Assembly (NCBI GenBank): GCA_001803045.1
Contig: MHAR01000006.1
Location: 77,740-141,739 of the forward strand
Reading direction: 5' to 3'
Source: Ignavibacteria bacterium RIFOXYB12_FULL_35_14
GTDB taxonomy: Bacteria > Bacteroidota > Ignavibacteria > Ignavibacteriales > Ignavibacteriaceae
Length of the DNA stretch: 64,000 nucleotides
The position numbers were made by a program, and so were the translations under genes. Under the pieces are notes generated by a model, which saw nothing but the letters and a program-made list of their open reading frames with translations, did not search any database and was not told the origin of the DNA. Below, piece after piece: positions 1 through 64,000 of the stretch (position 1 is its first letter; every line of letters starts with the position of its first letter).

Positions 1-50
1 TGAGGTAATTAAAAATTTTCGCCACCTACCTGGTGTTAGATAGAGGTGAA

Positions 51-108
51 TCAGCCTCTGGCTGAAGAAATTACAAATTGAAAATTAAGGCGGTCTGCGG
101 GCCGCCTT
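51..108 (+). terminator. Repeat hairpin plus terminator-like hairpin
   Basis: Two hairpins lie in the 260 bases before the first gene. The first, 51-65, is TCAGCC-tct-GGCTGA. The second, 87-108, has arms AAGGCGG and CCGCCTT and runs into a short T-rich stretch, so it probably ends an upstream gene that lies outside the window. The same pairing of repeat hairpin and terminator recurs at 5229-5290 after another T9SS gene. The rest of 1-260 is AT-rich with no convincing reading frame. Confidence 0.55.
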
Positions 109-260
109 TCTATGATTCTATTCGTAGCTATTCACATTCGTTCTTAAATTTTTATTTGACTTTATCATAAAAAATTCTCAAAATAGACAGAGCTTAATAA
201 AAAATTATAGCTTCAAATTAAAACTCATCTTTTCTTATTAAAAACTCTTTAGGAGGCGCT

Positions 261-2006
261 ATGAAACGTATGTTACTTTTTTCTCTCTTTCTTCTCCTTA
301 GCATAAATCTCTTATCGCAAAACAGTTGGAATCTCGTTTGGAAAATGGAGCAAATGCCTTTTCAGGTACCACAGGAAGCATCTGAAATGGCAATAGTTAA
401 AGCCGGTTTTGATACCGATCAGGATGGTTGGGGAGAATTTTTATGTGCGTATACAGATATGCCAGCTCTAACCGGAAATTATTTATTAATGTATGAAGCC
501 AATGCTGATAATTCTTATGACACCGTATAGTATTTCAAATATCCTTTATCTGCAAATTCATTTGCCGGTATTACTGTGGGTGATATTGACAATAATGGTA
601 AAGTTGATATCGTAACTACTATGCCTACTGTTTTCAGCGTTGCAAATCCAAATCCCCCAAGGTTATGGGTATTTGAGTGGAATGGTGTAGTTGGTGAGAA
701 TAAATATGGCAATTACACCAGCGGAGTTTTGGAACCGACTAATTCTTGGAATTTTGATCTCCCAAATAATGTCGATTTTAGACCTTATGGATTGACTATT
801 GAAGACATTGACAACGATGGTGAGAATGAGTTAATTACTGGAGTTAGACAAAGCACTAGGGGAAGAGAAGTTATTGTTGCTTCGGTTGCAGGTGAATTAT
901 CTGGCTTCGGTTCGTGGGTAATAGAGTATAACTTCATTCGAACAGCTGGCGGTTCTCTGTATAATGTTACAACAGGAGATTTAGATAACGATGGGAATAG
1001 AGAAATCTATGCTTTGATTTGGAACCTTTTCACACTATATATTATTGAGTGTACTGGTCCAAATCAGTATGAAGTAGTGGATTCTTTAAAGCAAGTATAT
1101 TCGGCCCAAGGAATTGATTATGGTGCCCTTGATGGTGTTCGAGTAACAGATGTGAACAACGATGGAGTGAATGAACTTTACATTGCAGGTACAGAATCTG
1201 AAAACACTCTTTTCATAATTACTAATATCACCGATGTAAGTAAAATTACTGCCTCGGATGTAAAAGAATTCTATCACATCCCCGTAAAAGGGAATCAAAA
1301 TTCTGATGGAGTAGGAAAATTTAGAAGTATGTATGTTGCCGATCCTGATGACGATGGTAAACTCGATCTGATGATTGCTGGGGAACGTAACGGACAAATT
1401 TTTGATTTTGAATATAGTGGTCAAGGTTTACCATCAGACTCAACCAGTTGGAATAACTATGTTGCATTTGATGTTTGGGACTATAGTGGAATTCCACCCG
1501 ATGCTCCAACTTCTCTACATCCACGTTTCTTTTATGGATCTCCTACATGTCCTCAAGGTCCTATAGATGAATTTAATCTACCGCTATGTGATATGGATCA
1601 AGATGGTCTTGCAGAATATGTTTTTGTGAACTACTCCTCAAGTTTTGAAGTTTGGCAAAATGATGCATACGTATGGGTTTTAGAAGCACAACCTCAAACT
1701 GGAATCGAAGATGAATTGATTAACTCTCCAAACGGTTTTGTACTCAAGCAAAATTATCCTAATCCTTTTAATCCTTCGACAAGTATTCAATATGCACTCA
1801 ATAGTGCCCAATTTGTAACACTGAAAGTTTACGATGCTTTGGGTACTGAAATTGCGACTTTAGTTAATGAAGAAAAAGCAGCAGGTGTTTATCAAGTCGA
1901 GTTCAATCCAGCATCCGGTGTCCAGCATCCGGTATCCAGCGTATATTTCTATCGTCTGCAAGCTGGCAGTTTTTCTGAAACTAAGAAGATGATCTTGATG
2001 AAGTAA
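261..2006 (+). pseudogene. Secreted FG-GAP/VCBS-repeat protein with T9SS sorting domain, interrupted by in-frame TAG
   Basis: A strong AGGAGG site precedes the ATG at 261, and the product starts with a signal peptide (MKRMLLFSLFLLLSINLLS). After 89 codons the frame meets TAG at 528-530. The same frame then continues open for 15 codons to a GTG at 576 and on to 2006, with no shift. Both parts form one protein: D-x-D/N-x-D-G repeats typical of FG-GAP/VCBS propellers (DIDNNGKVD, DIDNDGENE, DLDNDGNRE, DVNNDGVNE, DPDDDGKLD, DMDQDGLAE) and a C-terminal T9SS type A domain (QNYPNPFNPSTSIQ ... ETKKMILMK). Read through, the product is about 581 residues. Glutamine (CAG to TAG) is the simplest ancestral codon. 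Without readthrough the long part would lack a signal peptide. A sequencing error or a recent nonsense mutation is possible. Confidence 0.8.
1907..1940 (+). repeat. 2.4 copies of a 14-nt repeat inside the sorting domain
   Basis: TCCAGCATCCGGTG (1907-1920), TCCAGCATCCGGTA (1921-1934) and TCCAGC (1935-1940) lie in tandem within the coding sequence. They encode the odd segment PASGVQHPVSS, where sorting domains such as that of the gene at 2093-5212 have only a short SNLASG-type turn. The frame stays open. Confidence 0.7.
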
Positions 2007-2022
2007 AAACCTCTACCTTAAT

Positions 2023-2045
2023 CCCTCTCCTTAATAAGGAGAGGG
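2023..2045. repeat. Perfect intergenic palindrome
   Basis: CCCTCTCCTTA (2023-2033) and TAAGGAGAGGG (2035-2045) pair perfectly around one base. The hairpin sits between two T9SS genes. It has no T-tract, so it is more likely a dispersed palindromic repeat than a standard terminator, although it could still attenuate or protect the transcript. Confidence 0.6.
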
Positions 2046-2092
2046 AAATAGGGTGAGGTCGATAGGTGTCGACAGTTTTCTAAGGAGTTATT

Positions 2093-5000
2093 ATGAAAAG
2101 ATTCTTTTTATATTTCTCGTTAATATGCAATCTCACTCCAATTATTGCTGCGCAAGAAACATATACCTACCTAAACAGAAACCACATCTCAACGGGATTC
2201 TTTAATAATGGAATTTCCGATATTAATGCTTCTGGATCGAATTCAGGATTAGAATACCCAAAGTATAGCAGGAAAACTGCTGTATATAGTTCGGGTTTTA
2301 TTTGGGGAACAAAGATAGCCGGAGATCCAATTCCTCATGTTGGAGGATCAACTTATCGTTCAGGTTTGCAGCCGGGAAGAATTACAAATTCAGGTTTGCC
2401 ATGGAGAGATTTATTAACGGCCGAATTAGGAATGTTCAGAGTGCGAAGTGATGTTTTTCCTGGTGGTCCAAATATCGATTTGATAGAAGAAGCTATAATT
2501 GAAGGTAAAACAGAACAAGAAATTAGAACGCAATATGAAACTGATTGGAATGAATGGCCTGCCGAATTTGGAGCACCTTATACAGATAAGAATGGCGATG
2601 GTATTTACAATCCACAAACTGATATTCCAGGCTATCCTGGTGCCGAACAGACAATTTGGTATGCTGCTAATGATCTGGATTCAAATAAAACGACAAATCT
2701 TTATGGTACTTTGCCAATTGGCATTGAAGTTCAAGTCACCATTTGGAATTATCTCAACTATGAGCCGCTAAACCACGTTTACTTTAAACATTACAAGCTC
2801 ATAAACAAATCTAACACAACATTTGATACGACTTATATTTCAATATGGATTGATCCGGATCTTGGTGACGCAACTGATGATTTTGCAGGATGTGATTCAT
2901 TATTAAATTTTGGTTTTGCATATAATGGAGATGATCATGATAATATATACGGTTTCACTCCACCCGCTTACGGAGTAAAACTTATTAAAGGTCCTACTAT
3001 TAATTCAACATCTCTTCTTAGCATGACGGCATTTTATTATTTTGCAGCACCCGGTGATGCAAGTGTTGTTGATCCAACTCTTGGTAGTGCTCAGGGAGCC
3101 AGACAATATTACAATTTTATGCAAGGTAAAATTGGACTAACTGGTTCACTATTTATTGACCCAATTACAAATCAACCAACATCTTTCGCACTTAATGGTG
3201 ACCCGATAACACAAACCGGATGGGTAGACGGATTACTGCTTCCCTCTGGTGCTCGAAAATTAGGTATCTGTTCAGGCCCTTTTAATATGGCACCAAACGA
3301 TACGCAAGTTGTTATCACTTCAGTAGCATTGGGATTGGGGACAGATCGTATTAATTCCTTTAAACTATTGAAGTACCATTCTGAATTGAGCTCGCAGTTA
3401 TTTGCAGGTGGGTTTACTAACAGCCCTAAAATCCCAAGTCCAAAACTTGAGGTTGTTCAGCAAAACAATAATTTTTTACTAAAGTGGGAAAGTGATACTG
3501 CACTAGTTAACAGCATTGAGAATTTTAACCGAGACGGTTATCAATTTCAGGGTTACAATGTTTATCAATTTTCCGCCGATATGTCATTGGAGGGGATTTC
3601 CAAAAGATTGGCAACTTTTGATGTAATTGATTCGATCACTCAAATCAATGGATTTGTTATGAATTCAGAAACCGGCTTACCTGAACAGGGTGTGGTTTAT
3701 TCGGGATCTAATTCAGGCATTCAGCGGGAATTCTTGGCTGTGATCGATTCGATTTATAACACTTACTTCATACCGGGTAAAAAATATTATTTTGCAGTCA
3801 CAGCTTATGGTTATAACTCCAATCCTTCTGTTCTTCCAAACACAGTAGAATCTTTTCTTAACTTGATAGAAGTTACTTTTGAAGATACTTCCGTGTGGGC
3901 AAATTTTGGTAATGTGCTTCAAGTAACTCAAATAGCCGGCATTGGTGATGCAGTTATTAAACCAACGGTGGTTGATCCCTATCAGTTGACTAATCATTCC
4001 TATAAAATTTTCTTTACTAACCTAGGTGATACGCTTAAATGGAATCTTCGTGACATGACTTTGGGAACAGATATCCTGACGAATCAAACCGACTTTACGG
4101 GCGATTATACATCTCCAATAGTTGATGGGCTTCAACTAAGAGTTAAAATAGATCAGGGGTTTAGACAGTTTTCAGTAATATCCAATGCTAGTGGAATAAT
4201 TATTCCTCCTCAGCCGGGAGCTTTTGGTTCTGCAGGTTTTCCAACTCCTGGAAATGCTGATCCAATTGCGGGATTACAGCAAGCAATGAACAATTCAGTC
4301 TGGGCAATTCATACCGCTGACAATGGATTCCGGGGAACATATGATGCTTTTTTAACTCGGACATCAAGGGATGGAGCCAGTTGGGAAGCAATTTCCCAAA
4401 ACGATTATGAAATAAGATTTACTCAGACCGGCGGTTGGGCTTATGATGCGTTCAACACAGGAACACTTAGTTTCCATGTGCAGTTTGAATTATGGAATAT
4501 TGGAAAAAATACACCTGATAATATAATGGATGATTATAGAATGATACCATGGTTATATGATGATGATGGAAGCGGAACATTTAATATGGGTGTCCCGGGG
4601 AGTAAGAAGACTGGAACTTTTGACCATTCAATTTCCAGTGGTGATGATGATCCATATACAGATTGGATTTACTGGATGCGACCTGAAAATACAACACCTG
4701 GTCAAACCGGCTACTTTGAAGCTGAAGCTAAAATGGTTTCACAAACCTATGATGGTGGAAATGACTTCGAGGTTATGGCAAGAATGGTTTTGGTTTGCTT
4801 GAATGGCGGGACTGCACCTCCGTATATTGCCGATCTACCCGAAACAGGAACAATATTTAGAATTGAAACTACCAAACTACCGGTTGCCGGAGTGGATGAA
4901 TTCACTTTTCAGAATTCAGTTTTATCAGTGAACGATAATGATATACTTGATTCATATTCGCTTTCTCAAAATTATCCGAACCCATTTAACCCAACAACTA

Positions 5001-5212
5001 CTATTCAATTTTCACTTGAGGAAAAAATTAATGTTGAGTTGAGTATTTACAATATTCTGGGAGAAAAAATTAGAACTCTTTTTAATGATGAAATGAATTC
5101 TGGTCAATACAAGATAGTTTTTGATGGCAGTAATTTAGCGAGCGGTATATATTTTTATAGAATTCAAGCAGGTAAATTTCTTCAAACAAAGAAGATGATT
5201 TTAATGAAGTAA
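2093..5212 (+). CDS. Large secreted protein with C-terminal T9SS sorting domain
   Basis: This is a 1039-residue protein whose ATG follows AAGGAG. Residues 1-20 form a signal peptide ending near IIAAQE. The body has no family I can name: it is rich in Asn, Gly, Asp and aromatic residues, carries a calcium-loop-like DKNGDGIYNP near residue 162, and looks like stacked beta domains. The last 80 or so residues are a typical T9SS type A domain (SQNYPNPFNPTTTIQFSL ... NLASGIYFYRIQAGKF ... KKMILMK). By family knowledge it should cross the inner membrane by Sec and the outer membrane by the type IX system, with the tail removed or used for surface attachment. It follows the interrupted T9SS gene by 86 bases and ends in a repeat plus terminator. 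Confidence 0.85.
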   Translation: MKRFFLYFSLICNLTPIIAAQETYTYLNRNHISTGFFNNGISDINASGSNSGLEYPKYSRKTAVYSSGFIWGTKIAGDPIPHVGGSTYRSGLQPGRITNSGLPWRDLLTAELGMFRVRSDVFPGGPNIDLIEEAIIEGKTEQEIRTQYETDWNEWPAEFGAPYTDKNGDGIYNPQTDIPGYPGAEQTIWYAANDLDSNKTTNLYGTLPIGIEVQVTIWNYLNYEPLNHVYFKHYKLINKSNTTFDTTYISIWIDPDLGDATDDFAGCDSLLNFGFAYNGDDHDNIYGFTPPAYGVKLIKGPTINSTSLLSMTAFYYFAAPGDASVVDPTLGSAQGARQYYNFMQGKIGLTGSLFIDPITNQPTSFALNGDPITQTGWVDGLLLPSGARKLGICSGPFNMAPNDTQVVITSVALGLGTDRINSFKLLKYHSELSSQLFAGGFTNSPKIPSPKLEVVQQNNNFLLKWESDTALVNSIENFNRDGYQFQGYNVYQFSADMSLEGISKRLATFDVIDSITQINGFVMNSETGLPEQGVVYSGSNSGIQREFLAVIDSIYNTYFIPGKKYYFAVTAYGYNSNPSVLPNTVESFLNLIEVTFEDTSVWANFGNVLQVTQIAGIGDAVIKPTVVDPYQLTNHSYKIFFTNLGDTLKWNLRDMTLGTDILTNQTDFTGDYTSPIVDGLQLRVKIDQGFRQFSVISNASGIIIPPQPGAFGSAGFPTPGNADPIAGLQQAMNNSVWAIHTADNGFRGTYDAFLTRTSRDGASWEAISQNDYEIRFTQTGGWAYDAFNTGTLSFHVQFELWNIGKNTPDNIMDDYRMIPWLYDDDGSGTFNMGVPGSKKTGTFDHSISSGDDDPYTDWIYWMRPENTTPGQTGYFEAEAKMVSQTYDGGNDFEVMARMVLVCLNGGTAPPYIADLPETGTIFRIETTKLPVAGVDEFTFQNSVLSVNDNDILDSYSLSQNYPNPFNPTTTIQFSLEEKINVELSIYNILGEKIRTLFNDEMNSGQYKIVFDGSNLASGIYFYRIQAGKFLQTKKMILMK

Positions 5213-5228
5213 TCAAAAATTAGAAATT

Positions 5229-5258
5229 TCCGCCAAGGGCGGATCAGCCTCTGGCTGA
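5229..5258. repeat. Back-to-back double palindrome
   Basis: TCCGCC-aag-GGCGGA (5229-5243) is followed with no gap by TCAGCC-tct-GGCTGA (5244-5258). The second half is identical to 51-65, and a one-base variant (tat loop) is at 26990-27004. The unit sits between the stop codon of a T9SS gene and its terminator, as at the start of the window. Confidence 0.7.
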
Positions 5259-5267
5259 AAAAATTCT

Positions 5268-5291
5268 AGCGGTCTTCGGACCGCTTTTTTA
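5268..5291 (+). terminator. Rho-independent terminator
   Basis: AGCGGTC-TTCG-GACCGCT is a perfect 7-bp stem with a UUCG tetraloop, followed directly by a T run. It ends the T9SS gene at 2093-5212. Confidence 0.9.
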
Positions 5292-5483
5292 TTTTATTAA
5301 CAACTTCCTGAGTTCCTTTAAATTTTTCTTCTCTAAGATATTCATCCAAAACTTAGGTTATCAGTTATAAAAATCATAACCAACATACAATCATTTTCAC
5401 TTAATTGTTTATTAGTGGGTTTGGTTTATAAATTATTTGAGATGAAAAGTAAAAAGCTTAATTTAAAGTTGGTTGAAATGTAA

Positions 5484-6458
5484 ATGTATAAAAGAAAATT
5501 ACATAGTTATCGTAAATCTGAAACAAATAAGAAGAAGGATATTTGGGATCGAGCTTTAATCATTGCAACTTTTGTTTCAGCAATCGCCACTGGTATTTTA
5601 GCGGTTACTACTTATTTTAGTCTAAATGAAACAAAGGAAATGGTTAAGGCTTCAATGAATCAAGTGACACTTGGTGAAGGAAATTTAACTTTAGGTAATA
5701 AACAATACGATTTAAATAAGAAATCAATTGATTCTGCAAATCAGCAATTTAAAGAAACAATGCAATTAGCATATAAGCAACTAAGAATTAATGATAGTTC
5801 TCCATCTATTCTAAACCAACAAAATGATTACTATAGAGAAAATTTAGAAGTTTCTACTCAACAATTGAAAAACGCCAACAAAAATTTAGAATTTGCGTAT
5901 CAGGAAAGAATCCTTGAGAAACCTCCAGAGTTAGAGATATTTGATATTAGAACAGAACAAGATGATGCATTTTGGGTTTGGTTGTATAATAAGAATCCAT
6001 ATAAATTATTTAATATAGAATTTAAATGGAGTGCATTCGCAATAACTTTTGATAGCTCCCTTAATTATAATATAACCCAAATCAACCGAGTGAGAATCAG
6101 TCCCAACATATTAATTGATACAATTCTCGCGTTTACTCAAATAAAAGAGCAAAACGTATTTTATATCGGGAAAGATTTGTACTTACCTAATAATTCCAAA
6201 GCAATAGTTAAATTGAATGGACAATTTGAAAAACCGACTGAGCAGTTGTTGGCAGATAGAGTAATTAATAGGTTTGTAAAACTTGAACTAAAATTTAAAA
6301 GAGAGTTGGATTACAAAGAATTTAGAAAAGACTTCTTTTTTGATGTGTGGGGTTATAGGGTGGAAGAACATAAATACGAGGGCAGTTTAATAGAAACAGA
6401 TTACGAAGAATTGATTGAGCTTTATAAAAATCAAGCTATGCATAGATATTTACAATGA
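5484..6458 (+). CDS. Membrane-anchored coiled-coil protein, unknown function
   Basis: I do not recognise this 324-residue protein. It has a short basic N-terminus, one predicted membrane helix at about residues 22-48 (ALIIATFVSAIATGILAVTT), then a Gln/Asn-rich heptad-like stretch to about residue 145 that looks like a coiled coil, and a mixed alpha/beta C-terminal half. No catalytic motif is visible. It stands alone between two terminators, and its ATG has no clear ribosome site. The layout resembles small membrane proteins with one helix followed by a coiled coil, but no function can be assigned. Confidence 0.6.
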   Translation: MYKRKLHSYRKSETNKKKDIWDRALIIATFVSAIATGILAVTTYFSLNETKEMVKASMNQVTLGEGNLTLGNKQYDLNKKSIDSANQQFKETMQLAYKQLRINDSSPSILNQQNDYYRENLEVSTQQLKNANKNLEFAYQERILEKPPELEIFDIRTEQDDAFWVWLYNKNPYKLFNIEFKWSAFAITFDSSLNYNITQINRVRISPNILIDTILAFTQIKEQNVFYIGKDLYLPNNSKAIVKLNGQFEKPTEQLLADRVINRFVKLELKFKRELDYKEFRKDFFFDVWGYRVEEHKYEGSLIETDYEELIELYKNQAMHRYLQ

Positions 6459-6544
6459 AATAATTTTTTCTTAAACGGAAGGCGTAATCAAGTTAATGCT
6501 CATCCCTTTCCCTTCCAAAACCCAAAACGAACCTTTAGAATTAT

Positions 6545-6567
6545 AGCGGTCTTCGGACTGCTTTTTA
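6545..6567. terminator. Terminator between convergent genes
   Basis: AGCGGTC-TTCG-GACTGCT followed by TTTTT is near-identical to the terminator at 5268. It lies after the plus-strand gene ending at 6458 and touches the stop codon of the minus-strand phosphatase gene. The run of T favours plus-strand termination. Confidence 0.8.
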
Positions 6568-7215
6568 TTTAGAAAGCAATTCTCCAAGTTGCTTCAAATC
6601 TTTAGCTATATAATCCGGTTTGTATTTTGTGACAGCATCTTCACTTCTATAACCATGTGTAACCGCGCAAGTTTTGGTATTAGCATTTTGCCCGCATTGA
6701 ATATCCATTTCCGTGTCACCAACAATCAAGGATTCTTCCGGAGTAACTTTTAACTCTGCGCAAATCATTAACAATGGTTCTGCTGAAGGTTTGTGTGCAA
6801 TTCCGTTTCTTCTTCCCATAATTACATCAAAATAATTTGACAAGTTGAAGTGTTCAATGATTTTTTCTGCTTGATCTTGCGCTTTGGTGGTTAGCAGTGA
6901 AATCTTAAATCCATTCTGAGAAAGAAATTCTAAAACATCTGAAACATTGGGATATAATTCGGAATCATCTATAAAAAGGAAGTAATTATTTTTATAAACT
7001 CGAATGAACTCTTCAAAATCATCAACCGGGATGTTCATATCCTCAAATATATCAACGAAGTGCATTCCTATTTTTTTTCGAAATGCTGTCTCATCAATTT
7101 TACTCGTGATGTGCAAATCGTTTAGAGATTTAATTGTTGAACTGTAAATTGTCTTGTGTGAATCAACCAGTGTTCCATCAAGGTCAAAACAAATGTGTTT
7201 TAGTGCACTTTGCAT
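6565..7215 (-). CDS. HAD-family phosphatase, phosphoglycolate phosphatase-like
   Basis: This 216-residue protein has all four HAD motifs. Motif I is DLDGTLVD with nucleophile Asp11 and acid/base Asp13. Motif II is the Thr in SLLTTK, motif III the Lys in AHKPSAEP, and motif IV is GDTEMDIQCG. A helical cap of type C1 lies between motifs I and II. Family knowledge makes it a Mg2+-dependent phosphomonoesterase such as phosphoglycolate phosphatase or a pyrophosphatase, but the substrate cannot be read from the sequence. It is a single gene converging on its neighbour. Confidence 0.85.
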   Translation of the reverse strand: MQSALKHICFDLDGTLVDSHKTIYSSTIKSLNDLHITSKIDETAFRKKIGMHFVDIFEDMNIPVDDFEEFIRVYKNNYFLFIDDSELYPNVSDVLEFLSQNGFKISLLTTKAQDQAEKIIEHFNLSNYFDVIMGRRNGIAHKPSAEPLLMICAELKVTPEESLIVGDTEMDIQCGQNANTKTCAVTHGYRSEDAVTKYKPDYIAKDLKQLGELLSK

Positions 7216-7573
7216 TTTTATTATTATTTATTGGCTGTGTGAAATTACTTTAAAGGTGTGATATCTAAAAATATTTTTCTGTCTGTGCGCTGGATCTTTG
7301 GAGATTTAAAGAAAATATATTAAAATACAATGAATTAAATTTATTTGTATCAAGCTCGCTTAAAAATAAATGATAACGAGCCATTGGAATAAAAGAACTA
7401 TACTCGGCTGAAAATTCCTCTTTATCCAAAAACCTTTTTACCATTTTAATGAGCAGAAGTGAAATAAACCTTTGAAAAAACTTAAAAAACCAATAATTGC
7501 AGTTTTATTGCTTGGTATGATTTTTTATACTTTTAAGTAAACTTATTTATTAATAATTCTTAGGAGCATCGTT
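7216..7573. other. Intergenic region, no confident gene
   Basis: This divergent region of about 360 bases is AT-rich and must hold the promoters for the phosphatase and for the secreted protein at 7574. One tiny candidate is present: a TTG-started 22-codon frame at 7472-7540 encoding MKKLKKPIIAVLLLGMIFYT plus two residues, a basic start followed by a hydrophobic helix. Its ribosome site is weak and I do not call it as a gene. Confidence 0.4.
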
Positions 7574-7990
7574 ATGAAAAAGAGCCGCTTTCTGTCAACT
7601 CTTTTCTTTCTGTTCTTATTTGTCGGGCTAAGAGCCGAAGTATTTGCACAGGAATCACCAGTTATGTATTTCTGTGAAAAATATGGAAAGAACGGTGAAG
7701 TCGGTATCAGCGACAGATTTACAACTGAATATTTAACTGTTGTAGTGAAATCTGATTACGCAATGAAATTGAAAAGTGTGCATGTTCAACTCGATATGTA
7801 TAATTTCAAGAAAGATAAGTTTGAATATTACAAGAAGTTTGATTATACCCTCGAACCCGATATGAAGTATGTTTACTTCTCTAAAAATGATGATAGTGAT
7901 ATGAACTTTGAGGAAGCAGGATTTTATCGAGTATTCCTGCTTGATGATGATGAGACAGTAGCCAGTGCTATCGTCGAAATCATTAACTAA
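7574..7990 (+). CDS. Small secreted protein, unknown function
   Basis: The product has 138 residues. TAGGAG precedes the ATG by about 8 bases. A signal peptide covers about residues 1-26 (FLSTLFFLFLFVGLRAEVFA, cut before QESP). The mature part of about 112 residues alternates charged and aromatic residues (YKKFDYTLEPDMKYVYFSK) and looks like a small beta sandwich. I recognise no family. Its own terminator at 8007-8034 makes it a single-gene unit. Confidence 0.7.
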   Translation: MKKSRFLSTLFFLFLFVGLRAEVFAQESPVMYFCEKYGKNGEVGISDRFTTEYLTVVVKSDYAMKLKSVHVQLDMYNFKKDKFEYYKKFDYTLEPDMKYVYFSKNDDSDMNFEEAGFYRVFLLDDDETVASAIVEIIN

Positions 7991-8006
7991 TAAAATAAAT
8001 AAAATA

Positions 8007-8034
8007 AAAGCGGCATAATCTCACATGCCGCTTT
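8007..8034 (+). terminator. Terminator after the secreted protein
   Basis: AAAGCGGCAT and ATGCCGCTTT form a perfect 10-bp stem around an 8-base loop, with A residues on one side and T on the other. It starts 17 bases after the stop codon at 7990 and could work in either direction. Confidence 0.85.
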
Positions 8035-8216
8035 ATCCACTTCTGTCCAAAATTTAATTCTGAACTTTCTTTTAGAAAATTGTGAATGACTAATCAGTTT
8101 TTATAGGTGTCGTGATTTGTTTGCGAGGAACCTGGGCAGTTTTTATTTTCTTTCGCATTCATCTAAATCATCACGCCTTTTAATAAATTTACACATCACA
8201 ATTTTTAAGTTCAATA

Positions 8217-8333
8217 ATGCAAAAATCATTTGATGTTATTATTGTTAGCGCCGGACCAATCGGGCTTAACTGCGGAATTGAAACCGCAAATGGTTTATTA
8301 AGAATTCATGCGACCATGCTGTTAAAACATTAA
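8217..8333 (+). pseudogene. Relic of a flavin-dependent disulfide reductase N-terminus (YpdA-like)
   Basis: A 38-codon frame encodes MQKSFDVIIVSAGPIGLNCG, the FAD-binding start of a two-dinucleotide-fold flavoprotein of the YpdA/thioredoxin-reductase type. The first glycine of the GxGxxG motif is Ser (VSAGPIG). The similarity stops after about 25 residues (GIETANG), and the rest of the domain is missing. It is probably the remnant of a deleted gene. Confidence 0.6.
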
Positions 8334-8357
8334 AGACAATTCAAAAAAGATAAAAAG

Positions 8358-8446
8358 CCTAACCCTCGCCAGAGGCGAGCGGGCAACCCTTCTCATCTGT
8401 AGCAATAGCATCGTCAAATGAGAGGCCAAAGGGAAGGGCTATTCAA
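8358..8446. repeat. Structured intergenic repeat-like element
   Basis: Downstream of the flavoprotein relic lies a set of nested inverted repeats: CTCGCC-aga-GGCGAG at 8365-8379, TCTCAT/ATGAGA arms around a 20-odd-base loop further on, and loosely matching outer ends (AGCCTAACCCT and AGGGAAGGGCT). There is no reading frame. It has the build of a small non-autonomous palindromic element. The rest of 8041-8539 is unremarkable AT-rich sequence. Confidence 0.4.
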
Positions 8447-8539
8447 AATTATATTCTTGATTCATTGAATACCATTCGCATTAGAGTTATTTTTGATCCA
8501 CAAAAAAAATAGAATAACTAAAACTAATGGAGAAATATT

Positions 8540-9589
8540 ATGCTTAGTAAAATCAAAGAACTTCTAGGAAAAGATGCAGATTCGCTGCTTACCTACAAAG
8601 CTAAATTTCCAAAGGAACAATTAAATCTTCCGGGTCCTGATTTTGTGAATAGAATTTTTGCGAATACAAATCGCAATATAAATGTGCTAAAAAATCTTGA
8701 GTGGATATATCAAACCGGACGATTAGCTGGAACAGGTTATGTATCTATTCTACCTGTTGATCAGGGAATTGAGCATTCTGGTGGAGCCTCTTTTGCTCCA
8801 AATCCAATCTACTTCGATCCTGAAAATATTGTTAAGCTTGCAATTGAAGGCGGATGCAATGCTGTTGCTTCTACAGTCGGTGTGCTTGGCACAGTTTCCA
8901 GAAAATATGCTCATAAAATTCCTTTTGTTGTAAAGCTTAATCACAACGAGCTTTTAACCTATCCTAACAAGTTCGATCAAATTATGTTTGCCGGTGTAAG
9001 ACAGTCATATGATTTAGGTGCTGCTGCAGTTGGAGCTACAATTTATTTCGGATCGGATGAGAGTGCACGACAAATAATTGAAGTCAGCGAAGCTTTTCAA
9101 TACGCTCATGAATTAGGAATGGCGACAATTCTTTGGTGCTACCTGAGAAATCCCGCTTTCAAGACTAAAGAAAAAGATTATCACGTTGCAGCAGATCTAA
9201 CAGGACAGGCAAATCATCTTGGTGTAACAATTGAAGCCGATATAATCAAACAAAAATTACCTGAGAATAATGGCGGTTACGAAGCACTTAAGTTCGGTAA
9301 GACTCACAAAAAAGTTTATTCAGAATTAACCTCAGATCATCCAATTGATCTCACCCGGTATCAAGTTATTAATTGCTACATGGGAAGAATAGGTTTGATT
9401 AATAGCGGTGGTGCATCAGGTGAGAATGATTTTGGTGAAGCCGCAAAAACTGCTGTGATTAACAAACGTGCCGGCGGCATGGGATTAATTTCAGGCAGAA
9501 AAGCATTCCAGCGCCCAATGAAAGAAGGTGTGCAGCTTTTGAATATTATTCAAGATGTTTATAAGGAAAAAGAAATTACGATAGCTTAA
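8540..9589 (+). CDS. fbaB: Class I fructose-bisphosphate aldolase, DhnA/FbaB type
   Basis: The product has 349 residues, with GGAGA seven bases before the ATG. The sequence is that of the archaeal-type class I aldolases: [14 protein letters not shown] near residue 75, a [10 protein letters not shown] strand whose Lys is the likely Schiff-base residue, a [11 protein letters not shown] segment, and a phosphate-binding C-terminus ([24 protein letters not shown]). It cleaves and forms fructose 1,6-bisphosphate from glyceraldehyde 3-phosphate and dihydroxyacetone phosphate in the cytosol, without a metal. Together with the pyruvate kinase and pyruvate dehydrogenase encoded here it belongs to central carbon flow. 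It is transcribed alone. Confidence 0.93.
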
Positions 9590-9597
9590 AGTTTTTA

Positions 9598-9630
9598 AGA
9601 GATGACATCTTTTTAAAAGATGTCATCTCT
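9598..9630. terminator. Long hairpin after fbaB
   Basis: AGAGATGACATCT (9598-9610) and AGATGTCATCTCT (9618-9630) pair perfectly, with a TTTT/AAAA extension in the loop. It begins 9 bases after the aldolase stop and is a likely terminator or 3'-end stabiliser. There is no clear T-tract after it. Confidence 0.65.
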
Positions 9631-9644
9631 CAATAAATTGGTTT

Positions 9645-9800
9645 CTAACGCAGCAAAATCATTTTGTCTATTTGTTTGAATGTACCTGCGTTGATAGCGT
9701 AGAAATAAATTCCACTTGCAAGATTTTGAGCATCCAAACTGACTGAATAAGTGCCTTAAGGTTTTTCCTCATTTACTTTTTCTCCTGTTGATTTATAATT
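9645..9800 (-). pseudogene. Orphan T9SS sorting-domain remnant
   Basis: Read on the minus strand, this stretch encodes YKSTGEKVNEEKP, a TAA stop, then GTYSVSLDAQNLASGIYFYA and INAGTFKQIDKMILLR before a TAG at 9645-9647. This is the second half of a type A sorting domain without the YPNPFNP half or any passenger, and the internal stop breaks it. It is the 3' end of a lost T9SS cargo gene, just downstream of the propeller gene at 9971-11689, which itself lacks a C-terminal sorting domain. Confidence 0.75.
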
Positions 9801-9829
9801 TTGTTTATCATTAATTGCATTGTAAATAA

Positions 9830-9910
9830 AAATGCCCATTACAGGCTGTAATAAACATGCGGGAGTAAATTAGCCTGGTTTGCATGGTGAGCGCCTTGTA
9901 AAGGGCATTT
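9830..9910. repeat. Small nested inverted-repeat element
   Basis: AAATGCCC (9830-9837) and GGGCATTT (9903-9910) are exact inverted ends of an 81-bp segment. Just inside the left end is a second palindrome, ATTACA-ggc-TGTAAT (9838-9852). No reading frame is present. It may be a miniature element or a structured RNA; nothing else explains the 9801-9970 gap. Confidence 0.45.
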
Positions 9911-9970
9911 CATTCTTATAACGGTGGCGACCTTACTACTAATTGATACATTTTTGTGAGTTTTATTATT

Positions 9971-11689
9971 CTATTTTGGTATTAATATAATTGTTCTTGG
10001 CGAATACCACTTTAGTTTAATTACATCCGAAACAATTTCTTTTTCAGTGTCTATAACATAGATCAAATTAAGCCCGTTACTTACATAAGCTTTCTTTCCG
10101 TCCTTTGCAAATATGACTCTGTCAGTTTGCTTGCCGACACTTAGCATCCATGCTATGTGCGTGACATCAATATATGAAACACTACCATAAGCACCCTGTG
10201 GTAATGTATAGAATAATGCAACTTTACCAGTTGGAACTGGTTCGAATAATCCAGGTTTACCTACATCTGTAGCACACAAAAATTCACCTTTAGGGCTTAG
10301 CGCAACTGAACCATTGTAACCTGCTTCAGAGTATCCGAAGTAACCAACAATAGAGTCTTTTTGCAGGTCAATAGCCGGTCCACCAGCGAAATAAATATAT
10401 TCTCCACTACTATCAATAACCATATGGTAGGAAGGAAAACCCACACTTTGATATGTGTACAAAATTTCTTTTGTCTGATAATTATATTTGAATAACTTGT
10501 TCTGGCTTGTTAGACTGTATAAAATGGTTGCTTGCGGATCGAATACCAAACTTTGATCTAAATCCATTGTATTTGCTAACATATCTAAGGTGTCAATCCA
10601 TTCTATAATGTCGGAAATAGTATCAATTACTCCAACTTGTCGCAGTGTGTCGAATGAATTCCAAGCTACTATAAATGGATTTCCTTGGGGAGAAAGAAAT
10701 ATTTCTGCTTTTTTATTCAAGATTTCCCTTCTCTCTTTTGTCTGAAGGTCAACCGTATAAACAGTAGGTAGATAATTTGAATGTTCCCTGCTGCATACAT
10801 ATAATTTGTTCCCACTCGTGGTAGCTTCTATGTCCCATGTATATTTATTAAAACCTCCAAGACTGTCAATAAAGGTATGCAACTCTGTATCATATACTTG
10901 TATGTAAGAGTTTTCAAATCCAGTATAAAGATAATATCGCTCTACAATATCTTCATGAACGCTGAAGTTGAGTATAGTATCGGATTGAATTACTATGTCG
11001 TTGATTTCTTTCCGCATTATCCAGGGCTTGGTGCTGTCTGCATTTATTATTTCTACGGTAAATAACTTTGTTCCCAAATTAATTATTTTAACAGGCTTCG
11101 TTACTGTTTCCCCATTGTAGAAAAAAACCCTGGGTTTTTGAATCTCTGAAGATATTGAGCCGCCCGTATAATTCATCTTCTTTACCAATGTTTCATTTCC
11201 TACTTGTAATTGATAAAAATATATTCCCGGTGTGACTCTATCGCCAAAGTTATTTCTTCCATCCCAGGTTACAGCATGTACCCCATTACTTTGTAAACCT
11301 AAGCTAAATGTTCTTACTTCCTGTGCGAGGATGTTATATATCTTAATGTAAACATCTGTTTGTTCCTTCAGCTTATAAGGTATTTCTGTTTCTGATGAAA
11401 ATGGGTTTGGATAGTTCTGTCCCAATTCAAAACTCATTGGTACAGAAGGTTTATCATCATCAACATCTGTAATTACATTTAGCTGGTAATTACCAAGGGA
11501 ATCGGTAATTGCTGTGTATTTCCTGCTCCAATCACTTTGATCAACGAAAGTAACCGAAGCATATTTAACAGCGGTTGAATCTGTAGATACATTTCCTTGA
11601 ATTGTAAATGTTTGGCTTTGTATCTTTAATAAAGGTAATAATGTAAATAAGATTAAAATTATATTGGTTTTGCATGTTAATTTTTTCAT
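9971..11689 (-). CDS. Secreted beta-propeller protein with an internal T9SS/FlgD-like domain
   Basis: The product has 572 residues and a signal peptide ending near residue 25 (LLKIQSQ). Residues 27-75 look like a carboxypeptidase-regulatory-like beta fold (GNVSTDSTAVKYASVTFVD). Residues about 88-175 are a full type A sorting or FlgD Ig-like domain (GQNYPNPFSSETEIPYKL ... TPGIYFYQLQVGNE ... VKKMNYTGG). The remaining 400 residues look like a YVTN/WD40-type propeller and end in DVIKLKWYSPRTIILIPK, with no sorting domain. The position of the domain is unusual, since T9SS signals are normally C-terminal. Either it is a structural Ig domain here or the gene arose by fusion. The orphan sorting-domain tail lies downstream. 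Confidence 0.75.
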   Translation of the reverse strand: MKKLTCKTNIILILFTLLPLLKIQSQTFTIQGNVSTDSTAVKYASVTFVDQSDWSRKYTAITDSLGNYQLNVITDVDDDKPSVPMSFELGQNYPNPFSSETEIPYKLKEQTDVYIKIYNILAQEVRTFSLGLQSNGVHAVTWDGRNNFGDRVTPGIYFYQLQVGNETLVKKMNYTGGSISSEIQKPRVFFYNGETVTKPVKIINLGTKLFTVEIINADSTKPWIMRKEINDIVIQSDTILNFSVHEDIVERYYLYTGFENSYIQVYDTELHTFIDSLGGFNKYTWDIEATTSGNKLYVCSREHSNYLPTVYTVDLQTKERREILNKKAEIFLSPQGNPFIVAWNSFDTLRQVGVIDTISDIIEWIDTLDMLANTMDLDQSLVFDPQATILYSLTSQNKLFKYNYQTKEILYTYQSVGFPSYHMVIDSSGEYIYFAGGPAIDLQKDSIVGYFGYSEAGYNGSVALSPKGEFLCATDVGKPGLFEPVPTGKVALFYTLPQGAYGSVSYIDVTHIAWMLSVGKQTDRVIFAKDGKKAYVSNGLNLIYVIDTEKEIVSDVIKLKWYSPRTIILIPK

Positions 11690-11728
11690 TGTAGTTATCC
11701 CCCGATGGTGAAGTAATGAAGAGTGGAA

Positions 11729-11742
11729 TCCCGCAAGCGGGA
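11729..11742. repeat. Short palindrome upstream of the propeller gene
   Basis: TCCCGC-aa-GCGGGA is a perfect palindrome about 40 bases before the start codon of the minus-strand propeller gene, so it would lie in the leader RNA. Similar GC-rich palindromes recur through the window. Confidence 0.45.
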
Positions 11743-11925
11743 CAGAGTATAAGGAAAACTAAATAATACAGTGTTTCTCATCTAAGGATTCCCTTTTTCT
11801 TGATCTAATTTTTGTAAAAAAAAACTCAGAGTCAAGATATTTTAAAAATATGTAATTTGTAGAAGTGTAGAGCTTACAGATATAAATTTGTAAGAGAGGA
11901 GAGAGAAAAAAGAGCCATGTAATGT

Positions 11926-12348
11926 CTATTTCAATTCCAGCAAATACTCGGCAATCTTTCCCAAATCTTTCACATCAATATTAGTATAAGAGGGCATGAT
12001 TACATTAGAATATTTCGCTTTGTAATCCTGGAATCTTTCCGAACTCATAAACGAATTTGGATTGCGAAGATAATTTATTAGTTGGTCACGGCTCCAATAT
12101 TTTTTAATATCAACCAAGCTTGGACCCTTTTCTGTTCCTGCCAAATCATTTCCGTGACAGTTAATACAGCCAATTCGCGCAATTAAGTCTGCACCCGAAA
12201 TATCTCCTGAAAACATGTTTGATTGAGGAACAGTATTTGTGTTAGCGATTGAATTTTCTGAGTCTTCTTCTTTAGTTAAGCGCCCAAGTAAGAATAAAAG
12301 TATGAATAAAGCTAAAAAAGCAGCGACCCAAATTTGAGGTTTTGTCAT
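11926..12348 (-). CDS. Membrane-anchored monohaem cytochrome c
   Basis: The product has 140 residues. An uncleaved N-terminal helix (about residues 6-22, IWVAAFLALFILLFLL) anchors it, followed by a flexible acidic linker. The class I cytochrome c fold has the haem-binding motif C61-I-N-C64-H65 and a likely axial methionine in NVIMPSY near residue 120. It should carry electrons on the outer face of the inner membrane, for example to a terminal oxidase. It follows the SIMPL gene by 29 bases, probably in one transcript, though nothing shows that their functions are linked. Confidence 0.85.
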   Translation of the reverse strand: MTKPQIWVAAFLALFILLFLLGRLTKEEDSENSIANTNTVPQSNMFSGDISGADLIARIGCINCHGNDLAGTEKGPSLVDIKKYWSRDQLINYLRNPNSFMSSERFQDYKAKYSNVIMPSYTNIDVKDLGKIAEYLLELK

Positions 12349-12377
12349 TATTATCTATCGTAATTAGTTAAAAAATT

Positions 12378-13109
12378 TTATTCGATTTCAAAAGATGCAT
12401 TAACAACAGCAGTAATTTCCTTTTCAATTGAGCTAAGATCATTCACACCATAATCAGAAATTTGATTTGAAAGTCTTGGTGTAATTTGAATTACTCCCAT
12501 TCTTGCACTTCGCATGGGACCTAATTCTCTTCCTGTAGATAAAGCAATTCGAGATGCTCTGTTCATAGCATCTTTTGCGGCTTCAGCTTGAATCTCGATT
12601 TTCACATCCGCTATTTTTGAGTAATGATACTCCGGCATTTCAACGTTGAAGCTTACACCCTTTTCAATAAGAGAAGTAATTTCTAGGGAGATGCTTTTTA
12701 TTTTATTAACGTCGTTCGATTTGATTTCAATTCTCTGGCTGTAAGTATAAGCTCGTACTTTGCTTGTTTGATAGCCGCTCGGGCTGATTTCATAAATTGG
12801 ATAACCGTTCATTGTAAAAAATTCGATTTCTTTTTCGGGAAAACCGTTTGATGCTAGATAAGAAGTTAATACCGGTTTTTGTCGTTTTAATTCTTGATAT
12901 GCCAGTTCTGCAGTTGGTGCTTCGACTGTTATGGAACCGCGTAAAATACCAAGGTCCGATGTGATATCTTTTTTTGCCGAACCTGTTACGGTTATTGTCT
13001 GATTCGAACTGTAATTAGCTCTCCAGGCAGTTACAAAGATAACCGAGCATACGATTAACGAAATGCCCAACACTATAAACGGCATCAGGTTATTGTTTTT
13101 ATTTTCCAT
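12378..13109 (-). CDS. SIMPL-domain (DUF541) periplasmic protein
   Basis: I place the start at the ATG at 13109 (243 residues); the longer frame begins with TTG at 13121 and adds four residues. An N-terminal membrane helix (MPFIVLGISLIVCSVIFVTA) is followed by the SIMPL fold, starting ITVTGSAKKDITSDLG and including the usual AxxAxxxAxxRA-like helix (EAAKDAMNRASRIALSTGRE). Proteins of this family form oligomeric rings in the periplasm or at the surface. Their function is mostly unknown, with some reports of stress protection. It is the first gene before cytochrome c on the minus strand. Confidence 0.8.
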   Translation of the reverse strand: MENKNNNLMPFIVLGISLIVCSVIFVTAWRANYSSNQTITVTGSAKKDITSDLGILRGSITVEAPTAELAYQELKRQKPVLTSYLASNGFPEKEIEFFTMNGYPIYEISPSGYQTSKVRAYTYSQRIEIKSNDVNKIKSISLEITSLIEKGVSFNVEMPEYHYSKIADVKIEIQAEAAKDAMNRASRIALSTGRELGPMRSARMGVIQITPRLSNQISDYGVNDLSSIEKEITAVVNASFEIE

Positions 13110-13278
13110 TTTATAGGTCAATATTTATTTCTTAGTGCTTCAAAATTATCAAAATACCGTTTGATTACAAAGGTTAAATAAAAATGTTGTGCTATTTAAA
13201 CTTTGTTGATCAAAATTTGTTAGTTATCTTAAAATTGTATTGTAGTTAGATTCTCAACAAGATCTTTAAGTTTAGGAT

Positions 13279-15357
13279 ATGCCAAAACCCAACAAGCTAA
13301 TTAATGAACAAAGCCCTTACTTGCTTCAGCACGCTTATAATCCTGTTGATTGGTATCCGTGGAATGAAGACGCGTTTGAAAAAGCAAGAATAGAAAATAA
13401 ACCTATCTTTCTTTCGATTGGATATTCAACATGTCATTGGTGTCACGTGATGGAAAAAGAGTCCTTTGAAGATGAAGAAGTAGCAAGATTGATGAACGAA
13501 GCATTTGTTTCGATTAAGGTTGATCGAGAAGAACGCCCGGATATAGATGGCATCTACATGACTGTCTGCCAAATGCTTACAGGCAGCGGCGGTTGGCCTT
13601 TAACCATAGTTATGACACCGGATAAAAAACCATTTTTTGCAGGAACATATTTTCCAAAGCTAAGTCGTTATGGAAGAGCCGGAATGATGGAACTGATTCC
13701 GAAGCTAACTGAACTTTGGAAATCTAAGTATGATGATATAGTAAAATCTGCAGAAGAAATTGCTCATGCTCTGATTAGCTCATCCAAATTTTCCGGAGAT
13801 GAAATTCTGTTTTCGGAAATTCTTCATCAAGCTTTTAATGACTTATCAAGAAGATTCGATCCTGAAAAAGGCGGATTTGGTAAATCACCAAAATTCCCCA
13901 CACCGCATAATTTGACTTTTCTTTTAAGGTATTGGAAAAAAAATAATAACGAACAGGCTCTGTTTATGGTTGAAAAGACTTTACAAGAAATGAGATTGGG
14001 TGGAATTTATGATCATGTTGGTTATGGATTTCATAGATACTCTACTGATTCGAATTGGCTGGTTCCGCACTTTGAAAAAATGCTTTACGATCAAGCACTT
14101 CTCGCAATAGCCTTTACTGAAGCATATCAATCAACAAAAAAAGAATTGTACAAAAACACAGCTAAAGAAATTTTGGAATACGTTCGCCGGGACATGAGAT
14201 CAAAAAAAGGTAGTTTTTATTCTGCCGAAGATGCCGACAGTGAAGGCGAGGAAGGAAAATTTTATTTGTGGACAGTTGATGAAGTGAGAGGCATTCTCAA
14301 GGATGATGCGGATTTGTTCCTGGAAATTTTTAATTGTGAATCAGAAGGAAATTGGATTGATCCGATGCATGGAGGAAAAGTGGCGACAAATATTTTACAT
14401 CTACAAACAACATTTGATGAAAGTCGCTCAAAGAAAAACTTAAATGCCGGAGCACTTGAAATTAAAATTGCACTCGCCCAGAAGCAATTATTTGAAGCAC
14501 GCGAAAATAGAATTCATCCGCACAAAGACGATAAAATTTTAGCTGATTGGAACTCTTTGATGATATCTGCATTTGCAAAAGCCGCTCAAGTATTCGATGA
14601 AATAAAATATGTCGAAATTGCGGAATCAGCGGTTAAGTTCATCCTAAATGATATGACCCTTCCAAATGGTAGACTTTTGCATCGTTATCGAAATGGAAAA
14701 GTTGATGTTGCAGGTAATCTTGATGATTATGCTTTTCTAATCGCTGCTCTGCTTGATTTGTATGAAACTACATTCTCAGTTGAATATTTGAGCGAAGCAT
14801 TAGAGTTTCAAAATCATTTGATAAAATATTTTTGGGATGAAAAAGATGGAGCTTTTTTCTTTACTGCCGCTGACAGCGAAAAATTATTAATTCGCCAAAA
14901 AGTAGTTTATGATGGAGCAATTCCTTCCGGTAATTCAATAGCACTTCTGAACTTAATTCGTCTTTATAGGTTTACTGGAAAAATTGAGTTTGAAGACAAA
15001 GCTTCTCAAATGATTAAAACATTTTCACAGACAATTAAAACATCTCCTCCGGCGTATACACAATTTCTTTCCGGACTCGATTTTTATGTAGGTCCTTCCA
15101 TAGAAATTCTCTTGACGGGAAACGCCGAAGGTAAAATCATACAATATTTGAAAATATTGAGAGATGCTTTCATTCCTAACAAAGTTGTTCTCTATAAAAA
15201 AGATGGAACGGAGGATTCTCTCTCAAAAGTCGCTGGATTTACCGAAGCATATTCACTAATTGATGGAAACGCCGCAGTTTATGTATGTGAAAATTTCAGC
15301 TGCAAGCTGCCTGTTACTTCTGAAAAGGATTTACGGGATATACTATCGACCCAGTAA
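13279..15357 (+). CDS. YyaL-type protein: thioredoxin-fold domain plus (alpha/alpha)6 barrel
   Basis: This 692-residue protein belongs to the DUF255 (YyaL/SPATA20) family. Residues 1-165 are the thioredoxin-like domain with [20 protein letters not shown], a C52-H-W-C55 motif in [16 protein letters not shown], and [10 protein letters not shown]. The rest is an N-acylglucosamine-epimerase-like toroid of helical pairs ([41 protein letters not shown]). The length matches the family. The biochemical role is not settled; the CxxC motif suggests a redox or thiol function. It diverges from the SIMPL gene and has no operon partner. Confidence 0.85.
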
Positions 15358-15458
15358 TTTTTTTTACAGAAAATAAAAACAAAAAATATTTGTTTTATTT
15401 ATTCGTTAAAACGTAAATTACACCCGAAAATAATTCCAGCTAAGAAAATTCATTCAAA

Positions 15459-15950
15459 ATGCAAGATAACAAACTAATAAAAGCTCTTGTTCTTAATGCT
15501 CAGCTCGGAAATAATTCGGCATTTGAACAGCTGTACCAAATCACCATCGACCCTATTTATGCATTAATACTTCGCTTAACAGGTGACCCATCATCTGCTG
15601 AAATACTTACAAAAAAAACTTATGTGGATGCATGGCAAAAAATTTCTCAGAAAGATGAATTTGCCTCGATTCTTGGCTGGTTCAAAAAAAATGCAATCGG
15701 AACTGTATTGGCTGAAAAAAGTGAAGAAAAAAAATCAACCGGAGCTATGGATGAAAAATTTTTCCAGGCCAATCCTCTCGAAAGGTACATTCAGGATTTA
15801 GAGTTTCGAAATAAATTAATTTACGTTTTACATGACATCGAGAATTTTTCGTTTGAAGAAATTTCTGAATTGACCGGAATTTCTAATGATGAAATAAAAA
15901 CATTACTTGTAAACACTCGAGAAAACCTAATTAGCCTTACAGAAGAATGA
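15459..15950 (+). CDS. ECF-like sigma factor, divergent
   Basis: The product has 163 residues. The region 2 helix is recognisable (NSAFEQLYQITIDPIYALIL, then AEILTKKTYVDAWQKI), and region 4 at the C-terminus has a helix-turn-helix (FSFEEISELTGISNDEIKTL). Several core positions are unusual: KKTYVDAW stands where most ECF factors have QETFLRAW, and the -10 reading part is short. The ATGA overlap with the next gene, which carries a zinc-finger anti-sigma motif, is the typical arrangement for such pairs. It probably directs RNA polymerase to a stress or envelope regulon. The targets are unknown. Confidence 0.75.
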   Translation: MQDNKLIKALVLNAQLGNNSAFEQLYQITIDPIYALILRLTGDPSSAEILTKKTYVDAWQKISQKDEFASILGWFKKNAIGTVLAEKSEEKKSTGAMDEKFFQANPLERYIQDLEFRNKLIYVLHDIENFSFEEISELTGISNDEIKTLLVNTRENLISLTEE

Positions 15951-17140
15951 CGCACGAAGAAGTTAAAATTCTGCTTAATGATTACTTCGATGAAAAACTG
16001 TCAATTGAAGTAAATACCGAAATACAAGTTCATTTGAGCGAATGCGCTGACTGTAGCCAGTATCTTTTTTCACTTCAGGATTTGATGAAAAAAGCCGATC
16101 GTTTGCCACGTAATATTAAGCCAACCAAGGATTTGTGGAACGATATATTTGTTGCTTTGAGCGACATAAAAGCAGAGAGCATTAAACAAAAAGAAGAACT
16201 CGATATAATAGAAGCCAAACAACTTTCAGAGGAAAGTGAAGAGGAACGGAAAAAACGAGAAGTAAGAGTAAAAGCAGAGAAGTTATTGGAATGGGAAAGA
16301 AAAAAAGCCGTACTACGGAAAAAAATAAAAAAATCTTCTTTTATGTATTCCCTGATCGGATTAATATCTATTCTTATACTTTTTTTAATTTATAATATCT
16401 TTTTTTCTCGTGCAGAATCCTGGGACGTTAAAAAGCTCCGTGCAGGAAGCAGCAATTATTCTGAAGCTTTTGCTAAACTGGCTGAAGATGAAATGCTTGA
16501 AACCAATTCTATTACTCATCTTCAAGTTAACATTCCGAAAGTTGGCAATTTATTTTTAGATCCTGATACAAAAATTCAAAGACTTAAGTCTAATGATGTT
16601 CGATTGTTGAAAGGTACAATTCTAGCAATGAAGAATGGAGCCAAAGAATTTTTAAGTATTGAAGTTCCAGGTGCAGAAATAAAAGATTATTATCTCGGAG
16701 GGCAATTTAAAGTTACATTCATAAATGAGAATACTTCATTTTTAGAAGTGATTGACGGTTGGGCCGCAGTTAATAAAGATAATTTGGAATCGCTTGTATT
16801 ACCAAATCATTTTTGTATAATTAAAGCTGACTCTGGAGTTGGGTTACCTTATCGTAATGGTTCCTCAAAAGAATTTGTTGATGCAATTAATGATTATTGC
16901 TTTACTAATCCCGCTAATGAAGAATCCTTAATCTCAATATTAACAAAAGCGGATTTAAGTAATTCTGTTACTTTGTGGAATTTAATGAAGCGGGTCACAC
17001 GCAAACAGCGAGACATGGTTGTGTATACAATATTTGGTTTACTCGGTGATCCGCCTGCAGGAGTAACCGATGATGGACTAAAAACATTAGATTCCGAGAT
17101 GCTCAAAAAATTAATAGAAGAAATTGAAGTAAAAATATAG
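15947..17140 (+). CDS. Membrane anti-sigma factor with FecR-like periplasmic domain
   Basis: The product has 397 residues, and its ATG overlaps the sigma gene's stop codon by 4 bases (ATGA), which points to coupled translation. The cytoplasmic part starts with a zinc-binding anti-sigma motif, H-x3-C-x2-C in VHLSECADCSQYL near residues 28-40, followed by a long charged helix (about residues 85-122). A single membrane helix lies near 127-152 (SLIGLISILILFLIYNIFF). The outer part, residues 155-290, resembles a FecR domain (SIEVPGAEIKDYYLGGQFKV), and a helical tail follows. It probably binds and holds the partner sigma factor until an envelope signal releases it. Confidence 0.75.
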   Translation: MTHEEVKILLNDYFDEKLSIEVNTEIQVHLSECADCSQYLFSLQDLMKKADRLPRNIKPTKDLWNDIFVALSDIKAESIKQKEELDIIEAKQLSEESEEERKKREVRVKAEKLLEWERKKAVLRKKIKKSSFMYSLIGLISILILFLIYNIFFSRAESWDVKKLRAGSSNYSEAFAKLAEDEMLETNSITHLQVNIPKVGNLFLDPDTKIQRLKSNDVRLLKGTILAMKNGAKEFLSIEVPGAEIKDYYLGGQFKVTFINENTSFLEVIDGWAAVNKDNLESLVLPNHFCIIKADSGVGLPYRNGSSKEFVDAINDYCFTNPANEESLISILTKADLSNSVTLWNLMKRVTRKQRDMVVYTIFGLLGDPPAGVTDDGLKTLDSEMLKKLIEEIEVKI

Positions 17141-17178
17141 TTGAGATTCTTCTCACACCTAAATACCTTCAACGGAAC

Positions 17179-18594
17179 TCATCTTTTAGGACGGTAAACA
17201 TGTGTACTCTGTCCAAAGAAAATTTCCGCTGTTTCCATTAATGTTTCTGATAATGTTGGGTGAGGATGAATAGTTAACTTTAAGTCTGTCAGATTAGCTC
17301 CCATTTCAATTGCAAGAACACCTTCCGCAATGAGTTCTCCAGCTCCCGGACCACAAATACCAACTCCTAATATTCTTTGAGTCTCCGGGTCAATTAGAAT
17401 TTTTGTTACGCCATCCATTCTTCCTAATGTTGTTGCACGACCTGAAGCTGACCACGGAAATTTTGCAGCTTCATACTTAATTTCTTTTTCACGAGCTTGC
17501 GTTTCGGTTAAACCTGCCCATGCAATTTCTGGATCAGTGAAAACAACAGCCGGAATTGCTTTAGGTCCAAATGCTACTTTGTGTCCGGCAATTACTTCAA
17601 CTGCAACTCTTCCCTCATGAGATGCCTTGTGTGCTAACATTGGTTCTCCAACGATGTCGCCGATTGCATAAATATTAGCATCATCGGTTCGCAGCTGCTC
17701 GTTTACAGTTATCCAGCCGCGCTGATTTACTTTCACTTTAGTGTTTTCTAAACCCAATCCGCTTGTGTCAGGTTTTCTTCCGATAGACATCAAAACATAA
17801 TCATACTTCTGTTCTGCAATCTCGTCATTCTTATTTTGAATTTTTACTTGCAATCCATCGGATTCTTCTTTCATCTCAACGACTTTTGAATCGAGCATAA
17901 TTTTATCAAAACTTTTTTCAAGCCGCTTTGAGAGATGAATCACCAAATCTCTATCTGCACCTGGAAGTAAACCCGGCATCATTTCTACAACTGAAACTTT
18001 TGTACCTAATACTGAATAAACTGATCCGAGTTCAAGTCCTATGTAACCGCCGCCAATAACGAGCAGCGATTTTGGAATAAGCGGCAAATCCAATGCTGTT
18101 GATGAATTTAGAACTCTGCTGCTTTTAATTTGTAATGCTGGAATGGTTGCGATGATTGAACCTGTTGCAATGATTGCTTTATCAAAAGAAAAATTTTCAA
18201 CTTCTCCATTTTGTTTTTCAATTTTCAGTGTGGAAGAATTAATAAAACTTGCCTTACCTTGAAGGTAATTTATTTTTCTTTGTTTACTTAGCTGTCCAAG
18301 GCCTCCGGTAAGTTTTGAGACGACGCTGCTTTTCCAGTCTCTAAGTTTTTCCAAATTAATTTTAGGTTCAGAGAATTCAACTCCCCAATCTTTTGCTTCG
18401 TGAGTTTCGTTTATCAACTTAGCAACATGAAGAAAAGCTTTAGATGGGATACAACCACGGTAAAGACAAACTCCACCGGGATTTTTTTCTTTATCAATTA
18501 AAGTTACATTCATTCCCAGATCGGCAGCGAGGAAAGCGGCAGCGTAGCCGCCAGGTCCCGCGCCGATTACTACTAAGTTGGTTTTACTGTTCAA
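17179..18594 (-). CDS. lpdA: Dihydrolipoyl dehydrogenase (E3)
   Basis: The product has 471 residues. The start is TTG at 18594, with AAGGAA upstream; no usable ATG lies before the FAD-binding motif GAGPGG at residues 11-16. The redox disulfide is C43-LYRG-C48, the NAD site is GGGYIGLELGSV, and the C-terminal His-Glu pair is in IHPHPTLSETLMETA. It reoxidises the dihydrolipoyl arms of E2 and passes electrons to NAD+. It is the last gene of the minus-strand pyruvate dehydrogenase operon, and is separated from aceF by a small four-helix-bundle gene. It converges with the anti-sigma gene. Confidence 0.93.
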   Translation of the reverse strand: MNSKTNLVVIGAGPGGYAAAFLAADLGMNVTLIDKEKNPGGVCLYRGCIPSKAFLHVAKLINETHEAKDWGVEFSEPKINLEKLRDWKSSVVSKLTGGLGQLSKQRKINYLQGKASFINSSTLKIEKQNGEVENFSFDKAIIATGSIIATIPALQIKSSRVLNSSTALDLPLIPKSLLVIGGGYIGLELGSVYSVLGTKVSVVEMMPGLLPGADRDLVIHLSKRLEKSFDKIMLDSKVVEMKEESDGLQVKIQNKNDEIAEQKYDYVLMSIGRKPDTSGLGLENTKVKVNQRGWITVNEQLRTDDANIYAIGDIVGEPMLAHKASHEGRVAVEVIAGHKVAFGPKAIPAVVFTDPEIAWAGLTETQAREKEIKYEAAKFPWSASGRATTLGRMDGVTKILIDPETQRILGVGICGPGAGELIAEGVLAIEMGANLTDLKLTIHPHPTLSETLMETAEIFFGQSTHVYRPKR

Positions 18595-18681
18595 ATTCTA
18601 GTTCCTTTGAATTTTTGATCCGTAATTGAGAAACGAAATGAAGATAAAGATTAAGAAAGCACATCGCATCCCTTTTTAATA

Positions 18682-19077
18682 TTATCCTTCATATTCTTCA
18701 TTAGGTTCATAAACTCGATCGGAATTACTTTTTATTAATCCGATCAACATCGCTACAATCTCTTTGATTTTGTTTATGCCATTCACTTGCTCATCTTCGG
18801 AAATTTTTCTTCTCACAAACAAACTATCCAAACAACCAGAACATTCCAATGCAGAGCCATGAGCAATATCAAAAAATTTACACCTATCGTTTGGAGTGAA
18901 CTTGCCATTCCCTTCAGCAATATTTAATAAAATAGAATCAGATGCTCTTTCAAGATAGTTACGTGAGTTAACATTCCAGTGAATTCTTGAACAAATTTTA
19001 TCAGACCATTCTATAAACTCTAAAGCTCTTTGATAAACAATTAACTTTTCATGACCAAATAAAATTTTATTATTCAT
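18682..19077 (-). CDS. Four-helix-bundle protein, S23/IVP family
   Basis: The product has 131 residues. The pattern FGHEKLIVYQRALEFIEW ... YLERASDSILLNIAEGNGK marks the four-helix-bundle family once called S23 and often encoded in 23S rRNA intervening sequences or beside mobile elements. Members form pentamers and are positively charged; a direct function is not established for most. Here the gene sits inside the pyruvate dehydrogenase operon, 26 bases after aceF and 87 bases before lpdA, and next to AAGATTAAGATAAAGA-type repeats on both sides. This suggests insertion of a small cargo gene rather than a metabolic role. Confidence 0.8.
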   Translation of the reverse strand: MNNKILFGHEKLIVYQRALEFIEWSDKICSRIHWNVNSRNYLERASDSILLNIAEGNGKFTPNDRCKFFDIAHGSALECSGCLDSLFVRRKISEDEQVNGINKIKEIVAMLIGLIKSNSDRVYEPNEEYEG

Positions 19078-19088
19078 ACAGCTCCTTT

Positions 19089-19109
19089 GTCTTTATCTTA
19101 ATCTTAATC
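19089..19109. repeat. 21-bp repeat overlapping the aceF stop codon
   Basis: This segment (core CTTTATCTTAATCTTAATC) is identical over 21 bases to 30510-30530 in the intergenic region before rfaE1. Here it overlaps the aceF stop codon (TAA at 19104-19106, minus strand) and separates aceF from the four-helix-bundle gene. Looser relatives are at 18641-18656, 20785-20798 and 24088-24113. Confidence 0.6.
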
Positions 19110-20765
19110 TAGTAGCAGCTTCATCGGCTGTTCGAGCGCTTCGCAGACCCAGCGTAAAAATCTTGCTGCATCTGCACCATCAATGATTCTGTGATCGTAA
19201 GATAATGATAACGGAACAACCATTCGCGGTTCAAACCTTCCATCTTTATAAACTGGTTTGTAGCTCCCGCGCGAAACTCCGAGAATTGCAACTTCGGGAG
19301 AATTAACGATTGGGGCAAAAGATGTTCCGCCAATTCCGCCAAGATTTGTAATTGTAAAACATCCGCCTTGTAATTCTTCTAAGGAAATTTTTTTGTTTCG
19401 TGCTTTTTCGGAAATTGTTGCGAGTTCGACTGATAGCTCAGTTAAATTCTTCTGATCTACATTTTTGATTACAGGAACAATCAATCCAAATTCAGTGTCG
19501 ACAGCAACGCCGATGTTAAAATAATTTTTATAGATAATATATTTCTTCTCCATATCAATGCTGCTGTTAAATTGAGGAAAAGTTTTTAATGCTGCAGCTG
19601 AAATTTTTAGAAGAAAAGATGTAATCGTAAGCTTTCCGCCTGCTTTTTCAATCTTAGGATTAAATGCTTTTCTTGTCATTTCGAGAACAGTAATATCAGC
19701 TTGATCAAACTGGGTTACATGGGGAATTGTTGCCCATGCATAACTAAGATGTTCTGCAGTTTTGGTTCTGATGTTGTTCATCGGCTTAATTTCAATTGAA
19801 CCAAACTTCGAAAAATCAGGCAGTTTCTCAGCTTTAATTCCAAAACCCAGACTAATTCCTTTCCCTCTCTGCTCATTTAGTTTTTTAGCATATGCCTTAA
19901 CATCATCCATTAATATTCTACCGCCAATTCCAGTGCCTAGAACTTCATTAATATCAATTCCAATTTCGCGAGCAATTCTTCTTACAGATGGTGCAGCAGG
20001 TGCCGAACCCTTCGTAATAGGCGGCTGGTGATATCCTTGTCCGGAAATCTCAACTGCTCTTACTTCCGGAGTCGTAGTTTCAACTCGAACTTCTGTCGCA
20101 GCACGTAATTGAGAATCAGTTTTAAGTTCAGTAATTATTTCTTTGACTTTTGTTATTTGTGAGTCTTCTAAAATTTTTAGTTTAATCAGTGTTTCACCAA
20201 CTTTTGCTTTAGTGCCTGGTTTAATTAAAACATCAACTACCTCACCCGAAGCTGGCGACGGTACTTCAACTGTTGCTTTGTCGGTTTCAATTTCAATTAT
20301 TCCTTGATCCTTTTCAACTTTATCGCCTGGGTTAACAAGGACAGTAACAACATCAGCGGACTCAATATTTTCACCTAAATCGGGAAGAGTAACTTCAACA
20401 ACTTTACTGATTGATTCAGCTGAAGTTTTCTGAGTAACAATTTCTTTAGTAATTATTTCTTTAGGTGAAATTGTTTTTGCGGGAACGCCTCCTTCTTTTT
20501 TAATGATGGTTTTGACTTCGGCTGAAACTGATTCTTCAATCATCAAAACAGTCTGACCAACTTTAATTTTGTCTCCTGCTTTAATCAAAATCTTCTGAAC
20601 AACACCATCTTGAGTTGAAGGAACTTCAATTGTTGCCTTATCGGTTTCAATTTCAAATAGGCCCTGATCTTTTTGAATTTTATCGCCTTCCTTCACCAGC
20701 ACAGAAACAACGTCAGCCGATTCGATGTTCCCGCCAAGTTCAGGAAGTTTCAGTTCTATTGCCAT
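19104..20765 (-). CDS. aceF: Pyruvate dehydrogenase E2, dihydrolipoamide acetyltransferase
   Basis: The product has 553 residues. Two lipoyl domains carry the modified lysines Lys43 (IETDKATIEVPS) and Lys162 (IETDKATVEVPS), joined by Val/Thr/Lys-rich linkers. A peripheral-subunit-binding domain lies near residues 253-293 (APSVRRIAREIGIDINEVLG). The C-terminal catalytic domain holds the active-site H-R-x-x-D-G in SLSYDHRIIDGADAARF near residue 525. It transfers acetyl groups from E1 to coenzyme A and forms the core of the complex. It lies between aceE and lpdA in operon order. A decayed copy of its first 16 or so codons lies just upstream at 20892-20945. Confidence 0.94.
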   Translation of the reverse strand: MAIELKLPELGGNIESADVVSVLVKEGDKIQKDQGLFEIETDKATIEVPSTQDGVVQKILIKAGDKIKVGQTVLMIEESVSAEVKTIIKKEGGVPAKTISPKEIITKEIVTQKTSAESISKVVEVTLPDLGENIESADVVTVLVNPGDKVEKDQGIIEIETDKATVEVPSPASGEVVDVLIKPGTKAKVGETLIKLKILEDSQITKVKEIITELKTDSQLRAATEVRVETTTPEVRAVEISGQGYHQPPITKGSAPAAPSVRRIAREIGIDINEVLGTGIGGRILMDDVKAYAKKLNEQRGKGISLGFGIKAEKLPDFSKFGSIEIKPMNNIRTKTAEHLSYAWATIPHVTQFDQADITVLEMTRKAFNPKIEKAGGKLTITSFLLKISAAALKTFPQFNSSIDMEKKYIIYKNYFNIGVAVDTEFGLIVPVIKNVDQKNLTELSVELATISEKARNKKISLEELQGGCFTITNLGGIGGTSFAPIVNSPEVAILGVSRGSYKPVYKDGRFEPRMVVPLSLSYDHRIIDGADAARFLRWVCEALEQPMKLLLD

Positions 20766-20806
20766 GTTTAACCTTGAAAAGATTTCTTAATCTTAATAAA
20801 ATATTT

Positions 20807-20891
20807 CGTCCCTAAAGGGACTTCAATTATGAGATGTTATTTTGTACTACAAACATTTAATCCCTAACGGGATTAGAATTTTTCAATCCCA
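20807..20891. repeat. 85-bp direct repeat, copy 1
   Basis: This block starts CGTCCCTAAAGGGACTT and ends TTTTTCAATCCCA. By eye it is identical over 85 bases to 21026-21110. It contains two palindromes (TCCCTaAAGGGA and AATCCC-taac-GGGATT) and no reading frame. It lies 41 bases before the aceF start codon, so it is in the aceF leader or promoter region. Confidence 0.85.
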
Positions 20892-20945
20892 TGTTCTCGC
20901 CAAGTTCATGAAGCTTTAGTTCTGTTGCTATGTATAACCTTGAAT
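20892..20945 (-). pseudogene. Decayed duplicate of the aceF 5' end
   Basis: On the minus strand this segment encodes IATELKLHELGENMG, matching the aceF start MAIELKLPELGGNIE codon by codon, with the ATG changed to ATA. The bases before it also match the aceF leader (TTCAAGGTTA). It lies directly next to the 85-bp repeat, so the aceF start plus its leader was duplicated in tandem as one unit of about 220 bp, and the outer copy has decayed. Confidence 0.75.
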
Positions 20946-21019
20946 ATTTTCTTTAACTGAATAAATATTCTAATTATGCTATTAGATTTCAAAACCAATT
21001 CTTTGAATTAAAACCTCTG

Positions 21020-21124
21020 ATATATCGTCCCTAAAGGGACTTCAATTATGAGATGTTATTTTGTACTACAAACATTTAATCCCTAACGGGATTAGAATTT
21101 TTCAATCCCATAGGGATGATATAT
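21020..21124. repeat. 85-bp direct repeat, copy 2, with inverted ends
   Basis: The core at 21026-21110 repeats 20807-20891. Here the element is more complete: it starts ATATATCGTCCCTAAAGGGA and ends with the near inverse ATCCCATAGGGATGATATAT. It therefore resembles a 105-bp miniature element with terminal inverted repeats and GGGA/TCCC palindromes. Another ATCCCT-tt-AGGGAT lies about 35 bases further on. It sits between aceE and the decayed aceF start. Confidence 0.75.
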
Positions 21125-21240
21125 TTATAGAAAATGTGAATAAGAAAAGAACAAAATCCCTTTAGGGATGACATTGTAAAATATTATTCTATTTGCAAAA
21201 CATCTTGCATGAACTGGTTTCTGCAATTTAATATCTCATT

Positions 21241-23910
21241 TTATGAACGCATCGGATTTTTCTTCTTTGGATTTATTCCCAGTTTCTTCATTGCTTTATC
21301 TAAATCCGTTGACTTTATTTTTCCAGCTTTTGCTAATCCAGTTAAAGCTGCTAAAACGATATGCTTTGCATCAACCTCAAAGAAATCCCTAAGTTCTGCT
21401 CTGCTCTCGCTTCTTCCAAAACCATCCGTTCCTAATGAATATAGACTGAGCGGAAACCATTTAGAAATCGAATCGGGTAGCGCTTTCACATAATCTGAAG
21501 ATGCAACAAAAACTCCATCTTCATTGGCTAACAGCTTAGAGATGTATGAAACTTTTGGAGTTTGATTTGGATTAAGCAAATTCCATCGTTCGACTTCAAG
21601 AGCTTCTCTTCTCAATTCTTTATAACTCGTTATGCTCCAAACATCCGCTGCGACTTTATAATCATCCTCAAGAATTGCCGCGGCTTTCAGAACTTCATTC
21701 ATAATTGTTCCGCTTCCGAAAAGCTGTGCCTTAATCTTCAAATTCTTTTTGTCAGATGCTTTGAACTTGTACATACCTTTTACAATTCCTTCTTTAACAT
21801 TGCCGGGCATTTCGGGCATTGCATAATTTTCATTCATCACTGTAATGTAATAGAAAATATCTTCTTTATCTTCATACATTCTTTTTATTCCATCACGAAT
21901 TATAACTGCAAGTTCAAATGCAAATGCGGGATCATAAGTAACAAGATTTGGAACAGAATAAGCTAATAAATGGCTGTGTCCATCCTGGTGCTGTAGTCCT
22001 TCACCATTGAGAGTTGTTCTGCCTGCAGTTCCGCCAATAAGAAAACCTTTAGTTCGCATATCACCAGCAGCCCAAACAAAATCACCAATACGCTGCATTC
22101 CAAACATTGAGTAATAAATAAAGAACGGAATCATGTTTATGCCGTGAGTTGCGTATGCTGTTCCAGCAGCAATGAATGATGATACTGACCCTGCCTCAGT
22201 TATTCCTTCTTCGAGAATTTGTCCATCCTTTGCCTCTTTGTAGTAAAGCAAACTATCTCTATCAACCGGTTCATAAAGCTGTCCAACGTGCGAGTAAATT
22301 CCAACTTGTCTGAATAAAGATTCCATCCCAAAAGTTCTCGCTTCATCGGGAACAATTGGTACGACAAGTTTTCCAATTTCTTTATCCTTTAAAAGTTTAG
22401 CAAGAATTCTAACGAAAACCATTGTAGTAGATACTTCTCTGCCTTCAGTTCCTTTGTAAAATTCTTCAAAGATTTCTTCGGGAGGAGTTTTGATTGGACG
22501 AACATCACTTTTTCTTAAAGGTACAAAACCGCCGAGTTCTTGCCGTCTTGCTAATAAATATTTCATCTCCGGACTGTCTTCCGAAGGTTTGAAGAACGGA
22601 GCATTTGCAATGTCATCATCGGAAATTGGAATACCAAACCTGCTTCGGAATTCCTTCATCTCATCCTCATTTAATTTTTTCTGCTGATGGGTTATATTTT
22701 TTCCTTCACCGCTTTCACCTAAACCATAACCTTTAATTGTCTTGGCAAGAATAACTGTTGGCTGTCCAACATGCTCGGTTGCAGATTTAAAAGCCGCATA
22801 AACTTTTTCAGGATCGTGCCCGCCGCGTTTCATTTTTTGAAGCTGCTCATCGGTCATCTTCTCAACCATTTTTAGAACGTCGGGATCTTTGCCAAAGAAA
22901 TGATTTCTAATATACTCACCGGATTCAACAGAATATTTTTGATATTCACCATCAACAACCTCGCTCATTCTTTTTACAAGCTTACCATCGTTGTCTTTGT
23001 CGAGAAGCGGATCCCAATCAGTTCCCCAAATAACTTTGATTACATTCCAGCCTGCGCCTCTGAAGGCTGCTTCAAGCTCTTGAATTATTTTCCCGTTGCC
23101 TCGAACCGGACCATCAAGCCGCTGCAGGTTGCAGTTGATTACAAAAATTAAATTATCAAGTTTTTCTCTTGAAGCAAGTGTGATAGCACCGAGAGCTTCC
23201 GGTTCGTCAGTTTCACCATCACCAAGAAAAGCCCAAACATGTCCGCCCGGTTTTTTCAACCCGCGGTCTTCGAGGTAACGGTTGAATCTTGCCTGGTAAA
23301 TTGCCATGATTGGTCCTAAACCCATTGACACCGTTGGGAACTCCCAGAAATTTGGCATCAGCCAGGGATGAGGATAAGAAGATAATCCGCCGTTTGGTTT
23401 TAGTTCTCTTCTGAAATTTTCAAGCTGTTCAATAGTCAATCGTCCTTCGAAAAATGCGCGTGCATAAATTCCAGGTGAAGCATGACCTTGAAAATAAATT
23501 TGATCGCCGTCATAATCATCACCTTTACCGCGGAAGAAATGATTGAAGCCAATCTCGTACAAAGTTGCTGCAGAAGCATAAGTCGAAATATGTCCGCCGA
23601 TTCCGCTTTCCATTTTATTTGCCTTAACCACCATTGCCATTGCATTCCAGCGGATGATGCTTTTTATTCGTCTTTCAATTTCGCGGTTGCCGGGAAATGG
23701 CGGCTGCTTTTCCCTTGGAATGGAATTGATGTAAGGCGTATTTGCGGTAAAGGGAATTTTAACTCCAGCTTTATGCGCTCTTATCTGAAGCTGCTGAAGA
23801 AGCTCTGTTACCCTTTCTGGACCACCATGCTCAAGCACATAATCGAGAGAGTAAAGCCACTCTTTTGTTTCTAAATCTTTGTTAGTTGTTTCTTTGTTTA
23901 TGTCGTTCAT
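21241..23910 (-). CDS. aceE: Pyruvate dehydrogenase E1, homodimeric type
   Basis: The product has 889 residues, the usual size of homodimeric AceE (around 890). The thiamine diphosphate motif is GDGETDEPEALGAI at residues 230-243, closing with the NCN of FVINCNLQRLDGPVRGNG. The E1 core is clear throughout (GGHISTYASAATLYEIGFNH, QGHASPGIYARAFFEGRL, AGTAYATHGINMIPFFIYYS). It decarboxylates pyruvate and reductively acetylates the lipoyl arm of AceF. It is the first gene of the operon aceE-aceF-(S23)-lpdA on the minus strand. The 475 bases between it and aceF hold duplicated repeats rather than a gene. The 295 bases before its start show nothing recognisable apart from a GATTAAGA-type repeat at 24088-24113. 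Confidence 0.95.
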   Translation of the reverse strand: MNDINKETTNKDLETKEWLYSLDYVLEHGGPERVTELLQQLQIRAHKAGVKIPFTANTPYINSIPREKQPPFPGNREIERRIKSIIRWNAMAMVVKANKMESGIGGHISTYASAATLYEIGFNHFFRGKGDDYDGDQIYFQGHASPGIYARAFFEGRLTIEQLENFRRELKPNGGLSSYPHPWLMPNFWEFPTVSMGLGPIMAIYQARFNRYLEDRGLKKPGGHVWAFLGDGETDEPEALGAITLASREKLDNLIFVINCNLQRLDGPVRGNGKIIQELEAAFRGAGWNVIKVIWGTDWDPLLDKDNDGKLVKRMSEVVDGEYQKYSVESGEYIRNHFFGKDPDVLKMVEKMTDEQLQKMKRGGHDPEKVYAAFKSATEHVGQPTVILAKTIKGYGLGESGEGKNITHQQKKLNEDEMKEFRSRFGIPISDDDIANAPFFKPSEDSPEMKYLLARRQELGGFVPLRKSDVRPIKTPPEEIFEEFYKGTEGREVSTTMVFVRILAKLLKDKEIGKLVVPIVPDEARTFGMESLFRQVGIYSHVGQLYEPVDRDSLLYYKEAKDGQILEEGITEAGSVSSFIAAGTAYATHGINMIPFFIYYSMFGMQRIGDFVWAAGDMRTKGFLIGGTAGRTTLNGEGLQHQDGHSHLLAYSVPNLVTYDPAFAFELAVIIRDGIKRMYEDKEDIFYYITVMNENYAMPEMPGNVKEGIVKGMYKFKASDKKNLKIKAQLFGSGTIMNEVLKAAAILEDDYKVAADVWSITSYKELRREALEVERWNLLNPNQTPKVSYISKLLANEDGVFVASSDYVKALPDSISKWFPLSLYSLGTDGFGRSESRAELRDFFEVDAKHIVLAALTGLAKAGKIKSTDLDKAMKKLGINPKKKNPMRS

Positions 23911-24205
23911 AAAAACTTTCTTTCTTTACAAACTCTATTTTGATATTAAACAACGATTTCTTTTGGATTATTCCATTTGAAAAAATTATTTTGATGATAA
24001 ATGAGTGCTTTTGTGTGAAAGCGCTTGAAAAAATAAGGTAAATGACATAGAGAAGCAAGGAAGGGAGTGCGTGCGGAGATGGAGGCAGATTAAGATGAAG
24101 ATAATGATTAAGAACAATTTAAGAGGTCGGAGATTTTAGTGATATTGACTTTTATCAAACTTTTTTGCTGTTTAGAAATGAGTTTAATTTTTATCAGGGC
24201 AAAAA

Positions 24206-26374
24206 ATGAAGAAATTAATTTTTACAACAGTATTTTCTTTTCTGATAACCAGTCAGTCATTTCCACAATGGGTTTGGCAAAATCCTAAACCCTCACCTTA
24301 TGCACTTCACGGAATTTTCTTTGTCGATTCTCTTTACGGCTGGGCGGTTGGAGAGTTCAGCACAATTATTAAAACAACTAATGGTGGTAATTCATGGTTT
24401 GAACAGACTGCTCCATTAAGAACTACACTTAGAAAAGTTTTCTTCAGCAATAGAGAAAAAGGTGTAATTGTTGGTGGGGATGTAATAGCTCCATATTTTG
24501 GTTCCGTTTTGTACACTACCAATGGTGGTGAAACATGGTTTGATTCTGATCCCGTACCTTACCCTAATGATACGAGGGGATTTAATGATTTATCTTTCGT
24601 TTCTGAGCAAGCGGGTTATATTGCCGGCTTTATTGGAGTTTGTAAAACCACAAACATGGGAATAAGTTGGCAAGTACAAGGGGTAACGGGTTGGGCAACA
24701 AGCATTTATTTTATAGACTCTCTGAATGGTTGGGTTGGAAACACTGTTGGCGGAATATTTAGAACAACTAATGGTGGAGAAAATTGGCAGCAAATATCAG
24801 ATATCCATTGGACTTGGCATAAATCAATAAAATTTATTTCTCCACAAATTGGATGGGTAGTTGGACATGGTCTTTACTCCAATTACGCTGTAATACACAA
24901 AACTACTAATGGCGGGCTTACTTGGATTACTCAAGACAGTACTCTTGATGCTGCATATAACGATATTGAAGTATTTGATTCATTAAATGCTATTGTTGTC
25001 GGTGACTATGGCAGAGTTTTATTTACGAGTGATGGAGGAAATATTTGGTTTTATGAAGGTACAAATGATTTAGGTAATTATACTGATATAGCTTTACAAG
25101 GTATCAGGAAGTGGATAGTTGGAGGAATAGATTATTATTTTCCCCAAATGTATTCATCCCGTACTTTTGGTTTCTCTTGGGAAGAACGAAGTTCAATTTT
25201 AGTAAAAGGAAATATCAACCAGATAGACTTCTCAGATAGTTTAAATGGTTGGTGTGCAGGTGAAGGAGGTTTATTGTTTAAAACCACCGATGCTGGAAAT
25301 ACTTGGCAGGAAAAGAATCTTTTTTCAATTGATTTTAGCTCGATAAGTAATCCCACATTAGCAGATATTTTTATTGCGGGCCAATCAGGTCAATTGATTA
25401 AAACGACAGATGGGGGTATATCTTGGCAGATCTTTCAGCTGCCATTTAATTATGGGAAAATCAAATTAAAATTTTTCTCAAGATTTTATGGTTATTATAT
25501 TGAAGTTGGTGCGCATAATCTCTATAAAACGACCGATGGGGGGGTAAGTTGGACCTATTTTGAGTTGAACAATCTCATTCAAGATTTTCATTTTGTTGAT
25601 AGTCTTAATGGCTGGGTACTGATAAACCAATTTGAATATGGTGATTCCTACCTTTTGCATACTACAAATGGTGGGAAGAATTGGATTGATTCTACAGCCT
25701 TCGCAGGAATATCTACATTTAGTTTTTTAGATAGAGAACTTGGCTTCATTATAGCTAATGGGCAAATATTCAAAACGACGGATGCTGGACAAAGTTGGGA
25801 CTATGTGAGCAATATTCCACTCTTAAAACCCGATCAATTATTAGTTCAGGATCGGCTTATTATTTATATGTTAACTGAAGATTATTATTCCAATGATTTA
25901 TTTTCAGTTTATAAATCTATTGATGGTGGTGAAACTTGGTCGTCAATACGAAAATATACTTTTTTAAATAATATTTTCTTATCAAATTCAAAGAAATTGT
26001 TTGGCGTTGGAAATTATGGACAAATTATTAGTTATGATGGAACTTTTACATTGATTTCTAATGAAAATGTTTTTTCTCCGCCTAATAAATATTTACTCTT
26101 TCAAAACTTTCCCAACCCATTCAACCCAAACACAAAAATTTCTTATCAAATTCCAGAAATGAGTTTTGTACAAATTAAGGTTTACGATGTTCTTGGAAAA
26201 GAAGTTGCGACTCTTGTTAACGAGGAAAAACATGAGGGAAAATATGAAGTTGAATTTAGAACCGATGGTTTGCATTTAAGCAGTGGGATTTATTTTTATC
26301 GCCTTCAAGTTTATCCCGCCAACGGCGGGCCGGAGAATTTTGTCGAGACAAAGAAAATGATACTGCTCAGATGA
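24206..26374 (+). CDS. Secreted YCF48/BNR-repeat propeller with T9SS sorting domain
   Basis: The product has 722 residues and a signal peptide of about 20 (FLITSQSFPQW). About a dozen repeats of the form KTTNGG-x-x-W follow, spaced roughly 45 residues apart with GW(A/V)VG strands between them: the photosystem-assembly YCF48-like or BNR/sialidase-type propeller. The C-terminus is a type A sorting domain (FQNFPNPFNPNTKISYQI ... ETKKMILLR), so the product is probably exported by T9SS. Within that domain the usual YRLQAG-NFVETKK turn is expanded to YRLQVYPANGGPENFVETKK by a GC-rich palindrome. The stop codon TGA at 26372 appears to be formed by the first bases of the group II intron. Confidence 0.85.
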   Translation: MKKLIFTTVFSFLITSQSFPQWVWQNPKPSPYALHGIFFVDSLYGWAVGEFSTIIKTTNGGNSWFEQTAPLRTTLRKVFFSNREKGVIVGGDVIAPYFGSVLYTTNGGETWFDSDPVPYPNDTRGFNDLSFVSEQAGYIAGFIGVCKTTNMGISWQVQGVTGWATSIYFIDSLNGWVGNTVGGIFRTTNGGENWQQISDIHWTWHKSIKFISPQIGWVVGHGLYSNYAVIHKTTNGGLTWITQDSTLDAAYNDIEVFDSLNAIVVGDYGRVLFTSDGGNIWFYEGTNDLGNYTDIALQGIRKWIVGGIDYYFPQMYSSRTFGFSWEERSSILVKGNINQIDFSDSLNGWCAGEGGLLFKTTDAGNTWQEKNLFSIDFSSISNPTLADIFIAGQSGQLIKTTDGGISWQIFQLPFNYGKIKLKFFSRFYGYYIEVGAHNLYKTTDGGVSWTYFELNNLIQDFHFVDSLNGWVLINQFEYGDSYLLHTTNGGKNWIDSTAFAGISTFSFLDRELGFIIANGQIFKTTDAGQSWDYVSNIPLLKPDQLLVQDRLIIYMLTEDYYSNDLFSVYKSIDGGETWSSIRKYTFLNNIFLSNSKKLFGVGNYGQIISYDGTFTLISNENVFSPPNKYLLFQNFPNPFNPNTKISYQIPEMSFVQIKVYDVLGKEVATLVNEEKHEGKYEVEFRTDGLHLSSGIYFYRLQVYPANGGPENFVETKKMILLR
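26315..26329. repeat. Palindrome inside the T9SS sorting-domain coding sequence
   Basis: CCCGCC-aac-GGCGGG lies in frame in the 24206-26374 gene and encodes the extra residues of YPANGGP. Comparison with the other sorting domains in this window (YFYRIQAGKF, YFYRLQAGSF) shows the segment as an insertion in a surface turn. Confidence 0.7.
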
Positions 26375-26846
26375 GCGCCAAGCGAAGCTTGAACTATTCT
26401 CATTGGGTGAGGCAGGAGGTTGCGAGTCTGCCAAGTCCCAATCGTGGTAAAACTCTAAAGCCACGTAGCGAGAAGCCGGAGTATAACTGGAAACGGATAT
26501 GCTTTAAGCGGCTTGACAAAGTAATCAATCCTCCGACAAAATCGGAGAGAAAGGATGCGACGCAAAAGACCGGGTTGTAATGTAAATGAACACAGAGGTA
26601 GCCTCGTAAAGATCGAGAACAGAGACAACCTAAGGGTTGTTAAAATGGACGAGACGTTATTTTATGAGCGAAGTCAGCATCATTAAACCCTTTCACATAG
26701 TGATGACTATGTCAGAAGATTAGAGCCAGGTTTAATAACATCTCCGGGGTATTAGTGACGACACGGTAAGAAAGAAGGTTCAGGAACTTGGGAAGCCCTC
26801 GCTTGACAAGAAGACACTTTCTATAAGGAAACGAAATGAAAGTGAG

Positions 26847-27004
26847 TCCGCCTGAAAGGACGGGCAGGCAAGGCAGGGTGGCGGATGAGACCGTAGTACC
26901 GAAGTCCCAACCATCCCGCAAGGTGGGATGGGATGAAATGGTAATGCAGCAGAACATTACAGTAGGAAAGGGTCTCTGCTGAATATATGTCAGCCTATGG
27001 CTGA
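26847..27004. repeat. Repeat-family palindromes in intron domain IV region
   Basis: Three inverted repeats lie between the ribozyme core and the maturase start. TCCGCC (26847-26852) and GGCGGA (26880-26885) flank a G/A-rich spacer. CCATCCC and GGGATGG form a hairpin near 26910-26930. TCAGCC-tat-GGCTGA at 26990-27004 differs in one loop base from the intergenic repeats at 51-65 and 5244-5258. The last two may be local intron structure, but the shared sequences suggest host repeats have entered the intron. Confidence 0.5.
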
Positions 27005-27034
27005 ATAGCTTTCAAAGAAATAACGGAGTATGTA

Positions 27035-28357
27035 TTGCAAGAGCTAACAAACATAAGAGAGTTCTTCCGACGAGTCGGGATCGGAGCAGAAAAGATTCAG
27101 GAGTTTCAGAGGAAGCTGTACGAGAAGGCGAAAGCCAACCCGAAGTTCAGGTTCTACAGTTTGTACGATAAAACATATCGAACGGATATATTGGAAGAAG
27201 CTTATCGCAGAGTAAAAGCCAATGGTGGAGCATGCGGAGTAGACGGAGTGACCTTTGAAGATATAAAAGCAAAGGGAACAGTCGAATACTTGGCAGAACT
27301 TCAGGAAGAACTGAAAGAAGGGCGGTACAAACCAAAACCGGTAAGGCGGGTGTATATACCGAAGGCGAATGGAAAGAAAAGACCATTAGGGGTACCGACC
27401 ATTCGAGACCGTATAGTACAGACAGCATTCTTAATGGTTCTTGAACCGATATTCGAGGCTGATTTTTCAGAATCGAGTTACGGATTCAGACCAAATAGGA
27501 ATGCACATGATGCGATAAGAGAGATATACAAATACCTGAACTGGGAATGTGAGGAAATCTATGATGTTGATTTGGAGAAGTACTTCGATACAGTAGAGCA
27601 TTGGAAACTAATGAGACTACTGGCAAGAAGGATTTCAGATGGAAAGATACTACACGTAATAGAGCAGTGGTTAAGCTGCGGATATGTGGAGGATGACCAA
27701 CATCATCAGAGCAAAAGAGGCACACCACAGGGAGGAGTAATCAGCCCGTTACTGGCAAACATATATTTGCATCCGGTGGATAAGGCATTTGAGAGGGATG
27801 GTATAAAGAATATCAGCAAAGGTTCGATACATCTTGTGCGGTATGCAGATGATATGGTGATACTTGCACAGATGAATCTGAAAAAGGGAAAAGAAATACT
27901 TGAGCACTACGCAGAAAGATTAGGGCTGAAGCTAAACAAAGAGAAAAGCAGAAGGCTTAATCTTAAAGGGGAAAAGAAGGTGGAGTTCTTAGGATTTCAA
28001 TTTCATCGGGTACAAAACAAGAAGACAAAGAACCGGTTGATACTTGTAAGCCCAAGTCCGAAAAGTCAGAAGCGGTGCAGAGAGCAGATAAGAAAACTTA
28101 TCAGCCACAAGATACCGCTGAAGGTTCAAGACCAAATAAGAAATCTCAATAAATTTCTTATAGGATGGATAAACTACTTCAGACTTGGTAATGCTTCAAA
28201 GGTGCTTTACAAGCTATGTGGTTATGTAATGAAACGAGTTAGAAGGTTAATGCAGAGGAATAAAGGAAGGAGAGGATACGGCTGGAAAAGGATAAGCAAC
28301 GGAGAAATATATGAAAGGTATGGTTTGTTCTATAACTATAAAGTTCAATGGCTCTAA
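27035..28357 (+). CDS. ltrA: Group II intron reverse transcriptase/maturase
   Basis: The product has 440 residues. Translation starts at TTG 27035, nine bases after a GGAG; the ATG at 27030 is out of frame. The reverse transcriptase domain covers about residues 45-320: YIPKANGKKRPLGVPTIRDR, SYGFRPNRNAHDAI, GTPQGGVISPLLANIYL, and the catalytic YADD at 270-273. The maturase (X) domain follows (LIGWINYFRLGNASKVLYKL). No HNH endonuclease domain is present, and the protein stops at QWL. By family knowledge it helps the intron RNA fold and splice, and copies it into new DNA sites. All motifs are intact, so the element may still be active. Confidence 0.93.
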   Translation: MQELTNIREFFRRVGIGAEKIQEFQRKLYEKAKANPKFRFYSLYDKTYRTDILEEAYRRVKANGGACGVDGVTFEDIKAKGTVEYLAELQEELKEGRYKPKPVRRVYIPKANGKKRPLGVPTIRDRIVQTAFLMVLEPIFEADFSESSYGFRPNRNAHDAIREIYKYLNWECEEIYDVDLEKYFDTVEHWKLMRLLARRISDGKILHVIEQWLSCGYVEDDQHHQSKRGTPQGGVISPLLANIYLHPVDKAFERDGIKNISKGSIHLVRYADDMVILAQMNLKKGKEILEHYAERLGLKLNKEKSRRLNLKGEKKVEFLGFQFHRVQNKKTKNRLILVSPSPKSQKRCREQIRKLISHKIPLKVQDQIRNLNKFLIGWINYFRLGNASKVLYKLCGYVMKRVRRLMQRNKGRRGYGWKRISNGEIYERYGLFYNYKVQWL

Positions 28358-28483
28358 CTAAAAGTATAAATTATTCAGGAAAGCCGTATGAGGGAAAACC
28401 TCACGTACGGTTTGATGAGGGTTCAAGGGAAACATGATGGCAGCATTACTGCGCCCTTGTCCTACTCTACAAAATTGTTGTGG

Positions 28484-28504
28484 GGGCACAATGCATTGTG
28501 CTCC
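28484..28504. repeat. Palindrome between intron and RAYT gene
   Basis: A 16-bp perfect core, GCACAATGCATTGTGC (28486-28501), is flanked by GGG and TCC, which pair except for one base. It is the same sequence as the core of 30378-30397 on the other side of the RAYT gene. It looks like a REP-type hairpin belonging to the RAYT. Confidence 0.75.
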
Positions 28505-28722
28505 TACGCAATCATAAATAAACATGAATTACAATCCTAAAGAACATCATCGAAGATCAACTCGATTAAAAGAATATGACTACTCGAATCCCAATTGGTA
28601 TTATGTGACAATTTGTACATTCGACAGAAAGCATTTATTTGGTGAAGTTAAAAACAGTAAAATGATTTCAAATGAATATGGAAAAGTTGTTGATGAAGAA
28701 TGGTTAAAGACAAAAGAATTAA

Positions 28723-30004
28723 GGGCACTTCTAAAAACCAAGTTTAGAGGATATAATATTTGAAAAGTCATGATAATGTTAAAAATATTTTATTTATTAC
28801 GTGTGTAACGGTATTCGATGAGTGACTATATTATCGTTTTTTTTCTTTTTCCATTCACTTTGTGCCTAACCCAACTTACTGCTCATATTTCACCCTCCGA
28901 AGTTGTAGATAACGACTCATATTGTACGTCAAATTCATCAGACCAATTATTGCTCGTGCCCTTAGTTTTCCAATCGTTCTGATAAAGACATCTTTCATGC
29001 TATTAGTAATAAACCCAAAGACATGTTCTACCCGTGCTCTAATTTTTGACTTCTTCCGATTCATATCTTTTTGCCTTTCAGTCAATGGCTGCTCTCTATA
29101 ACCTTTTTTATGGATTCTGTTCCGTATTTTTTTCTTGTTCAACGTTTCTTTTATCGGATCTCCTGAATACGCACTGTCTGCATAAAGTTCATGATGGCTG
29201 TCGCTTTTATCTATCAATTGTTCTATGGCTTGTGAATCATGGACACTTGCATCCGTAACTTCATACTTCGTTATCATCTTAGTCTTTCGGCATACTTTGA
29301 TATGATTTTTGTATCCATAATGATTTTCCCCGTTTTTCTTCATCCACTTCGCATCGGTATCTTTTTGTCGCAACTTAGCAGGCTTTTCCTCCCATTGCTC
29401 AGGTATTCTGCCTTCTTTGATTTGTTGATTTTCTTCTTTGCTATTTCTCTGACGGGGGACTTCTACTATAGTCGCATCTACAATGCTTCCTTCTTTTACT
29501 ATCATTCCTTCTTTTTCCATCTGAAATTCAAACTTCTTAAATAATCTCTCAACAACTTTTACTTTTATCAGATTTTCTTTGAATAACCAGATCGTGTTTT
29601 GATCCGGGACTGTATCTGATAAACCTAAATCTAAAAATCGCATGAACGATAAACGGTCATTGATCTGATACTCCATCTGCTCGTCTGATATGTTATAGCA
29701 GCGTTGAAGTATTAGTATCTTGAACATAAGCAGATAATCAAACGGCGGCCGACCGCCTTGTCCTTTTGGTTCTTTTGCAAATACCTTATCTAAAATGGGT
29801 CGAAATAATTGCCAGTTAATTTCCTCTTTCAATCGTATTAATGGGTCTTTTTTCTTAGTTAATTTTTCTAAGCGATATTCTTCATCGAATAGACCACGGG
29901 GATTTTTTTGTTTCATTGTTTTTTTTGATGTTGGTTTTTTGTTAAATCCTTTTTGTAAAAATAAACATTCTCTTTAACTTTCTATTGAGTTTTTAGAAGT
30001 GCCC
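28723..30004 (-). mobile_element. IS5-family insertion sequence
   Basis: The element is 1282 bp. The left end GGGCACTTCTAAAAAC (28723-28738) is the exact inverse of the right end GTTTTTAGAAGTGCCC (29989-30004). It is flanked by the 4-bp target duplication TTAA (28719-28722 and 30005-30008), which fits the YTAR preference of the IS5 group. It carries one transposase gene on the minus strand. Perfect ends, an intact gene and intact duplications point to recent insertion. Confidence 0.93.
28876..29916 (-). CDS. IS5-family DDE transposase
   Basis: The product has 346 residues. The N-terminal DUF772-type domain is clear (GRPPFDYLLMFKILILQRCY, YQINDRLSFMRFLDLG, VPDQNTIWLFKENL). The catalytic triad is Asp147 (GSIVDATIVE), Asp247 (ELYADSAYSG) and Glu297 (RARVEHVFGF), with the usual spacing. 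The length is normal for the family and no frameshift is needed. It catalyses cut-and-paste movement of the 1282-bp element. It faces opposite to the RAYT gene it disrupts. Confidence 0.93.
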   Translation of the reverse strand: MKQKNPRGLFDEEYRLEKLTKKKDPLIRLKEEINWQLFRPILDKVFAKEPKGQGGRPPFDYLLMFKILILQRCYNISDEQMEYQINDRLSFMRFLDLGLSDTVPDQNTIWLFKENLIKVKVVERLFKKFEFQMEKEGMIVKEGSIVDATIVEVPRQRNSKEENQQIKEGRIPEQWEEKPAKLRQKDTDAKWMKKNGENHYGYKNHIKVCRKTKMITKYEVTDASVHDSQAIEQLIDKSDSHHELYADSAYSGDPIKETLNKKKIRNRIHKKGYREQPLTERQKDMNRKKSKIRARVEHVFGFITNSMKDVFIRTIGKLRARAIIGLMNLTYNMSRYLQLRRVKYEQ

Positions 30005-30077
30005 TTAAGAAAGAATATTGATTTGGATTATTATGTAATTATGCCAAACCATTTCTATGGAATATTGATAATCGAAC

Positions 30078-30105
30078 GTAGGGACACAGCGCGCTGTGTC
30101 CCTAC
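30078..30105. repeat. 28-bp perfect palindrome inside the RAYT gene
   Basis: The arms GTAGGGACACAGCG (30078-30091) and CGCTGTGTCCCTAC (30092-30105) are exact inverses with no loop. The segment encodes RRDTARCVPT in the RAYT frame, just after the HUH motif. It shares the GTAGGG...CCCTAC ends with the intergenic palindromes on both sides. Confidence 0.85.
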
Positions 30106-30377
30106 AAGGGTGAATGAGAATCGTATGTTTGGAGAAATGCAGCCAGGTTCGTTGTCTGCAATCATAAGGTCATTTAAATCAACAGTTACAAAAAGAATTA
30201 ATGAGTTACGAAATATGTTAGGAAAAGAAGTTTGGCAAAAAGGATTCTACGAGCACATCATCCGCAATGAAAATGATTTATACAACATCAGAAAATATAT
30301 TGAACTGAATCCTTTGCAATGGGAGATTGATGAATATTATTCTGGTTCAGACAGGTCTTAATCTGCTAGACGTGTTA

Positions 30378-30507
30378 GGGCACAATGCATTGTGCCCCTA
30401 CAAAAATGATTAAGAATATTATCTCATGAAAAATTATCTACGTAAGGGCATCATGCCCCTATAACATCCACTAGACCTGTGAGCCTTTGGCTCAGGTGGA
30501 CAGGTCT
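30378..30507. repeat. Cluster of REP-like palindromes after the RAYT gene
   Basis: Three inverted repeats follow the RAYT stop codon: GGGCACAATGCATTGTGCCC (30378-30397, perfect), GGGCAT-c-ATGCCC (30446-30458), and a nested pair with outer arms AGACCTGT/ACAGGTCT (30473-30480 and 30500-30507) around GAGCC-ttt-GGCTC. The 296 bases between the RAYT gene and rfaE1 hold these, a 21-bp repeat at 30510-30530, and presumably the rfaE1 promoter. Confidence 0.75.
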
Positions 30508-30509
30508 TA

Positions 30510-30530
30510 GTCTTTATCTTAATCTTAATC
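30510..30530. repeat. Second copy of the 21-bp repeat
   Basis: Identical over 21 bases to 19089-19109 (core CTTTATCTTAATCTTAATC). It lies directly after the nested palindrome at 30473-30507. Confidence 0.6.
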
Positions 30531-30657
30531 CCAGACACGCTTACATCAACAGCAAGCAAGTCTTATCTCCGTCCGCTATTCCGTACCCACTTCCTCCTTT
30601 CACTACTTCATTTTTATCACTATTTTTAGCTGCAATATTTAACGTTTAGGAAAAACA

Positions 30658-31653
30658 ATGGTAAACATTTCAACTCATCGTTTGGATGAGCTAAAAAATA
30701 ATTTTGCAGGAAAGAAAATTGTTGTTATCGGCGACATGATGCTCGATTGCTACTTCTGGGGTGATGTGAAAAGAATTTCGCCAGAAGCACCTGTTCCCGT
30801 TGTCGAAGTTGGTGACGAGTTTTATCGTTTTGGAGGCGCCGCAAATGTTGCATTAAATATTCTAAAGCTTGGTGGAATTCCTTTTCTAATAGGAGTAATT
30901 GGCTACGATAATGATGGAACAATTTTCACTTCGCTAATAAAGGAAAATCAAATGCATTCAGATGGAATATTTATTGATGAAACACGACCAACAACTGCAA
31001 AGACAAGAGTTATCGCACACAACCAGCATGTGGTTAGAATTGATAAGGAAAGCAAAGATTACATCAATGAAGAAATGAGAAAGAAAATTCTTGCATACCT
31101 AGAATCACATATAAAAAAGATTGATGGAATAATTCTTCAAGATTACAACAAGGGTGTGCTAACTCCAGAATTGATTGAAAAAATTGTGCATCTTGCAAAC
31201 AAGAATGATATCCTCATAACCGTTGATCCAAAGTTCAATAACTTTTTCGCATACAAAAATGTAACAGTGTTCAAACCAAATCGTAAGGAGGCAGAAGAGG
31301 TGTTAGGTATAAAAATTAAAACTACCTCAGATGTTTCATTTGCAGGCAAGACAATTCTTGAAAGATTAAAAGCAAAAAATGTTCTATTGACACTCGGCGA
31401 AGAAGGAATAGCTGTTTTTGAGGAACACCAGCCGGAGAAAAGAATGTCTACAAAGGCAATCAAAGTCGCTGATGTATCTGGAGCAGGAGATACAGTAATT
31501 TCAACCTTAACAATGGCGCTTGCCGCTAACGCAAATATTTTGGAAGCATGTTACCTTGCTAATTTCGCGGCCGGAATTGTCTGCGGTGAAGTTGGTATTG
31601 TCCCCATAGAAATTGATCGTTTATTCAAAGTAATTGGCGAAGATCATAAATGA
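30658..31653 (+). CDS. rfaE1: D-glycero-beta-D-manno-heptose-7-phosphate kinase
   Basis: The product has 331 residues and belongs to the PfkB/ribokinase family, like the N-terminal half of HldE. Its signatures are VVIGDMMLDCYFWGDVKRIS and PEAPVPVVEV, the FGGAANVALNI glycine motif, and the anion hole/catalytic base VSGAGDTVIS near residue 276. It phosphorylates heptose 7-phosphate at C1 in ADP-heptose synthesis for the LPS inner core. The next gene supplies the adenylyltransferase half, with an ATGA overlap at 31650-31653, so the two activities fused in E. coli HldE are separate but translationally coupled here. Confidence 0.92.
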   Translation: MVNISTHRLDELKNNFAGKKIVVIGDMMLDCYFWGDVKRISPEAPVPVVEVGDEFYRFGGAANVALNILKLGGIPFLIGVIGYDNDGTIFTSLIKENQMHSDGIFIDETRPTTAKTRVIAHNQHVVRIDKESKDYINEEMRKKILAYLESHIKKIDGIILQDYNKGVLTPELIEKIVHLANKNDILITVDPKFNNFFAYKNVTVFKPNRKEAEEVLGIKIKTTSDVSFAGKTILERLKAKNVLLTLGEEGIAVFEEHQPEKRMSTKAIKVADVSGAGDTVISTLTMALAANANILEACYLANFAAGIVCGEVGIVPIEIDRLFKVIGEDHK

Positions 31654-32129
31654 ACGGAGTAAAAAGTTTATCTGAAATAAAATCGCTCCGCAAAAAGTTT
31701 AAAGAGCAAAATAAAAAAGTTGTTTTTACAAATGGAGTGTTCGATTTAATTCACGCTGGGCATGTTGATTATCTGATAAAATCAAAAGCGCTTGGAGATA
31801 TTTTAATTGTGGGAATGAACACCGATGTTTCAGTAAAAAGAATTAAAGGTGATAAGCGTCCAATACTTAGTCAAGATGAAAGAGCATTTATAATCTCAAG
31901 CTTGAAACCAGTTGATTATGTAACTTTTTTTGATGAAGATACTCCCCAAGAGATAATCAATGAAATCATTCCTGATATTTTAGTTAAAGGTGCTGATTGG
32001 TCTATAGATAAAATTGTTGGTCGAGAGACAATAGGAAAACATGGCGGCGAAGTTAAAACTATTGAGTTTGTGAACAACCAATCAACATCTAAAATCATAG
32101 AATCAATCAAAAATAAATTCTGCAGTTAG
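31650..32129 (+). CDS. rfaE2: D-glycero-beta-D-manno-heptose 1-phosphate adenylyltransferase
   Basis: The product has 159 residues and is a cytidylyltransferase-like nucleotidyltransferase. TNGVFDLIHAGHVDYL contains the HxGH motif; GMNTDVSVKRIKG and the C-terminal ISTTxF-type site (NNQSTSKIIESI) complete the fold. It makes ADP-heptose from heptose 1-phosphate and ATP. Its start overlaps the rfaE1 stop by 4 bases. The pair precedes a TamB-like envelope gene, so the block serves outer-membrane building. Confidence 0.92.
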   Translation: MNGVKSLSEIKSLRKKFKEQNKKVVFTNGVFDLIHAGHVDYLIKSKALGDILIVGMNTDVSVKRIKGDKRPILSQDERAFIISSLKPVDYVTFFDEDTPQEIINEIIPDILVKGADWSIDKIVGRETIGKHGGEVKTIEFVNNQSTSKIIESIKNKFCS

Positions 32130-32215
32130 CTTGTTTGGATATTTTTTTAATCGAATAAAATCTATATCCTTACGCAAACGTTTGCCAAATAATAATATCT
32201 TTTCGTTAGAACAAA

Positions 32216-35200
32216 TTGTCAGATAGCGAAGTAACGCAACCCGTACCAAATCCCAAAAGAAGGCGAACTCTGTTTCAGAGAATTGTCAATGTATTTCTAT
32301 ACATTGGGTTGATGACTCTCGCTTCACTGATTTTTCTTTTTGGATTTAGCCAAACACAAACTTTTAGAAATTGGCTGCGAGACTTTGTTGTTGAACAAGC
32401 TAATGATAATCTAAACGGAAAAATTTCCATCGGAAAAATTGAAGGCACAATTTTCACTTCGTTGATCTTAAGAAACACAATTGTTACTATGGAAAAGGAT
32501 ACGCTGCTTAACGCCGGAATGATTGAACTGCGAACAAGTCCGTTAAAGATTTTTCTAAAGACAATCTATGTGAGAAAAGTTGAAATAAAAGATGCTCGAA
32601 TAGCTTTTGTAAAGGATAGTTCGGGTGTTCTTAACATCTCAAAATTATTTCCACCAACTGAAGAAGAAGACACATCAAAATCCGCTTTTCCTTTCCGAAT
32701 TGAAGTCGCTGATTTTAAATTGATCAATGTTGATTTTGCACTTCAGAATTATGATAAGGCGCGAAGCAGCGAATTTTATTCTTCACTAAATATGGATGAT
32801 TTTAGAATCGATGATATTTTTCTATCCCTAAGAGCGTTTGCAGATATTGATAACAATACATTCGAAACTAAAATAGAATACCTCTCGCTGAATACGAATA
32901 TAACAGCATTCAATCTAAAATCTTTTTCCGGTGAATTTGGAGTGAATCCTAATGAAATTATTGCGAATGACTTATTTATGAACACAGAAAGTTCCGACAT
33001 CACCTTAAATGCAAAAGTAAATGGTCTGAATATTTTTGATTCAACTATGACGGAAAATCTAAAGTACGCCGTAATGGATATTTCGTTGGACAGCAGACAG
33101 TTTAACTTTAATGATATTTCTTCATTTGTTCCTCCGATAGGTATGCTGAAAGGTGCAGTAGGAGTTCAGCTTAATGCATCGGGCAACTTACTTCAGTTAG
33201 ATATAAATAAAATTGTCCTGGATTATGAAAAAACGCATCTCGAAACTAAAGCTGTAATTCGAAACGTTAATAATATGGATGATTTGACAATCTCGGCGGA
33301 CTTTAAAAATTCATACATTAATCAATCCGATATTGATAAGCTGCTTCCTGAATTTGGTATACCGGTATTTGAAAAACTTGGTGTCGTAAAGATTGATTCA
33401 TTAACATTTGATGGTCGGCCATTAAACTTTAAATCCAAAGTTCTTCTTTCCACTAATACTGGAAAAATTTCCTCGGATGTTAATATGGATTTAGAAAAAC
33501 CTATTGCAGAATATGACATTAATTTCATTTCTAAAAATTTTAATATTTCGCCCATTGCAAATATTTCATCAAGCCTAAATCTCAGAGGAAATTTTGTTGG
33601 CAGAGGATTTTCGCCAAATGAAATGAATGCAAACATTCTTCTTGTAGGCGATGGTTCTACTGTTGAAGGAATAGACTTTGATTCCTTGTTGCTAACCGCC
33701 CAAGCAAAAGATGGAGTCATCGATTATTCCCTTTTCAGTGCTGCATATAAAGCCAGAGCAGAGGTTGATGGTTCATTGGATTTCTTACAAGAGAATATAG
33801 GTTACAATGCAAGCGGTAAAGTTAGTAATCTTGATATCGGTCAATTGATGAAGGACTCAACCACAGTTACTGATCTTAATTTCAAATTCAGAACAGAAGG
33901 TGAAAATTTTGATATTGATAAGATGAACATGTTTTTAACTTTTGATCTTTCACCATCAATAATAAACGGAACTGAAATTGACAGTACGCGAACAATTACT
34001 GATATTTTTACAGATAACAATGAAGAAAGAGTGATTAACTTTATTTCGGATATTGCCGATGTTACTCTTAAGGGCCAGTTCTCACTGCCTGATGCGATTT
34101 CAGTTATAGGTAAAGAAACTGGTTTACTGACTAATGCTTTCATGAAAAAAATTGCGGAAGTATTACCATCAGCTAAATTGGATAAATACTTGACTGAACA
34201 AAATAAATCGGATAAGATCGGTTCTATCACAAAATCTAAAAACGATGAAAGAGTTTCAATAAATTATTTGGTTGATCTTAAGGATTTCGGATTTATCACT
34301 CCTTTTCTCTATGATAAAAGATTAGAAATTGATGGCGATATTTCGGGTAACTTAGTTTATGATGACGACAGCATTTTTGTGACTTTAAACTCCGACCTGA
34401 ATTACGTTAAGTATTGGGGAAAGACCGATGTATATTTTCTTTCCAAGATGAATTTGGATTTAGATATTGCAAATAGCTTTTTGGCAAGATCGACTGAAGA
34501 TGTTGACATCAACCTCAAAGTAAAAACTAGCCGTATTTTTGCCGGTACAGATTTGAATGATGTTTTGCTTGATCTGAAGATGAAAGAAAATATTGCCGAC
34601 ATAAAATTTGCATCAAAACTGGAGGATTATGCATCTGCTGAACTTATATGCTTAGCCGATTTGAAAAGTTCAACCATCAACCTTGATGTGGAAAACCTCG
34701 ATCTCAACTACAAGGGATTTGACATAAAGAACAGAGATAATCTTAACTTATTAATTTCTGAAGACCGAATTGATTTCAAAAAGTTCAGATTGTTTCATTC
34801 AAATGGTGAAATTTCAGTTGATGGCTTTCTTGCTACAAATGAAAATCAGAATTTGAATTTAAAAATCAGTAACATCCAAGGAAAAGACATTTTCCAAAGT
34901 TTTTCTGCTGGTAATGGGTTAAGCTTTTTAGACATAAATTTAAATCTCAATGCTGTAATCACGGGTAATTATTCGAGACCCCTAATGACTATAGGATTGA
35001 ATGGTGAAAATCTAACTTACAAAGAGAAAAAATTCGGTGACTTTGTAAGTAATTTTAATTATGCGGATAAAAATTTCTCATCGGATATAAAATTTTTTGA
35101 TTCGTACAGTAGCTCTTCAGTACCGGCGTTAAAATTAATTGGCAGCATTCCAATAAATCTTTCTTTCACTGATTCTGGAAAAAGACTAATAGATGATGAA

Positions 35201-36742
35201 GAAATAGATCTGAATCTTACATCAAACAATCTCGATCTTACTCCTTATGGAGAATTAATTCCCGGTGTAAGTAAGTTCAAAGGAATGCTTAACAGCAGCC
35301 TCCAGGTTAGTGGGACAATTCAAGAGCCCTCTCCAGATGGTTATCTCGCACTCGATAATACCTCATTCCTGCTAAAGTATAATAATCTCGAGTATCACGC
35401 TGGATTAAAGTTAAGTGTTGCCAAAGATTATCTTTCTGTCGATAGTCTATTGCTTGCTAATTCAGCGCAAACGCAATTCGGTGGTAGAATTACTGGTGGA
35501 GGAAAAGCCGAGCTAGAGAATTTCAATATAAATTCTTCCCAAATTGTATTGAATGGAAACCTTAAAGTATTGGGGGATGAAACAAAATACGTCAGCCCAA
35601 ACTTATATGGTGACTTGATCGTTTCTACTAAAGGAAATTTCGAACTTAAGTTTGATAAGAACGGCGCAAAGCTTAAAGCTCCGATATATGTTGATGTTGC
35701 AAAGCTCACATACTCACAGGCGCAAGGTTCTTACACAAGCACTTCGGAAAATTTTATTTACAAGTTTATTGAAGATACTATTCCAAAAGATTCGGAAGTT
35801 ATGGATTTTGAAAAGCTTGTGAACTTATCAAAACTAAATTCTTCAGAAGAACAGCAGCAGAATTCAAAACCCAGCAAATTTGATTACAGCATAGATGTAA
35901 AAGTTGAAGATGAAGCTGTTTTTACTTACGTGCTTTCACAGGAGTTTAATCAGAATTTAATTGCAGTATTACGTGGAGATTTTCAGTATGAAAGTATTAG
36001 AGGTAAACCGGTTGCGCAAGGCGAACTCGAGCTGCTTGAAGGTTCAACTCTGGAATTTATTAAAACATTTACTGCGGAAGGTAAAATTAGGTTTGAAAGT
36101 GAACTTAGTAATCCTTATCTGGATATTACTGCAGTATATAAAAATTATTATTACCCGGAGGAGAGTTCCTTAAACGGCGAAGGAGATCAATCCGGCAGTG
36201 ATGAAGTTGAAGTAGCAATAAAAATGAAGATTAAAGGCGCTCTAAAAGAATTGGATAAGAATCTTGCACAGCAATCTGAAAAGCTTGCAGTTTATATTGG
36301 CACAAAAGATATTGAGAATAACAAACCTGATCTCACAAAAGATGCTTCCGATGCCGTGATGTTTATGCTGCTTAATAAGTTTAATGATAATGTAAGCCAG
36401 CAAGAAAGAAATATTATCGATTCTTATGCTGCTTCCTTTGCCGGTTCAATCGTTGGAGGTTTTCTCAATCGTCAGCTTGGCGATTATGTTAAAAGCTTAG
36501 ATATAAGGCAAACAGGTACTGATACAAAATTTATTTTGGCAGGCAGGGCAGGAAAATTTCGATACTCAATCGGAGGTTCAACTGCTGTCTTTCAGGATCT
36601 CGGTCTTGCAAATGTAAAGATTGAATATCCTATCACCCGGAGTTTCTTTATGCGGCTTGAAAGAAAAGAAGCATTAAGCGAAACTAAATATCTTAATGAA
36701 ATGATTAATGAAGTCGGGCTTAAATATCGGTTTGAATTTTAA
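32216..36742 (+). CDS. tamB: TamB-like translocation/assembly protein (AsmA-like, DUF490)
   Basis: The product has 1508 residues. The start is TTG at 32216; no nearby ATG exists and the ribosome site is poor. After a basic N-terminus there is one membrane helix near residues 21-43 (IVNVFLYIGLMTLASLIFLF). The remainder is a long run of beta strands of the AsmA/TamB type, beginning ANDNLNGKISIGKIEGTIF, and ends in a DUF490-like C-terminal domain (about residues 1200-1508, GSTLEFIKTFTAEGKIRFES). Proteins of this kind bridge the periplasm and are linked to outer-membrane protein assembly or phospholipid transport. The C-terminus, ending YRFEF, resembles an outer-membrane-associated strand. The stop overlaps the rnr start by one base. 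Confidence 0.8.
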   Translation: MSDSEVTQPVPNPKRRRTLFQRIVNVFLYIGLMTLASLIFLFGFSQTQTFRNWLRDFVVEQANDNLNGKISIGKIEGTIFTSLILRNTIVTMEKDTLLNAGMIELRTSPLKIFLKTIYVRKVEIKDARIAFVKDSSGVLNISKLFPPTEEEDTSKSAFPFRIEVADFKLINVDFALQNYDKARSSEFYSSLNMDDFRIDDIFLSLRAFADIDNNTFETKIEYLSLNTNITAFNLKSFSGEFGVNPNEIIANDLFMNTESSDITLNAKVNGLNIFDSTMTENLKYAVMDISLDSRQFNFNDISSFVPPIGMLKGAVGVQLNASGNLLQLDINKIVLDYEKTHLETKAVIRNVNNMDDLTISADFKNSYINQSDIDKLLPEFGIPVFEKLGVVKIDSLTFDGRPLNFKSKVLLSTNTGKISSDVNMDLEKPIAEYDINFISKNFNISPIANISSSLNLRGNFVGRGFSPNEMNANILLVGDGSTVEGIDFDSLLLTAQAKDGVIDYSLFSAAYKARAEVDGSLDFLQENIGYNASGKVSNLDIGQLMKDSTTVTDLNFKFRTEGENFDIDKMNMFLTFDLSPSIINGTEIDSTRTITDIFTDNNEERVINFISDIADVTLKGQFSLPDAISVIGKETGLLTNAFMKKIAEVLPSAKLDKYLTEQNKSDKIGSITKSKNDERVSINYLVDLKDFGFITPFLYDKRLEIDGDISGNLVYDDDSIFVTLNSDLNYVKYWGKTDVYFLSKMNLDLDIANSFLARSTEDVDINLKVKTSRIFAGTDLNDVLLDLKMKENIADIKFASKLEDYASAELICLADLKSSTINLDVENLDLNYKGFDIKNRDNLNLLISEDRIDFKKFRLFHSNGEISVDGFLATNENQNLNLKISNIQGKDIFQSFSAGNGLSFLDINLNLNAVITGNYSRPLMTIGLNGENLTYKEKKFGDFVSNFNYADKNFSSDIKFFDSYSSSSVPALKLIGSIPINLSFTDSGKRLIDDEEIDLNLTSNNLDLTPYGELIPGVSKFKGMLNSSLQVSGTIQEPSPDGYLALDNTSFLLKYNNLEYHAGLKLSVAKDYLSVDSLLLANSAQTQFGGRITGGGKAELENFNINSSQIVLNGNLKVLGDETKYVSPNLYGDLIVSTKGNFELKFDKNGAKLKAPIYVDVAKLTYSQAQGSYTSTSENFIYKFIEDTIPKDSEVMDFEKLVNLSKLNSSEEQQQNSKPSKFDYSIDVKVEDEAVFTYVLSQEFNQNLIAVLRGDFQYESIRGKPVAQGELELLEGSTLEFIKTFTAEGKIRFESELSNPYLDITAVYKNYYYPEESSLNGEGDQSGSDEVEVAIKMKIKGALKELDKNLAQQSEKLAVYIGTKDIENNKPDLTKDASDAVMFMLLNKFNDNVSQQERNIIDSYAASFAGSIVGGFLNRQLGDYVKSLDIRQTGTDTKFILAGRAGKFRYSIGGSTAVFQDLGLANVKIEYPITRSFFMRLERKEALSETKYLNEMINEVGLKYRFEF

Positions 36743-38841
36743 TGAAAAAGAAAATCATATCATTCTTTAAAAAGAATGCAGGCACAGCATTTAAAAGTAA
36801 GGAAATTGCAAAGCGCCTTAAGCTTGTTTCAGAGGAGGAATTAGTTTCTCTAAAACATTTCTTGTATCAACTCTATGAAGAAAATTTCTTAACCAGAAAT
36901 GGTAAAAGATATAAGCTTAATCAAAACGCTTCCTCAGGTAAAGTAGCAGGTGAACTGCAAATTAGTCCGGGTGGATTTGGCTTTGTTGTCCCAAAAGATA
37001 AAAAACTTGGAGACATTTTCATTGCATCCCGAAATCTTTCAACAGCATTTAGCGGCGACACAGTTGAGGTTGCTCTTTTCGCAAAAAGCAAAGGGAAAAA
37101 TGTTGAAGGACAAATTGTTGATATTATTTCCCGGAAAAGAAATAACTTCGTTGGAACACTTAGGAGATCACATGTATCTTATTTTGTAAAACCTGATGAA
37201 CCTGAAATTCACCGGGATATTTATGTTGATAAGGAAAATCTAAAAGGAGCTAAAGAAGGTGATAAGGTAATTGTTGGAAATTTAATTTGGGATACTTCGC
37301 TTCTGAATCCTGAAGGTGAAATAATTGAACTTATTGGTAAATCCGGAACGAAAGATGCGGAAATATCTTCAATTGCTCATGAATTCAATTTACCATTAAA
37401 ATTCTCTCCTAAAACACTAGAGGAAGCTGAAAGAATAAGCGAGAATTTTTCACAAGAGGATTTAAAAAATAGAATTGATTTTCGAAACCAAAGTGTTTTC
37501 ACAATTGATCCTGTTGATGCGAAGGATTTTGATGATGCACTGTCAATTGAAATCTTGGAAAATGATAATTACCGAATTGGAATTCACATTGCAGATGTTT
37601 CGCATTATGTTTCAATCGGATCATTGTTAGACAAAGAAGCGCTAGAGCGCGGCAATAGCGTCTATCTTGTTGGTGGTGTAATTCCAATGCTTCCAGAAAA
37701 ATTATCGAACAATATTTGCTCGTTAGTTCCAAATAAAGATAGAATGACCTATTCAGTAATTGTCGAGATTACAAAACGGGGTAAAGTTGAGAATTACCAG
37801 ATCAAAAAAACAATTATAAATAGTAAACGAAGATTTACTTATGATGAAGTTCAGGAAATAATAGAAAACGGCAAAGGTGATTTTGAAAAGGAAGTATTGC
37901 TTCTTAATGAAATTGCTCAAATCTTAAGAAAGAAAAGGTTTCGTGATGGCGGAATTGAGTTTTCCACACCTGAAATTCGATTTGATCTTGATGAAAATAA
38001 CAAACCAGTTGCCATTTATCGCAAAGATGCTAAAGAGAGCAATATGCTTGTGGAAGAATTTATGCTGCTTGCAAATAAAATCTGTGCGGCTCACATTTCA
38101 ACTTTGAAGAACCAATCTGGCAAACCTTTTGTTTATAGGATACATGACTATCCGGATGCAGAAAAAATTATTGAGTTTTCTAAATTTGTAAAATCGCTCG
38201 GATTTTCTTTTGATCCGGATTTGTCTAAAAACACAAAACAATTTCATTCCCTGATGCTTCAAATCAAAGGAAGGGAAGAAGAGGCGCTTATTAATGAGCT
38301 GGCAATTAGATCCATGGCAAAAGCGGTTTACTCGACTAAAAATATTGGACATTATGGTCTTGGTTTTAAGTATTACACTCATTTTACTTCGCCAATAAGG
38401 CGTTATTCTGATTTGATAGTGCATCGTAATTTATTTAATTATTTAGAGGGAAGTAAGAAAAGCATTTATTCGCCTCTAAAGTTGGAGGAAATTTCAAATC
38501 ATTTATCTGCAACAGAAAGAAGCGCTGTTGAAGCTGAAAGATTATATATTAAAATTAAGCAGATCGAGTACTTAGAAAGTCATATAGGCGAATCTTTCCA
38601 TGCGGTAATTTCGGGAGTGACTCATTTCGGATTATTTGTTAAAATACTGGATATATTGGCAGAAGGACTTATAAGGGTTAGGGATTTGGAGGGAGATTTT
38701 TATGTTTACGATGAGAAAAAATATTCTTTAATTGGTAGAAGAACTAAAAAACAATATCGGCTTGGCGATAAAGTTTGGGTTAAGCTTGTTCGTGTCGATC
38801 AAGAAAAATCCGAATTAGATTTTATAATTACGGAACAATAG
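36742..38841 (+). CDS. rnr: Ribonuclease R
   Basis: The product has 699 residues. An N-terminal winged-helix region (residues 1-60) is followed by cold-shock domains (GGFGFVVPKDKKLGDIFI), the RNB catalytic domain with VDAKDFDDALSIE near residue 256 holding the Mg2+-binding aspartates, and a C-terminal S1 domain (ISGVTHFGLFVKILDILAEG). It degrades structured RNA from 3' to 5'. TAATG joins the tamB stop to this start, implying coupled translation. The next gene starts 12 bases later. Confidence 0.93.
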   Translation: MKKKIISFFKKNAGTAFKSKEIAKRLKLVSEEELVSLKHFLYQLYEENFLTRNGKRYKLNQNASSGKVAGELQISPGGFGFVVPKDKKLGDIFIASRNLSTAFSGDTVEVALFAKSKGKNVEGQIVDIISRKRNNFVGTLRRSHVSYFVKPDEPEIHRDIYVDKENLKGAKEGDKVIVGNLIWDTSLLNPEGEIIELIGKSGTKDAEISSIAHEFNLPLKFSPKTLEEAERISENFSQEDLKNRIDFRNQSVFTIDPVDAKDFDDALSIEILENDNYRIGIHIADVSHYVSIGSLLDKEALERGNSVYLVGGVIPMLPEKLSNNICSLVPNKDRMTYSVIVEITKRGKVENYQIKKTIINSKRRFTYDEVQEIIENGKGDFEKEVLLLNEIAQILRKKRFRDGGIEFSTPEIRFDLDENNKPVAIYRKDAKESNMLVEEFMLLANKICAAHISTLKNQSGKPFVYRIHDYPDAEKIIEFSKFVKSLGFSFDPDLSKNTKQFHSLMLQIKGREEEALINELAIRSMAKAVYSTKNIGHYGLGFKYYTHFTSPIRRYSDLIVHRNLFNYLEGSKKSIYSPLKLEEISNHLSATERSAVEAERLYIKIKQIEYLESHIGESFHAVISGVTHFGLFVKILDILAEGLIRVRDLEGDFYVYDEKKYSLIGRRTKKQYRLGDKVWVKLVRVDQEKSELDFIITEQ

Positions 38842-38853
38842 AAGAAAATTACA

Positions 38854-41800
38854 ATGAAGCATATCACCATTAAGATTGTATTACTTTCCTTATTCTTTCC
38901 TGCAATCATATTCGGGCAGTTTGGAAAGAACAAAGTCCAGTATAAAGATTTTGACTGGTATTATATTCAAACAGACCATTTTGATATTTATTTCAGTCAA
39001 AAGGGTGAAACACTTGCAGAGTTTACTTCAAAGGCGGCAGAGAATGCGCTTACATCAATTCAAAAAAGTTTTAACTATAAGATAAATAACCGCATCACAT
39101 TAATCATTTATAATTCTCAAAACGATTTTCAGGAAACCAACGTAATCGATCAATACTTAAGCGAAGGGATTGAGGGTTTTACCGAACTTTTTAAGAATCG
39201 CGTAGTAATTCAGTATATGGGTTCATACAAAAAATTCAGACATCTTATTCATCATGAGCTTGTTCATGCAGTCATGAATGACATGTTTTATGGCGGTTCA
39301 ATTCAGAATATCATATCAAATAATATTTCAATTAACATTCCTACCTGGTTTAGTGAAGGTATGGCAGAATATCAAGCGTTGGGTTGGGACGTAGATACGG
39401 ATATGTTTATTCGAGATGCCGCAATAAACGAATATCTGCCTGACATACAGAGTTTGGGGGGTTATTTTGCTTATAGAGGCGGTCAATCTGTCTTTTACTA
39501 TATTGACAGAAAATATGGCAAAGAAAAAATTGGCGAGTTGATTGGTAAAATCAGAAACACCGGAAATGTTGAAACAGGAGTTAAAGAAGCAATCGGACTT
39601 GATATCGAGGAACTGAACGAACGCTGGAAAAAAGAAATAAAGAGAATTTATTGGCCTGATATAGCAAAGAGGAAAGATCCTGATGAATTTGCAAAAAGGC
39701 TAACTAACCATAAAAAGGACGGCGGTTCTTATAATACTAGTCCTGCAATCTCTCCGCAAGGTGATAAGGTAGCTTTTCTTTCCAATAGAGACTTTTATTT
39801 TGATCTCTACATAATGAGCGCAATAGATGGTAAGATTATTAAAAAATTGATTAAGGGAAATCGTACAGCAGATTTTGAAGAACTGAATATTCTTACTCCA
39901 AGCTTAACCTGGTCTCCCGATGGAAAGAAAATAGCACTTGGTGCTAAAAGTGGAGGTTACGATGTTGTTTATATAATAGACGTCGAATCAGAAGATCGGG
40001 AAACAATCCCGCTTTGGCTTGAAGGGGTTAAAAGTGTTACATGGTCTCCTGATGGAAAAAGCTTGGCATTTATTGGTCACACTGCCACTCAATCTGATGT
40101 ATATCTTTATAATTTAGAAAATCAGCAGCTTGATAACTTGACAGATGATCTATTTAGCGATAGTGATCCTGCATGGTCTTTTGACGGTAGTAAAATATTT
40201 TTCTCCTCGGACCGGATTGATAAGCTTTCTAAAGAAATTCTACCTGACAGTTTTAAGATCTACAAGCACAATTACAATCAGCAGGATATTTATTCCTTTG
40301 AGTTGAATACCAAAAAAATTGAGAGAATTACCTCGCTGCCTTTCAGCGACGAAGTATCACCAATTGCAAGTCCTGATGGGAACCATCTACTGTTTATTTC
40401 GGATATTAACGGGATAAACAACATATACAGGAAAAGCTTAACAGAAAATAACTCTATCGATAAAACAGAAGAAAATTCAAATGATCTTATACCAGTCACA
40501 AATTCGCTAAATGGTTTGTACCAATTATCCACTTCAAAAGATGGTAAGAAGCTGTCATTTACGTCATTGTACCAGTCTGCTTTCAATATCTTTTTAATGA
40601 ATAATCCTTTTGAATCAATACTTGAAGAGAAAAAGCTTGAGCCGACACTCTACATTTCAAGCTTATTAAAAAAGGAAAATGGAGAAGAGTTCATCGAACG
40701 CGATAGTTCGGCAGCATTAAAAAATTCATTCAACGATTCTCTAGACATTTATGTGGGGAATATTGTCGACACTTCAAAAGTATACGGTGATTCGGTTGAA
40801 ATTGATTTTAGCAATTATGTTTTTGGTACCGATTTCAATCTTCCCAAAGATACAAGCAACAATGACGATTCAAAGTTTAATCTTGCAAACAATTTAGATA
40901 AGCAAGGCAACTATAAGGTAAATAAGTATAAGATTACTTTTTCTCCCGACATCGTTTATGCAAATGCCGGTTATAGTTCACTGTATGGTTTGCAGGGAAC
41001 AACCGTAATTTCCTTTAGCGATGTTTTGGGAAATCATCGTTTGATAGGTGTAACAAGTCTTCAAATTGATTTGAAGAATAGCGATTACGGATTAGCTTAC
41101 TATTATCTTCCTGAAAGAATTGACTATGGAATTGAAGCATTTCATACAGCAAGGTTTGTCTTTTTAAGCAGAGGAATTACTTCCGACCTGGTGAGATTCA
41201 GAAATTTTGGAGCAGTGGGCTCACTCAGCTATCCATTAAATCGCTTTAAAAGAATTGAGGCAGGATTAAGCTGGCTTAATATTTCGCAAGAAAACTTAGA
41301 TAACCCGAATGAAGAAACCGATAAGGTTTCCTATATAATTCCGTCATTAGGATTTGTGCATGATAATGTTTTGTGGGGATATACTTCGCCAATTGATGGT
41401 TCACGATATCGTTTTGACATTTATGGCAATCCCGGTTTATCAGATAGAAGGCTAAGCTTCTATTCTATACTTGGTGATTACCGAAGATACTTAAGATTTT
41501 GGACCGATTATTCATTTGTGTTTCGGTATTCCGGAGGTTATTCAGCAGGAAACAATCCACAAAGATTTTTTATCGGCGGAATAGAAAACTGGATAAACCG
41601 ATCATTTGCAACTACAGATATTCCTTTGGAATCTGCTTCTGATTTTGCATTCCTAACAGCGGCTTTACCGCTTAGAGGATTTGATTATGCAGAAAGGATT
41701 GGCACAAGATATTCGTTGGTTAATATGGAATTCAGATTTCCACTGATAAGATATTTGGTTACCGGTGCTCTCCCAATTCTATTTAGAAATATTTTGGGTG

Positions 41801-42027
41801 TTGCTTTTGTAGATGTCGGAACAGCATGGACAAAAGATAAAGACCTGAAGCTTTTTGAAAGAAACAATAACGGAAATGTTGTTACTAAGGATTTATTGAT
41901 GGGAACCGGTATTGGAGCAAGAGTATTCTTTCTCTATTTCCTAGTTCGGTTTGATGTTGCATGGGCTTACAATGTTGATGGGTTTACAAAGCCAAAGTTC
42001 TATTTGTCGTTAGGTGCCGATTTTTAG
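38854..42027 (+). CDS. Secreted zinc-peptidase-like / PD40 propeller / beta-barrel fusion
   Basis: The product has 1057 residues and a signal peptide of about 21 (LSLFFPAIIFGQ). Residues 25-270 are a gluzincin-like (peptidase MA) domain with H134-E135-L-V-H138 and a downstream Glu in WFSEGMAEYQ. Residues about 285-590 hold WD40-like PD40 repeats (ISPQGDKVAFLSNR, WSPDGKKIALGAKS, WSPDGKSLAFIGHT, ASPDGNHLLFISDI). The C-terminal 350 residues look like an outer-membrane barrel of the surface-antigen type (LPLRGFDYAERIGTRYSLVN, FVDVGTAW) and end in an aromatic strand, LSLGADF. It is probably an outer-membrane protein exposing or enclosing a protease-like domain. All zinc ligands appear present, but activity is not proven. 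Confidence 0.8.
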   Translation: MKHITIKIVLLSLFFPAIIFGQFGKNKVQYKDFDWYYIQTDHFDIYFSQKGETLAEFTSKAAENALTSIQKSFNYKINNRITLIIYNSQNDFQETNVIDQYLSEGIEGFTELFKNRVVIQYMGSYKKFRHLIHHELVHAVMNDMFYGGSIQNIISNNISINIPTWFSEGMAEYQALGWDVDTDMFIRDAAINEYLPDIQSLGGYFAYRGGQSVFYYIDRKYGKEKIGELIGKIRNTGNVETGVKEAIGLDIEELNERWKKEIKRIYWPDIAKRKDPDEFAKRLTNHKKDGGSYNTSPAISPQGDKVAFLSNRDFYFDLYIMSAIDGKIIKKLIKGNRTADFEELNILTPSLTWSPDGKKIALGAKSGGYDVVYIIDVESEDRETIPLWLEGVKSVTWSPDGKSLAFIGHTATQSDVYLYNLENQQLDNLTDDLFSDSDPAWSFDGSKIFFSSDRIDKLSKEILPDSFKIYKHNYNQQDIYSFELNTKKIERITSLPFSDEVSPIASPDGNHLLFISDINGINNIYRKSLTENNSIDKTEENSNDLIPVTNSLNGLYQLSTSKDGKKLSFTSLYQSAFNIFLMNNPFESILEEKKLEPTLYISSLLKKENGEEFIERDSSAALKNSFNDSLDIYVGNIVDTSKVYGDSVEIDFSNYVFGTDFNLPKDTSNNDDSKFNLANNLDKQGNYKVNKYKITFSPDIVYANAGYSSLYGLQGTTVISFSDVLGNHRLIGVTSLQIDLKNSDYGLAYYYLPERIDYGIEAFHTARFVFLSRGITSDLVRFRNFGAVGSLSYPLNRFKRIEAGLSWLNISQENLDNPNEETDKVSYIIPSLGFVHDNVLWGYTSPIDGSRYRFDIYGNPGLSDRRLSFYSILGDYRRYLRFWTDYSFVFRYSGGYSAGNNPQRFFIGGIENWINRSFATTDIPLESASDFAFLTAALPLRGFDYAERIGTRYSLVNMEFRFPLIRYLVTGALPILFRNILGVAFVDVGTAWTKDKDLKLFERNNNGNVVTKDLLMGTGIGARVFFLYFLVRFDVAWAYNVDGFTKPKFYLSLGADF

Positions 42028-42040
42028 CAGCTATAAAGAT

Positions 42041-42080
42041 ATGCCAGATTTTGCCTCGCTTTCGGCACGTAATCTGGCAT
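42041..42080. terminator. Hairpin between convergent genes
   Basis: ATGCCAGATT (42041-42050) and AATCTGGCAT (42071-42080) form a 10-bp perfect stem with a 20-base loop, between the stop codons of two converging genes. There is no T-tract, so it may be a bidirectional stabiliser or a repeat rather than a classic terminator. Confidence 0.5.
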
Positions 42081-42114
42081 CTCTACACGTGTGATAGTTT
42101 CATTTACCATCTGC

Positions 42115-42372
42115 TCATTTCTCTTTTGAATCCGAGGGTTTGGGTTTTGAAGTTTTGCTTTCGGGTTTCGAAGATTTGCTTTCAGTTTTTGCATTTTTAT
42201 AATCTGTATGGTAAAAACCACTGCCTTTAAAAATTGGACCTGATCCTGCACCGAGTAATCTTTTTACTTTGCCTTTACATTTAGGGCATTCTTTAATCGG
42301 CTCATCATTCATCTTCTGAAACATTTCGAAATCGTAACCGCAAGCTAAACACTTATACTCATAAGTTGGCAT
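42115..42372 (-). CDS. FmdB-family zinc-ribbon regulatory protein
   Basis: The product has 85 residues. It starts MPTYEYKCLACGYDFEMFQK and has a second CxxC in IKECPKCKGKVKRLLG, together a four-cysteine zinc ribbon, followed by GPIFKGSGFYHTDYK as in FmdB proteins. The C-terminal 30 residues are a Lys/Ser/Pro-rich tail of repeated SKPESKTSKPKPSDSK units. The family is widespread and described as putative regulatory, with no firm function. It stands alone, converging with the surface-protein gene. Confidence 0.88.
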   Translation of the reverse strand: MPTYEYKCLACGYDFEMFQKMNDEPIKECPKCKGKVKRLLGAGSGPIFKGSGFYHTDYKNAKTESKSSKPESKTSKPKPSDSKEK

Positions 42373-42484
42373 GATTTATTCCTAAAAAATTTAGTGCTTA
42401 ACTTAATGAAAAAAAGCAAATAATTCTATAAATTGATTTGGTTAAATTTTTGTTATTCAAAAAAATCATCCAAAGAAATTCTTA

Positions 42485-43159
42485 GTGAATTATTTAGTTA
42501 GAATAAAAAAAGTATTTTTGATACTCATTCCATTTTTATGCGTTGGTTGTCTTAACTACATTCAGGATGTAAATCTATATGCCGATGGATCCGGGTTTAT
42601 GAAAATAAGTTACTGGATGCAATCACTTGGGAATGAAAATTCTGTAATTGCCGAAAAAATCGGGCTGTTTAATTCGGATTCTTTGAGAAGCGCATTTCAA
42701 TCTCAGTACAATACTATTGAAGATATTGAAGTTTATACTGATTCAACCGACAGTACTATGCATGCAATAATTGAGTTGTCTTTTCCGAGCATTGATTCAT
42801 TAAATAACCATAAATCCTTTCGCGATTATAATTTTTCGTTAAAAGATGGTGCCGCTGGTCAAAAAATTTTTTCACAATTCATTCCGCCTGTTGCCACAGG
42901 ATTCGGAGTCAATCGAAGCGATTTTAGCATTCAATATAAATACACATTTGGGGGAGAAATAATAACTCATAATGCTCAGGATAATGAAGGGCGAACCTTA
43001 ATTTGGAATTATACTCTTGATGATATTGGAAGCGGTAAGACAATTTTGGTAACATTCAAACCATTCAAGCTAAAACAAACTCCTTATTGGATTTACATTC
43101 TTTCCGGCTTAGTTCTGCTTGTGGTAGTAATATTTCTTTTCAGAAGGAAAAAAGATTAG
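42485..43159 (+). CDS. Lipoprotein with C-terminal membrane helix, LppM-like
   Basis: The product has 224 residues from a GTG start at 42485; no in-frame ATG precedes the signal sequence. FLILIPFLCVGC gives a lipobox-like site with Cys near residue 22. The middle is a beta-rich domain (LNYIQDVNLYADGSGFMKIS) similar to LppM-type lipoproteins. A second hydrophobic helix is at the C-terminus (IYILSGLVLLVVVIFLFRRK) with basic stop-transfer residues. The function is unknown. It precedes prs, but a promoter of its own lies before prs, so the two need not be co-transcribed. Confidence 0.65.
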   Translation: MNYLVRIKKVFLILIPFLCVGCLNYIQDVNLYADGSGFMKISYWMQSLGNENSVIAEKIGLFNSDSLRSAFQSQYNTIEDIEVYTDSTDSTMHAIIELSFPSIDSLNNHKSFRDYNFSLKDGAAGQKIFSQFIPPVATGFGVNRSDFSIQYKYTFGGEIITHNAQDNEGRTLIWNYTLDDIGSGKTILVTFKPFKLKQTPYWIYILSGLVLLVVVIFLFRRKKD

Positions 43160-43200
43160 GTTTTAACTATTATTAATGACATAGCTGTTAGTTTATTTTA

Positions 43201-43231
43201 TTGACATACCAGGTCGTTTTGTATATATTTG
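43201..43231 (+). promoter_or_regulatory. Predicted promoter of prs
   Basis: TTGACA at 43201-43206 is followed after 17 bases by TATATTTG at 43224-43231. The second box fits the Bacteroidota -7 consensus TAnnTTTG exactly, while the first fits the general -35 box. It lies 39 bases before the prs start codon and is the clearest promoter in the window. Confidence 0.65.
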
Positions 43232-43269
43232 TGCCTCTTTTCTTAAATAATAAAAGCAAATAACAAATA

Positions 43270-44217
43270 ATGGCAACTGAAAACTTGAAAATTTTTTCAG
43301 GTAGTTCGAATCTTCCGCTGGCTGAAAAAATAGCGCGTAAGTCAAATATGCCATTAGGTTTAGTTGAGTTAAAGCGATTCAGTGATGGAGAAATTTGGGT
43401 TAAGTATCTTGAAAATATACGCGGTTCGGATATTTTCATAGTTCAATCAACCAATCCTCCGGCAGAAAACCTGATCGAGTTGTTGATCATGGTTGATGCA
43501 GCAAAAAGAGCTTCTGCCAATAGAATTACAGCAGTTATACCTTACTTTGGGTATTCACGACAGGACAGAAAAGATCAGCCCAGGGTTTCAATAACCGCTA
43601 AACTTTTAGCTAATTTAATCACTGGTGCTGGAGCGGATCGTGTGATCACAATGGATTTGCATGCTGCTCAAATTCAGGGTTTCTTTGATATTCCCTTTGA
43701 CCACTTGTATGGCTCATCCATTTTCAGCGGTCTCTTTAATGATATCAAAGATAATTTAGTTGTAGTTTCACCCGATGTTGGTGGAATAAAGATAGCAAGA
43801 TCATATGCTAAACGACTGAATGCAAGTTTAGTTGTTATTGATAAAAGAAGACCCAAACAAAATCTTGCAGAAGTTGTTCACATCATTGGAAGTGTAAAAG
43901 ACAAAGATGTTCTAATTGTGGATGACTTAATTGACACCGCAGGTACTTTTGTTGGTGCAATTGATGCCCTGAAAAAAGAAGGTGCACAAAACATTTATGG
44001 AGCCGTTACGCATCCATTGTTTTCAGGTCCGGCAATAGAAAGAATTCGTAATTCACAAATAACAAATTTGTTGGTTTCAGATACAATAAATTTTAAGCAT
44101 AGTGGTAATCTGGAAAAAATTTCAGTGGTTTCAGCTGCAGAAATTTTTGCGGAAGCAATAATAAGAACTCATGATAATGAGTCGATTAGTTCGCTGTTTG
44201 ATGTAGATAAAGGATAA
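43270..44217 (+). CDS. prs: Ribose-phosphate pyrophosphokinase
   Basis: The product has 315 residues, the usual length. It carries the N-terminal FSDGEIWVKYLENIRGSDIF segment, the ATP loop YFGYSRQDRKDQPR, the Mg2+ site VITMDLHAAQIQGFFDIP, and the ribose-phosphate-binding loop VLIVDDLIDTAGT near residue 218. It makes PRPP from ribose 5-phosphate and ATP for nucleotide, His and Trp synthesis. It leads a run prs-rplY-pth, a common bacterial order, continuing into hppA. Confidence 0.95.
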   Translation: MATENLKIFSGSSNLPLAEKIARKSNMPLGLVELKRFSDGEIWVKYLENIRGSDIFIVQSTNPPAENLIELLIMVDAAKRASANRITAVIPYFGYSRQDRKDQPRVSITAKLLANLITGAGADRVITMDLHAAQIQGFFDIPFDHLYGSSIFSGLFNDIKDNLVVVSPDVGGIKIARSYAKRLNASLVVIDKRRPKQNLAEVVHIIGSVKDKDVLIVDDLIDTAGTFVGAIDALKKEGAQNIYGAVTHPLFSGPAIERIRNSQITNLLVSDTINFKHSGNLEKISVVSAAEIFAEAIIRTHDNESISSLFDVDKG

Positions 44218-44237
44218 TTTTACAAATTGGAGCAATA

Positions 44238-44888
44238 ATGGAAAAGCAAGCACTTAAAGCAAATATCAGAACCGAAATAAGTAAATCTTCTAGAAGCAAT
44301 TTACGCAGAAGCGGAAAAGTTCCCGGAGTTTTTTATTCAAGGGTGAATAAACCAATTCCAATTGAAGTTTCAGAAAAAGCAATCAAACCATTCGTATTTA
44401 CAGCTAAAACTCATCTCATTTCGCTTGAAGTTGAAAATGATAAAAACTATGACTGTGTAGTTAAAGATGTTCAGTTTGACCCTGTAACTGAATCGATCGT
44501 TCATTTCGATTTACTAGGTTTGATTGAAGGTGAGAAATTCCAATTAGAGGTACCGATTCAATATCATGGAACTGCAATTGGTATTAAAGAAGGTGGAATA
44601 GTTCAGCAGGTCTTACATAAATTGGAAATAGAATGCTATCCAAAAGATATTCCTCAATTCCTTTCAATTGATATAACAAACCTAAAATTAGGTGAATCAA
44701 TTCACCCGACTGATCTTACTTTTAAAAATATTTCAATCTTAACTACGCCCGAAACAGTTGTTGTTGCAGTTGTACATCCGAAGGTTGAGAAAGAGCCTGT
44801 AGCTGCTGAAGTTACAGCAGAAGCGCTTGCAGAACCCGAGGTAATTGGTAAGGGCAAAGCAACTGAAGAAGAGGAAGAAAAAGAATAA
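44238..44888 (+). CDS. rplY: Ribosomal protein L25, CTC/TL5 type
   Basis: The product has 216 residues. GGAGC precedes the ATG. The N-terminal half is the 5S-rRNA-binding L25 fold (SSRSNLRRSGKVPGVFYSRV, HFDLLGLIEGEKFQLEVPI). The C-terminal beta domain is the CTC/TL5 extension (HPTDLTFKNISILTTPETVV), followed by an acidic Glu-rich tail. It binds 5S rRNA in the large subunit. The 216-residue size marks the long form rather than the short E. coli form. Confidence 0.93.
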   Translation: MEKQALKANIRTEISKSSRSNLRRSGKVPGVFYSRVNKPIPIEVSEKAIKPFVFTAKTHLISLEVENDKNYDCVVKDVQFDPVTESIVHFDLLGLIEGEKFQLEVPIQYHGTAIGIKEGGIVQQVLHKLEIECYPKDIPQFLSIDITNLKLGESIHPTDLTFKNISILTTPETVVVAVVHPKVEKEPVAAEVTAEALAEPEVIGKGKATEEEEEKE

Positions 44889-44894
44889 TTTTAA

Positions 44895-45494
44895 GTGCGG
44901 TTGATTTTAGGCATTGGTAATCCGAATGATCGGTATCGATACAATAGACACAATGTTGGATTCATGTGCCTTGATTATTTGGCGAATAAATACTCCATTT
45001 CTTTTTTACCCTCCAGAAATGATTATTATCTCGCTGAACATAAAGTTGGGGAGAATTATTTCAGCTTAATCAAACCATCCAACTATGTTAATAATAGTGG
45101 ATTTTCTGCAATGCAAGCTCTTTCAAAGTATAGAGCTTCTATTGACGATCTGCTTGTAATACATGATGATGTCTATTTGACAACGGGAACTTTCCGTGTG
45201 AAATTAACCGGTGGAGATGGTGGACACAAAGGTGTAAGCTCGATTATTTATCACCTATCCTCTGATGATGTTGCACGAATCCGAATTGGAGTAGGTGGCA
45301 AAGAATTCTCGCAAGACAATATAGCAGAATATGTACTTTCTGATTTCTGCAAAGAAGATGAGAGGTTATTGATTGAAGTATTTGAAAATTGCTCAGCATT
45401 AGTTGAGGCATTCATCTGCGGTGGTATAAAACAATTATTGGATGTTAATAGTAAATTAGCTAAGCCGAATAATAATTCAGATATCAATTCATAA
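44895..45494 (+). CDS. pth: Peptidyl-tRNA hydrolase
   Basis: The product has 199 residues from GTG at 44895, six bases after rplY. It carries the conserved start [20 protein letters not shown], in which RHNVG holds the catalytic His, then [34 protein letters not shown], and [13 protein letters not shown]. It releases peptides from peptidyl-tRNAs that drop off the ribosome. One difference from the usual motif is Asp in GNPNDRY, where Gly or Glu is common. Confidence 0.93.
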
Positions 45495-45514
45495 ATGCAA
45501 CATTGGAGAGAAAT

Positions 45515-47713
45515 ATGGACTTAGGTTTTCAAATAATCCCTTTCTTCGGGATACTTGCACTTCTTTACACATTCTGGAAAACCTCATGGATAAATAAACA
45601 GGATGCCGGCACAGAAAAAATGCAAAAGATTGCTCAGCATATTTCCGAAGGTGCAATGGCATTTTTAAAAGCAGAATATAAAGTGCTTGCCATGTTTGTC
45701 CTCTTTGTTGCTTTACTGCTTGCTTACAGTGGTTTAAATGCAGAAAATTCATCACCATTGGTTGGTGTTTCATTTATTATTGGCGCCTTCTGTTCTTCTC
45801 TCGCCGGTTTTATAGGAATGAGAGTAGCAACTAAAGCCAATGTCCGCACAACAAATGCTGCACGAACAGGTCTTGACAAGGCTCTAAAAATTGCTTTTAC
45901 TGGTGGATCGGTTATGGGTATGGGTGTTGTCGGATTAGGTGTTTTAGGACTTGGTACTTTATTCCTTATTTATGGCTCCATGTTTGGGTTAGATTCCCAA
46001 TCTGGAATAGATAAAGTTATTGTAGTTATTACAGGTTTTTCTTTTGGTGCTTCCTCTATTGCTCTATTCGCAAGGGTAGGCGGCGGAATTTATACCAAAG
46101 CCGCCGATGTTGGTGCAGATTTGGTAGGAAAAGTTGAAGCCGGCATCCCGGAAGATCACCCGCTTAACCCTGCCACTATTGCGGATAATGTTGGTGATAA
46201 TGTTGGTGATGTTGCAGGTATGGGTGCCGATCTTTTCGAATCTTATGTTGGTTCAATTGTAGGAACAATGGTCCTTGGGGCATCGTTTTTTATGATTCCT
46301 GATTTTCAAGAAACCACAGCAGGGCTTGGCGCTGTACTTCTTCCTTTGATGATTGCCGGTGTTGGTATTGTTATGTCAATTATCGGTACTTTCTTCGTTC
46401 GAGTAAAAGAAGGAGGCGATCCGCAAAAAGCGTTAAACTTTGGGAATGTTGTGGCAGGCATCCTCATGATTATCGCCTCATGGTTTTTAATAAAATGGCT
46501 GCTTCCTGAATCATGGATTTTTAAGGATCCGCTTTATGCATTTAGCGGAGAAGGAAATTATTATAGCTCCACTAATATTTTCTTTGCCACTGTTATTGGA
46601 ATTATATCGGGTTCTTTAATTGGAATGATTACAGAATATTATACCGGAAGCGGTAAAGCTCCTGTACTAAGCATTGTCCGTCAATCCGTAACAGGAGCGG
46701 CAACAAATATTATTTCAGGCTTAAGTGTTGGGATGTTATCAACAGCATTGCCGGTCCTTGTTCTAGCTACCGCAATTATTTTATCTTTTCATTTTGGTGG
46801 TTTATACGGGATTGCAATTTCAGCAGTTGGAATGCTGTCAATTTTAGGAATACAATTAGCGGTAGATGCTTACGGACCCATTTCAGATAATGCCGGCGGC
46901 ATTGCTGAAATGTCCGAATTGCCGAAAGAAGTTCGATCGAGAACAGATAAATTAGACGCAGTTGGAAATACAACTGCAGCAATCGGAAAAGGATTTGCAA
47001 TTGGTTCGGCAGCACTAACTGCATTAGCACTATTTGGGGCATTCATGGTTTCGGCAAATTTGAAATCAATAGATATTTCAAAAGCCGTGGTAATGTCGGG
47101 TTTGTTAATTGGTTCGATGATTCCATTTTTATTTTCAGCATTAGCTATGCGAGCTGTTGGACGGGCAGCAATGTCTATGATTGAAGAAGTCAGAAGACAA
47201 TTTAATTCTATTCCTGAGCTTAAATCTGCGCTGAATATTATGCGAAAAAATCTGGGTAAAGAATTAAAGGAATGGAGTGCGGAAGATCAACAGACTTTTC
47301 ACGCAGCAGATGGTAAAGCCGAGTATGGAAAATGTGTTGAAATTTCTACTAAATCTGCAATAAAACAAATGGTTATCCCTGGACTTATGGCAGTAGTTCT
47401 TCCTGTTGTAACCGGATTTTTGGGAGGTAAAGAGATGCTTGGCGGATTGATTGCCGGAGTAACCGTTACCGGTGTTCTTATGGCTATTTTCCAGGCAAAT
47501 GCCGGGGGAGCATGGGATAACGCGAAAAAAATGTTTGAAGAAGGAATCGAAGTTAATGGTCAAAAGTACTTCAAGGGATCGGATGCCCACAAAGCTGCTG
47601 TAGTAGGTGATACAGTTGGTGATCCGTTTAAGGATACTTCAGGCCCATCTTTGAATATTCTTTTAAAATTAATAGCGGTCGTTTCGCTTGTAATTGCACC
47701 TTTAATTAAATAA
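45515..47713 (+). CDS. hppA: Membrane-bound ion-translocating pyrophosphatase
   Basis: I start at the ATG at 45515, five bases after GGAGAG; an upstream in-frame TTG would add four residues across that ribosome site. The product has 732 residues and about 16 membrane helices. The pyrophosphate site is [20 protein letters not shown] and [20 protein letters not shown], and the family motif [18 protein letters not shown] follows later. Ala at both positions of the AxxG part (not Lys) marks the K+-dependent class, which includes the Na+-pumping enzymes. It couples PPi hydrolysis to H+ or Na+ export across the inner membrane. The end of the protein has the paired [20 protein letters not shown] loop. 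Confidence 0.94.
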
Positions 47714-47785
47714 ATTAGAACGCTTTTAATTAAATATGTTTAACCCTGCTCTCTTATGAGTGCTATATTATCCGAAGGGAAATGA

Positions 47786-48187
47786 ATGAGACAACAGACT
47801 TACGAGAGTGCTGTTTTAATTAATGCATCTCTCGACGATCCTCAGATTGAGGGCGTAGTATCAAAGATTAAAGAAACTATTACTGCTAACGGTGGTGAGA
47901 TTAGGGAGATTGAAAATTGGGGAAGGAGACGATTAGCTTACATGGTTAATAAAAGTAAAATTGGATATTATGCCATCTTCAGATTTGATGCTCCTACCAC
48001 AATAATTTCAAAGTTAGAAAGATTCTGTAATCTTGATGATCATATTCTTAGGTTCATAAATATTAAACTTGATGCTATTGCATTGGAACAAATCGAAAAA
48101 AATAAAGTAGCACCGGTTCAAGTAATTGAAGCAATAATTGAGGCTATTGAACCACCCCTTAAAATTGCCGAACCAGAAGATGAATAA
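47786..48187 (+). CDS. rpsF: Ribosomal protein S6
   Basis: The product has 133 residues. It has the S6 fold with YESAVLINASLDDPQIEGVV, then GGEIREIENWGRRRLAYMVN and the RFCNLDDHILRFINIKLD segment. A C-terminal tail of about 30 residues, rich in Ile, Ala and Glu (VQVIEAIIEAIEPPLKIAEP), ends EDE, a little longer than in many bacteria. It binds the central domain of 16S rRNA with S18. It begins rpsF-ssb-rpsR-rplI, the standard order. A leader of 72 bases separates it from hppA. Confidence 0.94.
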   Translation: MRQQTYESAVLINASLDDPQIEGVVSKIKETITANGGEIREIENWGRRRLAYMVNKSKIGYYAIFRFDAPTTIISKLERFCNLDDHILRFINIKLDAIALEQIEKNKVAPVQVIEAIIEAIEPPLKIAEPEDE

Positions 48188-48234
48188 TTAATTGTTAACA
48201 CAAAAATTTGCGATTAAGTATGGAGGAACAAAAC

Positions 48235-48717
48235 ATGGCTGACTTGAGAATGCCCGAAATAAACTACGTTATAGTTGCGGGAAACCTTACTAAAGATCCG
48301 ATCTTCAGACAAACAACCAACAACACGCCTGTTGCTAATTTTTCAATAGCTTCCAACAGAAAATACAGAGACAGCTCAAACCAATGGCAGGAAGATGTTT
48401 GTTACGTTGGAATTGTCGCTTGGAATAGACTGGCAGAAAGCTGTCGTGAGAGACTGAGAAAAGGTTCAGCTGTATTAGTTGATGGTGAATTACAGAGCAG
48501 AAGCTGGAAATCTGATGACGGACATAACAGAAGTATCGTTGAAATTAAAGCACGAAGAATTCAATTCTTAAATAGAAGATTGAAAGCTGATGGCGAAAAT
48601 GGTCATGTTGTTGAAGCAGAAGAACCCGAAGTTTTTACAGAAGAGGATCACTCAAGTTTTAACAATGACACGTTCGATAAATTTTTATCTAACGAAGAAT
48701 CAAATCTCATTAAATAA
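48235..48717 (+). CDS. ssb: Single-stranded DNA-binding protein
   Basis: I start at the ATG at 48235, eight bases after GGAGGA; the upstream GTG or ATG choices would run through that ribosome site. The product has 160 residues. An OB fold covers residues 1-110 (INYVIVAGNLTKDPIFRQTT, TPVANFSIASNRKYRDSSNQ, CYVGIVAWNRLAESCRERLR, KGSAVLVDGELQSRSWKSDD). The tail is acidic in its middle but ends SNEESNLIK, not in the usual D-D-x-I-P-F tip that recruits partner proteins. It lies between rpsF and rpsR as the housekeeping ssb does. Confidence 0.92.
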   Translation: MADLRMPEINYVIVAGNLTKDPIFRQTTNNTPVANFSIASNRKYRDSSNQWQEDVCYVGIVAWNRLAESCRERLRKGSAVLVDGELQSRSWKSDDGHNRSIVEIKARRIQFLNRRLKADGENGHVVEAEEPEVFTEEDHSSFNNDTFDKFLSNEESNLIK

Positions 48718-48731
48718 CTTATGGTAAGTGA

Positions 48732-48962
48732 ATGAAAAAAGAAATTAGAACAAAAAAAGTTTGCAGGTTCACACAAAATAATATTAAGTACATCGACTTT
48801 AAGGATGTAAAACTTTTACAAAAATTCATCTCGGAACAAGGTAAGATTACTCCTAAAAGAATAACCGGAACTTCATCAAAGTATCAAAGACAATTAAGCT
48901 TAGCAATAAAACGTGCAAGGCATATGGCACTTTTACCATATGTTTCTGAAAGCGCGAGATAA
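48732..48962 (+). CDS. rpsR: Ribosomal protein S18
   Basis: The product has 76 residues. The core is [40 protein letters not shown] and [19 protein letters not shown], typical of S18 (IDYKDV...LxxFISExGKIxPRRxTG). It pairs with S6 on 16S rRNA. It begins 14 bases after ssb and is followed 16 bases later by rplI. Confidence 0.95.
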
Positions 48963-48978
48963 TTATCCAGAGGACTAA

Positions 48979-49422
48979 ATGAAAGTAATATTGAGAAAAG
49001 ATTATGAATCGCTTGGCAAGATTGGCGAGGTTGTGGAAGTAAAACCGGGTTTTGCCCGAAATTTTTTACTTCCTAGAAAAATTGCTTATGCTGCTTTAGC
49101 AGGTAATCTTAAAGCCCTTGAAGAGGAAAAGAAAGTTCATGTAAAAAAAGAACATCAGGAATTAGTCAAATCAGAAAAACTTGCAGGCGAATTAGAAAAA
49201 GTCTCTGTTACTATCCCGGTTCAAGTTGGTGAAGAAGATAAAATTTTTGGCACTGTAACTAACCAGATGATTGCAGATGCATTAACAGAAAAAGGTTACG
49301 AGATAGATAAAAGAAAAATTGAAATCGAAGAACCAATAAAATCCTTAGGTATTTATGGAGTTAATATAAAGCTGCACTCCAAAGTAAATGCTAAAATTAA
49401 AGTTTGGGTTGTTAGAGAATAG
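48979..49422 (+). CDS. rplI: Ribosomal protein L9
   Basis: The product has 147 residues. The N-terminal domain is VILRKDYESLGKIGEVVEVK PGFARNFLLPRKIAYAA, joined by the long central helix (LKALEEEKKVHVKKEHQELV) to the C-terminal domain (GEEDKIFGTVTNQMIADAL). It binds 23S rRNA near the L1 stalk. It is the last gene of the operon and is followed by a strong terminator. Confidence 0.95.
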   Translation: MKVILRKDYESLGKIGEVVEVKPGFARNFLLPRKIAYAALAGNLKALEEEKKVHVKKEHQELVKSEKLAGELEKVSVTIPVQVGEEDKIFGTVTNQMIADALTEKGYEIDKRKIEIEEPIKSLGIYGVNIKLHSKVNAKIKVWVVRE

Positions 49423-49445
49423 TTGTAAGAATTTTAGGCATAAAA

Positions 49446-49470
49446 AAAGGAAAGCTACTCGCTTTCCTTT
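49446..49470 (+). terminator. Terminator after rplI
   Basis: AAAGGAAAGC and GCTTTCCTTT form a perfect 10-bp stem around TACTC, flanked by A residues before and T-rich sequence after. It separates rplI from the convergent rpmB and could serve both strands. Confidence 0.9.
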
Positions 49471-49492
49471 GTTGTTTTAAAGTTGAGGTATT

Positions 49493-49732
49493 CTATCTTG
49501 CTCTAACCTGTTTAGTATTTACCAGCTTAGCGATTTCGGAAGTACCACTTTTTGCAATATTTTTTATAGCTTCAGCTGAAAGTTGAAGTGTGACAAAACG
49601 GTTTAACTCTTGAACCCAGACACGTTTCTTTTGCAAGTTTGGTAAAAATCTTCTCTTAGTCCGATTATGTGCATGCGATACGTTATTACCGTAGGCAGGT
49701 TTTTTCCCTGTTAATTGACATACTCTTGCCAT
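49493..49732 (-). CDS. rpmB: Ribosomal protein L28
   Basis: The product has 79 residues. It starts [20 protein letters not shown] with [20 protein letters not shown] following, as in L28. Only one Cys remains of the zinc-ribbon form, so it is a zinc-free type. It is a lone gene on the minus strand converging with rplI. The 217 bases upstream, up to tsaC, hold only AT-rich promoter-like sequence. Confidence 0.94.
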
Positions 49733-49949
49733 TACTTCTCCAATAAATTTATATTTAAAATGAGGTGTAAATATACCAATTTATTCCAACAAAAGAACAA
49801 ATAATTTAAGTTCCATCACTTGAAATTTCTGAAAACAAAAGCAATTTTAATTGAAATTAAAGCCTTTTTTTTGTATTTAGTTTCGAGGGAATTTTTCACC
49901 GGGAATTTTAAGACAGAGTTCAACTAAATATTATAAAGGAATCTTAAAT

Positions 49950-50564
49950 ATGGAATATTATGAACTTCATCCTGATACTCCACAACTAAGGTACGTCAAT
50001 AAAGCTGTAAGAGTATTAAAAGAAGGCGGAATAATAATTTATCCGACAGATACGGTTTATGGAATTGGCTGCGATATTTTCAATAAGGAAGCGTTAGAAA
50101 GAATTTTTACAATTAAGAATGATGGAATTACTAAACTGTTCAGCTTTGTATGCTCTGATTTGAAGGACATAGCCAAATATGCTAAGGTTTCTGATTATGC
50201 ATATCGAACTATGAAACATCTATTGCCAGGGCCATACACTTTTATTTTGCCCGCTGCTAAACAAGTACCTAAAAAACTTTGGACAAAAAGAAAAACTGTG
50301 GGGATTCGAGTTCCTAACCATCCAATAGCATTAAAACTTGTAGCAGAATTAGGAAATCCAATAATCAGCACAAGCACAACAACTCGAAAGGGAACTCTTA
50401 TAATTGATCCGGTTGAAATTAAAAGCATTTTTGAAAACCAGGTTGATCTAATGCTTTCTCAAGGAGGATTAAGCGGAAAACTCTCAAGCATAGTTGATCT
50501 TAGCGGCGAATCTCCTGAAATCATTAGAGAAGGGGCGGGAGACGTTAGCCGTTTTTACAAATGA
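49950..50564 (+). CDS. tsaC: L-threonylcarbamoyladenylate synthase
   Basis: The product has 204 residues and consists only of the YrdC/Sua5 domain. Characteristic segments are EGGIIIYPTDTVYGIGCDIF, KRKTVGIRVPNHPIALKLVA and NPIISTSTTTRKG. The Sua5 C-terminal domain is absent, as in TsaC/YrdC forms. It makes threonylcarbamoyl-AMP from Thr, bicarbonate and ATP for the t6A37 modification of tRNAs. AAGGAA precedes the start. It converges with the SDR gene eight bases away. Confidence 0.9.
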   Translation: MEYYELHPDTPQLRYVNKAVRVLKEGGIIIYPTDTVYGIGCDIFNKEALERIFTIKNDGITKLFSFVCSDLKDIAKYAKVSDYAYRTMKHLLPGPYTFILPAAKQVPKKLWTKRKTVGIRVPNHPIALKLVAELGNPIISTSTTTRKGTLIIDPVEIKSIFENQVDLMLSQGGLSGKLSSIVDLSGESPEIIREGAGDVSRFYK

Positions 50565-50571
50565 ATTTTAT

Positions 50572-51348
50572 TCAAACTTTATTTCTGAAAATATGTGCGG
50601 GTGAAGCTTGAATAATAGGTGTTAAAATTATTTCGTTAATGTTGACATTTTCAGGACGTGTAGCACTGAAGATTACTGCTTCAGCTACATCTTTGGGTGA
50701 TAATGGAGTAACACCCTCATAAACTTTATTTGCGCTATTCTCATCACCCGAAAATCTTACTTTAGCAAACTCGGTTAAAACCATTCCCGGATCAACAGAA
50801 GTAACTTTTATATTTTTATCCAGAACATCAATACGTATTGACTGTGTTAAAGCATTGACGGCAAATTTGGTCGCACAATAAACATTCCCCATCATGTACA
50901 CTTCATGGCCTGCAATTGAACCAATATTTATTATATGCCCTCGTTTTCTTTCAACCATTTTGGGAAGAATAGCTCGTGTTACATACAATAAACCTTTCAC
51001 ATTTGTATCTATCATTTCTTCCCAATGAGTAATATCAGCTTCGTACACTTTACTAAAACCGCGAGCAAGTCCTGCATTATTAAGAAGAATATCGATTTGT
51101 TTCCATTGAGCCGGAAAAGAACCAATTACTTTTTTAACATCACGTAATTTTCTCACATCTAGCTGCGCAATAAATATATTGATGCCATATTTTTTTATTA
51201 ATGATTTTTTAATTTCAGCTAATCTATCAATTCGGCGGGCACACAAAATTAAATTCGCTCCTTTGCTTGCAAATGCTTCTGCACATGCATTCCCAATCCC
51301 TGATGAAGCACCGGTTATCATAACTATTTTATTCTTAAGACTTGCCAT
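50572..51348 (-). CDS. Short-chain dehydrogenase/reductase, YdfG-like
   Basis: The product has 258 residues and is a classical SDR. The NAD(P) loop is TGASSGIG at residues 12-19, NNAG at 90-93, and the catalytic Ser144, Tyr157 and Lys161 lie in GSIAGHEVY and YCATK. Arg38-Arg39 after the second strand suggest NADP(H). The overall sequence resembles YdfG-type 3-hydroxy acid (serine/allothreonine) dehydrogenases, with the ERKRGHIINIGSIAGHEVY segment. The substrate is not certain. Confidence 0.88.
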   Translation of the reverse strand: MASLKNKIVMITGASSGIGNACAEAFASKGANLILCARRIDRLAEIKKSLIKKYGINIFIAQLDVRKLRDVKKVIGSFPAQWKQIDILLNNAGLARGFSKVYEADITHWEEMIDTNVKGLLYVTRAILPKMVERKRGHIINIGSIAGHEVYMMGNVYCATKFAVNALTQSIRIDVLDKNIKVTSVDPGMVLTEFAKVRFSGDENSANKVYEGVTPLSPKDVAEAVIFSATRPENVNINEIILTPIIQASPAHIFRNKV

Positions 51349-51393
51349 TCATAATCCTTGAATTGTGTGAATAAATTTTACAAGTCCAAACTC

Positions 51394-53835
51394 TTATCTT
51401 TCAATCCAGCTAGTTCTTTTTGTCTTGAAGTTAGGAGCAATAACCTCAAATGGATAAGGTTTTGAAACAACCTTGCCCCAGGGATCACTAACTGATTTAC
51501 GTCCGTACCATTTTGCGAACGATACGTTGGAATCATCGCTGATAATAATGATTTCTTTATCGCTTGACTTGATACTTACAATCAAATTAAAACCCGCTTG
51601 ATTATTAGAATTGAAATTTTCCGCCATCACATTAATTGAGTTTCTTCCTCCAACTAAGAAAGATGTAATATCGATAAACTTTATTCTTTTATACTCGGCT
51701 AATAAAGAGAGGCTGCGTCTTGCATAAACTTTATCCACAAATTTTCCATTTATGAAAAGCTGTACATAGGAATCGCCCAATAATTGTAAATATGCTTCCT
51801 TTGGTTTGCTGTTTAATTCAAATGAGGTTGTAAATTCGGCTTTTGATGGATAAGCAGGTTCATTATCCTTTAAGTAAATCCATTTACTTTCAAGCAATGG
51901 GTCAAAATTAATTAAATTTTGAGAAAGTAGATTTTCTTTGATTTCTTGAAAGTATGAAATTAACCGATCGAATTTATCTTCAATCATATTCAAATTTGCT
52001 TCTTTATAATATCTCAACCATAGTCTGCGGTATTCTTGTTTAAGTAAAATTAGTTGTTTAAGATTATCATCAATCATGGTGGATAGATCGTTCAAATTAG
52101 GTACAGATTTGCCGCTCGAAACATCCCTAAGATGAAATTGTGTCTCTAATTTCAGCTTGTACCAATTATTCAGTTCTAAAATGTACTGCAATAATTCAAA
52201 TTGGTCAGAATTTTTTCGCACCGTCGATTTCAAATTTTCCAAATCCTCTTTAATTTTGGGAAGAGTAAAATCATTCCAAGAAATTCTTCCTGCTTTAGAT
52301 AATTTAGGTTCCCACCAAACAGGCTCCTTAAATTTAAGCAGAGGATGGCGCCAGACTTCGTGCCAAATGATTTGATTGAGGGGATTACTTAATGTTTCAT
52401 AAATTTGAGATAATCTATTATCATCGGTTCCAAAGAAATCATAAAAATAATCATTAGTGAATTTGCTTAAATCGCCTTGGCTATAATTCCATGAACATTG
52501 AGCAGACCAAGCGTAGTTGTAAAGAATAAATTCCTTGAAAGTCTCTGCTCCATAATCGCCCCAGTTTGAGTTTATCATTCCCAGTGATTCATTTTCCAGC
52601 CCGGATTTAATAATGTATTTAATGTTTGGAAGTGAAATTATGTTTACTGGAAAAGTTGATACAAAATTCCATGCTGCTGGTGAAACTAAGTAGTTAAACC
52701 CTGCATCTCGAATTATTTTTGTAGAAGGATAATCATTTTCCGCTCCATAATGCCAATCAACAATTATAATGTCTTTAGGAATTAATGTAAGAATTTCGGG
52801 ATGATCCAGAAGGATATCGCCATACATCATCACTTTTTTATTGTACTTCTTACAGATATTGTAAACCTTTTTGTAATGGTTCGCATGAACAACCGCAATG
52901 TTAGTTTCATCCATAAGTTTTTTACTTTTGCCCAAACCAACATCCCAGCTTTCATCGGCGCCCATGTGGAAATACTCGGAGGGGAAGAGTGCGAAAACTT
53001 CTTTTAGTAAATTTTCAAGAAAAACATACGTTGAGTCATTTGAAACATTAAGAGAAGCCGCTCCGGGAAATTCAGCATACTTTAAAAATTCTTCCTGAGA
53101 AAGAATATTTTCATAATGACCGAGAGTCTGAAAGATTGGAATCACCTCAACAAAATTTTTCTTTGCAAAATCTATAATCTCCTTTACTTCACTTTTTGTT
53201 AAAGCTCCACGGTCTTTGCCAATTGTAGGATATTTTTCAAACACGAGCATATCTTCCATGTAAGGCATGTAAGTGTTCATCTTATATCTGGCGATGTGAG
53301 TAATTATTTTCTTGAAGTTTTCGAGATTAGAAACCTGTCCTCTGCTAATGTCGTCCGAAATTCCCCGTATTTTCATATCAGGCCAATCAATTATTTCAAT
53401 GGCAGGAAGCTTTCCTTCTGCTTTTTCTAGCATTTGAACTAAGCTCATTGCGGCGTAGTAAATTCCTTTGGGGGTATTAGCTTTGAGTTCAATTTTATTG
53501 TTTGATATTCTTAGCAAGTAACCTTCATCGCACAAATTATTAATGATATGATCTTGTTCTTCGAGTCCGATATAACTTATTTGAATGTCGCCATCGCCTG
53601 CAATACGTGAGTTAATATCGTGAAAATCTTTGAATGTTTTTTGAATCAATTCAATGCTATAGGTATTATCTTCTTTTGAGGCTAGAACTGAAATAATCAA
53701 ATTATCTTTTAGTAGAAATTCACCGTCTAATGATTTTACTAATTTGGGAGTGGGTACAATTGGGATTTTCATTGTTTGATCGCTTAGAATATTGGTGAGT
53801 ATTAAGGAAAGAAAGATTATAAATAGATTCTTCAT
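51394..53835 (-). CDS. Secreted GH20 beta-N-acetylhexosaminidase-like enzyme
   Basis: The product has 813 residues and a signal peptide of about 18. Residues 25-150 form the alpha/beta domain that precedes GH20 catalytic domains (YLLRISNNKIELKANTPKGI, YYAAMSLVQML). The TIM barrel follows (MKIRGISDDISRGQV) with the catalytic Asp294-Glu295 in YFHMGADESWDVG. The C-terminal 180 residues look like a sugar-binding jelly roll (SYVQLFINGKFVDKVYARRS). It should remove terminal GlcNAc or GalNAc by substrate-assisted catalysis in the periplasm or outside the cell. The substrate is not known. It has no T9SS domain. Its leader contains copy A of the long non-coding repeat. Confidence 0.85.
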   Translation of the reverse strand: MKNLFIIFLSLILTNILSDQTMKIPIVPTPKLVKSLDGEFLLKDNLIISVLASKEDNTYSIELIQKTFKDFHDINSRIAGDGDIQISYIGLEEQDHIINNLCDEGYLLRISNNKIELKANTPKGIYYAAMSLVQMLEKAEGKLPAIEIIDWPDMKIRGISDDISRGQVSNLENFKKIITHIARYKMNTYMPYMEDMLVFEKYPTIGKDRGALTKSEVKEIIDFAKKNFVEVIPIFQTLGHYENILSQEEFLKYAEFPGAASLNVSNDSTYVFLENLLKEVFALFPSEYFHMGADESWDVGLGKSKKLMDETNIAVVHANHYKKVYNICKKYNKKVMMYGDILLDHPEILTLIPKDIIIVDWHYGAENDYPSTKIIRDAGFNYLVSPAAWNFVSTFPVNIISLPNIKYIIKSGLENESLGMINSNWGDYGAETFKEFILYNYAWSAQCSWNYSQGDLSKFTNDYFYDFFGTDDNRLSQIYETLSNPLNQIIWHEVWRHPLLKFKEPVWWEPKLSKAGRISWNDFTLPKIKEDLENLKSTVRKNSDQFELLQYILELNNWYKLKLETQFHLRDVSSGKSVPNLNDLSTMIDDNLKQLILLKQEYRRLWLRYYKEANLNMIEDKFDRLISYFQEIKENLLSQNLINFDPLLESKWIYLKDNEPAYPSKAEFTTSFELNSKPKEAYLQLLGDSYVQLFINGKFVDKVYARRSLSLLAEYKRIKFIDITSFLVGGRNSINVMAENFNSNNQAGFNLIVSIKSSDKEIIIISDDSNVSFAKWYGRKSVSDPWGKVVSKPYPFEVIAPNFKTKRTSWIER

Positions 53836-53929
53836 GGCACATCCAGTTTAAGAGAAATAGAATTTATTTTGATGATTAAATTAAAAATAATTTTCTAAAA
53901 ACTTAAAACAATTTTAAAGAATCGTACCT

Positions 53930-54317
53930 GTCCAAAAAATGTTGGATTATTTTTATTTCAAAGTTGTATCACACTCTGCATTCAAAAGAAACAAGGCGAT
54001 AAGGTCTTATTTCATTCGGTTTTTTGTTTTACTAAGGTTAAAAAAATGTTTATCCAACTGCTGATTAAATTTCTAAAATTCATAACCTTAGTAACATGCA
54101 TGATAAGATAAGCTTCTTCAACCTTATCACCATATTTTTATATTTGAGAATAATCTTTCATTAAAAGTTCTTTCCAACACTATGATGATTATTCCTTTGA
54201 GAGAAGGAGAGAAGACTTAAATATGAGAGGGATTGAATTCGGAAATAATTAGAATCCTTCCAGTACAGAGAATTAGATAAACTTTTTTCCTGTTTCATAA
54301 TTATTTCGAACAGCAGA
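53930..54317 (-). ncRNA. Long structured non-coding element, copy A
   Basis: About 390 bases with no reading frame align along their whole length with 59500-59893. Shared exact words include TTCTTCAACCTTATCAC (54114-54130) and TTTTTATATTTGAGAA. Two hairpins are conserved: ACTAAGGTTA/TAACCTTAGT (54031-54040 with 54083-54092), and a stem of about 13 bp near 54238-54251 with 54298-54310 (GAAATAATTA/TAATTATTTC core). A third pairing, GATAAGGT (53998-54005) with ACCTTATC (54121-54128), is seen in this copy only. Both copies end about 100-120 bases before a minus-strand start codon, here the hexosaminidase. That favours a leader RNA or regulatory region on the minus strand. A decayed mobile element is the alternative. 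Confidence 0.6.
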
Positions 54318-54329
54318 GTAATTTATTTG

Positions 54330-55355
54330 CTATTTGAAGACACCTGGAATCTTTGTCAAACACTTCGGACACCGCCCATTTTTAATGTGATTAACAAGTA
54401 CATCGTGCCAATCTCTTCTGATCAAAGGTGTGCTGCAGTTATGACAAAAAGTAGTGTGCCCCTCTGCATGAAATATATTTCCTACATAACAATATTTTAT
54501 ACCGGCAGTCAGAGCAATCTTTCTTGCTTTTAATAATGTTAACTCGGGAGTTCGGGATTTGTTCAGCATTTTGAAATCAGGATGAAACGCAGTAAAGTGC
54601 AATGGAACTTCATCGCCAAGATTCTTTAGTATCCAGTCACATTCTTGTTTTATCTCTGCATCGGAATCATTCGCTCCGGGAATTAATAAGGTCGTTATTT
54701 CAAACCAAATATCGGTTTCTTTTTTCAACCAGACCAAAGTATTGAGAACATGATCCAGATGTGAGAATGTAATCGTGTGGTAGAATTCTTCGGTGAATGC
54801 TTTTAGGTCGACATTCGCAGCATCAATAAATTTATAAACATCCTTTCGAGCATTCTTATCAATATAACCGGCCGTTACCATAACGGATTTAATTCCTTCC
54901 TCTCTGGCAATACGTGAAATGTCAATAACATATTCTCCAAAAATAGTTGGATCATTGTATGTGAAGGCAATTGATGGTGTGTGGTTCTTTTTTGCAAGAG
55001 CGACTACCTCTTCCGGCGAAACCGAAAGTGCATTTTCATCATCAAGTTTTGCTTTACTCATTGACCAGTTTTGGCAAAACTTACAACCCAAGTTGCAGCC
55101 GGCAGTTCCAAAACTTAGAATTGATGATCCTGGTAAAAAATGGTTAAGCGGTTTTTTTTCGATAGGGTCAATTGCGAAACCGGTTGGTCTTCCGTAACCC
55201 ACAGAATAAAGTTTGCCATAATGATTTTGTCTTATGTAACAAAATCCTGCTTGTCCCTCACCGATTGTACAATAGCGGGGACAAAGTGTGCAAAGTATTT
55301 TTCCATTTTTAGCTAGTTTCCACCAATCGGCAATTTTTAATCCGGAAGTTTTCAT
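54330..55355 (-). CDS. amrS: AmmeMemoRadiSam system radical SAM enzyme
   Basis: The product has 341 residues. The N-terminus has extra cysteines (LCTLCPRYCTIGEGQAGFCY). The radical SAM cluster motif is C87-N-L-G-C91-K-F-C94, followed by AFTYNDPTIFGEYVIDI and the barrel. The C-terminus has a zinc-ribbon-like pair of CxxC motifs (TTFCHNCSTP, GRCPKCLTK). This matches the AmrS type, commonly encoded with AmrA and MEMO partners and resembling pyruvate-formate-lyase activases. No AmrA or MEMO gene is visible in this window. The modified substrate is not established. Confidence 0.88.
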   Translation of the reverse strand: MKTSGLKIADWWKLAKNGKILCTLCPRYCTIGEGQAGFCYIRQNHYGKLYSVGYGRPTGFAIDPIEKKPLNHFLPGSSILSFGTAGCNLGCKFCQNWSMSKAKLDDENALSVSPEEVVALAKKNHTPSIAFTYNDPTIFGEYVIDISRIAREEGIKSVMVTAGYIDKNARKDVYKFIDAANVDLKAFTEEFYHTITFSHLDHVLNTLVWLKKETDIWFEITTLLIPGANDSDAEIKQECDWILKNLGDEVPLHFTAFHPDFKMLNKSRTPELTLLKARKIALTAGIKYCYVGNIFHAEGHTTFCHNCSTPLIRRDWHDVLVNHIKNGRCPKCLTKIPGVFK

Positions 55356-55454
55356 TGAATTATTTTTAAATGAGAAAAAAACACGATTAATAACAAACCC
55401 AATTGCTTCAAGTTGTAAAAATTGTTTTCGGAGAAATTAGGTTTGCAGCTCTGA

Positions 55455-56894
55455 TTATACGATTTCAAACCTCATCCAGTTTGCGCGACTTTTTTCCGAA
55501 TACGGTGCGCCCGCGGTAAATATCACAAGATCACCGCTATTTAGGTGACCTGAATCTTTAATTCTCTTCTTTGCTTCTTCAATAGCCATGCGTTCTTTAT
55601 CAATCTCTTCAAAAAATACTGATGTTACTCCCCAATAAAGGCAAAGGTTGTTCATTGTTTCGAATTTATTGGTGAAAGAAATTATCTTTGCTTTAGGTCT
55701 AAACTTAGAAAGATTGCGTGCAGTTCTTCCTTCAATTGTAAATGCTACAATAGCATTTGCTTTTATCTGATCGCTTATGTTTTTCATGGCTCGTCCAACC
55801 GAATCAAAAAGATTATCTTCTATATTTTTAGGAATCTCAAAAACATATTCATGATAATTGCTGATTTTTTCTTCGGCATTTCTAATAATATCATTCATCA
55901 TTTTTACAGTTTCAACGGGAAATTTACCAACGGAAGTTTCTCCGCTTAACATTACCACATCGGTTCCATCCCAAACAGCATTAGCAACGTCCGATGCTTC
56001 TGCTCGTGTGGGAACAGGATTATGAATCATCGATTCCAACATCTGCGTGGCCGTTATTACTACTTTGCCAATACAATTACATTTTTTTATTATTTCTTTT
56101 TGAAGGACTGGAACATCCTGCGGAGGAAGCTCAACCCCTAAATCACCTCTTGCAATCATAATTCCATCGGATACTTCAAGAATTTCATCAAAATTATTTA
56201 TTGCTTCTTTCTTTTCGATTTTTGCGATGATGGGACGAACAGCCCCTTGGCTTTTCAACCATTCTCTAAGTTTTACAACATCATTTGCGCTCCTAACAAA
56301 AGACAATGCTATGAAATCTATCCTATGCTTTAGTGCAAATAAAATATCTCTGCGATCTTTTTCTGTGAACGACTCGGTTGATAATTTCATTCCCGGCAGG
56401 TTCATTCCTTTTTTGGGTTTGAGAATTCCACCTGCCTGAACCGAACAAACAACCGAATTATTTTTCTTTTTAATTACTTTCAGTTTTATTAATCCATCGT
56501 CTAGTAAAATTAAATTTCCTAACTCTGCATCTTGAGGTAAAGACTTATAAGAAGTGGAAATAATATTTTCATTCCCAACAATATCTTCAATAGTAATTTC
56601 TATAATATCATTCTCTAAAAGTTCGATTTCAGGTTTGTTCAATTCACCGATTCTAATTTTAGGTCCCTGTAGATCGATCACAACAGCGAGCGGAGTTTCT
56701 TCCTCAGTACATGCTTTGTGAATTTCATTAAAAATGCTTTCAAAAAAATTATAATTACCGTGGGAAAAATTTAATCTTACGCCATCCAAACCGGCTAACA
56801 TTAATTTTTTTATGCAATCTGCGGTCTGTGTGCTCGGACCCAAAGTGCAAAGTATTTTTGTTTTTGCAAATACCTCCACAAGCTTATTGTTCAT
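55455..56894 (-). CDS. pyk: Pyruvate kinase
   Basis: The product has 479 residues. The N-terminus ILCTLGPSTQTADCIKKLML and GLDGVRLNFSHGNY, the active-site segment IIAKIEKKEAINNFDEIL, GIMIARGDLGVELPPQDVP and ATQMLESMIHNPVPTRAE are all present. The C-terminal allosteric domain is complete (GETSVGKFPVETV). It transfers phosphate from phosphoenolpyruvate to ADP. The start lies one base after the stop of the upstream Lon-like gene, so it is probably co-transcribed and possibly coupled with that protease gene. Confidence 0.95.
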   Translation of the reverse strand: MNNKLVEVFAKTKILCTLGPSTQTADCIKKLMLAGLDGVRLNFSHGNYNFFESIFNEIHKACTEEETPLAVVIDLQGPKIRIGELNKPEIELLENDIIEITIEDIVGNENIISTSYKSLPQDAELGNLILLDDGLIKLKVIKKKNNSVVCSVQAGGILKPKKGMNLPGMKLSTESFTEKDRRDILFALKHRIDFIALSFVRSANDVVKLREWLKSQGAVRPIIAKIEKKEAINNFDEILEVSDGIMIARGDLGVELPPQDVPVLQKEIIKKCNCIGKVVITATQMLESMIHNPVPTRAEASDVANAVWDGTDVVMLSGETSVGKFPVETVKMMNDIIRNAEEKISNYHEYVFEIPKNIEDNLFDSVGRAMKNISDQIKANAIVAFTIEGRTARNLSKFRPKAKIISFTNKFETMNNLCLYWGVTSVFFEEIDKERMAIEEAKKRIKDSGHLNSGDLVIFTAGAPYSEKSRANWMRFEIV

Positions 56895-56895
56895 A

Positions 56896-59370
56896 TTAAT
56901 TTTTCTTTTTCTTGGTTTTTAGTGAAGTTTCATTTCCTGGTTTTGCAGCTTTAGATTTTGCGTAAAGATCTTTTATTTTTTTCTCGACTAGTTCAAACAC
57001 CGAACCGGGTTCATAACCTTTCGTAGTTTTTTTACCTGCTTTTGTACCTGTCAAAAGTTCAATCCCATCTTCTACCCGGCTAACAGCATAAATGTGAAAC
57101 TGACCTTTAGCAACAGCATCAACAACATCCTCACGCAGCATTAATTCTTGAACATTTTGCACCGGTATGATTACTCCTTGGTTTCCAGTTAATCCTCTTG
57201 CTTTACATACATCATAAAATCCTTCAATCTTTTCATTCACACCGCCGATTGGTTGAACATCTCCTTTTTGATTAAGCGAACCTGTAACGGCAATTGACTG
57301 TTTAATTGGTAAACCTGAAAGAGTTGAGAGCAGAGCAAAAATTTCTGCACATGAAGCACTGTCGCCATCAACGGTTCCGTAAGATTGCTCGAACACAAGA
57401 TTTGCATTAAAGGATAAAGGAAGATCCTGTCCAAAGGTTTCTTTAAAGTAACCTGAAATAATGAGCACACCTTTATTGTAATGACGACCGCTCATTCCGG
57501 CTTCGCGTTCAACATTAATAATGCTTCCGCTTCCAAGTGAAACTGTTGCCGTGATCCTTGTAGGCCTTGCGAAGGAATAAAAATCAGCGCCGTAAATAGC
57601 TAATCCATTTATTTGCCCTACTCTCTCACCATCCGTATCTAACAATACCATTTTCTCTTCAATCATTTCGGTGATTTTAGTTTCGAGCATTCCATGTCTT
57701 TCCAAAGCTAATGCATAAGCTTTTTGAACATGTGCAGCACTTACAGTATCAAAGCCGTCATCAAGCGCCCAAAAATTAGCCTCGCGGGCTAAGTCGGCAA
57801 TCTTTGAAAATCTTGTAGTCAATTTGCTTTTATGCCCGGCAAATCTTGCGCTGATTTCAACCAATTGACTGAGCGCACTCTTGTCAAACTCGCAGAGATT
57901 TTCTTCCTTGATTAATTTTTTAATAACTCTTGCGTATTCAATTAAAACTTTATCGGAAGTTTTTATCTCATAATCAAAATCAGCTATTACTTTAAATATT
58001 TTCTTAAAGTCGTATTCGTGCAGTGCAAGAAATGAATAAATGTTTTGACTTCCAACGAGAATCACTTTTGTATCAATCTCAATCGGATCCGGTTTTAAGC
58101 TAGTTGGTACAAGCTGAAAGAAATTCGGATTATCTTGTATTTCTAACTTACGATATGTCAGAACTCGTTTTAGGTTGCGCCATACTCCAGGTTCTTCAAA
58201 AAGATGGGTCACATTTAATACTAAATAACCGCCGCATGCTCTTAAAAGAGAACCGGCTTTAATTTTAGTGAAGTCAGTGTAGTACCCGCCCCTGCCATCG
58301 GTTGTTTTTTCAATATTACCAAAAAGATTAATATAAGTTGGAGATGTTTCAATTATTACCGGGCAGCCGATCGTTTCGCTGTTATCAAGAATTATGTTTA
58401 CTTCATACTCCTTAAAGTAATCGATTATAAATCCTTCGGGAGTTGTTTGTCCTTCGGGCTTTACTCCCTTAAATATCTGTATGTTTTCCTGGATATTGTT
58501 TTCAACTTGGTTTAAATATTCAAGAATACTTGAGGATGAATATTTTTCTCTGAGATTAGCGATAACACCTTTTATTAGGTTCGAGCTGAATTCTATTTCA
58601 AGATTACTTAATTGTTTTTGGAATTCCTGGCTGAGCTTTAATCCTTTCTTAAAAACATTTTGCAGCTCTTCCTGCTTACTGTTGTACTTCTTAATTATTG
58701 CTTGAGCATCTTCTTTAGTCACCTTTTGCTGTTGTATTAACTCTTCCAACTGATATACAGAAACAGGCTGGTTATCAATTATAGGAAATATTTCCGGTCT
58801 TACTCCCTCTCCAACTTTTATTTGACCTAAAGTAAAATTTTCTTTTTTCAGAGTTTCATTAAATGAATTTAATAGAGATTGTTCCTTATCATTATATTCA
58901 GAAATTATTTGTTGCTTTCTTGACATATAAGATTCACTTTCTAGCGCTTGGGGAATTTGTCGCTGCAGCAATCTGATCGCAGATCCCAACTCCTCCTTAA
59001 AAAGTTTGGCTTTACCGACTTCAAAAGTTAGAAGAACCGGTCTGTCTGCATCCTTAAAATTATTTACATAAGCATAGTCATTCAGTTTACCTACATTCGA
59101 ACTGATGGATTCAAGCATTTGTTTTACGGTTGTCATTTTACCAGTTCCTGAAAGCCCGGCAATGTAGATATTATAACCCGGGCTGTGTAAGTCAACCCCA
59201 AGTCGAATAGCTTTTAATGCTCTTTCCTGGCCAAGAATTCCTTCAATTGGTTTTAATGATTCAGTTGAATCAAATTCAAAAATATTTGGATCGCATTGCC
59301 ATCTAAGGTCTTCGGGCTTTAGTTCGAATTTTTTTTGTGAGTTGATTTTAGGTAGTTGTTTTGTTGTCAT
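56896..59370 (-). CDS. Lon-like ATP-dependent protease (LonB/AAA_32 type)
   Basis: I start at the ATG at 59370, with GAAGG five bases upstream; an in-frame TTG at 59385 is less likely. The product has about 824 residues. Walker A is GLSGTGKMTTVKQ near residues 72-84. A long coiled-coil insertion follows (residues 110-290), then the AAA_32 body (IIDYFKEYEVNIILDNSETI, GGYLVLNVTHLFEEPG). The Lon protease domain has the catalytic Ser in VDGDSASCAEIFALLS and the Lys in GVNEKIEGFYDVC. The end is a lysine-rich tail (KSKAAKPGNETSLKTKKKKN). It is not the classical Lon, lacking the N-terminal LAN domain, and probably degrades damaged proteins. It is followed by pyk. The leader contains copy B of the long repeat. 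Confidence 0.88.
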   Translation of the reverse strand: MTTKQLPKINSQKKFELKPEDLRWQCDPNIFEFDSTESLKPIEGILGQERALKAIRLGVDLHSPGYNIYIAGLSGTGKMTTVKQMLESISSNVGKLNDYAYVNNFKDADRPVLLTFEVGKAKLFKEELGSAIRLLQRQIPQALESESYMSRKQQIISEYNDKEQSLLNSFNETLKKENFTLGQIKVGEGVRPEIFPIIDNQPVSVYQLEELIQQQKVTKEDAQAIIKKYNSKQEELQNVFKKGLKLSQEFQKQLSNLEIEFSSNLIKGVIANLREKYSSSSILEYLNQVENNIQENIQIFKGVKPEGQTTPEGFIIDYFKEYEVNIILDNSETIGCPVIIETSPTYINLFGNIEKTTDGRGGYYTDFTKIKAGSLLRACGGYLVLNVTHLFEEPGVWRNLKRVLTYRKLEIQDNPNFFQLVPTSLKPDPIEIDTKVILVGSQNIYSFLALHEYDFKKIFKVIADFDYEIKTSDKVLIEYARVIKKLIKEENLCEFDKSALSQLVEISARFAGHKSKLTTRFSKIADLAREANFWALDDGFDTVSAAHVQKAYALALERHGMLETKITEMIEEKMVLLDTDGERVGQINGLAIYGADFYSFARPTRITATVSLGSGSIINVEREAGMSGRHYNKGVLIISGYFKETFGQDLPLSFNANLVFEQSYGTVDGDSASCAEIFALLSTLSGLPIKQSIAVTGSLNQKGDVQPIGGVNEKIEGFYDVCKARGLTGNQGVIIPVQNVQELMLREDVVDAVAKGQFHIYAVSRVEDGIELLTGTKAGKKTTKGYEPGSVFELVEKKIKDLYAKSKAAKPGNETSLKTKKKKN

Positions 59371-59499
59371 TTTGCCTTCATTCAATATATTAGAAGAAGT
59401 AATCTGCTATTAAAAGCTGAGATTTTTCATGAAAATGTAATTATTATTAAGATGAATATCAAAAAAGAAATTAAGCGCTCACTTAACGATTTTCTATAT

Positions 59500-59893
59500 C
59501 TGCCCAAATAAATTTCATATTGGTTTATTTTCAATGTTGTGCTGCAAACTATATCCAAAAGAATGAAGGTGAGAAAGTTTTATTCCACTATGTTATTGGT
59601 TTTACTAAGGTTTGAGAAAAATATTTATCCAAATGCTGATTGATGTTCTGAAAATTCAAACATTAGTAACTCGTAATGAGATAAATTTCTTCAACCTTAT
59701 CACATTCTTTTTATATTTGAGAAAGATCTCTCATTAAAAATTCTTTCTACCACTTAAGAAGATTATTCTTTTGAAAGGAGGAGAGAATAATTAAATAAGC
59801 GAGGGATTGTATTCAGAGATAATTATAATCATTAAGATTCGGATAAATAGAGCAACCTTTTTCCTGCTTGATAATTATTTTAGGCAGCCGTGA
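59500..59893 (-). ncRNA. Long structured non-coding element, copy B
   Basis: This is the homologue of 53930-54317 in the gap between the Lon-like gene and the aminotransferase gene. The shared word TTCTTCAACCTTATCAC is at 59687-59703. The first hairpin is ACTAAGGTTT (59604-59613) with AAACATTAGT (59658-59667), carrying one mismatch. The second is GAGATAATTA (59816-59825) with TAATTATTTT (59872-59881), where G-U pairs replace copy A's A-U or G-C pairs, which is consistent with selection on pairing. It lies about 130 bases before the minus-strand start codon of the Lon-like gene, in the same orientation as copy A. The remaining parts of 59371-59970 show no gene. Confidence 0.6.
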
Positions 59894-59970
59894 GATTTTC
59901 AGTAAAAGTTATTTCTTCTATTTCTTTATCTTTCAACTAATCATAATCTATATTTAATAACGGACAGGTA

Positions 59971-61101
59971 ATGACACTAAATGAAGCAAGAGAATTATTT
60001 CCTCATATAAAAAGCGGGAAGATTTATTTTAATCATGCAGCAACGGGACCATTTTCAAAAAATGTTCTGAGCATTGTCAATGAATATCTTCTCCAGCGAA
60101 GTGAAACAAATATTGATAACTTTCGTGAACTGATGGAAGTGACTGGTGAAACAAAAAAATATTTATGTCAAATGCTTAATTGCACAGCAGACAGAATTGC
60201 TTTTGTTGATAACACTTCAAATGGCTTGAACATTCTTGCCCAGGGAATTAAATGGAAAAAAGGTGATTCGATTATCCTAAATGATATCGAGTTTCCTGCC
60301 AATGTTTATCCCTTCTTGAATTTGGAGAAAGAAGGAGTTGAAGTTGAATTTGTGAAGTCAAAAAACGGAATTGTTTCTGCAGATGACATAATTTGTTCAA
60401 TCAAACCAAGTACAAGATTAATTTCAATTAGCTATGTACAATTTTTAACGGGATATAAAGTTGATCTTGAAAAGATTGGAAATGTTTGCAGGGAGAAGGG
60501 AATTATTTTCAGTGTTGATGCAATTCAAGGGCTTGGTGCTTTTACTCTTGATGTTGAAAAAAATAAGGTTGATTTTATCTCATGCGGCACTGCAAAATGG
60601 CTGTTGGGAATGCAAGGACTTGCATTCATCTATATTTCTGAAAAACTTCAGCAGCAACTAGAACCTAAATATGTCGGTTGGTTATCTGTGGAAAATGCTT
60701 GGAATCATCTCGATTATAATCTCAATCTGAAAAAAACTGCAGATGCACTTCAAGGCGGAACAATAAATGCTTTGGGTGTTTTCGGATTGCTGCCATCGCT
60801 AAAATTGTTTTCGGAATTCGGTTACAAGAATGTTGAAGAAAGAATTATCGAAAACTCAACTCACTTCATAAAAAAGTTATTGGAAATTGGTATACATCCA
60901 ATTCTTAAACAGTGTGGTAAAAAAAATCTCTCGGGAATTATAAGTTTTAAGCATGGGAAAGCAAATCATATTCTTGAGGAGTTGAGAAAGAGAGAAATCT
61001 ATTGCTCAGTGAGAGAAGGAATGGTTCGGCTTTCTCCGCATTTTTACAATACTTTGGAAGAGATAGATTTTGTTGTGGATGAGATAAAAAATATCCTATA
61101 A
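59971..61101 (+). CDS. Class V aminotransferase, cysteine-desulfurase-like
   Basis: The product has 376 residues and is a PLP fold-type I enzyme. The start YFNHAATGPFSKNVLSIVNE is typical of class V members; the PLP-stacking part is FVDNTSNGLNILAQG, Asp183 lies in SVDAIQGLGAF, and the Schiff-base lysine is Lys209 in CGTAKWLLGMQG. The mobile cysteine loop of SufS/IscS is not evident; HPILKQCGKKNLSGIISF lies in that region. It could therefore be an isopenicillin-N-epimerase-like or other class V enzyme rather than a true cysteine desulfurase. It is a single gene and the substrate is unknown. Confidence 0.8.
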   Translation: MTLNEARELFPHIKSGKIYFNHAATGPFSKNVLSIVNEYLLQRSETNIDNFRELMEVTGETKKYLCQMLNCTADRIAFVDNTSNGLNILAQGIKWKKGDSIILNDIEFPANVYPFLNLEKEGVEVEFVKSKNGIVSADDIICSIKPSTRLISISYVQFLTGYKVDLEKIGNVCREKGIIFSVDAIQGLGAFTLDVEKNKVDFISCGTAKWLLGMQGLAFIYISEKLQQQLEPKYVGWLSVENAWNHLDYNLNLKKTADALQGGTINALGVFGLLPSLKLFSEFGYKNVEERIIENSTHFIKKLLEIGIHPILKQCGKKNLSGIISFKHGKANHILEELRKREIYCSVREGMVRLSPHFYNTLEEIDFVVDEIKNIL

Positions 61102-61140
61102 AGTTCTTATTATTTTGATATGCGAGTCGGTTTGAAAATA

Positions 61141-61180
61141 TATCCGTTAATATCCGTCTTATCTGTTAAATCCGTGTCAC
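61141..61180. repeat. Short degenerate ATCCGTTA-type tandem repeat
   Basis: Four imperfect units of about 10-12 bases (TATCCGTTAA, TATCCGTCTT, ATCTGTTAA, ATCCGTGTC) lie in the gap after the aminotransferase gene. There is no coding potential. Confidence 0.4.
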
Positions 61181-61268
61181 ATTCTTTTTAATCCTGGACT
61201 TTCAATTATTATTTTTTGATGAACAGATTTTTATTATTTTGAACAATGTAAAACAAAAAGGAAAACTA

Positions 61269-61823
61269 ATGCTCAAAGTAAATCTTTTCTCAAAACTTAT
61301 GTTATTGTCATTTTTAATTCTTGGATTTATTTCACAAAACTTTGCACAGGATTATTTAAAGAAGCTGAGAGTAAGTCCTAAAGCCGAAGTAATGCAAGTG
61401 GTGGGATTAACGAAAGTTACAATCTCTTACAGCAGACCGGGAGTTAAAGGTAGAAAAATTTGGGGAGGATTAGTTCCGTATGGTAAAGTGTGGCGAGGAG
61501 GTGCAGATGAGGCAACTAAAATTACTTTCACCGCCGATGTTATAGTTGAGGGGAAAAAATTATCTGCTGGTGCATACAGCTTTTTTGTGATTCCTGCCAA
61601 GAAAGAATGGATAGTAATTTTCAACAAAGTCGCAGATCAATGGGGGGCATTTGAGTATAATGAAGCAGAAGATGCAATTAGACTAAAAATGAAGCCGAAA
61701 ACCGCTGAGTTTGAAGAATGGCTGAAGTATGAGATAACTAAAACTGGAGATTATACTGCAAATATTAATCTTATTTGGGAAAAGCAAAGAATAGTGTTGA
61801 AATTAGATACGAAATTAAATTAA
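61269..61823 (+). CDS. Secreted DUF2911-family protein
   Basis: I start at the ATG at 61269, with AAAGGAAAA just upstream, rather than the TTG at 61239. The product has 184 residues. A signal peptide covers about residues 1-27 (LLSFLILGFISQNFAQD). The mature part has the DUF2911 pattern: SPKAEVMQVVGLTKVTISYS RPGVKGRKIWGGLVPYGKVW RGGADEATKITFTADV, then GKKLSAGAYSFFVIPAKKEW. The family is common in Bacteroidota and lacks a known function. It is transcribed alone. Confidence 0.85.
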   Translation: MLKVNLFSKLMLLSFLILGFISQNFAQDYLKKLRVSPKAEVMQVVGLTKVTISYSRPGVKGRKIWGGLVPYGKVWRGGADEATKITFTADVIVEGKKLSAGAYSFFVIPAKKEWIVIFNKVADQWGAFEYNEAEDAIRLKMKPKTAEFEEWLKYEITKTGDYTANINLIWEKQRIVLKLDTKLN

Positions 61824-61978
61824 TTTTTAGGGTGGACAGAAATGTCTGGCTTTAATGCCGGTATTTAATGTTTTTTTTGGTAAAACATTTTTCTAATGAT
61901 CAATCATCCTGCCGTTTAATTATATTCATCAAACCCATATTGCTTTTCCAAATATTTCTTCCTAAGTTTTTTACAGAG

Positions 61979-62028
61979 AAGTAGTTAAATACTGCATCCA
62001 GCATAAATTGTCTTCCTGCTAACTACTT
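61979..62028 (+). promoter_or_regulatory. Leader hairpin before the kinase cluster
   Basis: AAGTAGTTA (61979-61987) and TAACTACTT (62020-62028) form a 9-bp perfect stem with a 32-base loop, ending 31 bases before the first minigene's ATG. It may be part of the leader RNA of the kinase cluster. No T-tract follows. Confidence 0.4.
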
Positions 62029-62059
62029 ATCTAACTAATAATTAAGAGTAGGGAGAGCT

Positions 62060-62182
62060 ATGATCGGGAACAAAATTTCTCACTACATAATCCTCGACAA
62101 GCTTGGCGAAGGCGGACCTGCCTGCCACGATTCATCGATGGTCCTCCGAAGCCCACCTTATTTTACAGGAGGAATAAAATGA
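62060..62182 (+). CDS. Minigene 1: truncated Ser/Thr kinase N-terminus
   Basis: This is a 40-codon frame with GGGAGAG before the ATG. Residues 1-19 (MIGNKISHYIILDKLGEGG) match the N-terminus of the kinase at 62277 up to the glycine loop. The sequence then leaves the kinase and runs through repeat-like DNA (GGACCTGCCTGCC, and a loose palindrome around CGATTCATCGATGG) to a stop at 62180-62182. A GGAGG lies just before the end, and the stop overlaps the next ATG as ATGA. It could be a translated leader peptide or the remnant of a duplicated kinase gene. Confidence 0.6.
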   Translation: MIGNKISHYIILDKLGEGGPACHDSSMVLRSPPYFTGGIK

Positions 62183-62280
62183 TTAGTCAAACAATCTCTC
62201 ATTACAGAATCATAGAAAAACTCGGCGAAGGCGGACGTGTCCGCCGAAACACTCCTTCTCTTCTAGGAGAATTGAAATGA
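62179..62280 (+). CDS. Minigene 2: truncated Ser/Thr kinase N-terminus
   Basis: This is a 33-codon frame, MISQTISHYRIIEKLGEGG followed by RVRRNTPSLLGELK. The first 19 residues match the kinase at 62277 in all but two or so positions, closer than minigene 1. Directly at the glycine loop codons lies a perfect palindrome, GGCGGAC-gt-GTCCGCC (62230-62245). The frame starts and ends with ATGA overlaps, and AGGAGA precedes the next ATG. The same two explanations apply as for minigene 1. Confidence 0.6.
   Translation: MISQTISHYRIIEKLGEGGRVRRNTPSLLGELK
62230..62245. repeat. Palindrome at the kinase-homology junction
   Basis: GGCGGAC-gt-GTCCGCC is a perfect inverted repeat. Its left half coincides with the GGC GGA codons of the kinase glycine loop (GEGG). 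Similarity to the kinase gene stops here. Related palindromes occur at 5229-5243 and 26847-26885. Confidence 0.75.
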
Positions 62281-64000
62281 TAAGCCAGGTAATTTCACAT
62301 TACAGAATTATAGAAAAACTCGGCGAAGGCGGAATGGGGATTATTTATAAAGCCGAGGATGTAAAACTCAAAAGAATTGTAGCACTCAAAGTCCTTCCAG
62401 AATCATTCACACGAGATGAAGAATCAAGACGAAGATTTACTCTTGAAGCACAAGCCGCATCTTCACTTCAACATAATAATATCTGCACGATACATGAGAT
62501 AGATGAAACAGAAAACGGGCAGTTTTTCATTGCAATGGATTATTATGAAGGTGAGACATTAAAAAATAAGCTCAGCAAAGGGCTATTGAGTTTAGATGAA
62601 ATCATATATATAACAACACAGGTAGCTGAAGGGTTACGCAATGCACATGAAAGAGGTATTATTCACAGAGATATAAAACCGCCTAACATTTTCATCACAA
62701 AAGAAGGCATAGTAAAAATACTTGATTTTGGATTAGCGAAAAAAGTAGACACGACCCAGTTTACAGGAAAAGGTTCAAAGTTTGGTACAACAAATTATAT
62801 GTCACCCGAACAGATAAAGGGAGAGAAAGTAGACTACAGAACAGATATATGGTCATTGGGAGTTCTGCTATATGAAATGCTCACTGGCAAGCCACCATTT
62901 CATGCAGATTATGAACAAACAATTGTCTATCTAATTCTCAACCAAGAGCCGGAAGACGTAAGAGATTATAGACAAGATGTACCGGAAAAGCTGCTGAATA
63001 TTCTTGAAAAATCAATGGCAAAGTATATAAATAATAGATACGATGACTTAGCAGCTATGTTGGAAGATTTGGGAACAGTTACAACTAAAGGTGAAATTGA
63101 AGACTCCGAATTTGAACTTCCTACTCCATTAGCATCTAATTCAATTGCAGTATTGCCCTTCGTAAATTTGAGTACAGATCCCGAACAAGAACTATTTTGT
63201 GATGGCTTAACAGAAGAACTTATCAGCACTCTATCCCGTATAAGAGAATTAAAAGTAGTGGCGCGAACAACTGCATATGCCTTCAAAGGAGGAAGCTACG
63301 ATGTTCGTAATGTAGGCAGAAAATTAGATGTAAGAACTGTGCTTGAAGGAAGTGTGAGAAAATCGGATGGTAGACTGAGGATTACAGCTCAGCTAATAAA
63401 TGTTTTAGATGGCTTTCACTTGTGGTCTGAACGCTACGACCGCGAATTAAAAGACGTATTTGATCTGCAGGAAGAAATCTCTCTCAAAATCGTAGATGTA
63501 CTAAAAATTAAGCTGCTTGAAAATGAGAAAGAGAAATTAATTAAACGATATACGGACAATTTAGAAGCGTATAATCTTTATCTGCAAGGAATGGTCTTTT
63601 TCAATAACCTTAATTTAAGGGTAGTAAGTAATTGTATTGAATACTTTAATAAAGCACTCGAAAAAGATCCCAACTATGCGCTTGCCTACTATGGTCTTGG
63701 AGGAATCTATTTTGCTTTAATGTATTTCGGAGCAAAGAGTACCAAGGAAGCACTGCCATACATGAAGAAATTCAATAAGAAAGTATTGGAGATTGATGAA
63801 AGTCTGTGGGGAGGATATCATCTTCTGGCCCTTCAAAAAGCTTGTTTTGAATTTAAACATGATGCATCGTCTTCTTACTACCGACGCGCTCTGGAATTAA
63901 ACCCAAATGATACTCTTACTCAGATAAATTATGGTATGCATCATATATCGGTGGGGAATTTCGATGCGGCAAGAAAACTAACAGAGAGAGCGCTAATGAT
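62277..64000 (+). CDS. Ser/Thr protein kinase with TolB-like/FlgO domain and TPRs (partial, runs off window)
   Basis: 574 codons are open to the window edge with no stop. Residues 9-265 are an eukaryote-type kinase: glycine loop GEGGMG (16-21), Lys38 in VALKV, H130-R-D132 in IIHRDIKPPN with Asn137, D150-F-G, and S-P-E at 176-178. Residues about 288-412 resemble the TolB-like/FlgO domain often joined to kinases and cyclases (SIAVLPFVNLSTDPEQELFC, DGLTEELISTLSRI, GSVRKSDGRLRITAQLINVL, HLWSERYDRELKDVF). TPR repeats follow (IEYFNKALEKDPNYALAYYG). No membrane helix is present in the visible part. It should phosphorylate proteins on Ser/Thr; partners are unknown. Two truncated copies of its 5' end precede it. 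Confidence 0.9.
   Translation, partial: MISQVISHYRIIEKLGEGGMGIIYKAEDVKLKRIVALKVLPESFTRDEESRRRFTLEAQAASSLQHNNICTIHEIDETENGQFFIAMDYYEGETLKNKLSKGLLSLDEIIYITTQVAEGLRNAHERGIIHRDIKPPNIFITKEGIVKILDFGLAKKVDTTQFTGKGSKFGTTNYMSPEQIKGEKVDYRTDIWSLGVLLYEMLTGKPPFHADYEQTIVYLILNQEPEDVRDYRQDVPEKLLNILEKSMAKYINNRYDDLAAMLEDLGTVTTKGEIEDSEFELPTPLASNSIAVLPFVNLSTDPEQELFCDGLTEELISTLSRIRELKVVARTTAYAFKGGSYDVRNVGRKLDVRTVLEGSVRKSDGRLRITAQLINVLDGFHLWSERYDRELKDVFDLQEEISLKIVDVLKIKLLENEKEKLIKRYTDNLEAYNLYLQGMVFFNNLNLRVVSNCIEYFNKALEKDPNYALAYYGLGGIYFALMYFGAKSTKEALPYMKKFNKKVLEIDESLWGGYHLLALQKACFEFKHDASSSYYRRALELNPNDTLTQINYGMHHISVGNFDAARKLTERALM

Follow-up and report, generated by a model that had tools for sequence, protein, structure and literature searches.

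Results

A kinase start present three times in tandem

At the end of the window (the whole 64,000-nt stretch of DNA analyzed), a gene for a serine/threonine kinase with TPR repeats is preceded by two short open reading frames, minigenes 1 and 2, each of which begins with a copy of the kinase start (Table 1). A preliminary description of this DNA had proposed that three related kinase-like starts lie in tandem, that the minigenes leave the kinase sequence at one codon, that stop and next start overlap as TGA/ATG, and that each frame has a ribosome site of its own; our analysis bears out all four points. The direct repeat is a 67-nt family with three copies in the window; tail and start together form a 95-nt unit, repeated there at 80% identity; and the 12-mer GGCGAAGGCGGA has three occurrences in the whole 4.1-Mb genome, all at the three starts of the window (chance expectation 0.08 in the window, with one mismatch allowed). 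Both minigenes depart from the kinase sequence directly after codon 19, at the same glycine-loop codon, and over codons 1-19 minigene 2 differs from the kinase at seven codons, with six of the seven differences synonymous. Directly after the shared codons comes a palindrome, perfect in minigene 2 (GGCGGACgtGTCCGCC), a feature absent from the preliminary description. The layout is that of a coupled gene pair, with each minigene stop on the next start and with plausible ribosome sites on the cistrons: the predicted anti-Shine-Dalgarno duplex energies of the three sites (Table 1) are to be read against a random-site mean of -2.3 kcal/mol. A Pfam search of the minigenes gave no match.

Table 1. 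Features of the minigene-kinase locus (window positions).
Feature	Positions	Strand	Details
5' leader	61937..62059	+	common to three other genome loci; inverted repeat AGTAGTTA ... TAACTACT
Shine-Dalgarno AGGGAG, minigene 1	62050..62055	+	predicted anti-Shine-Dalgarno duplex -8.9 kcal/mol
Minigene 1	62060..62182	+	40 codons/aa, MIGNKISHYIILDKLGEGGPACHDSSMVLRSPPYFTGGIK; codons 1-19 copy the kinase start; N-terminal start MIGNKISHYIILDKLGEGG
Glycine-loop codons, then imperfect palindromic stretch	62105..62153	+	GGCGAAGGCGGACCTGCC ... GGTCCTCCGAAGCC; from sequence and predicted fold
Shine-Dalgarno AGGAGG, minigene 2	62167..62172	+	predicted anti-Shine-Dalgarno duplex -10.3 kcal/mol
ATGA overlap	62179..62182	+	minigene 1 stop / minigene 2 start
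Minigene 2	62179..62280	+	33 codons/aa, MISQTISHYRIIEKLGEGGRVRRNTPSLLGELK; codons 1-19 copy the kinase start; N-terminal start MISQTISHYRIIEKLGEGG
Perfect palindrome inside minigene 2	62230..62245	+	GGCGGACGTGTCCGCC; same kind in family relatives
Shine-Dalgarno AGGAG, kinase	62265..62269	+	predicted anti-Shine-Dalgarno duplex -7.3 kcal/mol
ATGA overlap	62277..62280	+	minigene 2 stop / kinase start
Serine/threonine kinase with TPR repeats (Pkinase-TPR)	62277..64000	+	740 aa, extends past window end; N-terminal start MISQVISHYRIIEKLGEGG

Several simple explanations were discarded. The minigene tails are not kinase C-termini, as they show no resemblance to intact kinase ends when compared by eye; the array is not an assembly artefact, as cassettes of diverged sequence recur in at least 14 genomes (see below); a hairpin hiding the kinase Shine-Dalgarno sequence is absent from the predicted folds; and ribosomal bypassing from a GGA codon to the next GGA was set aside, the kinase having its own start and Shine-Dalgarno sequence.

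The kinase stop overlaps the start of a gene for a GAF/sigma-54 activator. The closest named relative found, Ignavibacteriales bacterium UBA6490, has the same kinase-activator pair without minigenes, and a scan of genome contigs gave one orthologous kinase locus without minigenes (L043).

Related leaders and starts elsewhere in the source genome

The leader upstream of minigene 1 has counterparts at the kinase pair of contig C62 and at hybrid sensor genes on contigs C71 and C45 (86-89% identity over 140-180 nt). The C62 pair consists of two full-length kinases in tandem, themselves ATGA-coupled. Leader and start of minigene 1 match those of the first C62 kinase with 86-87% identity over ~165-180 nt, and the homology ends at the glycine loop; to judge from this match, minigene 1 is the start of a C62-type kinase minus its body. 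One of two options in the preliminary description was that two kinase genes had collapsed at the codons of the glycine loop. That proposal is partly right: the C62 match does stop at the glycine loop, and the minigene starts across relatives are mostly not nearest to their own kinase. The check proposed there, for similar arrays before other kinases of this genome, was negative, sequence searches of the whole genome having found no further minigenes.

The shared region (window 61937-62085) comprises the leader with its inverted repeat and the first codons (MIGTKIS), and is common to kinases and hybrid two-component sensors (L011, L045, L046). Since one leader with one set of first codons is found on both kinds of gene, 5' ends seem to have been exchanged between unrelated signaling genes in the source genome. 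A gene for a Y1/IS200-like transposase (Y1_Tnp; L011:596-1069, minus strand) adjoins the C62 tandem kinase pair and is a candidate for the RAYT/IS200-type transposase that goes with REP elements.

A family of cassettes before kinase genes

Searches of 146 relatives with blastn gave matches, spread over several genera of the family, that extend across a minigene and its kinase start. The matches define a cassette with a constant plan, namely a kinase start as far as GEGG, a GC-rich palindrome, a tail of ~25 nt and then the kinase ATG, and with a constant coding content, namely a start as far as LGEGG (or GGGG), [P/L]VRRS encoded by the palindrome GGCGGACCTGTCCGCCG[A/T]AGC, ~8 more codons and the next start. 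About 26 such cassettes are known from the family, where at least 14 of 80 genomes carry one. A degenerate DNA pattern for the cassette matches 14 of the 80; it has no match in other families of the order, and in a phylum-wide sample of 396 genomes it has only three matches outside the family, all at the mismatch limit and none like a kinase start. About 22 of the 72 kinase starts examined are preceded by a start of their own type in diverged form, mostly at -95 to -98. In a second class of cassette, another palindrome (GTCCGTCTCGTTCCGCAAAGCGGAACGGCTGAGACCTCGTC, with CGTC at its end) sits at that codon; these cassettes, too, end in ATGA or TTGA. Predicted duplexes of minigene Shine-Dalgarno sequences across the family have a median of -5.6, vs. 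a random median of -2.4. As a point against dependence on the minigene, every kinase has a good Shine-Dalgarno sequence of its own.

The left arm of the palindrome, GCGAAGGCGGA, is identical to the glycine-loop codons. At the kinase L093, which lacks a minigene, the palindrome stands 44 nt upstream of the ATG. In genome G021, the units are near-identical and in tandem.

An identical 60-nt palindromic insertion occurs, in frame, in minigenes before two kinase paralogues in two species (L055 ~15320-15500 and L057 ~2060-2240; L066, L082), which suggests exchange of whole leader cassettes. Two kinases of such arrays have large internal deletions that leave 69 and 104 aa (L053:2452-2661 and L055:5218-5532), signs of kinase birth and death.

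Retention of the reading frame

A kinase start that reads ATGAT supplies a TGA automatically in one of three frames, and the null expectation for frame retention was accordingly set at one third. Tails were measured from just after the last glycine-loop codon up to the following ATG, in 25 cassettes found by DNA pattern with frame ignored. The tail is in frame and ends on the next ATG in 18 of the 25 (P 9e-5); with a G021 copy found by eye added, the count is 19 of 26 (P 4e-5, by a simple null that ignores kinship among cassettes that are not independent); and with near-duplicate tails removed it is 16 of 21 (P 7e-5). In-frame tails have lengths of 38, 41, 44, 62 and 74 nt, differing in threes. 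Seven of the 26 tails are in other frames, and three of the 26 cassettes stop 8-14 nt short of the ATG.

Stops are depleted in the same frame. Whole tails contain 7 stops in the minigene frame vs. 21 and 35 in the other two frames, and the sequence beyond the hairpin contains 7 vs. 21 and 26 (shuffle P 6e-4). Palindromic insertions within minigenes are 12, 21, 30, 33 and 60 nt long, all multiples of three. In the G021 tandem array, the kinase-adjacent copy, found by eye, is intact and ends in ATGA despite a 21-nt insertion; the outer copies have lost start or frame. Pooled over genomes (hairpin-found copies plus G021), 20 of 21 adjacent copies are intact, vs. one of four non-adjacent copies (Fisher P 0.007). 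The lone adjacent copy scored as broken, in G048, has lost the kinase-like frame; a different open reading frame there, begun by an ATG of its own, crosses the palindrome in that same tail frame and reaches the ATGA.

A plain pseudogene would show a random frame and accumulating stops, and the minigenes show neither, though some copies are broken. The frame bias, the stop depletion, the in-frame insertions and the intactness of adjacent copies favor a translated frame that terminates at the start of the kinase. The preliminary description's reading of ongoing translation thus gains support from tail frame, stops and insertions, and is weakened by relatives in which the copies are absent or broken.

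What is conserved and what varies

Among orthologous kinases that are 82-94% identical, the cassette may be present, absent or altered. Cassettes thus come and go, and, by this comparison, the cassette is dispensable on the time scale of 82-94% kinase identity. Relatives without the overlaps, or with frameshifted minigenes, had been put forward as the mark of simple decay. Such relatives exist in part, some without a cassette and some with a broken one, and the overall pattern is one neither of plain decay nor of a leader that never varies.

No sequence is common to the tail peptides. The amino acids encoded by codons 1-19 are as conserved as those of kinases (pN 0.107 and pS 0.62 vs. own kinase; pN 0.137 and pS 0.633 between kinases), with a pN/pS of 0.17 and saturated synonymous sites; the G021/G060 orthologue pair is too similar to inform selection tests. 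The downstream kinase is usually not the closest relative of the minigene start. Such conservation is compatible both with selection and with starts being recaptured from other kinases; coupling does not require it, and its source may be repeated recapture. Frame and overlap, rather than the tail peptide, seem to be what is kept.

Discussion

We lean, with modest confidence, toward an account in which minigenes arise when glycine-loop codons recombine with REP-like palindromes, and are kept for as long as their open reading frame passes ribosomes to the kinase. According to this account, the glycine-loop codons GGC GAA GGC GGA of kinases in arrays share their sequence with one arm of a REP-like palindrome found ~40 nt upstream of a kinase ATG, and slippage between the two, or recombination through this short homology, would have either of two outcomes: duplication of the unit of palindrome, tail, Shine-Dalgarno sequence and kinase start, or removal of an upstream kinase body, with its start joined to the next kinase. 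L093 would represent the precursor state expected for such an origin. As to function, which we infer from frame retention, the mini-cistron would load ribosomes on its own Shine-Dalgarno sequence, and these would read through the palindrome, stop at the TGA that overlaps the next ATG and re-initiate there, so that translation of the kinase would stay coupled to upstream translation as in the intact C62 pair. The most economical benefit would be that ribosomes keep flowing into the downstream kinase once nothing but the start of the upstream kinase is left. The preliminary description had posed collapsed kinase genes and translated leaders as alternatives; both appear partly right, the evidence pointing to a mixture.

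The broader proposition, that in one family a gene's own initiation region plus a palindrome has repeatedly been copied before kinases, where it loads ribosomes as a mini-cistron and is under selection for the coupling frame, we put forward more tentatively, as plausible and somewhat short of probable. On the same tentative footing, the coupling reading would imply that a genome makes new translational couplers from existing gene starts.

It is possible, if on the whole unlikely, that the minigenes are short-lived by-products: where kinase arrays recombine at REP-like palindromes, neutral start fragments would be left behind and decay, and ATGAT would supply their overlapping TGA automatically. 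The automatic TGA is real, though the one-third null allows for it; broken copies exist (the G021 outer copies and the kinase-like frame of G048), some orthologues have no cassette, the arrays also contain kinases cut down to 69-104 aa, and a minigene's own kinase is often not its closest relative. Decay of neutral fragments does not, however, predict the frame bias, the depletion of stops or the insertions in multiples of three, nor that adjacent copies should be intact more often than non-adjacent ones.

Reading of the minigene might instead matter through RNA structure, as in attenuation, with a hairpin formed by the palindrome and with the position of the ribosome on the minigene altering access to the kinase start; for example, the right arm GTCCGCC might pair with the kinase's own GGCGGA. 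A perfect hairpin in minigene 2 and in several relatives, and the presence of two unrelated palindrome types at the same place, speak for such a leader, but left-arm changes (GGCAGA, GGGGGG), read by eye, have no right-arm compensation, predicted accessibility of the kinase Shine-Dalgarno sequence is alike with and without a cassette (0.49 and 0.44), and an Rfam search at the locus gave no match. We regard both this regulation and its specific pairing as quite improbable. It is more improbable still that the short peptides act themselves, for example as decoys of the kinase N-terminus: the amino acids of the first 19 codons are conserved as in kinases, but the tail sequences are not, some starts are interrupted by insertions of 12-60 nt or replaced altogether, and 19 residues lack any kinase fold.

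The leader peptides and small upstream open reading frames of bacterial operons are short translated frames directly before a gene. The minigenes, with their predicted translation, resemble them in size and place, and differ in that their sequence derives from the downstream gene and carries a palindrome within the frame. The overlapping C62 kinases have the same leader, the same start and ATGA coupling between members, and differ in being full-length, whereas only starts remain in the window. Termination-reinitiation is well documented at -4 and -1 overlaps, with strict coupling reported in 13 of 14 tested pairs and loss of coupling at intergenic distances of ~20 nt (Huber et al., 2019, PMC6728339; 2023, PMC10666635). 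Those ATGA/TAATG pairs share with the minigenes the co-directional overlap of -4 nt; their upstream cistron is a full gene, whereas here its place is taken by 33-40 codons copied from the start of the gene downstream. The view of the minigenes as cistrons that couple a gene to upstream translation and are made from that gene's start is partly supported. If it is true, duplication of a start at a short repeat, with retention when the frame couples, would be a simple route to new upstream open reading frames and overlaps; 30-40 codon frames before kinases would be neither noise nor kinases; and the cassettes would provide a natural series of frames and distances for tests of termination-reinitiation.

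GTAG- and CGTC-tagged REPs and Rickettsia palindromic elements are short GC-rich palindromes that sometimes lie in frame inside open reading frames, and CGTC repeats have been reported from Chlorobi and Bacteroidetes (Di Nocera et al., 2013, PMC3733652). The cassette palindromes are likewise short, GC-rich and sometimes within open reading frames; they end in GTAG or GAAG in class 1 and in CGTC in class 2, and the window copies end in GAAA and GAAG. They differ from true REPs, which are high-copy and mostly extragenic, in numbering about one to five per genome, mostly at kinase starts. A genome-wide high-copy REP was rejected, the palindrome being rare outside kinase starts in the genomes tested, where dispersed single copies do exist: it occurs at low copy between genes and once inside a gene. 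The latter copy, GAAGGTGGACCTGTCCGCCATAG, lies in frame in a methyltransferase-like gene (SDKEGGPVRHSDNEGGFDIVIGNPPY; L079, G050:C58:20095), and a related palindrome, GAAGGAGGACCCGTCCTCCGTAG, forms an intergenic tandem array (L091, G070:C22:13432-13574).
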